Source: Anas platyrhynchos (taxonomy: Eukaryota; Chordata; Aves; Anseriformes; Anatidae). Taken from it: DNA of 64,000 bases. Of the stretch, positions 1 to 64,000 are shown piece after piece. The position numbers and the translations under genes were made by a program. Numbering within the stretch: the first letter of the stretch is position 1; each line of letters starts with the position of its first letter. The stretch lies in assembly GCF_047663525.1 (NCBI RefSeq), contig NC_092593.1, positions 27,802,501 to 27,866,500 of the forward strand, in the 5' to 3' direction. The notes under the pieces were generated by a model. It ran no database searches. It was not told where the DNA came from and saw only the letters and a list, made by a program, of their open reading frames with translations.

Positions 1-3000
1 CCTGACCATTTTTGATGCCATTGGTTTCACTAATCCAACACAAATTCCACACACAAAATTTGTTTTACAATTTACCTGTATCTAGACTTGACATGACTCA
101 GCTGTTCATAAACTATGGTTTGCAGATGTTGTCATTGCCATGCTGTTAAGTGGCCAAGTCAGATAACACGAATGAAAAGGAATTGCCTTCATGTTATGGG
201 AGAGGTGGTACATAGTGATTTGTAAACAGTGTTGGAAGACCACCTACAGATGAACAGAATTGACAGACCTTTGAGGGTCTGAACATGTAGGTGTCAAAGG
301 ACAGTTTGGAGTGTTTCTGGTTCTGGACAAAGAGAGCAAAAAATAAATTGGAAAAGGCTTTTTTTTTTTTTTTTAATGTTAGAAGGGCTAGAAGGATATA
401 CTAACATTCCTTCGTAAGAAATTTTTGCAGAACTAGGACATCACACACTAAGTTGCCACTTACTCCGTAAAAAGCATACATCTGAGAGGCCTTTAGACCA
501 AAACTCACCACTTGCAAAATATTTACCTTACAAAACATTTACTTTAAGAAAATGAACACTCACAGCACAAAGATCAGGAGGCACCGCTGGCCTACAGTTT
601 CAATATACCATACAAAGACAGCAATGCACAGATGACTATTCGTTAACATTTTGGTAGATACTCATAACATTGAGATCTGTCTAGGCACTAAGTATGTCAT
701 CAAGGAGAGCAAAGTGAGATAGCAATTTTAATACTTCTTGGAGAGATTGACTTTTACTCTATGTCAAAAATATTTTTTGCTTTTGAAGAATAAAAGCTTT
801 ATAGAAATTGTGTTGTCAACCTTTACTCTTCATTTCATTCCTGCACGTCCTCCCATAAGACCTTACACACTGTCTTCATGATTGTCCTTTGCAAGATCCC
901 TTTGGACACGGACACTCAGTATTTCTCCTCAAAAATCTTCCAAGTGTTTACAATCATTCCTTTAAAGACTTCTCAGAAATCACATCAAACCACTTCAGAA
1001 AATAAACATATCGTTTATCACATTGGTTAGAAATGGAAGGAGATAGTAAGATGTAATATCTTACACTGGAAAAGAAAACAAACCCACCCACACTTCCTGT
1101 CACATGAAGGGATTTCTGCCTTTCCCTCTTTCTCCCCCCATTTCATACCTTAGTTGTTGCTTGCTGGATAGACCTGCTGGGTAGCTTCTGAGGTAAAAAA
1201 ACAACACAGCCTGTTTTACACAATGTTTTTCATCTGTTAATGAGGCATGCTTATCCCATCACTGCAGATGGGATAGGCTCTAAAGTTTATTCCCAAGAAA
1301 GCTTTGTTTGGAAGGGAAAGGCAGATCAAGGAGGATCTTCTCATCAGAGATCCATGAAGAGTGATGGCTTTTCAAACCCTCATGCTCTGCTACACCACAT
1401 TTTCTGTCCCTAACAGAACACGTTCTTTGTGTCTAATCTTAGAACATATCTGTTTGAATAAGTTTAAGGGAATAAATTGTAGGTTTGCCAACATACAGCC
1501 AATTGAACAGCCAGCTACTATCCACAAACAGAATTAGGAACTCAAGTGGCATGAATAAAAAGAGGTCAGTTTGGCAATATAAAGCCCTAACAGCAGGCAG
1601 GTATTATCCTTATCCCCTTGTTTTCTCAAGTAACAATTGTCCTGTGAAATATGGCGCCCTGATGATCATCCAAGTATGGCCAAGTCAAAAAGCAAAGAAA
1701 AATATTAATTAAAGGAACATATGGACTTAAGATCCAGCAGAGACAAAGAAAATCTGACAGAAGCAAATCTCACCAGTATTTACTTGTGCAGTGAACTCGC
1801 TGCTTTCAACAATATAACAGTTATACACGAAGTATCAGAGGGCCTGAGGGTAAAGGACTCACATGAAAGCTCTAGTAAGTTTGATGGAAGAGACTTGGCA
1901 GGAGACTGAGTGTGTTTGAGGTAGACAGAGCTGAAGTCAGAAGGATGACTGGAGCAGCAAGTTAATTCTGTTGAGAAGAAGAGGTGTTTTCCTTGGTAAC
2001 ATGTAAAGAAAGAGAGGCTACGCTCCTGGTTGCAGCTCAAAGAGGAGCTTCTTCTTGCCATTAGAAAATAAAGACGCGTGTCTCAGACTAGTGGAAGACA
2101 TTGAGTTGCCTTTGGTACTCTCCAAAACTTGAGTGGCTCTGTTGGTTTTGAGGGCAGGACAGGCTTTCCTTTTCTTCCATACATGTAAATTTCCACCATG
2201 ATCTCACCCTATCCACTACTGTCTCTGATACTAGAACTGTGCTGAGCCTTTGTGATGGTCTTCCAACCCCTTTACCAGGTCTAGGACCTCCCCCAACAAA
2301 GCCTTCTCCAACCGTCCCCACAGGCACTCATCTTTCACACTTTCAGGACCTTTTTCCACGTAGACTCCCTGGACTTGTCCTACTTGTTCTCCTTCTGCCC
2401 CAGCAACCACTGCTTTCAAGTAGCCCTTGTATTTCTCCCCTCAAGTCCCCATAACCACAACACAGATAATTTCTTTAAAATAGAAAGTAGTTTACATTTG
2501 AATAGGAGTACTGTACATTAAATTACTATATAAATATATAATATACACATACATATTCAAACATTTACATCTCTAAACTCTGTACAAGCTGCAACAATCT
2601 TCATACCACATGACCAAGTTTGGGTTTTTGAGCAGTGCAAAAAGGACTCATTGATATCACTGGTTTTCATCCAACAGGCTGCTAGCCTTGAATAAGAGCT
2701 ACAGATGTGTGCCTTACTGTCTTCTCTACGTTTTTGCAAAAAAAAATATTTTTGCATGCACATACATAAGCACAGCCTTTCTTGTCAAGCTAACCAATCA
2801 GCCATATGGATAACCAACAATGTGAATAGATTGGAGAATAATTTGTTCATTTACAGTGATGTGGAAGCTCAGGGTTTCTAGGTTTGCAAAATGAACACTT
2901 GAACAAAACAACAAGAAGACAAAGAAAACATCAGAAAAACATCTGCAAATCCAACACAATGTCATAATTAACTACTTTGAACCAAGCTACATAGTTTTCT

Positions 3001-4867
3001 CAGTAAAAAAATCAACCTTACGCATTCGAGTCAAACAAATTTAAGTGCATTGAAAGCGGTATTGTTTACAAGTAATTTTTTTTCCCCAAATATGCGAGAG
3101 TTTCTCTGTAAACTTTAAAAGGACATTAGTGAACTAATATGTTAATCTGAATACAGGTGCTGGACACGGGTGATCAGTCAATGCTCCCAATTAGAAACAC
3201 GCACAAAGCAAATGTAAACATACTCTTCAAAGAGGAAATACAATACTAACTTAAAAGACAACACAGTAACAAACTGGAATATGTATTTAGATGATAAAGA
3301 ACTGAAATTCAGTGAAAATGAAGGAAGCTGGGAAAAAGTCAGTATTATCTGAAGAAGCATTTCAAATAAAATTATTCTGTGAACAGAATGACAACTCTCA
3401 TCCCCAGCTTTTAAGAACAGGTAAGTCTTCTCATCATCTTCAAATTTCTCCCAACTTTTCATTCTATTGTTTTCAGGGTACCAGGCAAATTAGGCTCTAA
3501 CATTAATTTAATTGCCTGTAACTCAAAAAGACTAAAAGATTTCCTCCACTTGTGAGCACTAAAAAAACAGAAGTACCTTCAGAAATATTGTTCAGCACAG
3601 GATTAGATTGTAGCTAATGGTGGGAAGAACGGTGACTGTTAAATAACAGATCTGTTAATGAACTGATGATGAATGATGAACTGATGGAAATGTAACTTCT
3701 CTTTCCTTATGTTTTTATACCAGCCACGAATCTATTGTCTTCTTTAAAGAAAACTAGAACTGAAACAATCTACTGCTGGTCATCATTAGCTGCCAGCTTA
3801 TTTCAAGAATAAGCATTCTGAAAAATGAGGAACAATTCTTCAAAAAAAAACCAAAAAAAACTATAATAATGAGAACGATGATATTTTGGAATGCCTTAGT
3901 TTATGAAAAACAGAAGGTGATGGAATCACTGAATACAGCAGTGTAGAAGGAGGTACCCATCCTGGTATATAATTACTAAATTTGAAAATTAAAAAATGAC
4001 TGCTGCCTGTGTGCACTAGAACTATGACTATAGCAGAGAACATCCATTCTGGACATAGTTTCACAATTAACAACAGCAAAAATACAAAAGAGTGAGCCTT
4101 GTGGGATTGACCTACCCAGAAACGAGTGTCACACTATGAAACAAGTCAGTGCAGAAACAAGTATGAGAGATTCCAAAGAACAGAAGATTCTCTATGCACT
4201 TGCATATACTGGCTCTTATTAAGTAAGAGCATGATCTGTTGGAAAGTTCTGATTTAAGCTAACCAGTACACATTAGCCTTTAAATGAACAGCATTAACAG
4301 TAATATGAATAATGAATAGCATTAACAGTAACAGTTAACCTCACAGAAGCTAATATATTTTAAGGTAAGATTAAGCACCTACCTAACAGGTGCCGCTTGC
4401 AAAGGTATTAGGAATCCAATTTCAATGTATTAGGAACCCAGTATTTTACGAACCTAATTTCAATGTGACTTTCAAAAGTTTTAGCTTTAAATATGCAAAA
4501 GGAAAATAAAAAATAATATTAAATAGTCACTATTTAAATGAGGTTTGTGAATGTCTTGCATACATATTAATAAATGTAGCCATTTAAAAATTTAATCCTT
4601 AAGTTCATATGATAACCCTAACACTTTCTTTATACATAGGTCAACCCATCTTTTTCCTCTTTTTTTTTGTTTTGAGAATGGAAAAGAGAAAATCCTCCAA
4701 TTGCATTCTTGTACATCATACAGAAAAATATCAAATTTTATGACCAAGTTCTCAAGTACTTAGCAGGAACCACTGGTATTACTGTACTATGGATGCTGCT
4801 CTAAAAATTCAACATCTGAAAAAAACAGTATAATTGTTTGACTTGATACCTATGTTGGCATCAGTTT
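1..4867. other. Noncoding stretch left of CARF
   Basis: No exon of a gene I recognise is visible on either strand. The short ORFs here have no coding signature. NBEAL1 would be expected further left on the minus strand from conserved synteny. A short hairpin (arms tatcccatc/gatgggata) lies near 1,254-1,277. The stretch 4,262-4,465 contains locally repeated words (cattaacagtaa, tattaggaa, aatttcaatgt). Confidence 0.5.
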
Positions 4868-4880
4868 CATTTATTTTATT
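4868..4880 (-). terminator. Candidate CARF poly(A) signal
   Basis: Read on the minus strand, two overlapping AATAAA hexamers lie here, about 1.16 kb beyond the CARF stop. This is the nearest convincing signal I noticed, so the 3'UTR may be about 1.2 kb. No cleavage site can be proved from sequence alone. Confidence 0.3.
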
Positions 4881-6039
4881 GCTTTAAATGGATTCCAATT
4901 ATTATTTTTTTTTTTGAAAAAGCATGTCTATCACAGATTACAAAATTCAGTCCTTGTCACTTATTACGGCTTTGACTTAAGTGTTGCCAAAAGCTGTCTC
5001 TTGACCATATTCAACTTTTTAAAGATTTCTGGTAATTATTTAAGTAATACAGACCACTTCAGTCCTAGAACTGCTACTCCTGAAAAAGACAAGATTGTTT
5101 TCTGAATGTTATAGTGATAACATCTATTGCTTAGATTTACATTATTACTTGCTTTGTTTTCTTGGGCCTCTGTTAGTAAAGTATCTGTAAGTCTTATATC
5201 ACAAATGGCAGCAGGTTAAGTTGTATTTATGTCAGCTGATAGCTTAAGTGAATAAAGCAAAAGGTAGAGAAGCTGAAACTGCAGCATCAATTATTTTCTA
5301 CAAGACTCCTGCTTTTAGATGTTATGACCAACTGTTGTTACAGTACCAGTGCAAGTGCTGACAAATCTCATTATAAAGCTAGAACATAAGTTTAAAGATA
5401 TCAAAGTTAAAAACATTCACTGTTACAATTCAGACTTGTATTCATCATACAGCTAAGTTCACCTGGCAACCTCACCTTTCTCCTCTCTTTGGATCTTCAC
5501 ATCATTAACATTATGATCGGGTCAAAGTCGCTTTTCTTAAATATCTGTGTCCTTCGTCACTTTGAAATGTACCATCTTCAACCTTCATTTTGTCACAAAA
5601 CTATTGATGCATTGATACACTTTGCTGTTGGATTCTGTGGTCTGGGAGCTGGCAGATTTTATGGTCTCTATAGTGCTGTAATAGTCGTGGGTCTCAAGGA
5701 GAAAAGCAAACCCAGCATTTTAATGCATATTCTAAAACTAATTATGGAAGACCTTCAGAAATGCTGACCAAAATGAGCCATGTGAATAGCGTCCAAACTA
5801 CTCAAAATATGAAATAAAAAGAGCTGGTGTTCCACATGGTAACTGGATGACCTGGAAATGGCAGTGAGTCACATCAATTGTATATCAAAACAGCTGTCTG
5901 TCAGAACTAGTGTACAATATGCCCAGTCTGAATGTCACAATACCATTTTAAAAGAATGGCATTACTTAGAGTACCTGCCTTTCCTTTCAAGACACTTAGA
6001 ATCCTCTGCTTTGAAAAATCCTTTACAGTCTTCACAGAT

Positions 6040-6158
6040 TTAAATAGAGGAGGATCTCTGGCAGTCTCTGATTTTATCTGGCTCCATGGATAATGCTTTT
6101 TCTCTTGGCTCTTCTTTAACGTGGCTTACACAGATAACACCCTCTGTATTTTCTTCAG
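6040..6158 (-). CDS. CARF: CARF coding exon 14 (stop codon exon)
   Basis: Encodes the end of the protein (residues 699-737) and TAA at 6042-6040. [23 protein letters not shown] aligns with human EENPEST..VSQVKQEPKEPALSME. The last ten residues are unrelated to the human end. Acceptor TTTTAAG precedes 6158. The exon is too short for simple ORF scans; it was found by homology and phase. Confidence 0.92.
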
Positions 6159-9100
6159 CTTAAAACAAAACAAAACCAAACATTAAAGTTCAAACTCCAC
6201 CGATAACACTTCAGCCCAAATTACTGCATACATTTAAGAGAAAAATAGTTCAGGAACTCAAGCTAATAGGTAAGTCATTTGTGAAGTTACCTGCTAGTTA
6301 GTTTGATAGTCAGTTATACCATGTACTGTTATGTAAGACATTGCAAACTTAAATGAATTTACTACAGCAAGTGCCCCCGTGAGTACAAATATTTAAAAGA
6401 TTTCAGTCCCCCAAATGACGATGCTACGTTTACTTTCCTCCCAAATGTCCTTTTCCTTCCCCATGGAAAAATAAACCTACACCTTATAATTTTTTGTTTT
6501 TTGAAGGGGCTGGAATAGAGGTGCTATTGCTTAAAAATTTAATGCTAAAGCATGTTGATTTAAACAATGACCTAAACTTCAGGCATGACTGGCTACTGGT
6601 TAGTGACTGCATATACATTTTCATCAGGAAATAGCTTAAGTTAACACGTGGTTAAGAAAAAGTCCAGAACATAAAAAACAACTTTAACCAAGCACACATG
6701 TGCACACACACACACAGTAGAAAAAGTATCTTGAAATATAAACTGACTGAACTGGTAAGCAAGTGTTTCATCCAAATAATCTCTGTAACATTACTTCCTC
6801 TTCAGTCTAGAATGTTTTTTGTCCTCCTGCTCTCCAGATAAAGAACTAGGCTCTGGAAAGTAGGAACTGGATGGAAGTATCTGCACATTTTATAGGCAAG
6901 TTTCCCACATAACTTATGAATGGTACCAATATTCTCACTATTTCAAAATCCAGGGTGGTGAGATTGAGACGTTGAGCAGAAATCCCAAAGAACAGTGAGT
7001 TCAGTTCCTGCATTTATATAATTTAGATTTTATATTTGGCTACACTTCTTTTTATAGAAACTAGTATTTCTTTAAAAAATAACCTCAAAACATTAATCAC
7101 TTAAACAATTATTTGAGACGTGTCAATATCTTGATTGAACAAATGGGTTAAACAACTGAATGAAGGAGGTACATTTGATAACTTTTCTGAAATTCTTTTA
7201 GCAAAAGGGAAAATAGAGTTTTTTTCAGAAGAGCAGAGACATCCTATTATGGGAAGGAGACAAGCTATACAGACATTTGAATATAGCCAAGAGAAAATTC
7301 TTAAAATTAGCCCTGACAATAACATCACAGTAAAATGTCCTAATGTTACTTCAACAAATCCAAATTTCTGCAGGTTTCCTCACATACCCTACAATTTCCT
7401 TTTTACTTGTTCATGTATTCTTTTATCTCAATTTTCTTAATTTCACATAATTTAGTACAAATTAAGTTTCGCTGACCTGTAAAAGTCATCAGGACTTATG
7501 GGGATAATTATAGCTATGGCATTACAAAGGTGTAGGCAGATCTAGCATATGTTTACCTATATTTTTCTGCAAAACTGCTCAGGAGCCATCTTCTCAGAAA
7601 TCACAGATGACAAGATAAAGTAATACAAAAATTAAAAAGCGAAGCATTGCACAGCTAACATCTCAGACACTCTGGGAAGTCAAAACAATATGTTGCACTG
7701 ATATATATGCTCCATATCTAATAGGTTTTCTTCACATGGCGTAGAAATCTTTCTTTTTGAAAGTAACACTTCATTCTTAACCAGGTCCCATATCTGAGAA
7801 TTCAAAGACTGTATCTGTATCTGAAAAAAGTGGCCTAAGGAGCCTTCTATTTTGTCTGAAAGTTATTTAAGATGTTTAACATACATTTTTAGAGAAGTAT
7901 TTTCAGACAAGTTTGAAATTTCAAGCAATTATACAACTCCAACTGATCACTCCTAAAGCATATTGATGACTACAGGATCCTAGTTAAAATTTACTAAAAA
8001 AACAAAGCCTGTAATCTGCTGGGATTGTGCAAAGAAAGAAGGCACCAAAAAACACATTTCTTTCCAAAAAGTCCTAACCAGATTCAATATTGGTTATTTT
8101 CTAATCTTATTTTTCCTAATAAAATGTTACGTTTGAAGATGGTCATTTTAGCTAAATGCTAGGGTTTCTGGGGGGGCAAGATTAGTGCTCATTAAATAAG
8201 ATGGTATTTTTTTCAAAGGAAGTGGTAAGTAGTTAAACTAAGCCATTTTTTACAGCAAAGCCTACATGTATTTTACAGTCACATATTTTTACAGTAAAAA
8301 ATAATTAAAGCCAACTGAAACAAGCCTATGCAGAGCATTATCAACACATATCTCTACTTTGCTCTAAGACACATGGAACAAAACCCACTATATTTTCTGT
8401 ATTTGTGTGTTATTGGGAAGAATGAAACTTACTAAGTGCAGGATGGCTATCCACAATCCGTACTGGAATAGTCTGTACATCTCCCAAAAGAATCTGCTGG
8501 ACTCCTCCTTCCAGGCTTCTGGAATCATCTAGCCCTTCAACTGCTACCAGCTGGCCCATGGTGACCAGACTCTGATTAGAGCCAGGTGGAGTCCCATAAG
8601 CAGAGTCAGCTGCACTATGCTGTGCTAGGCCAGCACCTGCTTGCAGACTGTGCCCCTGACCAAGTATTAGAGAATGGTTTGTTATTGCACTCCCTGTGGA
8701 ATCCAAGAGATTTGCAGAGCTGGGACGGGAATGATTATTTACAGCTATCAGGGCTGTTGATTCATTTGTGGAGGTAGAAGTTGACTGCAGCTGTAATCCC
8801 TGTGAAAGAGAAGGCAGAAGTACAAATAAACCAGTACACAGCAGGAGTAATTTACATTTGATGACAAACATTTTGCAGTGCTGGAACTGGATAGCTTCTG
8901 ACTATGTCACCTCTTTTGAACAGTCAACCTCAGCATCTGTGGACTAAACTTGTATTTGAAAAAATAATCAGACAATGGTGTCCAGCAGCATCTCTAAGAC
9001 TACTTATGACCATAAAGCTCTAATTTTAGACTGAGATTCAGTTCCAAATTGTTATAAATGGCTCAGTCTTCAAAATAGGACTATAATCAAAGTTTATAAT

Positions 9101-12100
9101 TTATTAAAGGAATAGAGGTAAGCAAACAGCACTGGGTGCACCGGGAGTCTCTGCCGTCTTTGTCTTTTAGTCGTTCTTCAGCTTTCTCCTTAATCTCCTG
9201 GCCAGATATCAGAGACTTGCATAGTGTCCCATGCAATAGTCATAACAGCTAGCAGTTATTCTGAAACCCCCCAGATATCAGAGACTTCAAGGAAAAGCCT
9301 ACAAATACGTTTCCCTTCAAGCTCTCTATTGACACGAATTGCTAAAATGTTCCTTTGCAAGATACAAGAACTATTTACATTAACCACTCTGTTTTTTTTT
9401 TGTTTTTTTTTTTTTAGACTTGTGGTTATACAAGGGTATGTAAGACAGTAAGACAGAAGGTCACATTCATCATACCACGTGGCCCTAGCATTGTTCCATA
9501 TTGACACGAATCAGATGAACACATTTCACGAAATCATTCCCCAATACTGCCCACCCATCCCCATGATGGGTGGGCAGTAAAAGCTAAGCATACTGCTTTA
9601 AAGGAGACTTGGGTAAAGCCAAGGCTCTCTTCAGCATGAGAAGGAAACAGCAAGTAGAACAGCATTTTACTGCAGGCTGTATTTCTATGGAAGAGATCAC
9701 ACATTTTGGGGTTCAGAAGGTATGAAGGTAGCTTTTCAAAGACCTTTGGGAAGAAGGTTAAGAGACCCAGATTTCAAGAGATAGGAGCTTTAGAAGCAGT
9801 TTGTTTGGCATGGTAGTCTTAACCTTACACCTCAGCCTTTCCACCTGGAAGTTCATGCATCTGAGCTGAGAGCAGTTTTATGATTTTAACAGATTTTCTT
9901 ATGAGGCTGGAGAAGGATTTAGAAGGAATGAGTTTGACTTATCCTCCCTCATTTTTGCAGCACTTTTATCATGAAATCAAATAGGCATTTGATTTGAGGC
10001 AGAAGCTCACTACTCTCCTCTCCTTGGTTTTGCCTCTTGACATCATAACTTCAAAGTGGCAGTGAGATGCCCTGCACTACAGCTAGATGTGACATATTAG
10101 AGAAGCCAAAATAGGAGTTGACAGCTATTGCAAAGTTGTTATTCCCTCACAGCCAGCATTTGGGATCAATAGTTGAAGAAACTTGGTATTTTCAGCTTGC
10201 CTTCAGCACTCCCAACACAGAAGATCTGACATTCTGTAAACAACTTGACTGTACCTGAAGTTGTGCAAATATCTTGGGCTGAAGTGAAGATAATGAAGAC
10301 AACAGCCGAGCTGTTTCTGGTAGCAAGGACTCCCCACTCTGGTTGGATTCTCCTTTGGTGACAACTGACTCTGCTGGTGAGCTCCCTACAGTGCCAGAGA
10401 CAATAAATAGACAGTTGTAACAGACTTCCTCCTCTTGTTTAAAAGCCTCCCCTGTAAATGGAACAAACCAAGCCCCTTTAACCTCAATACAGACACATAG
10501 ATATGCATATACACATATATGCTGTTCTTTTTTGCAGAAGAGCTTGCAAAAAGAAAAAAAAAAGTCTTATTACAAGAAAAAAAGATACCGTTATAGGAAG
10601 ATGGCACATCTCTGTTGAGAGTGAAAAAGAAGCAGTTCTGCAGAACAACATAATTGTTCCCTACCCTGTGTTTTGAATTTCTAGTTTTAACAGAAAAGCT
10701 GAAACATTTCTATCAAAACATCAATTAAATAATTGGATCACACATACACCTTCAGCAAGGGCTCAATAGCAAACAGGCATCAAAAGAAAGGACTGTCTTA
10801 CAAAATAAAAAATCTACACAGGAAATCCTGCAAGTCTTCTCGTTCCTTTCCAAAGTGTATTTGAAGAATTAGAACAGCTTCTAAGCAATATCACATCAAA
10901 TATAATTTTAAAGAGAGACTATTTATTTGGGGGTCGTTCAGCCTACACATTCCAACATTGGTATGAATGCCACAAGTTTAAAAAAAATACACACACATAC
11001 TGTATTTTTTTCACTTGCCAGCATACTTCATAACAGATGTAAAAGGGAAAAATGACTTAAGAATTTTGATAGTGACAGTGATTCTTACAGCTAGGAGTAA
11101 AGAGACAAAGTAGAATCATATGGTGAAGGATATTCTTCATATGCCTAGAATTTGCATATGTTAGGCAAAGACATGGAGTTCTGCACAGAAAAGGAAAGAA
11201 ACAGCTGGATCTTAGTTCTGTTATTGTTTGATTTCTTAAATGTAAATTTGTCCCTATTCAGCACAAGTTGAAATGAAAAAAAAAGTATGCAAACAGTAGT
11301 TTGAGAAGTCAGTGTTGTTTTCCCTGCTATCACTTCACATTCTTAAACACGAGCTGGTTTCAGTCAGCCTTCTTTTTTCACTAAGACTTGTAATATAATT
11401 ATAATAATGTATCTGCAATGTGTACAAACACATCCTCACATAAATTTAAGTGGAGATGAGATATGCTGAAATTAGATTATCTGCTTATATTCACTGAATT
11501 GGCACACGTGCAAAAAGCCAAATGCATCCAACATCTCTAACTCCCTCTAAAGCCCAGCGTGTGATCTCGCTGAATGGATGTTTGTTTACATATTTGATAA
11601 GCTATTTTGCCTTGGAAAACTATCTGTGAAAGATGAAAAAAAGCAAGAATTGATCTTTCTGAACCCTTACCAGCATTCAGACAGTTCATACCAAAAGTCA
11701 ACTCTGCTGAGCTCTATGACAGTGGTTAAGTCACCACTATTCTGTTTCTCTCCATAAAAGCACAGTAATGGAAATATTAACATAGGTGGTAAGTTTAAGC
11801 ACAGTAAATCTGCTTATACTGCAAATTCCTTCTTTTCTAAAAAGAAAAACAAAAAACAAACAAAAAACATTATTCACATTGAGCCTAAAAATTTACTTCT
11901 TGTCCTCTGACAGTTGTCAACACAAATTCATGTCCTAAGTGCTCCAAGTACATAGGATGCATTTCAGTTTAATTGGATTCATTGTAGCAACAACTACAAC
12001 AAGAGTTGAAAAACAAAACAGAAGCCCAAGTTTACTCTTTTTACTAACTCTAAGTGAATTAATGTACATGAAATTGCTCAAGAGAGAAGTCATACTGAGC

Positions 12101-15100
12101 CAGAATTCTGGGGTTCTACTTTTCCTGCTATAACGATGATAAGAAATAGATCAGGGAGTGACAGGGGTCAAAAGGGGAAGATGCCCAAACACATCTGAAC
12201 TTCTTCAGGCCAGAACTACAATGCTTCTTCAAGCAAGAACCACAGCGGAGGATAACTTGACTTGAATAAATCTTTAAGCGTGACAACTATGAGAGTGCCC
12301 CTTTGATCCCTGGGAGTTCTCTACCCACTGGAATAAAAAGTACTGAACACTATGTTCCAGTTAAATGAGGAAACAAGCTGGCACTGCTACCAACTTTAAT
12401 AAAATTAAGAAGTCTGCAGTCTATCTTAACGTAATGCATGCAAATAATTAGACTCTTCTACCTCGCTGCAATCACATCTTGCTGCTAAAGCTGATTTTTC
12501 TGATGAGCGTCATATCAAAGCTATTAAAGAAGGGATGCAGAAAATATCCACAAACATGCAGGGAAGTTCATTCAAGCCACACTGACTAGACAAAACATCC
12601 TTGAAAATGAAATGTCCATGAAATCTGGACAAAAATGTAAGAATATAATTATTTTAAATTTATTAACATCCACCATGATCCAGTAGAGCACCTCAACCTA
12701 TGTGGAGTCCTAACCACGTGGATAGCATTTAGGTCTAGTTACAAACACCTTTACTTTTAGTACATGTTTTGAAGTTGAAGTAAAAGTTGCATGAAGCCGC
12801 TTTCAACAAAGAAAGTGTAATTACATGGTGTAGTGGTGTAAATACATGGTGTAATTAGCTTCTTTAAAAAAACACAGTAGACCTTAGACCACAAACATGG
12901 ACATAACAAGTTTCCATAGAAGTCTACTTTGTGTTTTCACAACATTATGAAAAATAAAGTGTTCTCAATTTTGACAATAAAATTACAGCATTAGTTGTTC
13001 AGATCCTGACCCTGGCAGTGGAAATCAAGAAGTCAACAACTTCCTGAGAAGAACGAATCTCAAAATGCATTCAAGTCCTTTTTAGCAAAATATTTAAGCA
13101 CATGCCAAGCAAAGACCATCACGGAATTCAGATACTCAGTTGGCCCCAGATCTACTACCTGATTGATATGAATATTTCTTCAGTAGGAAATTCATTTTCT
13201 TTTCCTACACAGGTGTTATTAGCACCATCATTCAAGGCAAAATGCTCTTTCAAAATAATCAACCCTTAAAAATTTTCAGTTGCTTGAGGATACGAAATAA
13301 AAAATAAACTTACAGTTTTCATACTTTTGTCAGCTACATCAGGGTTAAACGTTTTTTCTGTATGTGCAGTCAAATAGTACAAACAAAAAAAGCTTGCCCT
13401 TCTCTGCCTCAAAACAGACAAACCAAAATAAACCTCCTTATATTCAGCTGAGTTAGAGAACTTGTCAGCAACCTCTCTGGATGGAAACAATTTCTGTGAC
13501 ATCGCTAACAAAACAAATCACATTTGGAAACAACTAAGTTATTAATACAGTCCTACCAGCTGAAGTTGGTGAGGCAAAAGTAACAGTCACTGTTTCTGTG
13601 AGAATGTTCCCACTGTCTGTGGTCCACTGCAACTGAAAGGAAAAAGATTGCAGTTCTCAGAAAGAGTCTGTTGTCTACTACAGGAACATAGGGTCAATTC
13701 AGGACCCACAAGAAAACAGTGGTTTTTTTTTGTTTTTTTTTGTTTTTTTTTTTTACTAACTGTGAATTTTGGCAGTTTTTGGTTTACAAAAATAAAACAC
13801 TGCAAACTGTTTTTGTAATATGCACTATATCAAGAAGGCTAAAGTTATCTTGTGAAAATTTGAAGACTGAAATAAAAAAGTCAAACTATTTGGCTAACAA
13901 ATATCACTCATTCATCTGGGACAAACGCAGTTTAGGGAGAGGAGGGGAAAAATTATAATGCAGCATCATTTAATACTACAGTTTTGCAAAACTGTTTTTA
14001 AATCAGCAATTCCTTTGCAGTCAACCTCATAACTGGAAAAACTAGGATCATTCTATCTCTTACTGCTCAAGAGGTGGAAGAAAATAGAGGAACAACATAA
14101 GTTACCCAACATTCTGACATATCTACTTCAGGCTTATTTCACCTGCTATAAAGCGCATTCGATGCTGTACAAACCCTAATTTAGGTTCCACCTCAGACAC
14201 ACTTCATCCCAATTTTTCAGATATGGAAAAGGAGTAACTCCTCCAACACATAGATAACAACAAAGCCATGAATAAAATTTTCTGCTGCATGTCCATTTTT
14301 CCATACCACATGGCTTCCAGTTCATGCAATCATCATGCAAGAGTATCTTTTAATGTGTCAATCAACTAATAGCAATCTAATGCTGATGAGATAAACACTG
14401 AAAAGGTTTTATTCACATTTAATCTAGTCTTGCTCAGCAAGAGATTCCACTGAAAATATTGCTGCCGGAAATAAAAAGTCATAGAATTGTAGATGAAATG
14501 CAACTAAAAGTAAAAATTAAATGAGACTTTCAGTATTCGACCCAAGAATCAAAAAGAAATGCTAGGGCCAACGTACCGTTGCTGGAATGCTTTCTGAATT
14601 ATACACCACATCGCCATTTCTCAGGGACTTCTGCACTTCATGAATGTGGTTCTTGATGTCGTTCACAGTGGGGAAGAAGGACAGGTTATGCCTCTCCGGC
14701 ACTTCATCAGGTTTGAATAATTCTCTTTCTACATATTTTCTGTCGCATGTTAAAGGACAATGAAATTAAAATTAAAATATGTATATTTAAGATATATTGT
14801 GCTATTTCTTTGTTACAACTGCTGCTACCTTCACCCTCTCCTTCTTCTGTTCACAACAGAAGAGTATGCAAAAATAACTTCTGATCCAGTCCTCTGGGTA
14901 TCTACTCTAGAGCTCAGAATTAAAAATCCCCATTTACTCAATTAACTTTAGAGAGGACAGTAGCTCTTAATGGTTGTCTATAATAAAATGAGAAGACAAA
15001 ATCTGGAAAAAAAGCAGATTCTAACAACATATGGGAAATACATTCTTTTACACATCAGTACTGCCATTTAACTGCAAACCAAATTAATCAAACACAAAAG

Positions 15101-18100
15101 CAGGTATAGCACTACAGCTTAAGAACAATGCCAGACATCTCTGTACCTCAGTTGTTTCCTCACTGCATAGACTTGCTCTATTCCCTGAGACACCAGTTCT
15201 CTGATCTTGTCTGCCACTTGAGGATGAAGTCGGGAAGGCAGAATACAATTCTCATCTCTAGCAACTTCTTCCTCCTCCTCAGGAGAAGATGCAGAAAACT
15301 GGGAGGGCGAAGAAGGGAGGCAGGAAGTTTCCATTTCGTGATACTGGTGGGCTTGCTGAGTGGGTAACTGTACATACCACCTGGCAAGAAGGAAGGAGCT
15401 TCTATACGCAATTCTCAAGCAAAGGCAGCAAAATGAATCTCTTGGGGAACAGCCAGACAATCATAAATGACCCAGTTAGAGTGACATAAGTCTTTACAGC
15501 CCCTCAGCTGGAAGATACTGCCCTTTAGAGCTCAGGGTCCTCTGACACCCTTCAGTGAAAAACAAACCGGTTAAATATCCCAATACATACAATTATTTCT
15601 ACTTATTCCCTGCATGGAAACATCTGCTGAAGTTCCACATCTTAGCATTTAACACATTTACCAAGTTAAATAATCCAGAGCCATGAGTCTTACTGACATT
15701 GTGGAATTTATACTATTGATATTAAGCAAGAACCTTAATAAAGTAACTAAGAAAATCTAAATCCAAGCAAGCAAATTATTGCTCTATTTGCTTTATTGGT
15801 CAAGACGAAAAAAATAAATGCAAAGTTCACCTGAGGACACCACCAGCATCTATCGAGTTCTTCTTGAGCATGTTGAATGCTTTCTCCTGCTCCATTCTTA
15901 TGATTTTCTTGTCAATTTTAGGGTCAGTAGGAACTCTGTACTCCAGAAACTTTTGAACCTTTTTAATATAGATCCTTCCAAGGGGAGGATAAAAAAAAAA
16001 AAAAAAGAAAGAAAAAAGAAATTCCTTCAAATACACTTCACCTCCAGGGGGAAGGCAAAATCCCCACCTACTTCATATTGGATATTACTATAGAAAAAAT
16101 TCAAGCAGTGTTGTTCTGGGGGGTGAGGAGCCTCTAAGAGAAATTAAGAGTTTTTAAACAGATAATCAATAGAGAGGGTTGCAGGTAGATGCAGAGAGTC
16201 ACATGTATGGTCCAGGCTGGAAGCCACTCAGCCAGAGTGGTTTTGCATTTCAGCAAAAATCCTCTGCCCCTCAGTAGCATAAAAGCACAACACCATTTCT
16301 GGACAAGCCGGAATTCACGCAGCCTGAAGCATAAGCTGTGTACATACACATCTAACTGCACCCGTCAAAGTACGCACACCCTTAGCTCTGCAAAAAAAAA
16401 AACAAGCATGGCACTAAAACCCAGAAGGATGCCCAAGGATAAGTTTTTTTTTGTAAAGATGACAGTCGGATAAGGAAGAAGTCCTCACCAGTGCTCAGAC
16501 AGAGTGATTCCCACCTGTAGTTCATGGACTAACGTACTGCTATTTTGCAGCTAGGCAACCTATCAAATGTCAGCCTCATTCAGTTTAATAGGACAGCATT
16601 TCCTCCTTCCTTCTATATGTAAATCAACCTCAAGTTATCAAGGAGATAAAGCTAAGAGCCACGCTGCATGACATAAGCTACCCCGCAAACAGCACTGTCA
16701 ATGTTTATGAGATTTATATTTTCTTAGGATGATGGTCAGTAGCTTTGTAGCCAATTCTTACCTTGCTGGACATGTGGCTTTATACAGATGGCCAGAAATC
16801 CTTTCAGGTTCACTGGCTTTTTTGGGCTGGAACCCTTTCCTTCTTGGTCCATACTGGCACTCCATTACAATGGCTCTGCTTCCTGGGAACAAAAAGCAAT
16901 TCACTCTATTTGAGCAACCACAGAAGTTGTTATAGTAAAACAATACCTATGGAATAGACAAGAACTCCAAAAAAGTTATTTCTGCTTAACAGACTTCTTC
17001 AGAAGGCAGTACACTCAATTGTAGCAAGCATTCAAATACAGTGAAAATGCTTTTTTTTTACAGCATGCAAGGAACACAGAGCACTTTAAAAGCGTTTCCC
17101 AAGCCGCTATCATTTCACAATGCTCCTGGTAGATATACAGGGGCAAAAGATTGGCTTCTGACCCGATCAGCAATAGTAATTGACAATATGAGCAGCCTTG
17201 CTAGTTACCAAAGGAGCACAATATGTTGGTAATAAATACAAATAAGAGAAACAGAATCCTCCAAACTAACCAAGAAAATCCACAGCTGAAAGCAAAGGAC
17301 TTTAATTAATACTTCAGACCACGCTGCCCCATAAATTCTTACCTGCAAATCTGACCTACCTTATCAGTTAAATAACACTGCCTCAGTGTGGCATACCCCC
17401 ATTAACACAGACAGGCTCAAACAAAGATTGCTTAGTTCTACATTTCATTCAGATACATGACTTATTCCAATCAGACCACTTACAAAAGGGGTAACGTGCG
17501 TAACAGTGTCTGTGGTCAAGAAGAGAACCTGTATCTGTCCCATATCATGTTGAGCTATCCATTACTTACATTTCATATACACCAGTCCACTGGCAGGGAG
17601 CTGTCTATGCCACAAATGATATAACCAAAAACTTTTTAAGGTATCACAACAGCAACATAAAGTGTTTCCATAAGACACTCAATGATTTAATGCCTGAGAA
17701 CATGACATTATTAGTATATATACACACACATCAGTGCATGTAAAGAGAAGGAAAATTGTGCTTAATAAACATACCTAGCCTTTTCAGATTTTGTTTAAAA
17801 AATTTGAAATCAATTTGCTATGACTGAAAAGACTTCAAGAGCTTTAAGCTAGTCCTTACTAGTATGCATGTCAAACCCAATCTGATAGGGCTCCTGTTTT
17901 ACAAAGGTATTAGCAATATACAATTTTTATTAAAACTAACAATCGAGATTTTATAATTAGTTCATGTTTTATACTATGTAGAAGCTACCCAGCTTCTCCA
18001 CAGCAGAAACACAGCAGGGAAGGCATTACGTTTTGGTTCCACTTACACAGAAGGGATAAGTTCCTTGAGAACAGTACTTTCGTCCTGCACAGTTTAGAAT

Positions 18101-21100
18101 TAAGTTATCTGAGATTTAAATTACAGTTCAGAAAACCGCATTTCCAGCCTCTTTTCTCTAGATGTAAAGGTTTTTAATGAATGTTCTTCATGGAGTGCTT
18201 ACATTCTAACCCTAACTGCATTGAAAAGGCAACTCATTAAAAATACACGTAATGCCCGTATGGGGATCTGAGCAAAGCAAAAATACTAAATTCTACAACT
18301 TAAAAATCAGTGTCTCTAGTAGTCTGCAGAACTTTAAAGAAGAAAGTCTATGTGTGGTTTTGTTCTAAGTATCTTACTGTGGGGGAACACGTTTATTAAG
18401 CAGATCTTACAGAAAATTAAAAATATCTCAAGTGCATTTGGGGAGCTGGAAATAAAAATGTAGATCATTTTGGTTTTAAGAAATTTCTTACCTGAATGAA
18501 CTTAATTTCACATACGCATCACATGAGCGAAATGCATATTTACCTACCTCTAAGTCTCCACATTCATTAAAAAAATAAAAATAAAAATCTGTCTGCTGAG
18601 CTATGTTGATGTTTACTTCTTTTTGATTTTATAGGGGGCCACTGAATCATCTTATTGGCTCCTGTGGAACAAACTCTGCAAAGGGTCTCCAAACCAGGCA
18701 AGAATACTGGAGCAAGCTCTTACCCTTATGAAAACTTCCAAGACCTGATTGAACAGAAGGAACCTCCACCCAGAGAACTCATTCACAAGTACCATTTAAT
18801 GTGGGTTGCTAACTAATTTATTTCTAAACAAAAAAGGGAACGAAACACTCACATCAAAGCCTGTGTTTTCAGGGAAACAAGCTCCTTCAGACTGTGGCAT
18901 AGAGGTACCAAAGCTGCTCTTTTTTTTTTGCCTTGACTTTACTAACACTAATGAACACCACAAGGATCCTTCTTTATGGCCAACTGTCAAGTGATGTTGA
19001 GATTTTTAAAGTAGTTATTGAAATAAAAGAAGTTAGTTACCTGCATTGACAAAGGGGATCCCATCATATGGGACATACTGAGATTTCCACATCAACCGTG
19101 TGGCGGGTTTGGCTGGGCTTGGAGACTGGCGCGTCCCCCACACACTTTGTGTTTGCTGCTTGTGTAGCGTTAGAACACTCTCTAATTCTGTCTCGCTCAC
19201 ACAATAGCCGCGGTATGAGTCCCCAATTTTCTGCATGGAAAGGAGGTGAAATAATAGGATTATTCACCCAGCTGACTGCTCTCCATTACCCAAGAAAACA
19301 AAAGCAGTCAGGGACTCTGCATGTGAGAACACAGGCTCACATTTTTGGTGCTTTGTGTTTTTTCCTTCCCCACACTATTGTCCTCACAAGCAAATTTACC
19401 ACTGGATCTAGCACCAGAGTGTTCTCCATTGAGGTCAGCAGTCTGTATGCCCTCAAAGACCCTAAGTGCACCAAGAACTCCACAAAGGTTCTCAGAGTTA
19501 CTGCCAATGCTAATTTCCACAGGACACCTTGACTTGTTTTTTCCCCCACAGTGCTTACTTTTGTTGCAGTTTCCTTCTAAGACAAATTCATCTTAGGTAA
19601 ACATTTTGATGGAACTGCCTCAGAGGATCTCTGAAGTGCTAAAAATTGTCTACATATCTACTTCAATGCACGGACACTGCTCTGAGGTGTAGCAGAATAC
19701 ATCTGCTTGTGCCACTAGTAACTGCCTCACCTGCTTAGTGCATTAGCTCTGAATTGAATGCCCCAAGCTTTAAGGATCTCTCCATTCAAAAAGCTACACA
19801 GAAGCACAACACACAAGAGTTGTCACATGCATATCAGCTATGGTTTCAATGAACTTTGCTAAACTCCAGGCAAATACAGAAAACTCGCATCTAGATCTGA
19901 TTCAAAGAAGTAGTCAACAAAAACAATTATAAACAACTCATTGACTTTGCAACATCCCCTATGACAGCTGCTCAGCTGATTCGGTGCTGGTCTGTGAAGG
20001 CCTGCCAGCAAACCATGAAAATACTGGGACAGGAGTGAGCTATCCCATCCAACAGTAGCACCAGGAACACCCTGCTAGCTCATTCTTACAACATAACCAG
20101 GGAGCAAACATGTGATGAATGAATGCTGGCATCTGATGCATCCATTTTGCCACCTTCAGTGACAAAGCAGCCAGATGTTTAAATAATACTGAAAACAAAA
20201 GCAGCAACAGTATCTGTCCAAGACTATTATATCGCAATATTTATTAATGACAACAGCATAAAACTGTCTCATAGTTACCTCAGAAAAACAAAACGCCCGT
20301 GGCTAGCAAGACCTGAAGTCAACAAAGAGCAAATGAACCCCCTTCAAACAAAGTGGGGAAGCAGGCTGTTGCTGCTAGCACAATCCCCATAGGCTAAGGT
20401 TATGCATGCACTGACTGCAAGAATCAGTCTGTGGTATCAGTTTCTTACACAGCAGCAGCTCACTGCACTGTGAGCATGCTGCTCCACCACTTAATCAGGT
20501 CTGCATACACTGCAATCATGCAGCTGTAGCAAGAAAGAAACACGGGTAATTGTTGTGATTGTTTAGCCAGAGACTGTAAACAACAGACAAACAGAAATGA
20601 AGCGATCTGAAAAATGCAGAAGGAAAAAAGCCTGAGAAGTACCAGAAGTACCTTCTTTACAGTGACCTAGAATTATCCCCTCTCACAGCAGGACATGCAA
20701 TACCACTCCACAGAAAATACTACATTAGCAACATCTCTTTCCATACCTTACACTGGTCACTATAAACAGCTTCTTGACCTTATTCTAGGGAGATGATAGA
20801 AAACTTACAGAACTATTGTGCCAGAAAGGTAACTGTTAAGGTACTGTCTCCTATTGTAGCTTTAATTCTATGCAAAATCCAGCATTTCACAAAATTTGGA
20901 TGTGGGGGTAGAAAAAAAATCATATAGCACGTAAGATCCCCACTCTCTAGGAGCTTCTGAGGCAGGAACAAATGGATAAGTGAGACCATCTGTTCCAAAC
21001 AAATAAATGAACTTAGTTTTGCATAGTTGATTAATTAAGACAGTTTTTAATTATGCTTTATTTCAGTATGCTAACACATGCTGAAAATGTGTTCTGATCC

Positions 21101-24100
21101 TAATGCTGAAAACTTTAAGTAGGTTAAATAAAATAACTTATTTTTTTTAATCCGTTTTTCGTTACCAAAGTAATTACCCTGAAGTAATTGGATACTTTCC
21201 AACCTTTTTAACTCCAGCCAAATGTCAAGCCAAAAAAAGAAGCAATTCCTTTTCTCCCCCTAGCCTCATCTCAGTAAGAGCACATAAAAGCTTACACTAA
21301 AGTACACACATCAAGACTGCAGTTTTCCTCGACTGAAGTAACAGCAAGCAGCAAAATGCCAGAGGCATTACACTGTCTAGGCACAGCAAGCATAAGCTGA
21401 ATAGTTCAGGACAGGCAGAGAATCAACGCTAAACACGGAACTTAGCACTAGTTTTGTAGTCGCAGCTTTTACTGTCCTGGGTCTGCCTGTGCCTGCTGTA
21501 CTGACTGCACTTCAGAGCTCAGCCCTGTCCAAGAACTTGGGATATACAAAGGGCAGTATGCACCCAGGCTATGCACGGCCTCACCCGCTGGTATCTTCCA
21601 TGAAATGCACACAGACTTCCACTTCAAGTTTGGTTCTACTATAGAAAGGGACTGAAAAAGTGGAATTGTGAGTTAACTCATTTATCTGCATGAAGAATGG
21701 CTGGAATAAAGGTGAAGTGTTTTCTCCACCAGATCCCCAGTTTCCAGTAGGACCCTTCCACCCTGTTATTGGTAACAAAGTGTTCTGCAAGACACCAACC
21801 TCAAAGATAAATGACACTTCAGAATCCCATGGTCTCTAGTCTGTGCCCATAAAAACACACATGCATCTGAGCCATCCCCAGTGGATTTACATGAAACATG
21901 TGACTGAAACTCAGCAAAGCAACTCTGCTGATAACACACAAGGAGGGAGAGAATTTGGGTCATTCCTCCTTGGATGGGCTGAATTCTGCATGGAGAACAG
22001 CAAAAATTTATTTTTTTTTAAATAGAACTGGGAAGATTAATGCATACAGGCAACAGTTCAGCACAGAGATACTTGTATACTCAGAACACATGCAAACATT
22101 TCAAAAAATATCTTTCTTTTTTAAGAACAATAGAGAATATTATTTTTCTCTTTCTGCTGCTGTGAATTTTAAACTCAGCAGGTGAAAACTCTTATAAAAG
22201 ACTTGTGTTATGGTTTGCTTCATCTAAGTCCTATAAATTGAAGCCAATAATAAATGACTCAGACAAGCTACATGGATGCTAAAATGGGAGAATACATGTC
22301 ACAGTGGCAAAAGCACAGAAGTTATACAAGGGTTATACGTCTTAATGGACTCGAACAACTAACCAAACATTTGAGGTGACTCATTGTAAACCATATCTCT
22401 ACCATGGAAGAGTTAATGTTATTACTTTTTGACCTCTAAATGTTTAATTGGATAAATATTGGACAACACCATTCATATGAAATAAAAGACGTAACAAAAG
22501 GAGGATATATAGATATATATATAATATATATTTAGTCAATTTAAAAAATATTTCTAAGTGGATATGGAAAGCTATTCAATTTTTAAGTCCTTTGCAGCTG
22601 CAATTTCTAGATATCATTGGCAAAACCAACAGGGAAAAACGTTCAAATGGTAATGATATCTGAAGAGGTAAACAAGATAGAATATTATTTTTCCTTTAAA
22701 AAAGTATTAAGAAAAGGTAAAAAATAAACATCTATCAGGAAGAGTTTGGTAGCAGGAAGATGAGGTAGGTGATCTCTCAAAATCCTCCCATCACTCCCTT
22801 TCCTTTTAAATGATTCATTAGGTATTCTAGCTGTTAACAACATCCTAAGTCACCAGGATATTTCTGTAGACATCTAAATACGCAACAATATGACAGCCCT
22901 GTTTAGGTCAATGCCATGACAAGGAGAAAAGATAGTTTCATTTATATCAACTATACAAATTCTCCATTTAGGGTGGTAAATTAACTGTACAAACTGCAGT
23001 TGAAAAGGATCATTTTATAGTTTCTTTGTAGGCATTTGGAAACAGAAGCATCAGCCTTTCCCAAATGTAAAGATTCTCTCTCATGAAGTGTAAGAAAATC
23101 CTAAAGCAAGTATTGGTCACCACAAAGGAAAAAAGAAAACTTGGGATAGGATCTCAGCATTTTTCAACAAATGAAAACAAGCACAGATAAGCATGCATGA
23201 TAAAAAAGTAAGAATATTTAAGATATTAAGGCGCTTTGATAAGTCCCAGACCTGACCCTGGCAAGTAGTCACATGGATTTTGATTTCTATGAGACAACAC
23301 AAACTAATATGAACAGTAGCAAACTTACAGCATACAGAAGAAATTTGATTCTTGCACTTAGAGTAAGTGCAACAAAAAGCGGTTTGCTCAGCAGAAGACA
23401 CCAGGGCTTATGCTGTATCAAGAACAAATTTGATAACTTTGCATACACAAATGGGAATCAATGGCTCTTCCCAGAACTGTATAGCATCACAAGATTTCAG
23501 AAGCAGAATTTGTGCTTCAGGAGCTGTTCATGGCCAGTCATTCCCAAAAAAGAAAGGGATTCCATAGCATTTTACATGCTGAAATGTTTAGTAGTACCAG
23601 CTTGTAATTGTACAATTTCATAACACCCAAAATCTTGAACACTACTTATACAACTATAAACATTATTCCTGTCATGGAATAGGATCTATGTCTTGATCAT
23701 GATGAAAAAATTGAATCAGAATTCTTTGTAGCTCACCTCACAGTTCCTGAGACGGCGTGCCCATGCAGGCGTGTTTGGTGGCAATTGCTGGAGAGGAATG
23801 GGAAAGGGGTCTTCCAACATCCTGAAAAATAAAATGTTGTAAATAAATAAAATAAATAAATAAATATAATAAAATAAAATAAAAATAAAATAAATAAAAT
23901 GTTGAGTCTGAACAGACATCCAGGAAAGCTGATTTTTATCCTGACCCACAGCTATTAAATCAAAACAATGCATTAGATAGAACAAAACAGGGTATATGAC
24001 CAAACTACAGATACTATATCAACTTGCTTTTGAATAGGTGGAGTTCATTTTTTCCATGTTCTACTTCACTGCTAAAATAATTCACAATAATTATTGCTAT

Positions 24101-27100
24101 TTTAAAAAGCACTGTCTTCTGTGTTCAACAAGACCTCTAAGCATTCAGTATTCTCAGTATTGTTACCTAATAACAATTGCCAAAACACTGTGAAATAGAT
24201 CGTTTGATTATCTCGATAACTGTCTTATGCAGACTGATGGCAGAGTGCTGACCAATAAACCAAATATCCAATGCATGTTAAATGCTGCACATTTTAGTGG
24301 ATTTTAAATGAAAGCATTCACAATTAAAAATGCTAGGCATCACTGAGGGAGGGGACAGAGTTAGGTATCAAAGACAGGAAAGGCGTAACTGAACTATTTA
24401 AATTTTAGAAACTTTATTAACCAATCTGCCTGTGTGTTCCACTGAAACATACCATCAGCAGCAACTTTCTCATATATTTTACAAAAGGAAGCTTCAGCTT
24501 TCCCTGCAGCTTTTTCAATAAATCACTTTCAGCTCTTGGCATTATAACTATCTGGAGTAATTTCAGTAATTTGCACTGTGTTTCGTACAATACCCTCCTA
24601 TTGTTCTAGTCAGAATACATCCAACTTGCTTTGGAATACAGGTACTTTAACTGCTTTTCTCATGTTCTGGCACATACATAAGGTCCCAGTAAACACAGTT
24701 GGCTACATATCATTCACTAATACTAAAAGTTCATAACCTCCACTCAACCATTCTGAGGTAATTTGTTATAGCCGTCACAAGAAACAAAACCCCACAAACC
24801 GCAAGAAAATTCATCAGCATTACCAGCAGGTCAAATTGACCGTTAATCCTTTCAATTCCTAACCTACCTGGTGGTTGTTTTTTTTGATACAGTGAGAGAT
24901 GCCTGTGGATGTAGAATGTAACTGCTTGCACTGTCTGCTAGAGCAGCCATTGCCACAGTCTGCAAGTTCCCATCACCACACTTCTCATCTGAAACATCTT
25001 TGCAAAAATAAAACATCCTTCTGGTTAACAGCAGAGAATGGGAAAATGACAAACTATAATTAAAATTGTATGTTGAAAGAACAAACCTTTTGACATATGA
25101 AAGACAATGATTTCCAGAAGAAAATCTGTGAATCGGTACTGATAAACTCTAGGCACATATATACAGATACACCTGATAAGGTTGTTTGTACTTGGAGACT
25201 TTGGTTATGCTACTGCTAATGAATCCCCACACAACAAAGCAAATAATCAGAACTTTAAAATCTGTTTTACATTTCCACAAATCTATACAGGATTACATGA
25301 CTATTTTGTTCAGCTGCAAATTGCATTTTGAGAATCTGTTCAAATTTTTTATTTTATACAGAAAATGAAAAACAGTAACAAACCTTTCAGAGTTTGACGT
25401 AACACGACAACTGAGTTTTCAGAATTATTCTGGAATGCAAACTAGTACACAGCCTTTAGCCATCCAGCTAGGCTTACAGATAAATAATCAATGCTTTCAG
25501 ATTTTAGAATATATCCTTTCCTAAAGAAAAACTTAAAATTTGTGCATGTAGTTGTGCATCTCAGCACATACTTAAAACGTGACACACTGAGGGCAAAACC
25601 TTGGTGACAAAGTGGAAGTTGCATCTCATGCGCTTCACGGGAAACTGAATTTCTACCTAGATACTTCATTTCTGGCTTCACAAAAGATGCCATATCACCT
25701 GAGTGAGGTGTCTGGAAAAGATAAGAACAGGAATTCTCCTATCTGCTTTACTTGAATTAACTACTTCATTCAAAAATGAAACAAGCAGGCAGTAAAAATT
25801 GGAAGCTGCTGGTACAGTTGTCTGATATAGCAGAAATATATTTATTAATGATAAATAATGCAAGAAGCAGCTTTATCTTTCATATCTCTATTTATCTATG
25901 ACACACCTCAAGTGAGCATAATAACCTTTATTTCACAGGGTTTTGTGCAACAGAAAACACTGCAAAGCATGCCAGATTCATAATCAGAAAGCAGATTCAG
26001 TAGATATGCTTTTTTGTCTTTTAACTCTGGCTAAGGAAATGAAATATACAAATAAGAGGTTCTTAAAAAAAAAATCACACAGGATGCACTTAGTCAGAGG
26101 AACACATACCCTCAAGTCCCACAGCTTAAACTCACCCTGAGTGCTAGTCACATCCAGAAGCTGACCTTGAGGAATAATCACTTGGGCCACTCCTGGCTGG
26201 GCAGAAGGAATGACATGCAGCACCTGGCCATTTTCTGACTGGCTGGCAACAATCATCTGTAAGGCAATCACAGAAAAGCATGAGTGGTGCTTGATTGTCT
26301 AGTGTTCACTGTGCAGATTGACCAGTTTTGCTTGTAACTAGAACAGGAAATATTCTGGTTGGAATTAAGGCCTGTAAATTAACTTCGTTTCACATAATAA
26401 AGGAAACTGTCTATTTAATGTCAGTTTCTTAGTCATTTACTTGATTAGAGAGGAAAAAAAAAAACAACACATACAGGATTCTACAATGAATTACACATTT
26501 ATTCAGAACTGAAAGTTATCAAAAACATGAAAGTAATTCATCATTGAATTCACTGTAACCCCATTCATAGACTAGCAGGATTAATCATAACATATAAATA
26601 AATTTGATCTTTACTCCTAAGAAATTGATCTATATGGGCAATGTTTCATGCAAAAGCAGACAGAACGTAAAGCTGCAGAACTTGAAAAAACAAATTAATT
26701 AAATCTTCAAAAATCCTAGAAAAGTAAAGTGACTCCTTATGGTAAATAGTGCTACAGTTACCAAGAACTTGTTTCCAGCAATGCTATAAAAGCTAACATA
26801 ACAAAATATAACCCTGTTCCTGATTTATTATTGCACTTGAAACGGGTCAGGTGTCTATAATGACAATACAATACATGCCAAGCAAACTACTTGAATGAAG
26901 GAACACTTATTTTGTAAAAAGGTAACTAAGAACTACAAAGCAACATTTTGAGTAAATTTAAAAAAAAAAAAAAAGATCTAATGGGTTAGCTTATTGCTAA
27001 CATCTGAGTCCCAAGAAAATAGACACACACATCCCAGGAATACAGAGAAAGCAGCAGCGGTAGAAGAACGAAATCTCATCGCCCAATAACATCCAGGCTG

Positions 27101-29205
27101 AGTACTGACAAAAGACATGACACTGTCATTTAATAAAATTTGTTATGGCTGGAGACAGGGCTTGCCAATGAGAAAGAGCAATTGGAGCATGAACTGAACC
27201 ACTGAAAAGTCTCACCTTGTTGCTCAAGACTGAATTAATTGGCTGTTACAACAAACAAGCACCCTATATAAGGGTCCTTCAAAGAGCTCCAATGCCACAG
27301 ACTTCCCCACCTGCCCTGCTTCAGATGTACTCACCATCTGCGTGCTGGGCCCTCCTAGGGGCTGCAGCTCATAGAGAGGCTGCCCGTTTTGGTCTATCAG
27401 ATGGAACTCCTCTGCAGAGAGAGGCTGAGGCTGGGGTGGCCGTGCAGGTGCAGCTAATGATGGAGAACTACCCAAAAGACGTACTGTGATAGGCAAGGCT
27501 GCGGGAGAGTTGCTGTGTCCAAATAACGGATCCTTGGAATCCATGCAGGTTAAACGCTTTCACAGAGGAAAAACAGTAAAATGCACGTTAATGCCAAGTA
27601 GCAATTTCTACTTTAAAAAAACAAACAAAAGAACATTTAAAATTGTCATGATGCATTTTTACTCAGTTGGAGCTCTATGTCCTTCTGACCAAGAGGCTAC
27701 TATTTAGCACTGGCAGTTTTGGTTTTCACATTTTCATGCTGAAAATATGAATACATTTCTGCTTTCTAGAACTGACCCTCTACTAAAAGGAGAGAAATTC
27801 CACTGTGCCCAAGAGCTGTGCCCCAAAATTACTTACCACTTTAAAACATCTCAAGACTACCCAGAAACTGAAAGAACATCCACCAACTCAATTTGACTTA
27901 AAAAGAAATCTTAGATATTATTCTACTCAGCCTTTAGATACTTGCATTTAGCTATGGAGACAAAGTTTCTATACACTGACCGCTTTCTTAATTCTTTACC
28001 ACAGAAGAAGCACAAGCAGCAGAAAACGAAATCAAGTCCAAGAATTATACAGTGCAAGACCAAGAATCAGATCTTGCAAGTCTCAAAAAAAAAAACAACG
28101 TAGTCAGAACATATTCTACTCAAGCTTGAGAAATTGAGATCTCACAGCACATTCCATTTGTATTAAATTTAAATGTTTAAACATAAATGTGTCCTGTTGC
28201 AACTCTGTCAACACAAACATTAAACATTTAAAAACAGTAAGAATTAGGTAGCCCTATGTAAGTTTTGTAAGGCTGTCATTTGGCCAGTGCAAGAAGGGCA
28301 ATAGGTTTTCTCTCTGCAACAATTACACATCCAGCTTTGATGCTTCTGTAACAAAAATGTGGAAACTGCAAATCAAAAAAGAGAGGAAAAATGTTTCTAA
28401 ATTCTGTACTGAAGTCAGAACTGGGCCAGAAACCTTATGTAGTTTCAGCTCCTCTGTAAAACACACCAGAAAACAACAAGATTGTATGAAGGCCATGAAC
28501 ACACTACTAACCCACTACCCGAATGATCTCTTAGCCAACGCAATCTGAACAAGAACGTTTTATTCACAGAAGTCTCTGTGGCTAAGATAGGTGGCAACAT
28601 TTAGTAACAGATATACTTAAGATTCCCCTTCACTTGATGTCTATACATATTTTGTGTTGTCCTTGGGTTCCCCTTTTCCACATCTGGTCACTAAGCAGTT
28701 TGACCCAATTTTCAAGTGTTCTGAACCCATCCAAAATTCTTCTAATAAAGAATTTTGTTAACAAAATAAGTATTTCTTCAGCACTGTAACAGGAGTTACT
28801 AAATATAATTACTAAAAGGCTGTCATTACAGGTAACATCTGGATGTTTATCAGTTCAAAACCGAATGGCACAAGAATACAAGTGAAGGAACTTCTGTATT
28901 TTTTAAAAAACACGACAATATATTAGTCTAAAGTGAACAAATACAAATACAAAGGGAACAAAAAAAAATTAGTCTAAAGGGAACAATGTATTAGTGTAAA
29001 GGGAACAAATAACAAAATATGAAAAATCACACTGTAAAATAATTGGAGAGAACGTAAAGAAAGCATCTAAAAAGACAGAATGTTCATATCTCACCTGAAA
29101 AACCTGATCGTTTGTTTCCAACTGTCCTGCACCATTGCAGTTGCCTACAAACAAAACATTAGATCTTTCCATAGCAACATTGTGGTCAACTCCATTTTCT
29201 TCCAT
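6040..29205 (-). CDS. CARF: CARF, calcium-responsive transcription factor (14 coding exons)
   Basis: CARF (ALS2CR8) is a nuclear factor known to bind a calcium response element of the BDNF promoter. Coding exons in transcript order: 29205-29095, 27556-27335, 26256-26136, 24997-24868, 23821-23737, 19230-19041, 16882-16762, 15974-15831, 15380-15147, 14739-14577, 13632-13557, 10385-10255, 8799-8433, 6158-6040. All introns are GT-AG and every phase joins, giving 2,214 nt and 737 residues (human about 725). Residues 224-507 are almost collinear with the human protein; in residues 224-286 I see a single change (F to L) from the recalled human sequence. The N-terminal part is Q/P-rich, as expected for activation regions, and the C-terminus keeps a V-K-x-E-P motif. 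The start ATG has G at -3 and +4 and follows 11 nt of 5'UTR in its exon. It is divergent from WDR12. Identity is very secure; the noncoding 5' exons are not resolved. Confidence 0.95.
8433..8799 (-). CDS. CARF: CARF coding exon 13 (large C-terminal exon)
   Basis: Encodes residues 577-698. [10 protein letters not shown] at the start and [20 protein letters not shown] at the end match human GLQLQPRYTS and [20 protein letters not shown]; the middle is diverged. Acceptor TTTCACAG, donor CTTA|GTAAGT. Bypassing the donor adds a stop within a few codons. Confidence 0.94.
9090..9530. mobile_element. Possible degenerate LTR-like insertion in a CARF intron
   Basis: The composition changes locally. The stretch holds direct repeats: ccagatatcagagactt at 9202-9218 and 9271-9287, and attgacacgaat at 9328-9339 and 9500-9511. 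The words near 9,128-9,150 (aacagcactgggtgcaccgg) resemble avian ERV LTR sequence as I remember it. No clear TG..CA ends or target-site duplication were seen, so this is tentative. It lies between CARF exons 13 and 12. Confidence 0.25.
9545..9579. repeat. Perfect 15-bp inverted repeat (hairpin)
   Basis: Arms tactgcccacccatc (9545-9559) and gatgggtgggcagta (9565-9579) are exactly complementary around a 5-nt loop, cccat. It lies within the CARF intron just beyond the LTR-like stretch. The stem is too short for a typical pre-miRNA. Confidence 0.9.
10255..10385 (-). CDS. CARF: CARF coding exon 12
   Basis: Encodes residues 533-576, Ser-rich, ending [18 protein letters not shown]; human has HLLSSLSSFQPKIFTQLQ. 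Acceptor CTGTAG, donor CTTCAG|GTACAG. Confidence 0.93.
13557..13632 (-). CDS. CARF: CARF coding exon 11
   Basis: Encodes residues 508-532, [20 protein letters not shown] then SPTSA, plus one base. Matches human [20 protein letters not shown]. Acceptor CTTTCAG, donor GCTG|GTAGGA. Confidence 0.94.
13723..13754. repeat. Interrupted poly-T tract
   Basis: A T-rich run broken by single G residues, in the CARF intron between exons 11 and 10. Simple low-complexity sequence. Confidence 0.85.
14577..14739 (-). CDS. CARF: CARF coding exon 10
   Basis: Encodes residues 453-507: [40 protein letters not shown], then [14 protein letters not shown]. One of the most conserved segments. Acceptor GCGACAG, donor GCAACG|GTACGT. 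Confidence 0.97.
15147..15380 (-). CDS. CARF: CARF coding exon 9
   Basis: Encodes residues 375-452: [15 protein letters not shown], a variable Ser/Pro and EEEEE stretch, then [18 protein letters not shown] and VYAVRKQL. The last part is nearly identical to human. Acceptor TTGCCAG, donor CTGAG|GTACAG. Confidence 0.96.
15831..15974 (-). CDS. CARF: CARF coding exon 8 (conserved core)
   Basis: Encodes residues 327-374: [45 protein letters not shown]; all but a few positions match human. The acceptor GGAAG follows an unusually long T-rich tract (A/G-rich on the plus strand near 15,990-16,020). Donor CTCAG|GTGAAC. Confidence 0.96.
16762..16882 (-). CDS. CARF: CARF coding exon 7 (conserved core, Cys motif)
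   Basis: Encodes residues 287-326: [18 protein letters not shown], then LYKATCPA. The Cys residues in MECQY and ATCPA are in the same places as in human. Acceptor TTCCCAG, donor GCAAG|GTAAGA. Confidence 0.96.
19041..19230 (-). CDS. CARF: CARF coding exon 6 (highly conserved core)
   Basis: Encodes residues 224-286: [20 protein letters not shown], then [19 protein letters not shown] and [18 protein letters not shown] see one difference from the recalled human protein (TLHKQQ for TFHKQQ). Acceptor CCATGCAG, donor GCAG|GTAACT. Such near identity between bird and mammal marks the core of the conserved ALS2CR8 domain. Confidence 0.97.
22500..22545. repeat. AT-rich microsatellite
   Basis: Imperfect TA/GATA run within the 4.5-kb CARF intron between exons 6 and 5. 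The rest of that intron (19,231-23,736) shows no coding or RNA gene signal. Confidence 0.8.
23737..23821 (-). CDS. CARF: CARF coding exon 5
   Basis: Encodes residues 195-223, [16 protein letters not shown]...LRNCE, against human MLEEPLLGPLQPLSSN...LRSCE. Acceptor TTTTTCAG, donor GAG|GTGAGC. The intron just upstream (to the right) begins with an AT-rich microsatellite. Confidence 0.94.
23841..23900. repeat. (AAATA)n/(AAAT)n microsatellite
   Basis: About 60 bp of mixed AAAT and AAAAT units, roughly 20 bp from the CARF exon 5 acceptor on the intron side. On the transcribed strand it reads TTTAT repeats, so it forms part of the pyrimidine-rich and AT-rich region before that acceptor. Confidence 0.9.
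24868..24997 (-). CDS. CARF: CARF coding exon 4
   Basis: Encodes residues 152-194. [14 protein letters not shown] and SKKTTT align with human DNTSNYILHPQTSF and PKKSVT. Acceptor TTTGCAAAG, donor ACCAG|GTAGGT; an in-frame stop follows at once if the intron is retained. Confidence 0.92.
26136..26256 (-). CDS. CARF: CARF coding exon 3
   Basis: Encodes residues 112-151 plus one base. [17 protein letters not shown] and [12 protein letters not shown] are close to human MIVASPTENGQVLRVIP and [12 protein letters not shown]. Acceptor CCTTACAG, donor CAGG|GTGAGT. Confidence 0.94.
27335..27556 (-). CDS. CARF: CARF coding exon 2
   Basis: Encodes residues 38-111, phase 0 to 0. Contains [10 protein letters not shown] and [13 protein letters not shown], which match human MDSRDSSFGQ and SAEQFHLVDQNGQ. 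The middle part is proline/alanine-rich and diverged. Acceptor GTGAAAG and donor ATG|GTGAGT. The pyrimidine-rich stretch before the acceptor supports starting at CGT, upstream of the internal ATG. Confidence 0.92.
28921..29010. repeat. Three-copy imperfect minisatellite
   Basis: Variants of attagtctaaagggaaca recur near 28,922, 28,968 and 28,989, with an extra partial acaaagggaaca unit at 28,949. The array lies about 85 bp downstream of CARF coding exon 1 on the minus strand. Confidence 0.75.
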
Positions 29206-29216
29206 TACCAGATGAC
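29095..29216 (-). CDS. CARF: CARF coding exon 1 (start codon exon)
   Basis: Acceptor TTTTCCAG precedes 29216. The first 11 nt are 5'UTR, ATG is at 29205-29203, and the exon encodes residues 1-37 ([10 protein letters not shown]...NDQVFQ), ending CAG|GTGAGA in phase 0. The N-terminus is about 12 residues longer than the human one before the shared VF motif. It is the least conserved coding exon, but the junction into exon 2 restores the human-like VFQ-RLTC-MDS. Confidence 0.85.
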
Positions 29217-30057
29217 CTGGAAAAGTTACAAAAGTTTACTTCAGTACTAGCCTCAATCAAGAGGTTGCTACAGGATTTTTTCTGGTGTTAAAGATCTAAG
29301 TTTTACAGGTTCTAACCCCACTGCAAGCTAAAAACAAAGCCCTCAAGATAAAAAGCCCTTGCTTCTTTACCACTTTATTACACACTGCAGATACATTGCA
29401 GTGTGTTCCTCCAAGAGTATAGTTTAGCACCTTGTACAAGAAAATTTGCTTGACTTGTCATTGTGCACACAGATACAAAACAGACAATACACGTTCTTAT
29501 GCTTTTCATTTAGATACATCCACAAGCACTTATCTATACACATCCAGAGATTCTTAGTACTTACAGATATGCCAGCACTACTTTATGAAAATATTATTCA
29601 TCTATTACCACAGTAAACACTCAGGACTCGCATTACCCAACTCGGTCACAGAGCCATCTTGAAGTAAATTGGATTTGTTTTAAAGGGGTATAAAATAACA
29701 TTTAAATTACAGAAAATTACTATAGTTAGACCACAGCGAGAAGCTTTGGGCACAAAAAGTGCCAGATATTCAAAACAAAGCTTGGCATGAATCATAGGAT
29801 GAAACACAAAAAACAGAGTTCTCAGCACTTTGGAGATTTACCTCCCATCCCAAAGAAAAGTCCTTCAAGGAGCTCAGCTGCCCATTACAAACCTTCAAGC
29901 AAACAGAGAATATGAGACAGTGAATTGCCACAGCCACAGGATAAGGCTTTCACCTAGCCAACACAGCCTTTAAAGCAGTGACCAAACCCAAATATTTATA
30001 AGGAACTAAACAAAAAGACAAATTAACCTGGCCTCTACATTACTAAGCTATATACAT

Positions 30058-30115
30058 GTGTGTGTGTATATATATATATTTATTTATTATTTTATTATTA
30101 TTTTTTTTAATATAT
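30058..30115. repeat. (TG)n(TA)n and ATT-rich microsatellite
   Basis: A short TG run passes into TA repeats and then a TTTA/TTAT-rich tract, in the CARF upstream intron. Confidence 0.85.
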
Positions 30116-31227
30116 ATTCCAATATGCACAAAATACGCCAAAGTGAATAGAACAAAACTTAATTCCTGCAATTTGTATTGGAGGAGGGAGTAAGGTCCTT
30201 TGGAAATAAATACTCTTCCGTATTTATTTTAGAGACAGGCAGCATTATGTTAGAACATGACTCCTACCAGCTTTATGTTCTTCATCACACAGCAAATTCC
30301 TTCAGATGGACCATCTCAGCTGTGGCATCTAAACCATTTACAGCTTTGGTAAGGAGAATGTAAAAGACTATAAAGCCTTTCAGAAAGAACTGTACAACTG
30401 AAAGCATATATTTATTTTTCTTTGAAAAGATATAAAGGACCATGGGCAAAGCAGAACATCTCCTTAGCTTCTGGAGATGAATAAAGCATTCTACTGATAT
30501 GAACAACATTATGAAGTTAAGCTGCTCATATGCTCATTATAACAAATACTCTAAAGCAGATTTATTTTTCCTTTCAATTTTCAAGTGAAGACACTCCAAG
30601 CTCTAAATTAAGTTAATCATGTTTACCAAGTATTTTGTAGCTTTGGATCTGAGAACAATTATGGGATGTTTCAGTTTAAATATCTGAAGCAGACAATAGA
30701 AAAAAAAAAAATCCACGCCAGACAGAACTAGATTTCATCATCACTCATCCAGTGTCCCCCTATTAAAAGACATAAATATATGAAATATATGTTGTTTTTT
30801 CCAGGGCAGCACTTTCAGCTGTTAGAAATCACCTGAAGATAATCGTTCGACAGACAGCAATGGTGTGTGCTCTGAGCATGCCACAACCCTGCCACAGAGT
30901 GCAGGAATGGCTGTCTCAGCATTGACCTGTGGCCAGAGCAGCCCAATGCTCTGTATCTAACATGCTAGTTAATAACAGCCCAGGGAAAAATGATAGCAGC
31001 AGGGCAAACATAAAATGATATTTTTCCAGCTTCCTGTTATAAGTAGAACAGAAATAGCTTGAGCCTAAAGTTCTATCTTGGTGTTTAAAACACACCCGCA
31101 GTATATTTCTGTTCAGTGACCTTGTATAATCACTCTTTTAACCTAGGCAAGCCACTGGCACATGCATCACCCCAGGAACTTCATGGTTTAACCATCCAGA
31201 TTGCATCAGCCTAAATTCTATTCAACC

Positions 31228-31229
<2 letters not shown>

Positions 31230-31263
<34 letters not shown>

Positions 31264-31268
31264 TTTTT
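31230..31268. repeat. A30-G-T8 low-complexity tract
   Basis: Thirty consecutive A (31,230-31,259), one G, then eight T. It could be a retroposon tail or simple slippage; no recognisable element body was found on either side. Confidence 0.85.
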
Positions 31269-31560
31269 GTCCTAAAGAAATATACTGTTACATAGATGCT
31301 TAGAAGCATGTACATAACTAATAAATGGCATAGTTAAATATTGCCAACAAATTCTCCAAATAAGACAACTAAATCCTGTTCATAGATATATGCATGGATA
31401 TTCGTCATGAAAAAGTGAATAATACGCAAGTATCCCTCCTTTTCATAAATGTTTTACATTTGAAATTTTTGTGGTGCATATGTAACACCATGGCTTGCTA
31501 CATTTAGCAAGAAGTTGAGGGAGAAAGGTGGGAGTTTAACTTAGTGTAAAAACTGAATCA

Positions 31561-31845
31561 ACAGCTGTATCCCCCACGCACAGCTCGAGCGCTGGCAGCT
31601 CTTTGCCTCAGCTTCAGCCTCAGCACAGCACCAGGAGAGCCACCTACGTGCTGCTCTCTGCCAAGCCCGCTGCTCCATGGCTGCTTCCCACTCAAGGGTC
31701 AGCACCCTAACACTGCAGCACCGCTTCTGTCACCCTGCCTCCCCATTGAGAAGCACCCTGCTCAAAATAAAGCAGTATCTGCAACTGCTGCTGCCCTCAG
31801 TTTGACTCCACAGAGAGCTGGCAGCCACAGAAACTGCTAGCACAG
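31561..31845 (+). other. GC-richer patch with a consensus splice donor
   Basis: A patch of about 285 bp, clearly richer in GC than its surroundings, ends in CACAG|GTAAGTAC, a near-perfect 5' splice site on the plus strand. It also contains AATAAA near 31,766. It could be an alternative noncoding 5' exon of WDR12 or an lncRNA, or part of an old LTR. No ORF supports it as coding. Confidence 0.25.
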
Positions 31846-33169
31846 GTAAGTACTGCAACCATCACTAGTATTTTAAGAAGTCTTAGTGACGGGATCTTCA
31901 AGAGAGCAATCATCAGGCACTGCAACATAGCTTACTATACTACCATCAGCAGTTCAGTTCCAAAGACAAACAAGATCACTCAGCAAAAGGCAGGCAGGCA
32001 GACCTCATGCTGAGGCAACACCTACAAACCAACTACAACTACACCAGTTCTAGACTAATGTAACTCTCAGGTCTCACATGACTGTGTGCTTCTGCCTTCC
32101 CTCAGTTATGAGGGCTCTTTCTGAGGGCTATGTGCAGGCAGACCCAAAGAGAAGTACTGTCTTCCAAAATCCCAGATCAAGTTATTTTAACGCTGAGGGA
32201 ATTCTACAAGATTTTAGTCTCTCTTCTCTTAGAAGAAAACTGAACTTGAAGAAAACATGTGAGCCCATTTTGATTATAGGCCCATTCCCTTACATTTACA
32301 GACAGGAGTCTTCAGTGCTCACCCATGTTAAAAGAAGAAAAAATATAAACCAAAGCTCGACTAAGTTCATGTTTTCAGCACTGCTGATAGCAACGTGCCT
32401 CATCTCGGCCTCAGTTTACACTTCATGACGGTAAACACACTTGGAAGCCTTGCTAACAATTCTTTCTCAGTTTTCCCTATAATAATTAAGAGGTTTAATA
32501 AAAAGATTTAAAATAATTGCAAAGCTTAACACAACACTCCCTCTGAAAAAGCTGCCTCTGGTGAGACCGCTCTAACAAGCAAACCATTATAAAGGGCATG
32601 AATTACAGTGAAACGTAACGGGGACGAAACTGGAGCAGAGCACTGTCCTCAAGCAGGCAGATGAACTAGCTTAACATTAGCTCTTGCCGGGCTCGAGACT
32701 CAGCTCGCGTCCGCGGTACAGCAGCAGGCGGGTACTGCACGGGGCACACGGAAGGTTTGGGAAGCGCCCGGGTGCTCGGCAGGGCTCAGGGGGACCCCTC
32801 AGGGAACCGCGGGGCAGCTCCGGGGGGCGCGGGGCACTGGGGCTGGGCCCCGCCCGCTGCCGGGGACGCCGCGGAGGGACGGGAGAACTCAGGGCAGAGG
32901 CGAGCCGCAGGTGCCGGCGCCCCCCACCCCGGGGTGCTCGGCTCCCCTCCGCTCGGGGCAGGACCTTCCCCACCGCCGCGGGGCAGGGCCGGCCGCTGCC
33001 TCTCGGCGAGGGGGCGGCGCCCCGTTAGCCCGGCCGCCGCCAGGCTGCCTCCGCCGACCCCCTGCCACCCCTCGCCGCGGGGCGCCGCGCCCCCGCCCCG
33101 CCGCTCTCTCTCCCCCAGCCCGGGGGCGAGGGGAGCCCGGCCCCGACCCCCGGAGCGAGCCCGCCCCAC

Positions 33170-33230
33170 CTCGCCTCAGCTCCCGCCGGCGCCGCCATGG
33201 AGGCCGCCCCTCGGCGCACGCGCGGCGCCC
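33170..33230 (-). other. CARF: Possible CARF noncoding first exon
   Basis: On the minus strand, GCGAG|GTGGGG gives a plausible donor with the exon ending at 33,170. An exon here would start inside the CpG island and overlap the WDR12 5' region, as the human genes are known to overlap slightly. The right limit is a guess. Confidence 0.25.
33214..33223. promoter_or_regulatory. NRF1 binding site core
   Basis: GCGCACGCGC is an exact match to the palindromic NRF1 core GCGCAYGCGC, 140 nt upstream of the WDR12 ATG. NRF1 sites are common in TATA-less bidirectional promoters of growth-related genes. Confidence 0.65.
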
Positions 33231-33322
33231 AGAGGCCGGCAGGGGGCGCGCCGGCAGCAGGGAGGCGGCGCGCGGCCTGGCGGGGGCTGCGGCCGCGTGG
33301 GGCAGGGGCAGGCCGGGCGCTG

Positions 33323-33361
33323 CAGCACCGCCACCAGCAGCAGCAGCACCGCCACCAGCAG
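33323..33361 (+). repeat. Tandem 18-nt duplication abutting the WDR12 start codon
   Basis: The 18-mer cagcaccgccaccagcag occurs at 33,323-33,340 and again, identically, at 33,344-33,361 (period 21), ending two bases before the ATG. It is likely to lie in the 5'UTR and could vary in copy number. Confidence 0.9.
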
Positions 33362-33362
33362 C

Positions 33363-40986
<7,624 letters not shown>

Positions 40987-41345
40987 AGGACAACTGTCAG
41001 AAGATTTTTTTAAAAAACATTTTGCAGCAGTCACTCCGTTAACACCTGAAGGAGGTTTTTGTTGCTCAGAGAGCAGTTGTTCCTACTTTTTGTCTTATTA
41101 ACCTGTATCTGTAACAACAGAATGACAACCAGCAGCTTCAACCATGATTACTGTGAAACAAAGCAAAGGCTGTTTCCTCCCTTGTCAATTGCTTTCAATT
41201 TAAGATCTTTTAAATGGCTATTTGTATAGACCTGTTAATAACAGTAAACTATTCGTGACACTTAAAGAAAAATTACTCACTGGACTAAATTATTTTTGAG
41301 TTTATCTTTCCCTTTAAAAAAAATAAACTTTTATCTATAGTTCAT
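40987..41345 (+). other. WDR12: WDR12 3'UTR
   Basis: AT-rich sequence from the stop codon to just past the AATAAA hexamer. The exact cleavage site is inferred. Confidence 0.7.
41322..41327 (+). terminator. WDR12: WDR12 poly(A) signal
   Basis: AATAAA 336 nt after the WDR12 stop codon, followed within 30 nt by a T/GT-rich stretch (ttcattgttttagtg). This is a standard arrangement. Confidence 0.75.
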
Positions 41346-44300
41346 TGTTTTAGTGCCTCACTTGATGTAAAAATCAGACTTCAACTCTAATCTAAGTACG
41401 GTGGTTGGCAGTTTTTAAGATTAGGTCCTTTACTGACAAATGCAGTCTGCTTTTTAGGATAACACTTAGTATATTTGCAGTGCAAATGTAGATGGTGAAA
41501 CAAAATCTGAACTGGCATTATTACTAGATTATTGTAAAACAGTACTTACAACACAGTCAAGTCACAACTTAGATTTCACTCCAGTAATTAACTGAAATTA
41601 TCAAAAATATCAAAACAAACTGAATAAAGTCAGCTATCTGTTTATAACACAACTTGTATCTAAATCATTCTATCAGTATGGTTTAAAATCTGCATCTGTA
41701 GAATACTCACACTGAAGTTGTATTTTTAACATCCAAAATCTATACCAGAATGGCAGAGCTGCTTTTTAAACTCTCTGCAGGGACTGAACTCTCCTTCTGT
41801 CTTATATATAGTATTTCTAGGATAATAGGACAAATGCAATTAATACTTACGAGAAATAAGTGTTTCAAAACATTTAAGCAGTGAACTGTTTTTAAAAAAA
41901 AAAATGTATAATTTGGTATTCCATTTTAAGTGCTTCTTTCACGTTAAATTTGTGAGAATGCAAAACTTACGCAGACATACATATGCGCACTAATAGAGGG
42001 AGTTGTATGAATAGAACTGTTTGGTGATTTTATTTTTTTTTAATACTTCTTTGTGGAGAACAGCACAGAATGGCCAAAGGCTGCAGTCATTTGCTTACAG
42101 ATAGAGCAACTTGTCTGTTTCAGCATCATCTTGGCATTCTTAAACATCAATCTTTCTCAGTATGTCTAACTGCCTCCAGACTTGTGGGCTTTGCTCCTAC
42201 GCACACATCATTTAATAAGAAGTTGTTTAATCCATAATAAAATATTTCAAAGCATTTATATGAATTTGGCACAGGATCTATTGCCAGACTATGCAACGTA
42301 AGACCAACATGGTTGTACTAGATCTTAGTGAAAATTTCATGACTGTCTGTTCAGAGAAATTAGATCTACTCCGTACTACTCTTCCCTTCTCTCTCAACAT
42401 AAAAATTCTCCATAAAACTATTTTTTAACTAATTGGCCCTGATATATTAAAAATGTCATTATTTCATGTGGGAAAAATCAACAACAAATTTCTGTGAAAA
42501 GTAATTAATGGAAAAATCTTACAATTAAGCAAGTCACTTTATTATTTAATCATCAACTGAATAAAAATAAAATTCTCCTCTGCTAAACTGAAGAACAGTT
42601 CAATTTTCATCTTTTTGCAAATAAGATCACTTATCATCATTTTTTGTTCAGAACTGAGCTGTAAGTCAGTTTATTTTTGAAGAAAGCCTAAGTAGAAGAC
42701 CTAAAAAGTCAATTAAGATTAAACTAATTTTACATGTATAATGTAAAATTAAGTTTTGCATATTTTTTTTAACTATTCTCCTCACAGCTTAAACACTTCA
42801 GTTACCAAACTGAAGTCTGACACCATTTTTATGAGGTTGTCTTTTTTTTTTTTTTTTTTAAAGAATCCTCGTGGCCAATGCACAAAAGGCTGCTGAATTA
42901 TGCAAATAACAAGAAGACTTATTGCAGGTTTTTTTGTTTTAATAATGAATTCATCATTCTTTATCTGCAACTTATATTTTTATTATTGCATAGTATACCA
43001 CTAAATTTGCCAAATACGTTTTTTAAACTTCCAGAGAAAGTTAAGAATACTGTGCCACTGGACTTCCTGATAAACAGTAAAAAGTCACTTTACAAGCACA
43101 TCAGTTAAGTTTCTACAAGCATCTTGTTTGGAGATTATTCTAGTGTTCAGGCATTTAAAATAGAAGAGCTTTTCTCAACACAAATCACTTACCAGCTTTT
43201 CAAATAACTTTCCTAACCCACTGCCACATTTGATAGCATACCTACACTGGAAACACTATCAGTTTGTTTGACACAGCCCGTAGCTCACACAGTTATAGTT
43301 TGCGTTTTGTTTTTTTAAAAAGGGCTTCTTGCTGCTAGTGGTAGCAAGGTTTTTCCTTAATGAAAATATCTCTATATGATCCTAAATGAGTTTTGTGTAA
43401 GCTGATAAATTTTCAGTATAAACTCCACATGCTTCCCAAGATTTTCCCAAGATTTCAGCATACGTATGTTAAAAGAGATTAAAATTACTTCTACAATTTA
43501 AACAAATATTTCAGAAAGCTTGGAAGGAAAAATATTTGTGGAAAAAGGAATATACTTCTAATGGAAACTACATATTCACGTTTAGTAGAATTAGTTATTG
43601 TTTACCTGTAAGTTTTTACTAAGCATACTTTGAGAATGCATACTTGTGGCCAAGCTGGACAACTCGTCGCCTCAGGTGAGAGAAGTCACACAGATGCAAA
43701 GAGCTGCACAAACTGTTAGAAAGAAACAGGTTACAGTAGCTTATGTTACAATTCATACACCAAAAAAAATAAAAGTCGAACCAAGTTCAAATCACCAAGT
43801 ATATTTCACGGAAGCATTTGTCACAGAACTCAAATTCTGCGGGGGCAAAAAAGGGGGCAAAAATTTGCATTCAAATTAACTGTTGCGGTGACCAATTAAA
43901 ATTGTCCTAGAAATTGTATGAACACCAGAATAAGAGGCTTTTCAGCTGCCAGTGAGAAGCTGGATGAATCTGATTTAGAAAAGACAGCTGCTCAGTCTGC
44001 ATGAGTCTACCAACCATCCAAATCAGGCCGTTTGCTGTATGGAATGCTGAAAGCATAACTCAAACGATAAAAATGTAAATTTCTGCATTGGTTTGAATAT
44101 TCATATTCAGAACTTCCAAATGTCAACTTCGCATATCTTTGAAATTTATTTCATTGGGCAACTAATAGCCCACGACCAATTTATATTGCATTGCCACAGA
44201 GGATCTTCTTATAAGTTTAAGTGACTATAAAACCAAACAAACATTGAAATAAGCACTCTGGGATTACTGCTGAGATTTTCAGCATATAATTTAAGCAAAG

Positions 44301-44648
44301 AAATTTCTTAGAATGTTTGAAACGATCCCTGAATGTGAACTAGCAGTCACAGAAAGCTTTATGGAGAAAAATCATATGCCAATTTTTGTTATAGCAGAAT
44401 GTTCCAATAATTAAAATTTCTTATTCAAAAATTCTCCCCTTATCATGCTATTATCTATGGCTCATAAATTTAGACTAGAGAAGTTCTGACATTTAGTCAG
44501 ATGCTGTAAACTACACATGACAGGCAGTTGAGATCACTTAGAAGAGCATCTGGGAAATGCTCACTGACTTAATCATTCCCCTTTAACTGTATCATCTAAT
44601 TATCTATTGCAGTTGTTGAAAAACATTGCAGTTCATTATTTGTACACA
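41346..44648. other. Stretch between WDR12 and the ICA1L remnant
   Basis: AT-rich, with no recognised exon. In mammals the ICA1L promoter and 5' exons lie here. I see no CpG island, which agrees with loss of promoter function. A poly-T run sits at 42,842-42,859. Confidence 0.5.
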
Positions 44649-44824
44649 CACCTCGTGGATTTCCATATACAAGACAGGTCAGCAAAATGCAGCAGAAGTA
44701 TTGGAAATTGAAGTAAACTCACCAAAGAATGGAGATGAATATGTGGTGGCATCTGATGCAAAGCTGGATGTCAAATTAGATTCATTTGTGCACAGCATGA
44801 GGTTTTGTAATTTCCTGTCAGCAG
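44649..44824 (+). pseudogene. ICA1L: ICA1L remnant, N-terminal coding exon
   Basis: Pieces across frames match the family N-terminus: HLVDFHIQD (family DLQDRYAQD), VSKMQQKYWK (VNKMQQKYWE), then after a deletion of about 13 nt NGDEYVVASDAKLDVKLDSF (KEDEHVVASDADLDAKLELF) and HSMR-FCNFLSA. The Gln codon of the TKQ motif is now TAA (44,713-44,715). A further small deletion precedes VSKM. The donor CAG|GTGAAT survives. Confidence 0.88.
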
Positions 44825-47088
44825 GTGAATACTTGGAAGAGGGATAAGGAACAGTGCTTGGTGTTACACAAGATCTTTTTCCCATCTTGCACCAACATGC
44901 AAGTGGTCCTTTTATTGGAGAACTATTTTTTGCTTTTAAAAAATGAAATAAGAATAAGGTTTTACCATTAGGTTTAAAAGCATACACAGACTCTCAATGG
45001 ATAGTCTCTGATAGTTACCCTCCTGCAGTTAAAATGCCAGCTTAAATGCTTCCTAGATCTAAATAGCAGAGATTTAAACAGATTCTGATTTCAGTTACAC
45101 TACTGTAATTTTAGAACACGAGTTAAGACAGTGAAGCGTATCAAAATCAATGGGCTTATAGATTCACAGAGAACTTTACACACAGTCTGGATGTAATTTA
45201 CAGTAATTAATTTGACCTTGTATCTTGATGTAGCTGAAAAGTAAGAGTTAGAACCAGTTTAGGGGGAAAAAAAAAAAAACTGTATTTCAGCCAAACCTTT
45301 TAACTAAGCTTTAGAGCAGAATGGCGAGGGGGAGGAGAAGATGGTTTTCTCCCCTCCTAATCCAATCTATTTAAACAGGGGAATCAAAACAGCAGATGTT
45401 TAAGTATGAAAAGTACTGCCTGAGATGCTGGCACCACAGAATAAACAAGAACTCACAAAAGATGAGAAGGTAAAGGGACTACAATTCCCCCATCTATTTC
45501 AGTTTTACTTATCTGCTGGTATTTAAATGTACAAATCCAGGGTGTCATGCTAAACAGATGCCAAGTTGTTTTGCAAGAAGAACGGTTTATAACTCATGCA
45601 TCATCCCACCATACACCATTCTGAATCTGTGGGGTATTTATAGTATTGCTTGCTAGAGAAAACAAGGGATTATAAGATATAACATTATAATTGATCATTG
45701 TTGTGAATCATATTACACTATCTACCAGAGAAGTTTGTTTTAATGAAAGAAAAATCTATTTCTAATCTTGTCTTAGCTTGCAGCAGTACAGTGTAGCAAC
45801 TGAAAAATATCTTCAGTTTTGGGATGTCTGAATTGTATCTTTTAGATCTTGGCAGACATTTGAATTTAACTATTTTGCTTAGCTGGCTTGAGTATTGCTT
45901 TCACCACTTCCTACTGAGCCTTTCCTCATTATTTTTTAATAATTTTTGACACAGAACTCTATAGGGCTGGTACTGTAAAAAATTAGAGACAAATGAAAGG
46001 CTTTTTTATTTCCTACTACAGTAATATCTTCTTGCCATTTACTTCCCTTATTTTGCTATCCACTCCCTGTTTTATAAGGAAAATATCTAGAATTTTATTC
46101 ATCACAGGAATATCAAGATGAAAGCTGTGAAGTCTTTCCTCCTTTTAAATATATCAGGTGTTGATCTACAGGCTAAAATGACCCTATATAGCACACATTT
46201 TGTGTGTCTAATGCATTGCCACTCTACCCACATATACTACTGATCACATTATGATGCTAGGGCTATTATGTTAAGCAGTATTTGCTTTTGACACACCTTG
46301 TTGTTATTTACACTTATGCTACAGATGTCTCTGCTTTCAGTCCTTCCTCCACTATTAGAACTGCGCACGTGAAAAACACGGGGCAAGCAGAAAGGAAGTG
46401 CAGCTGATGCTCAGGTTTGATAAGCAGCAGTTGTGGTAACTAACAGCAGGGCTTTGTGAACTTCACAGCATGGATGTTACCATTCCTGTACCAAAGAACC
46501 ATCTCCCACAGCCTATGAGCACAGTCAGATGTCTACATTCACGTAGCTTAAGCTACCACCCACTCTCCAGAAATTAATTCTTCCTCAGTGTCTGTGGTCC
46601 TAATTACTTCTGATGTAAGGCACAAATAGCTCAAACCACCAATCTTTTTGTTTAACTGTTGTCTTGATTAAGTTTCGTTCTCTACAAATAGTCAGGCCTG
46701 CATAGTCAATTCAACTCCTCTGTTTTCAGACAAAACATCAAGTTGAAATCTGATTTAGTCTTTGAATGTGATTCTGCCTAACATTGTCCAAAGAAACATT
46801 ACACTGAAAGAAGATCATTGCAATACAAGTGCCCTGATGACCTCTATAAATGTATTAAGTTTAACTTCAGTCTATTTTCTTTTTGTTGCTGGGAAGCCTG
46901 ATGGATTGAGATAAGAGAACGATGCTACATATTAAATTTTATAATTTTAAATGCATGTGGTTTATTGTATGCTCATATAATATGATGTTGTAGTTTCAAC
47001 TTACACTGTTCATAAAACAATTGACATTTCTTTCTGAAGGTTTTTTGTTCCTTTCAGATGGCCTACAGAGATCTCGAAGACTACCGAT

Positions 47089-47247
47089 GAATCACAGAAT
47101 TGTAGGGGTTAGAAGGAACCTCAAGAGATGATCATGTCCAACCCCCCTGCCAAAGCAAGTTCCCTAGAGCAGGTTGCCCAGGTAGGTGTCCAGACAGGCC
47201 TTAAATATCTCCATAGAAGGAGACTCCACAACCTCCCTGGGCAGCCC
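47089..47247 (-). mobile_element. CR1 LINE 3' fragment
   Basis: Reverse-complement CR1: gaatcacagaattgtagggg, then gaaggaacctcaagagatga, tccaacccccctgccaaa, ending in cctccctgggcagcc. About 160 bp, inside a former ICA1L intron. Confidence 0.93.
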
Positions 47248-47330
47248 GTACTGATAGGGACTTTATGGTACTATATGCAGTGACAAATTTATTACTGTTT
47301 GTGGCTTTTCTTACTTTTGTCCTTTTTAAT

Positions 47331-47395
47331 GCAAGGGGATTAGACAAGGTGATCTTTAAGGTCCCTTCCAACCCATTCCATTCTATGATTCTATG
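47331..47395 (+). mobile_element. CR1 LINE 3' fragment, opposite orientation
   Basis: gcaaggggattagacaaggtg, gatctttaaggtcccttcca, ending in ccattctatgattctatg, the CR1 3' terminus. It lies 83 bp from the minus-strand copy, so the two 3' ends face outwards. Confidence 0.92.
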
Positions 47396-48077
47396 TTCAC
47401 TCATGTCTTCAGCTTTTTGAATTATATACATATAGTTATCTTAGAACTAATTACAGTTACATCTTTAACACCAAGTATAATTTCTACTATTCTAAAATAA
47501 AGGATATGCACTTCCCTCATAAATATGCTTAGTCATTTGTTTGCTATGTTATACACAATACATTTCTCATCCTCAGAGAACAAAACACAATACCGTACCA
47601 CAAGCAAATAATTATTGCCAGTATTTCAATTTTTCTGAAGCTTTTAAAAGTCTCAAGAAAAATAATAGAAAAAACTTGCCCTTTTTAAAATTCCTGGAAA
47701 TGTTACATTGCTAGGAATGCCTTCTTAAGCCCCAGAGTTCAATTAAAGGCATTTAAGTAGAAATCTAGCAACAAATACCGCATATATAAATATGGTATAA
47801 TATTCTACTTGATCTTCCTTTGTAGCATGTCTATATATCCCTTAGCAATCCACACACACCACACCCCCATTAGTTTCACATGAAGTCTGACTTGGATATA
47901 AGTGACTCATCTTTTTTTTTTTTTTTAAATTAATTCCTCCCCCAACTCCACATACACTACTTCTAACCACAAACGTTGTCAAAATCTGAAGGCCTTTTTA
48001 TTAATCTTATCAGTTTGAATAATGTGCTTGTTTTGCCACCCCCAAAGCGTCCATAATAAAAAGTCAATAAATTGGAA

Positions 48078-48203
48078 TTGTCACACATTATTTTTCAATT
48101 ACTTCTTTTTATAGCCATACCTGAGGAAGAAAAGCTGAAACTCTTACAATGTTTCAGGCAGAGCAGAATACAAGTGAAGCTGGAAAAGGGATGGATGTCA
48201 AGG
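48078..48203 (+). pseudogene. ICA1L: ICA1L remnant, exon with the EEENELG motif
   Basis: HII--FQLLLFIAIPEEE corresponds to KIIEKYQLRLNVISEEE (two codons missing, one gained). After a frameshift, FQAEQNTSEAGKGMDV corresponds to ICA1L FQAERDATQAGKMMDA. The donor AGG|GTAAGA is intact. The FQAE and MD residues point to ICA1L, not ICA1. Confidence 0.85.
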
Positions 48204-48938
48204 GTAAGATCCTCTTTACTTCTGCCTAGCAAAGGTTTTCAGCTTTATCATTTTTAATATTCCCCATTCACTTTACATTCACTGCTTTTAATTCAATAAA
48301 AGATGTAATTCAGAGAACATGCATGTACTTGGTAAAAAGATACTGGAAGGGACATGTGTCAGAAGTGACAGCTATTTTATCCCTGAATAGAAAACCACTT
48401 TCCTAAGCTCTGATGTATGTAGAGTAGTGATAACAGGTAGCTCTAAACACCTCTCTCTTCCCCACCAGCTTATGTTCTTTGGGCTATGTGCCTGGTCTAT
48501 TCCCTTCCCATACATCCTTCTCCTGTTTAGATTAGGTTCACGTCTGCTTCAGACAGAGCATTAATATAAACACGTCCTGTAATAAAACCAATTCATAATT
48601 TCAGACTGATATGTTAGCACTTAGCAAAGCCCTGCACAATTTCGTAGAAGGAAGCTTACTGCTAAAGTGCTTGGGCCACAATGAGTAATATCTGTTGTTT
48701 GTTACACACTGAAACTATTATTGGACATTTTCAGCCAACAGATTGAAGGTGAGTTCAATGCTGCTGCTGGGTACACAGACAAACATCTTGCTATCAAAAC
48801 CAGATCCTTCAACCGCTTGTCTGCTTGACTTGAAAGTTGGCAAGATTTATTATTACTATATGACATTTTAATTCTATTTATATTCAGAATGTTAGGAAAT
48901 TAAAAAAAAAAAAGTACCTTAACCCTTCATATTCCCAG

Positions 48939-49015
48939 AGGTTTACTCTGCTTCTTAACACAGAAGGTAGAGAGGAAAAATGGGCATTGCCTAAGCTGTG
49001 CATTTGCAGTGTTTG
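48939..49015 (+). pseudogene. ICA1L: ICA1L remnant, weak match to the KALCSSAKQR exon
   Basis: After the acceptor ATTCCCAG, the frame GLLCFLTQKV resembles GKALCSSAKQR, in the right order and at the right place. The rest of the exon is barely alignable. It could be chance. Confidence 0.35.
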
Positions 49016-49420
49016 GGTACACTGTAGGCCATGAGCATGCCAACAGTTTCCTATTATTGCTGTAAATCAGGGTTGCTTTCATAAAACACGCATCACTGGT
49101 ACTTCTACATTTTTGGGACATATCAATAAATCAACTTCATGTACCAACTCATAGCTCAGCATTTATTACTACTGTATATTTATTTGTTGGTACATGTTTT
49201 TTGTCATGTGATAAGAAGGCAATGAAGGGCAGCACAAGCAAGCGCTGAGAAACATGAACACTAAAAATGTAACTATACTGTAGTTACAATAAGCTCTCTT
49301 CTCCCAGTTTTTCCCCAAAACATTTTGCTTACTTGGGCTCTTACATATTTTATTCCCCCCCCCATTTCTTACCTTCAGACTGGCCTTGTCTCAACTTGGG
49401 CATGACCTACCAAAAATCAG

Positions 49421-49550
49421 CTTCAAAGCTATGTATATGATGCCATTTGGACCAAGCTTGCATTGAATAGAGAGGAGCACTGCTGTGGCTAGAAGATAAA
49501 TCCCAGGAGCTGTATCCTGACAATTGCAAGCAAATGGGGAATTCCAAAAA
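49421..49550 (+). pseudogene. ICA1L: ICA1L remnant, exon with the RGALLWMKD motif
   Basis: LDQACIE-stop-RGALLWLEDK then SQELYPDNCKQMGNSKK corresponds codon by codon to MEQARTEYRGALLWMKDV and SQELDPDTLKQMEKFRK. The Tyr codon is TAG at 49,468-49,470. The upstream part is shortened. Acceptor AAATCAG and donor dinucleotide GT (49,551-49,552) are kept. This is the clearest fragment. Confidence 0.92.
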
Positions 49551-50192
49551 GTACTTACATATCCATACAAGCACTGTCTACAGTTGACAACGTACTGGTT
49601 GCCAACAAGTACTTCTGCAGTTCACCGTGACTTAAGTAGAGACAAAAACAAGTAATCTTTGTACATTTTTTAGCTACAGCATCTCATGAGCAGGCTCATA
49701 AAACAAAACAAAACAAAAGCTTAAGAACTCACTCCACACCTGGGGAACAAAAAACTATTGTTCCCTGTATTTGTTATTAAAGCAGAAAAATGCACTTAAC
49801 ACCACAAAGTCAGCATATGAAAAAGGAAACATGAAAAAACTTTCATACTTGTTTAGATAGATGCTTGTCTTCCAAAAGTATCTCCGTCTTCCACCTCTCC
49901 AGCAACTGCTCTTAAGTACTTTTACTGAGCAATCAAAAGGGTGAGGGCAAACTTAATTGTTTTCTGTCTGAAACACTCTCCTTCAGGATGACACTAGTTA
50001 TACTCAAAGCACACAAAGTTAAAATTCTGTAAAAGAAAATGGAAGTCAAAATTACACATCTATTGCTAGGACACTGTACAATATTACTTTAATCTCTTGA
50101 ATATATTTTCACCTTTAGGAAGTGAAGAAATTGTTAATATTCAGTATTTCTAAATTTTTGTCCATCAGTTGTTCAATTGATGTGGGATTTAG

Positions 50193-50275
50193 ATACAGAT
50201 GCAAGTAAGGACTACCAAGGATAAGTTTGAGACACCAAAGGGGCATCTATTACAAGGTGAACCTACTTTAAGCCA
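50193..50275 (+). pseudogene. ICA1L: ICA1L remnant, exon with the VQMQVRNSK motif
   Basis: IQMQVRTTKDKFETPK matches VQMQVRNSKASFDKLK. The following bases align with MDVCQKVDLLGAS after a 2-nt deletion. Acceptor GATTTAG and donor CA|GTAAG are retained. Confidence 0.88.
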
Positions 50276-50936
50276 GTAAGTATAATTTGTTTTCACATTC
50301 CCTGGCAGTCAATCAGGTGTCTACAGTAGCACCAAAATCTCTCCTGCTCATCTGCCTTCCCCCATCTTCTATGACTGAGCATAGAATTTAGGATGGTAGG
50401 CTCAGACTGCCTGCTTTTTATAAGCTTCCTGACATTCAGGTATGTCTTTTGTCCAGAACAACCACTTCGTAACAGCAGTCTTGCATCTTTCAGTCATTCT
50501 TTTCAAAACAAGAAGAGCAAATATGGTTATTTAAGTATATTAAAATTTCTTTTGAGCTTGAAAAATCAAAGCTGAAGTATTCTGAAAAGTATACTCGGAG
50601 ACAGAATAAGACCGAGCCCTATTCCTCGTCCTCCTCCAAGCAAATAAAAGAGCATGCTCATTCACCCTTGAATCTTCCAATTTTCCTTCTATCCAAAGTC
50701 ACAAGCGTAATTATCTGGACAAAACTACTGTATGCTCAGTATTGAGCCTTCCAGTTTTAGAATATATAAGGCTTTTTGAAGAAATGTCTGTAAGAATTGG
50801 TTAAGCCTTTCAAGCTTGAGATCTCATACCTTTTTTTTTTTTTTTTTTTAAGTAAATTGAATAGAAAGCCAACTGTTTGAGATCCAGACAGTACAGAACC
50901 AGATAGTTAAACAATAGTGCAAATAGCAGAAAACTT

Positions 50937-51065
50937 TAAATGTGTTCAATGACCTCTATGTCCCTCTAAGTAACTTTTCTATATTTCTGCAAAATAGCTC
51001 AGCTCACATTCAAAATCCTTGAGCAACTTATGGACTTGCATCCATATTATTCTGTTGCACAGGAG
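50937..51065 (+). pseudogene. ICA1L: ICA1L remnant, exon with the CNMLSHS..FHPYDF motifs
   Basis: CSMTSMS matches CNMLSHS. After a small deletion with a stop, VTFLYFCK-IAQLTFK matches RTLLGFWKKTARMMSQ. ILEQLMDLHPYYSVAQ then matches IHEACIGFHPYDFVAL codon by codon. The donor GAG|GTAAAT is intact. The left limit is approximate. Confidence 0.83.
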
Positions 51066-54000
51066 GTAAATTCCTTTTGTACTAAGACAAGGGATTTCTT
51101 ACAGACACCAAGTTTCAAACCAGGAGAACAATCACTTACCTAGAATTAAACAACTGAAATGTGTTCAGTATGTTCAAAGTCATTCCCTATGTTCATATGC
51201 CAATCCATAAAGCATGCAATATTTGCCCTTCATCTCCCTGAAGTTTTCCTTTTAAATCTCCAGACATATTGTATATTAGAGATCCATGTATAAAGAGTGT
51301 TTTTTTTTTTTTATAGAATTAATACAATTTCTCATGAAGTTAACTAATGTATTGAAATTAGTAAATGATTATACAGCACTGTAACTTAGAAATGCAATCT
51401 TCTTCCTAAGTGCAACCAAAATTTTGGTATATTGTCATCTTCCTGCAGAAATATAACCAGTCACAGTGTTATACATAACCAGAACTTCTGTAAATTTCTA
51501 AACATGCTACTGAAATTATATTTACAAACAGTTAGAAGAACATTATTATTAAACGGCTTTCACTGTACAAGTCAATGAATTGGACAAATGAAATAATAGG
51601 TCAACATGTTCCTAACATTAGTTTTCCTTAGCCATTACAGAAGTCTCCCTTAAACAACCCAACTGGGGAATATGGACAGAGGAAAGATGATGTTCCAAGG
51701 AATCTCAATAAGCAAGCACAAAAAAAAGCTGGAGTCACGAAAAAGTCAAATGTTGTGTACATGTTTTATTAGAAGGAAAACATCTGCTTCATAGAATTAA
51801 AAAAAAATAAAGCAACAATAAGACAGTTTGCCAATTACCAATCTTTTCCTTCAGCTTGCAGTCTTCCTTTTTAATAATAGTTGTATTATTAGTACCTTAT
51901 TTTTTCACATTATAATAGTTTTAAAATTTACCATTGCTGGTAGATTGTCATGTGTGTAAACGAGGACGTGTCCATTAATTTATATCTACCAAATAAAAAT
52001 CAGGGTTACATACCTTCCAAGTATCAATCTCCTTTCCATGACATCAGTACAAGAAATCAGGTTTATTTCCACTGAAACAGAGTTGGGCAAATACAAAATG
52101 AGCAGAAGGGAGATGTAAGCTCTCCTTGTCTGCACAGCAGTTAGATCACTGAGATGGCAACACATCCTGTATCACACAAAGCACTATCTGATCAATTCTT
52201 TCTTACTCAGTTCAGGTTAGTCTCATTAAAGAAAATTCTATCACAACTGAAACTGGAATAGGCAGTACATGTGAATGTATAGCAATTTTGTCTTTCAAGA
52301 AATTTGACTGAATATTTCAGAAATTAACAGTCACCTAACAGGTAAAAAAAAAAAAATAAAAATGCCAGAAGTACATTGACCAGTTTCAATTTGTCCCCAT
52401 TACATATATCACAAGCTACCTGAACACTCTTGGTTCCCTTGCACCGGGACCAATTCCACTGCATACAAAGGGTCTTGCTTTCTGAATGAATTTCATCCTC
52501 AGTGATACAGCTCATTAACAAAGAAAGAAATGCAATTACGTGTTTTTTGTCGTTGCTGTTGTTGTTTTTTATAATTATAAAACACAGATTTTATCACAGG
52601 CTTAATATTTTACCTGGTTAACTTAATTACTAGGAACAAGAAAATTAAAACTTCAGTTGTTAAACACTTGACAGGCATATAAGATAATTTCTGTATAGGC
52701 TTGAATGCTACAGTTTAAGGTCCAGCACCACAGTGATGTGGTTCAGGATGAGTGCTGTGTATCTTGGACTGCCTCACCAGAAATGCCAAGCACTTCCCTC
52801 TAGATGCAGAGGCTCAGAATTGCTGTTTCCAGGCCTTGGAACTGCAAAGCCCATGATTTATTGTTCCTCCTCTAGAGGCTTTCAAAGTAACTGTCTTTGG
52901 TCCTCTTCTTAAGTGGACAGCTGTACAAGAGAGGTGAAACCCCAACACCAGCAATGGAGCAGTGAGGGTTGGCACACAAAAAAATGGTCTCTGTTTTCAC
53001 CCAATCCATGTTTGGGAAGAAGACAAACAGTTTTGTTTTTATTATTTTGATAGCAGCTGTTGGAAAGCTGCTCAGCAGTTTGGAATGTCATAAGTAGTCC
53101 CCTTGGAGCTGGATTAGAAAGAGATGGAGAAAGCCAAAAGCACTAAGCAGATAGCTTTGTAACCATGGAATAAAACTTATTGCATATTTACAAAACTATA
53201 TTCTCTGACATGTATAGCTCACTTTCAAATGATGCAAGCAGACCCTGAACTAAACTTTTTTTTTTTTTTTTAAACTCTTATAAAATCTGCTTTCACTAGT
53301 AACTATGTAAGATATATACTGGTAAAACATCTCTAAAAATAAATCTGCCAGTCTTACTGGAGGGGAAGCTACAACAGATGCAAGCCAACAAAAATAATGA
53401 TTTTTCATTCCACTTAAAGTTCAGGAAAAATATCCATGTTTGCCAGATACAAAAGAAAACTGATGGGAATGGAAAATATTTTCATGCTGAAAGGATATTT
53501 TAAACAATGGAGATTCAAAGTCAAATCTCTCATTATCCTTTTGAAAGGAACTTTCTGAAATATAACACCAAATTTTTGCAACTATGGTATAGCCTTTTTT
53601 AACTTTAACAATATCGCAGCAAACACTTTGTCTACCCACTTATATATTATTATTTCTTTAAGAAATAATGATGGGGCTGACTAACCCCATGCATACACAT
53701 TTGTTTGGGAATTTCTTCTGGCCTGCTGGCTTTAATTTTCAGCTCCTCCAGTAGTGTTTTTTCCAACTAGGGCCTATTTTTATTCCTGGAGTTATTTCAG
53801 AAGTTCAAAAGACAGAAGTTCAAGGAAGAAACAACGTGCAGATATGCAAGCATGATGATTCTCATCTTCTAAGCCCAGAACAAGGCAAAAAAAAAATCAG
53901 GAAACAACAACAACAAAAAGCTTTAAATACCCATACTCAAGTTATTCTGACATTTTGTGTTACTTCTCTTCAGAAGAGAGGGCCCTCTGAAGACCCTTTT

Positions 54001-54972
54001 TACAGATAGAGCAGTTTTTCGCATTATATCAACGTTAACAAATACCATAGCGTTAACGTAGACAGCAACAAGAAGTATCTAGAAATCATTCTTCCTCACC
54101 TGCAGCCCAGATGGTTCAAAAAAAAAAAACTCAACAGTTTTGTACTGAAACATGTTAACATTGTTCCCGTATTCGATACAAATTGATGCAGGAGGGAATG
54201 TTTCAGCTGGCTAGATCATGAGTTGCACCAACTGAGAAGCTAGCACATATTTTTCACATGCTTCGTAGTCAGGGGTGTATGTACGATAACTTTTTACAAG
54301 AGGGGAACAGCTAGCTAACACCTTACAGCCATACCTAATATTAGGATGAATCTAACTATGGTTTAAAATGTCCCTATACAGCTAAAGAGAGCTCTGTGTC
54401 CTCTGTTTAGTGGTCAACAAATGAGTTCTACACCTCTTGCAGAATTAGTTAGTTCAAAGCATGAGAAAAATTCCTAAAGGCTCTGAACTTGTTAAAATGA
54501 GAATATGCATTCATTTAATAAGAAATGCCATCTGAAATCCAGTGACACAACCAAATGAAAACTTCCTAACTTATCAAAATTAACTTTTCTTCCTGAAAGT
54601 AGGTTATACTGCATTTTTTTGAACAATTTTATGGATAGAGACGTTACATTCCACTGTCCTACTTTACTCATTGTTAAGTTTTCCAGGAGAGAAAACAACT
54701 AGAGAACTAAAGGAAGTGAAGTAAAATTCTGCCATGTATTAACGATGAGAAAATTGGCTAAAGAGGACAAGCAGTCAATTCTCAACTTATTCTAATAATA
54801 TTCCGTGAATCTGGACTTGCAACAGTATTATTCAACATACTCATAATTTGCAGATGAGATTAGAATGTGAGGAACAAGTACGTGCAGATGACAGGGTTAT
54901 TCTGTTTATATTGGGGTTTAGATGTTTGTTTGTTCTTGTAGAAGAAGCCTAAGAAACCGTAGAGAACATAGT

Positions 54973-54993
54973 AAAAAAAAAAAAAAAAAAAAA
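54973..54993. repeat. Poly-A tract (21 nt)
   Basis: Uninterrupted A run; no element body identified. Confidence 0.85.
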
Positions 54994-55880
54994 GCAAAGA
55001 ACACCATATCACACACAGATGCAAGCCAGTGCTGTCCAGAAAAAATGACTACGTGCTACCATAAGAAATCAACTACAAACAGGATACTTTCAAATTTGGA
55101 AAAGAGGACAGAAGTATTTACAGTAAAACCAAAATAAGTAGTTTTCCAGACATTCTCAGTTCCTCAGGCTGCTTACTCAAACTAAGCTTTATAATGCCAA
55201 GTTAACAAGCATTCTACAGCAGGCTGTCGGAGAAAAACAAGCAGCTGCAGCACAGTAATTCACCTCAGAGACCACCTGATTATCAGGTGATTTTAAAAAC
55301 ACAGATGTTCTGCCTATTTTCCCCTGACCTGTTCTTTCTGCACAGTCCTGTACTTCTGTTGATGAGAAAGCTATCAGAAACCAGGCATGTTACTCACCAC
55401 TGGACAGCTTATTAACAAGACACATAGGAAGAGACTATTACTGAATTGCTTAAGGATGAAATATGACGGGGAGAAATTAAAAACATCAGAGGAGAAAATA
55501 AAATACACCTCTACATCTTTATGACTTGTACAGTCTTTCAAGCACAATCCTAACTAAGTTCACCTTCTTAGATGAACATGGTACACTTTTGCCTTCTTTT
55601 GTATATCAATTTCCTACAAGATAGGAATTTGGACATGTCATACTGTGGTTAGTGGAAACCGTACACAGAAAAGATTATATGCAGAGCCTGAAACCTCAAT
55701 GAAGAAAACAAAGTTACCTTTGCTTCTAGATCGTATATTTCATATTTTGGACAAATTCTTCTTCCAACAGCAGTGCAAATCAAGAGTTAGCGTATTCAGT
55801 GCTGTAATGGGAAGACTTATTCTAAATTAGGCAATAAAAATAGGGAAATTTCAAGGCATGCAAGGTGCATTACAGGCTCT

Positions 55881-55921
55881 AAAAACAAACAAACAAAAAA
55901 CAAAAACAAAAACAAAAAAAC
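55881..55921. repeat. (AAAAC)n low-complexity tract
   Basis: Repeats of AAAC and AAAAAC over about 40 bp. Confidence 0.85.
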
Positions 55922-56955
55922 AACCACCCTTCATTTCCTTTTCTTCTTTAAGTTTCAAATTAGATATCTCATTCCTGGATCCCTCACTAAATCCTGACTT
56001 CTTTCAGTACAGAAATATCACCCAAAATGAAAATACATTTAAGTCTTCAAGGTAGGCAGCCATCTTAGGAAAGCATGACAATTTTCTCAAGCTTCCTATT
56101 TTCACAGTGTGCTGAAAATTTCAAGCCTGAAAGTCTACAAAATATAATAGGTCCACAATTCCTATTTGTGCAAAAGACCAGGTTGTACTTTCACTGAAAA
56201 CAAGACTCTCATAGCAAAATTATTTAGCCTAGAATTACACTAATGTTGCTTGGGACAAATCTATATTACCAAGCAATCATATTTTACAATAGAACATGCA
56301 CCTTTCAGCCTGTAAGTGCTGGGAGTTATTTAGTCAAAACATTAAATAAATTCAGTTGCTGCAGATGGAGAAACTACTCAAGTCACCACACAATGTGAAA
56401 CTAATGCATCACATGGGACAGAGGCATGGACCTCAGTTTCAAGAGGTCCTCTTGGTATCAAGAGGACTTGCCCTGTTTTCTCCAGTGTTGCTGATGTCTA
56501 CTAACTCTTTAAGAACAGTTGGAGAACTATAATAACAATATCCAATTTTCTGAAAAACTGCAAAATAAACCAACAAGTGACCTCCAGCCCTACTGACCGT
56601 TCGGATTCCCACCGCACTTGAGAATATAGCACAAATTTCTTTTCTCTCTTTCAGAGGTCTGCTGCATTTCACAATTCCAAATGAAACCACTAGATGCCAC
56701 ATTAGATGGCATGCTACACTCTTGATACAGGACGAGCGTTTATTCTATACTTTGCATGCTCTTAAGTTCCAGTAGTGTCAGAAAATGTGTCAATAAGACA
56801 AAAAGAGTAACTAACACTCTTATCATACAGTGTTTGATACTGGCTTGCGCTGATGGGCTCATGTTACAGAACTTGTGCTGAGAGAGGGAGAAAATGTTTA
56901 AGCAGATTGTGTTCCGTATTGAATTATGCTTTTTGTTGTGTTTTTTTTTTTTGTT

Positions 56956-56960
<5 letters not shown>

Positions 56961-56992
<32 letters not shown>
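56961..56992. repeat. (GT)16 microsatellite
   Basis: Sixteen perfect GT units preceded by a poly-T/TTTG stretch, 115 bp before the last ICA1L remnant exon. Probably polymorphic. Confidence 0.95.
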
Positions 56993-56996
<4 letters not shown>

Positions 56997-57106
56997 AATG
57001 CAAAGTTTCTACTTCCAGAGACCCTTAATTCTAGATGACTTGTAATATACTTTAAGTTGTATTCAGTTCATGTTGCAATTCTATCTCTCATATCATTTCA
57101 TGTATT

Positions 57107-57200
57107 GATCAACTCAAGTCAGGCCAGCATTTTTGCCAATCTGGATGTCTTTTCAAATCCAGATGCCAGTGGATATCCAGATGAACTCCATAATGCTTAA
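57107..57200 (+). pseudogene. ICA1L: ICA1L remnant, last coding exon
   Basis: SIFANLDVFSNPDASG then YPDELHNA-stop matches NLFADLDPLSNPDAIG and HSDDELLNA-stop; TAA is at 57,198-57,200. The preceding DMSAW motif is damaged by small indels. The stop codon is at exactly the family position. Confidence 0.9.
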
Positions 57201-59374
57201 TTAGAGCTACACAAGGGGAATAATTTTTTTATTATTATTAATTTTGTTACATTGGTCCTCACAACAGGCTAATTTAATTTTACCATTATTGAGAGTGATT
57301 AAAATCCTACTCTAAGCATACATTGTCATGTGGCATGATGTTCCAAGCATTTAAATTCTAAGGAGAACAGCATTAACTCTAATACCTCATTCTTGGGACA
57401 CCTGGGGGCTGTTTGAAAGTCTATTAAGTTTGTAAGGTTCAACACAGAAAAGATTTGCGTTCTGATGTATTAGAAACTAGATCTAGCTAATTACTTTTTA
57501 TCCTGCAGCCTTCCAAAAATAAGATCCCTAGGGTTACCAGGCAAATACTAGTTCCAGTAAAATTCTCTAGGGCATACAAAAGATTCTATTTTACCTTCAA
57601 GGAAATCACATGCTTTGGACTCATACCTCTGAGACAGCTGAAATATATTTAGGACATAACAGTGGATAGGATGATGGTGTCATTTCCTAACACCGAGGAA
57701 GCCATGACTTTTCATTCTCAACTGCACTTTGAAAGCTTCATAATTGTTCTGCTATCTATCTGTAATCTCACAAGACATTTTTGGGCAATGAAGGAGAGAC
57801 TGAGAGCACAGGTTCCACACTTCCTACCACAGTTAGAAACATGTATCCAGTGTGCTAAAAATGAGGGCACTTGGGAACCCTGTTTTTAAAATCTTGATTT
57901 TGCCCAAGAAACAAAAAATGCAGGTTAGGCCTCAATCGCTCTTTTGTCAATTTTCCTAGTACGAGTTAACATGGGTCATGTTCTGCCTTAACTTGTAATT
58001 AATTTCTTGCTACAAGAAAAATAGCATCAATCCCTTGTGTGTTCAGGTAAGCCTTAGGCCATGGAGAATTCCACCACAGGACAGTTTGAACATCTCTTTC
58101 CATTTATGCAGACTCTAGTTGCTCATGCGTTTCAGATCCTGTCAGTTCTGATCACACTCCTGGGGCGTTTTAAAGGCTTTTTTAATTGGGGTCATAGCTC
58201 TTAAGAAGTTCTATAACACAACTGAAGGTGCTGTGCTAGAAGCAAATAAAAATGAAATAAAAATGTAGGTTGGTATCACCTTAAACAAGCAATGCAACCA
58301 AAGAAACATTTGTCAAACTATGGTCTGTGACCAGCTGCATTTGATTGCTGTCTAGAGGTTGCAGTTTAAAATCAGAATCACACCATCCTGTGACTCCTGA
58401 ACTAAATGACCTACCGCTCTCAATGAATTGGGCTTAAGGTTTTGGATGGATATTGGCTATTTGGGATGGCAACTGTCACATACCTGTAAAAGAATGCTGC
58501 CATCCATCCTACTCTCAGGGTAAATACATACCCTTGCAGTTCTATTTGAAGAAATGCAGTAAAACTTACCAAACAGCTCCCAGTGCAATTTCATGAGCTG
58601 AAGATGTGACTTAAACTTGGATCAGAAAACATTAAGAAATGTTTATTTTCTGTGTGGGGAAAGGGAGTTGTTTTATACACTCTGCAGGAACATGCTGCTA
58701 TTTAATCTCCTTTTAAGAGGTTATTATCTACAAGTCATAAAAAGACTAAGAATGGCCTAGATTTCTTTTTTAAAAAACACTGCTCAGACTAGTTTATAGT
58801 TTCCCACATTATGTTAACTGTATTTGCTGCATCATTTATGAATCATTTTACCTGCAAATTGTAAACAAAATTCTACCATAGGTCTTCATCAACCCATCAA
58901 ATACAGCACTGAACTCTGAACATATCTTGCAGCTGAGTAGTACTTCTGTAAATGCTGTACACAGGAACAGTATTTTACGTCACGATTCTGCAGAAGCCAT
59001 GCAGAAGATCTGGCCTAGCCCAGGATTTAGACTTTTTGTTAGTTTGACCAGAAGTGCAGAGAGCATAGATTGTCTTCTGCCTGACACACAGCCAGATGAA
59101 TTCTGGAAATGCTCACTGTTCACCAAAGCTTACATGTATACAGGAGATGTGAAAACCTCTCTAACAGTCTTTTCCATCGAAAGTGAGGTGTCTTTATGTT
59201 GGTCTGCTAAACTTTTACAGTTAGCAAAAGCATCCACAGTGTACTGTGTAACAGAGTTCCTCAATGAATAGCTTAATCAGACCACTTACAAACCTAAGCT
59301 CAGAAGTGTAGGAATTAATGAACAGTGTTCTATTTGTCTTGCAGTAATTAGCTTTTAATCTAATACTGCTGTGC

Positions 59375-59393
59375 TTTTTTTTTTTTTTTTTTT
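59375..59393. repeat. Poly-T tract (19 nt) before CTGCAGG
   Basis: The T run followed by CTGCAG looks like a strong splice acceptor on the plus strand, but no exon homology follows. Confidence 0.7.
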
Positions 59394-61659
59394 CTGCAGG
59401 TAATGTCACTACAATGCCAGTGCTATTCATTACACACACGTTCCTGTGTCAAAACAAGCATCAGTCAGAGGTCCGAGTCCAAAGACTCCCTCAGTAGTAC
59501 AGACACAGGAAATAAGGTTCTATAAATGGGCAATGCAGGAGGCAGCACGTCATGTTCAATTGGCATGATTAAGTCTTATGAAAAGTGCACATGCAGTGGT
59601 GATGAACCCATCCAATTTCAAGTGTTAGAGAATTTCACCTGAATTATTTCCTCAAACATATTTGGTTATTAAGTTTACCCTACAGAGCTCTGAATCCCGT
59701 ACACGTCTGGCAGCTGAGCAAAGCTCCTGTAAATACCATTTACGGTAAGAATATGTTAAGACAATAACAATTTGCAGAAGCTGAGGAGAGACCCAAGAGG
59801 AAACAAGATGACAACAAGGGAAAACAACAAAACACAAGCACCCTCAGACTATAATTTCTATACCAATTCTCTATACAGTCAATCCTAACTCTAACAGAAA
59901 ACATACCTGAGAAATTCTTCTAACTGGCGTCCTGCCTGGTTCTAGCTCACTTCTGTCTGAAGAAACAAAGTGAACAGCTATTTAATTGACGAACACAACT
60001 AAAACAGTGAATCAAGACTTGGACTGTCACAGCTCACCACACAGAGTTACTCTTTCAGTTATTTTTGTCTTCATAGACTATCTTCATCAGCTTCTTAGTA
60101 CACCTTGCAGTTTACCTGCATATAATAGAAGGTGTGATAAGAATTTAAACACAGAAGTAACCAGTAGGAAAAAATTACCAAATTTTAGCATTAAAAGTTG
60201 GTGGATATTTGCGATCTGTTAGACCACTTGTCTGGTGTGTAAAATACTACTTTGAACAAAGTGGCCTTTGAATCACGATTTTCTCCAGTACATTCACAGT
60301 AAACAGATTTCTTCTAAACTAATATCTAGTACCTTTCCCATTTTGAAAAGCCCTTTAAGTAGCTTTTTTTTTTTCCATAGATAAAAATCAGCCACACAGC
60401 CATTACTATTAAAATGCAAAGGACCACCCAGTAATTACAGCATGAACCACCCACTCATGCCTGGTAAAACAGGATGGAAAACACTAGAAGGAATCAGGTA
60501 CTTGAGGTCAAATGAAAAAATTGGAACAGGATTGCTGGGGAATGGGGGCACTATAGCACTGGTGAATTGCTATTGCTGAGGGAGTCTTAGTGGTACACTA
60601 AGCTTTTTTATATATTTCATTTTTATCAGTTTTACACGGAGTCCTTGAAACACAGAATAAAGGGTATGTTAACAAGGAGTTTCTGCTTTGCTTGGTTTTG
60701 CTGTAGGTTTAGAGGAGATACCAAGGTATACTGCACTGCATGTAAAATCAGTCTGCAGTAAAAGTAATTCTAAACTGTTTCTAGAAGCCATAAATAAGTA
60801 ACAGGAAATAGTATGCAAAAAGTATGGCAAAAAGGATATTAAAAATTAATTTACAGTAAAATCATCTATTCTTTCTCATATGCATAAAATCATTGCTACC
60901 ACACTTCAAATTACTAGGGAAGAAATAGTTTAATGGAGCATGTGATCACAGCATATTTAATAAAGAATCGGGACCTGTTCACTTAGAGATAGTTAAACAT
61001 CTGCAGACTGAAGAACAGGTAGGAAAGAATATAATGTAAGAAAACATCAGAAATATAGCAGTGTCTAGTATTCTGCTCCAAACTTCTCAGAAGATGTGAA
61101 CACTTCGTTTTAAATTTTAACCAAATAATATCAATTCGGCACAAGTTTGCCCACAGACCCTGCTATAAAATGCACACATTTGAATCATGATGCTGCTGTC
61201 ACGTGTATTGGCCCAACTCTCCTCCTACTGATGGAAAAACATAAGCCAGATGTGTTTTATGGTGTACACTCTGGAAGCCCTTCAATTTCTTACCAATGTT
61301 CAGGAAAGCCTTACTAATTTTCTCTTCACTTTGGAATGAAATTTAGCTTGCAATGATTTTGCAGAAAGGGAAATTGCTCCAAGCCTTCTAGACAAATTAG
61401 TCTTAAATTTAATACAACAGCTAGCAAAACCTTAAGCACATAACTCACTCAGCTCACCACTGCTTCTAGTGTAAAGAAGCCCTGGCTCCAAATCCTGTTT
61501 ATGAATGAAGAGGCTTGATTTTAGTGATCAGAAGCATGTAGAATGAGAGATTATGTCTACAAACATCTTAAGTACCCTCCCCAGTAGGCTTCTTTGATAG
61601 CCATGTTCTACTGAACAGCAGTTACGAGTTCACCAGCAGAAAATTTGAGCAACCTGAAC

Positions 61660-61755
61660 TAGTGGGAGGTGTCCCTGTCCATGGCGGATGGTGGTGGTGG
61701 ACTTAGATGGTCTTTAAGGTCCTTTGCAACCCAAATCATTCTATGCTTCTGTGGT
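61660..61755 (+). mobile_element. CR1 LINE 3' fragment
   Basis: ctagtgggaggtgtccctg, ggtggacttagatggtctt, aaggtcctttgcaaccc and attctatgcttctgtgg follow the CR1 3' end, diverged. Confidence 0.88.
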
Positions 61756-61937
61756 TCAATGAAATCCAGGTCTTTTTTCCTCAGTCTTGTCTCTCTACCT
61801 TTACTCTCAGAACACTGGTTGAATCCTTTTGTTGCTAAAATCCATGATTTGCAGCATCTTCCTCCAATAATGGACTTGCAAAGTGCTCAGGAGCTGACCA
61901 AACCTACTGCAGATGAAGACAGGGAAGACTTATGTTA

Positions 61938-61957
61938 CTGAGTCATATGACTCAGCA
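61938..61957. promoter_or_regulatory. 18-bp palindrome with paired AP-1 / NF-E2-like sites
   Basis: CTGAGTCATATGACTCAG (61,938-61,955) is a perfect palindrome holding TGAGTCA and TGACTCA. With the next two bases the right half reads TGACTCAGCA, fitting the NF-E2/antioxidant element TGACnnnGC. Function is not shown by sequence alone. Confidence 0.45.
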
Positions 61958-64000
61958 TGACTGCTGTGAGGATGCACTGCAGAAATAAGAATATGGATTA
62001 ATCAGATTTCCACCCTCGTGAATTTTGTCTGAATGGGCTAATAACGCATATTTTATTTGGATTAAATGCTTACTACCTTCAGGGTAAATCCTGATGCAAA
62101 TCTTCAGGTTGTCAGAGCACACAAAACTTCTCAATACTAAAAACAAAAACAAAATCAGCCCATACCTGGAAGTGATGACTTTATTTTAGGACAAAAAATA
62201 AAAAATAAAAATCCCAAAAACATTCCACTATTGCAGTTTGTAAAATTTTCACTGTTTCCAGTAGAAACAGTCCACAAGTCAGAACGCAAGATAAAAAACA
62301 ACATTGTGCAAAATAGTACTGGCATAACTACACATAGCAAAGACTAGTGTAAGTCAAGAATTCCATTGAAATTAGTAGAGCTGCTCCAGTTTTACACCAG
62401 TGTACATCATCTCAGAATAGGCCCTTTTTGCAAAACATCCCTGGAATTCCCCTTGCTTACAAAAACAGCCTTACATGCAACAAGTAACTGATCAGTACAA
62501 CATACACAAGAACACCTCCATAAGTTTATCACAGTGTAACAGAGAAAAACGTATCAGCCAATCTCATACAAAGACAAATCTAATGGCAGTTTTGGACAGC
62601 CCTTGACTGCTACCCTCAAGAATTGCACGTTTCAACAAATGAAAGATAATTTAGAATAAAGCCAAGCAATAGTTTCACTAAACCATTAACACATTGACAA
62701 TTAGGGTGGATGAGGTGTCCAGAGAGGGTTTTTATTTTTTTTTAGCTTATTAGATTTTCCAAAGAAAGTTGTTTCAAGATGAATCTGTGTAATAATAAAT
62801 GAAATGTAACTTCCAGTGCTTTCAGGCCAAGTCCTCTTCTGCAATTCAGATAGACCTGTCAACACTACAGAAGTCTCATAGTCAAATACAAATCCGAGTG
62901 AAAAACTATTAAGGAAAGACCATACCTAAGTATTTACTGATGACATACAATGAATCAAGAAAGCAGTAACAGAACTTCATTTACATTTGGAGCATTCAGA
63001 AAGACTGTTGCAGTTGGTTGGGACTCAGGACTGGAATTTCACCAAATGTTTATGAATAGTTAACAATTTCTCCCCATTTGACATGCAAAGTCTAACAGTT
63101 TCAAAACAATGCATTTAGGTCATTCCTTGTCTAAACAAAATGCCAAGAGCAGAACTGATTCCCAAAGCTGTCAAACACAAATTCTTGTCAAGAAAATATA
63201 CAGGTACATCTTGCAATTAATGGTCATTTTATTTTCCTGTAGAGCCAGGTTTAGAAAAATAATCTCATATCAACTCAAACTAACAAAATAAATTCTCCAC
63301 AGTGTTTTCCATCCTCTCAGTTAGGAAACGTGAACTTTCCATTACCTTTTCAAGAGCTTTTTTTTTTAAAAATTTATTTTAATAGATACTAACCTGGTTT
63401 TGGTCTAAGCTACCGCAACATCTTTAGACTATGGCATTTGATGAAGGGCACTTAAACTACAGAATTATATGGAGAAAGTACAGTCCTGACATTCTCAAGT
63501 GTTTGGGTATCAAGGGTCTTTTTTGCAAGTTACATTAGTTTCATGAAAACAAGAATGTCATACAAGCTTTGCTTTGAAGATATATTAAAAGTGTGCAGCA
63601 ATTCTGAATGAAGAAAAGTCTGCAAGTCCATCCATTTAGAAAAAAAAACACCTTATAAGTATCAAACCATATAGTTTAAACAAGCAGACCTTCAGCAAGG
63701 AATTACTGTCACTGAATTCTACTAAACTCAATACACAACAAGAAGTTAGGCCTGAGGCAGAAGAAAGGTTAATGGATATGATTTTCATTTTTTTCCTCAC
63801 TACCAATGTTTTTTCATAAGGTCACATGTCCCTTGTTTCAGAAGTTAGTAACTTTTAACTCTTTGAGTCTCAAGTTCAAAAACAATAAGCTTTATATACG
63901 GTAGGACTAAGATTTTTCAAATGTATCTGTTAATAGGCATGTAATATTAACATTTAAAACATTTCCAGATATTATAGCAATAAAAACGATGCAAGAACCT

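What the first reader, a model, noticed from the sequence alone, without database searches (positions are those of the whole stretch)
44649..57200. A dead ICA1L gene fossil downstream of WDR12
Six clear fragments and one weak one match successive segments of the ICA1/ICA1L protein, in order, on the plus strand, at the ICA1L syntenic site. The coding sequence has nonsense codons (TAA 44,713; TAG 49,468), deletions and frameshifts. Because introns persist, it is not a retrocopy. This implies lineage loss of a BAR-domain vesicle-traffic gene, leaving only its paralogue ICA1 to cover the function.
Basis: partly seen in the sequence, partly recalled or inferred. Interest (0 to 1): 0.88.

Follow-up and report, generated by a model that had tools for sequence, protein, structure and literature searches.

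The report
Decayed ICA1L gene beside intact WDR12
Next to a working WDR12 gene, in what looks like a bird genome, lie the broken but still intron-split remains of ICA1L, a gene that mice need to build the sperm acrosome, probably dead for tens of millions of years or more.

Summary
Seven pieces between 44,648 and 57,197 (+ strand) match successive parts of mammalian ICA1L and are the top seven tblastn rows for each of six ICA1L proteins. The best collinear chain scores 202-231 bits; 200 shuffled windows reach at most 113-136. An eighth piece near 51.0 kb is probable.

Splice signals remain at several exon edges, introns persist and the native stop survives. The frame is broken by TAA 44,714, TAG 48,227, TAG 49,468, TAA 50,269 and frameshifts in at least three exons. 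CARF (-) and intact WDR12 (+) flank it as in mammals (orientation recalled).

Of 105 conserved residues 67 are kept, about 0.21 neutral substitutions per site since death; three stops in 150 codons fit neutrality.

Best reading: an old unitary pseudogene of ICA1L. Not shown: absence of an intact copy elsewhere (the genome search did not complete), the species, or how widely the loss is shared. The kind of event is known; my searches found no report of this one.

The parts
44648..44817 (+). Exon A of the fossil (ICA1L residues about 6-66): TAA 44,714-44,716 at a short deletion, two frameshifts (about 44,714 and 44,724)
   Evidence: tblastn; frame-aware alignment; stop bases
48115..48234 (+). 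Exon B (residues about 79-120): acceptor TTTTTATAG before, GT after; frameshift near 48,147; TAG 48,227-48,229
   Evidence: the exact edges are inferred from splice motifs and codon phase
49379..49550 (+). Exon C (firm from 49,447, residues 152-186): acceptor CCTTCAG before, GT after; TAG 49,468-49,470 at the Tyr codon of EYRG
   Evidence: part before 49,447 is weak; edges inferred
50193..50316 (+). Exon D (residues 187-228): AG before, GT after; frameshift near 50,241; TAA 50,269-50,271
   Evidence: the edge after residue 228 coincides with an insertion in an echidna isoform
50943..51065 (+). Probable exon E (residues about 230-262), followed by GTAAAT
   Evidence: 1, 14 and 25 of 300 shuffles equal it for three queries; seventh profile hit at 2.5 bits; donor bases
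57114..57200 (+). Last exon, C-terminal end SIFANLDVFSNPDASGYPDELHNA with the native TAA 57,198-57,200
   Evidence: 0 of 300 shuffles for each of three queries
33363..40986 (+). Intact neighbour WDR12, 13 coding exons, 12 GT-AG introns
   Evidence: spliced translation without internal stop; WD40 matches in 2 of 3 tested ORFs
15122..15460 (-). ORF carrying part of CARF (ALS2CR8), neighbour on the far side of WDR12
   Evidence: PF15299, E=3e-17

Best explanation
The stretch 44.6-57.2 kb is an old unitary pseudogene of ICA1L. The gene died in place by nonsense changes and small deletions, and its exons have drifted neutrally since. Shown: collinear ICA1L pieces at the expected place beside intact WDR12, introns still present, stops and frameshifts in several exons, decay that fits neutrality. 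Inferred: no ICA1L BAR-domain protein is made from this locus; the ICA1L-PICK1 partnership known from mice is absent here or taken over by ICA1; the loss is old enough to be shared by many birds.
For: Top seven tblastn rows collinear for 6 of 6 ICA1L proteins. Chain 202-231 bits against at most 113-136 in 200 shuffles and 79-81 in the reversed window. Splice-like AG/GT at several block edges and the native stop. Stops and frameshifts. Neighbours CARF and intact WDR12. ICA1L above ICA1 in 115 of 115 proteins that cover all blocks (402-451 against 386). Conserved-site retention 67 of 105 and 3 stops where 2.7-4.7 are expected.
Against: Residues about 262-440 leave no detectable trace. In two blocks ICA1 scores as well as or better than the median ICA1L, and ICA1 identity (84 of 150) lies within the 82-93 of the printed ICA1L rows. 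No nucleotide comparison with a sauropsid ICA1L was possible. Whole genome not searched.
Confidence: 0.85

Rival explanations
1. Dead duplicate: an intact ICA1L lies elsewhere in this genome and only the copy at the original site decayed.
For: The own genome could not be searched (12 unanswered attempts), so it is not excluded.
Against: The fossil sits at the place expected of the original gene, which would require the moved copy to be the survivor. The listed rows of three protein searches name only mammals, but lists were capped at 120 and seems to need about 8 shared words, so this is weak.
Confidence: 0.1
2. The locus still works in a reduced form: a non-coding RNA or a short product from surviving pieces.
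For: No transcript data were available; splice signals remain at several edges.
Against: Conserved sites are lost at a rate that fits neutral drift, stops are as many as neutrality predicts; no Rfam family in the window.
Confidence: 0.03
3. The pieces are chance matches, or come from ICA1 rather than ICA1L.
For: Single pieces are short; Pfam recognises only 1 of 6 pieces and below its cut-off; two blocks do not separate ICA1 from ICA1L.
Against: Shuffled and reversed controls; block 93-121 scores a median of 74 for ICA1L against 43 for ICA1; gene order.
Confidence: 0.02

Closest known systems
ICA1L of mammals (Pfam PF06456 Arfaptin plus PF04629)
   Same: Six firm exon-like pieces and a probable seventh in the same order, C-terminal end and native stop; 82-93 of 150 aligned codons identical in the printed rows
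   Different: Stops, frameshifts, deletions; residues about 262-440 not detectable
ICA1 (ICA69), the paralogue
   Same: Same overall protein plan; 84 of 150 codons identical to recalled human ICA1
   Different: Lower total score, 386 against 402-451, mainly from block 93-121
Unitary pseudogenes and bird gene losses in general (for example the missing-gene set of Lovell et al. 2014, PMC4290089)
   Same: In-place loss of a gene kept in mammals
   Different: ICA1L, WDR12, FAM117B and CARF are not named in that paper's main text (supplements not seen); here the remains are still readable rather than a whole block missing

Membership tests
ICA1L orthologue (as a fossil) | Collinear similarity to ICA1L above chance | tested here: met
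ICA1L orthologue (as a fossil) | Closer to ICA1L than to ICA1 | tested here: met
ICA1L orthologue (as a fossil) | Same neighbours and strand as mammalian ICA1L | tested here: met
   CARF and WDR12 present; strand order in human recalled; FAM117B flank not seen
Unitary pseudogene | Disabling lesions in the coding frame | tested here: met
Unitary pseudogene | No selection on the protein since | tested here: met
   67 of 105 conserved residues retained; 3 stops, 2.7-4.7 expected; no comparison among related birds
Unitary pseudogene | No working copy elsewhere in the genome | not tested
   The genome search unanswered in 12 tries
Processed pseudogene (retrocopy) | Introns absent | tested here: not met
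   Gaps of about 3.3, 1.1, 0.6 and 0.65 kb between successive exons with splice-like motifs

The most novel reading that the evidence does not exclude
ICA1L was lost early in bird evolution or before, so that all or most living birds form the acrosome and run PICK1-dependent vesicle traffic without a gene whose loss gives mice round-headed sperm; ICA1 or another BAR protein took over.
Probability: 0.55. Interest if true: 0.6.

Novelty: new member of a known kind. Interest (0 to 1): 0.5.

Why it matters
In mice, sperm without Ica1l show features of globozoospermia and ICA1L is a BAR-domain partner of PICK1 (review PMC5260884, passages seen; it cites He et al. 2015, which I did not read). A probable bird that lost the gene in place is a natural knockout: it asks how an acrosome forms without it and whether ICA1 changed to compensate. 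The readable fossil also lets the loss be dated by shared stops among birds.

Tried and rejected
Chance: rejected by shuffles and reversed controls. Retrocopy: rejected by introns. ICA1 fragment: rejected on score, not on identity alone. Bad assembly: unlikely, since WDR12 reads through intact and lesions are spread over several exons. Pfam is too weak for such short pieces: 1 of 6 gave Arfaptin, E=0.013, below the cut-off. Protein Data Bank: 0 hits for one piece, only arfaptin-2 for recalled whole ICA1L. Rfam: 0 matches.

Search for bird or reptile ICA1L proteins: the rows listed name only mammals; unnamed rows are 2 of 120 (2393 hits), 1 of 120 (273 hits) and 4 of 120 (123 hits of 164 candidates). 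Because lists are capped and seems to need about 8 shared words, this does not show absence.

Paper searches: ICA1L with gene loss and birds, 0 papers; with chicken 7; with avian 3; with pseudogene and vertebrates 0; with birds 2; by title and opening of abstract none of the 12 listings is about birds. Control: FAM117B with chicken 10, at least one a chicken study, so ICA1L's silence in chicken papers is only a mild hint. Searches were badly chosen; their listings (20 and 3 shown) hold no ICA1L or alias. Supplements could not be searched.

Failed scripts: (wrong option, seen); one search gave void zeros and was redone; the last ICA1 block was off by one residue and was corrected.

Full report
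What was checked. The finding claims that a dead ICA1L gene lies downstream of WDR12. A recalled human ICA1L served as the query of a protein search; it gave 2393 hits, 120 of them listed, the best 97% identical to it. With six of these real mammal proteins, tblastn finds the same seven pieces in its top seven rows, in order and on the + strand: 44,648 or 44,678-44,713; 44,725-44,802; 48,152-48,241; 49,447-49,551; 50,193-50,255; 50,254-50,316; 57,114-57,197.

Is it more than chance? A profile of 24 ICA1L proteins was run over all six frames of the window. Its best seven hits lie in 44.6-57.2 kb on the + strand, in protein order, at 30.1 to 2.5 bits; the best hit elsewhere has 1.3 bits and the reversed-protein profile reaches 1.4. 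These seven include the weak piece at 50,943 and leave out 50,193-50,255. The best collinear tblastn chain within 15 kb scores 230.7, 202.4 and 225.7 bits for opossum, platypus and elephant; 200 block-wise dinucleotide shuffles reach at most 136.4, 113.1 and 132.5 (medians 82.4, 78.1, 95.9), the reversed window 79-81. The opossum and elephant chains each include one weak hit (55,851 and 52,739) that the other queries do not share and that I take as noise. Local tests: the last exon is equalled by 0 of 300 shuffles for each of three queries; the piece near 51.0 kb by 1, 14 and 25 of 300; a separate exon for residues 58-80, residues 121-152, 262-340 and 330-440 are equalled by 55 or more of 300.

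Anatomy. Frame-aware alignment and the bases at the edges give: exon A 44,648-44,817, with TAA 44,714-44,716 and two frameshifts beside a short deletion; exon B about 48,115-48,234, acceptor TTTTTATAG, GT after it, frameshift near 48,147, TAG 48,227; exon C about 49,379-49,550, acceptor CCTTCAG, GT after it, TAG 49,468 at the tyrosine of EYRG; exon D 50,193-50,316 between AG and GT, frameshift near 50,241, TAA 50,269; probable exon E ending at 51,065 before GTAAAT; last exon 57,114-57,197 followed by the native TAA. The edges are my inference from splice motifs and codon phase. One of them, after residue 228, coincides with an insertion in an echidna isoform. Gaps of about 3.3, 1.1, 0.6 and 0.65 kb separate exons A to E, so this is no retrocopy; the 6 kb before the last exon has lost the variable region beyond recognition.

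ICA1L or ICA1? Over seven ungapped blocks (150 codons) the 115 ICA1L proteins that cover every block score 402-451; recalled human ICA1 scores 386 after correction of a one-residue slip. The margin comes mainly from block 93-121 (median 74 against 43). In blocks 16-27 and 208-228 ICA1 equals or slightly beats the median ICA1L, and in plain identity ICA1 (84 of 150) lies within the range of the printed ICA1L rows (82-93). Gene order decides further for ICA1L.

Neighbours. WDR12 at 33,363-40,986 reads through 13 exons with twelve GT-AG introns and no internal stop; 2 of 3 tested ORFs in it match WD40. An ORF at 15,122-15,460 on the minus strand carries the CARF domain PF15299 (E=3e-17). A human study names ICA1L, CARF, NBEAL1, FAM117B and WDR12 for one locus (PMC7320185, passages); that ICA1L follows WDR12 on the same strand in human is recalled. 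FAM117B was not found in the 4 minus-strand ORFs tested beyond 56 kb.

How dead, how old? At sites at least 98% conserved among 164 mammalian ICA1L proteins, 67 of 105 residues are retained; at the other sites 21 of 45. Under a simple neutral model this means about 0.21 substitutions per site (0.14-0.29). The same model expects 2.7-4.7 stops in the 150 codons; 3 are seen. With recalled avian neutral rates of 1.2-2.5 per billion years the central value is 84-175 Myr, full range 56-242. Only alignable pieces were counted, so the age leans low; the model ignores CpG effects and takes mammals as the ancestral state.

Which genome? Repeats at 35,785-35,900, 47,080-47,400 and 61,705-61,753 resemble avian CR1 elements (sequences; the family name is recalled). 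The species was not identified.

How far is the loss shared? Not settled. The age estimate suggests that the loss is shared by many birds; that is inference.

Function. Ica1l-null mouse sperm show globozoospermia features and ICA1L binds PICK1 (PMC5260884, passages); ICA1L is listed among proacrosomal vesicle transport proteins (PMC11398861, passages); a review describes ICA69 as a BAR partner of PICK1 and says that ICA69 and ICA1L appear to antagonise PICK1 (PMC9031029, passages). The likely consequence is that this lineage makes the acrosome with ICA1 alone or with neither; this is inference.

Verdict. A real, old, in-place ICA1L pseudogene; unitary status is likely but untested. The kind of event is ordinary; the gene and its acrosome role make it worth a comparative follow-up. 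My searches of the held open-access library and of the main text of one paper on missing bird genes (PMC4290089) found no report of it; subscription journals and supplements are not covered.

Noticed in passing
window 47080-47400, 35785-35900, 61705-61753: Interspersed repeats that look like avian CR1 elements (name recalled); one lies between exons A and B of the fossil. Two of them share a 49-base stretch at 82%.
   Followed up: partly
window 15122-15460 (-) and 32700-33700: CARF lies on the minus strand and WDR12 starts in a G+C-rich stretch between them, which suggests a shared head-to-head promoter.
   Followed up: no
window 58882-59268: A 129-codon open stretch on the + strand in otherwise apparently non-coding sequence; no Pfam match.
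   Followed up: partly
P0125 (echidna ICA1L) near residues 228-279: An insertion of about 50 residues exactly at an inferred exon junction, perhaps an extra exon or an annotation error.
   Followed up: no
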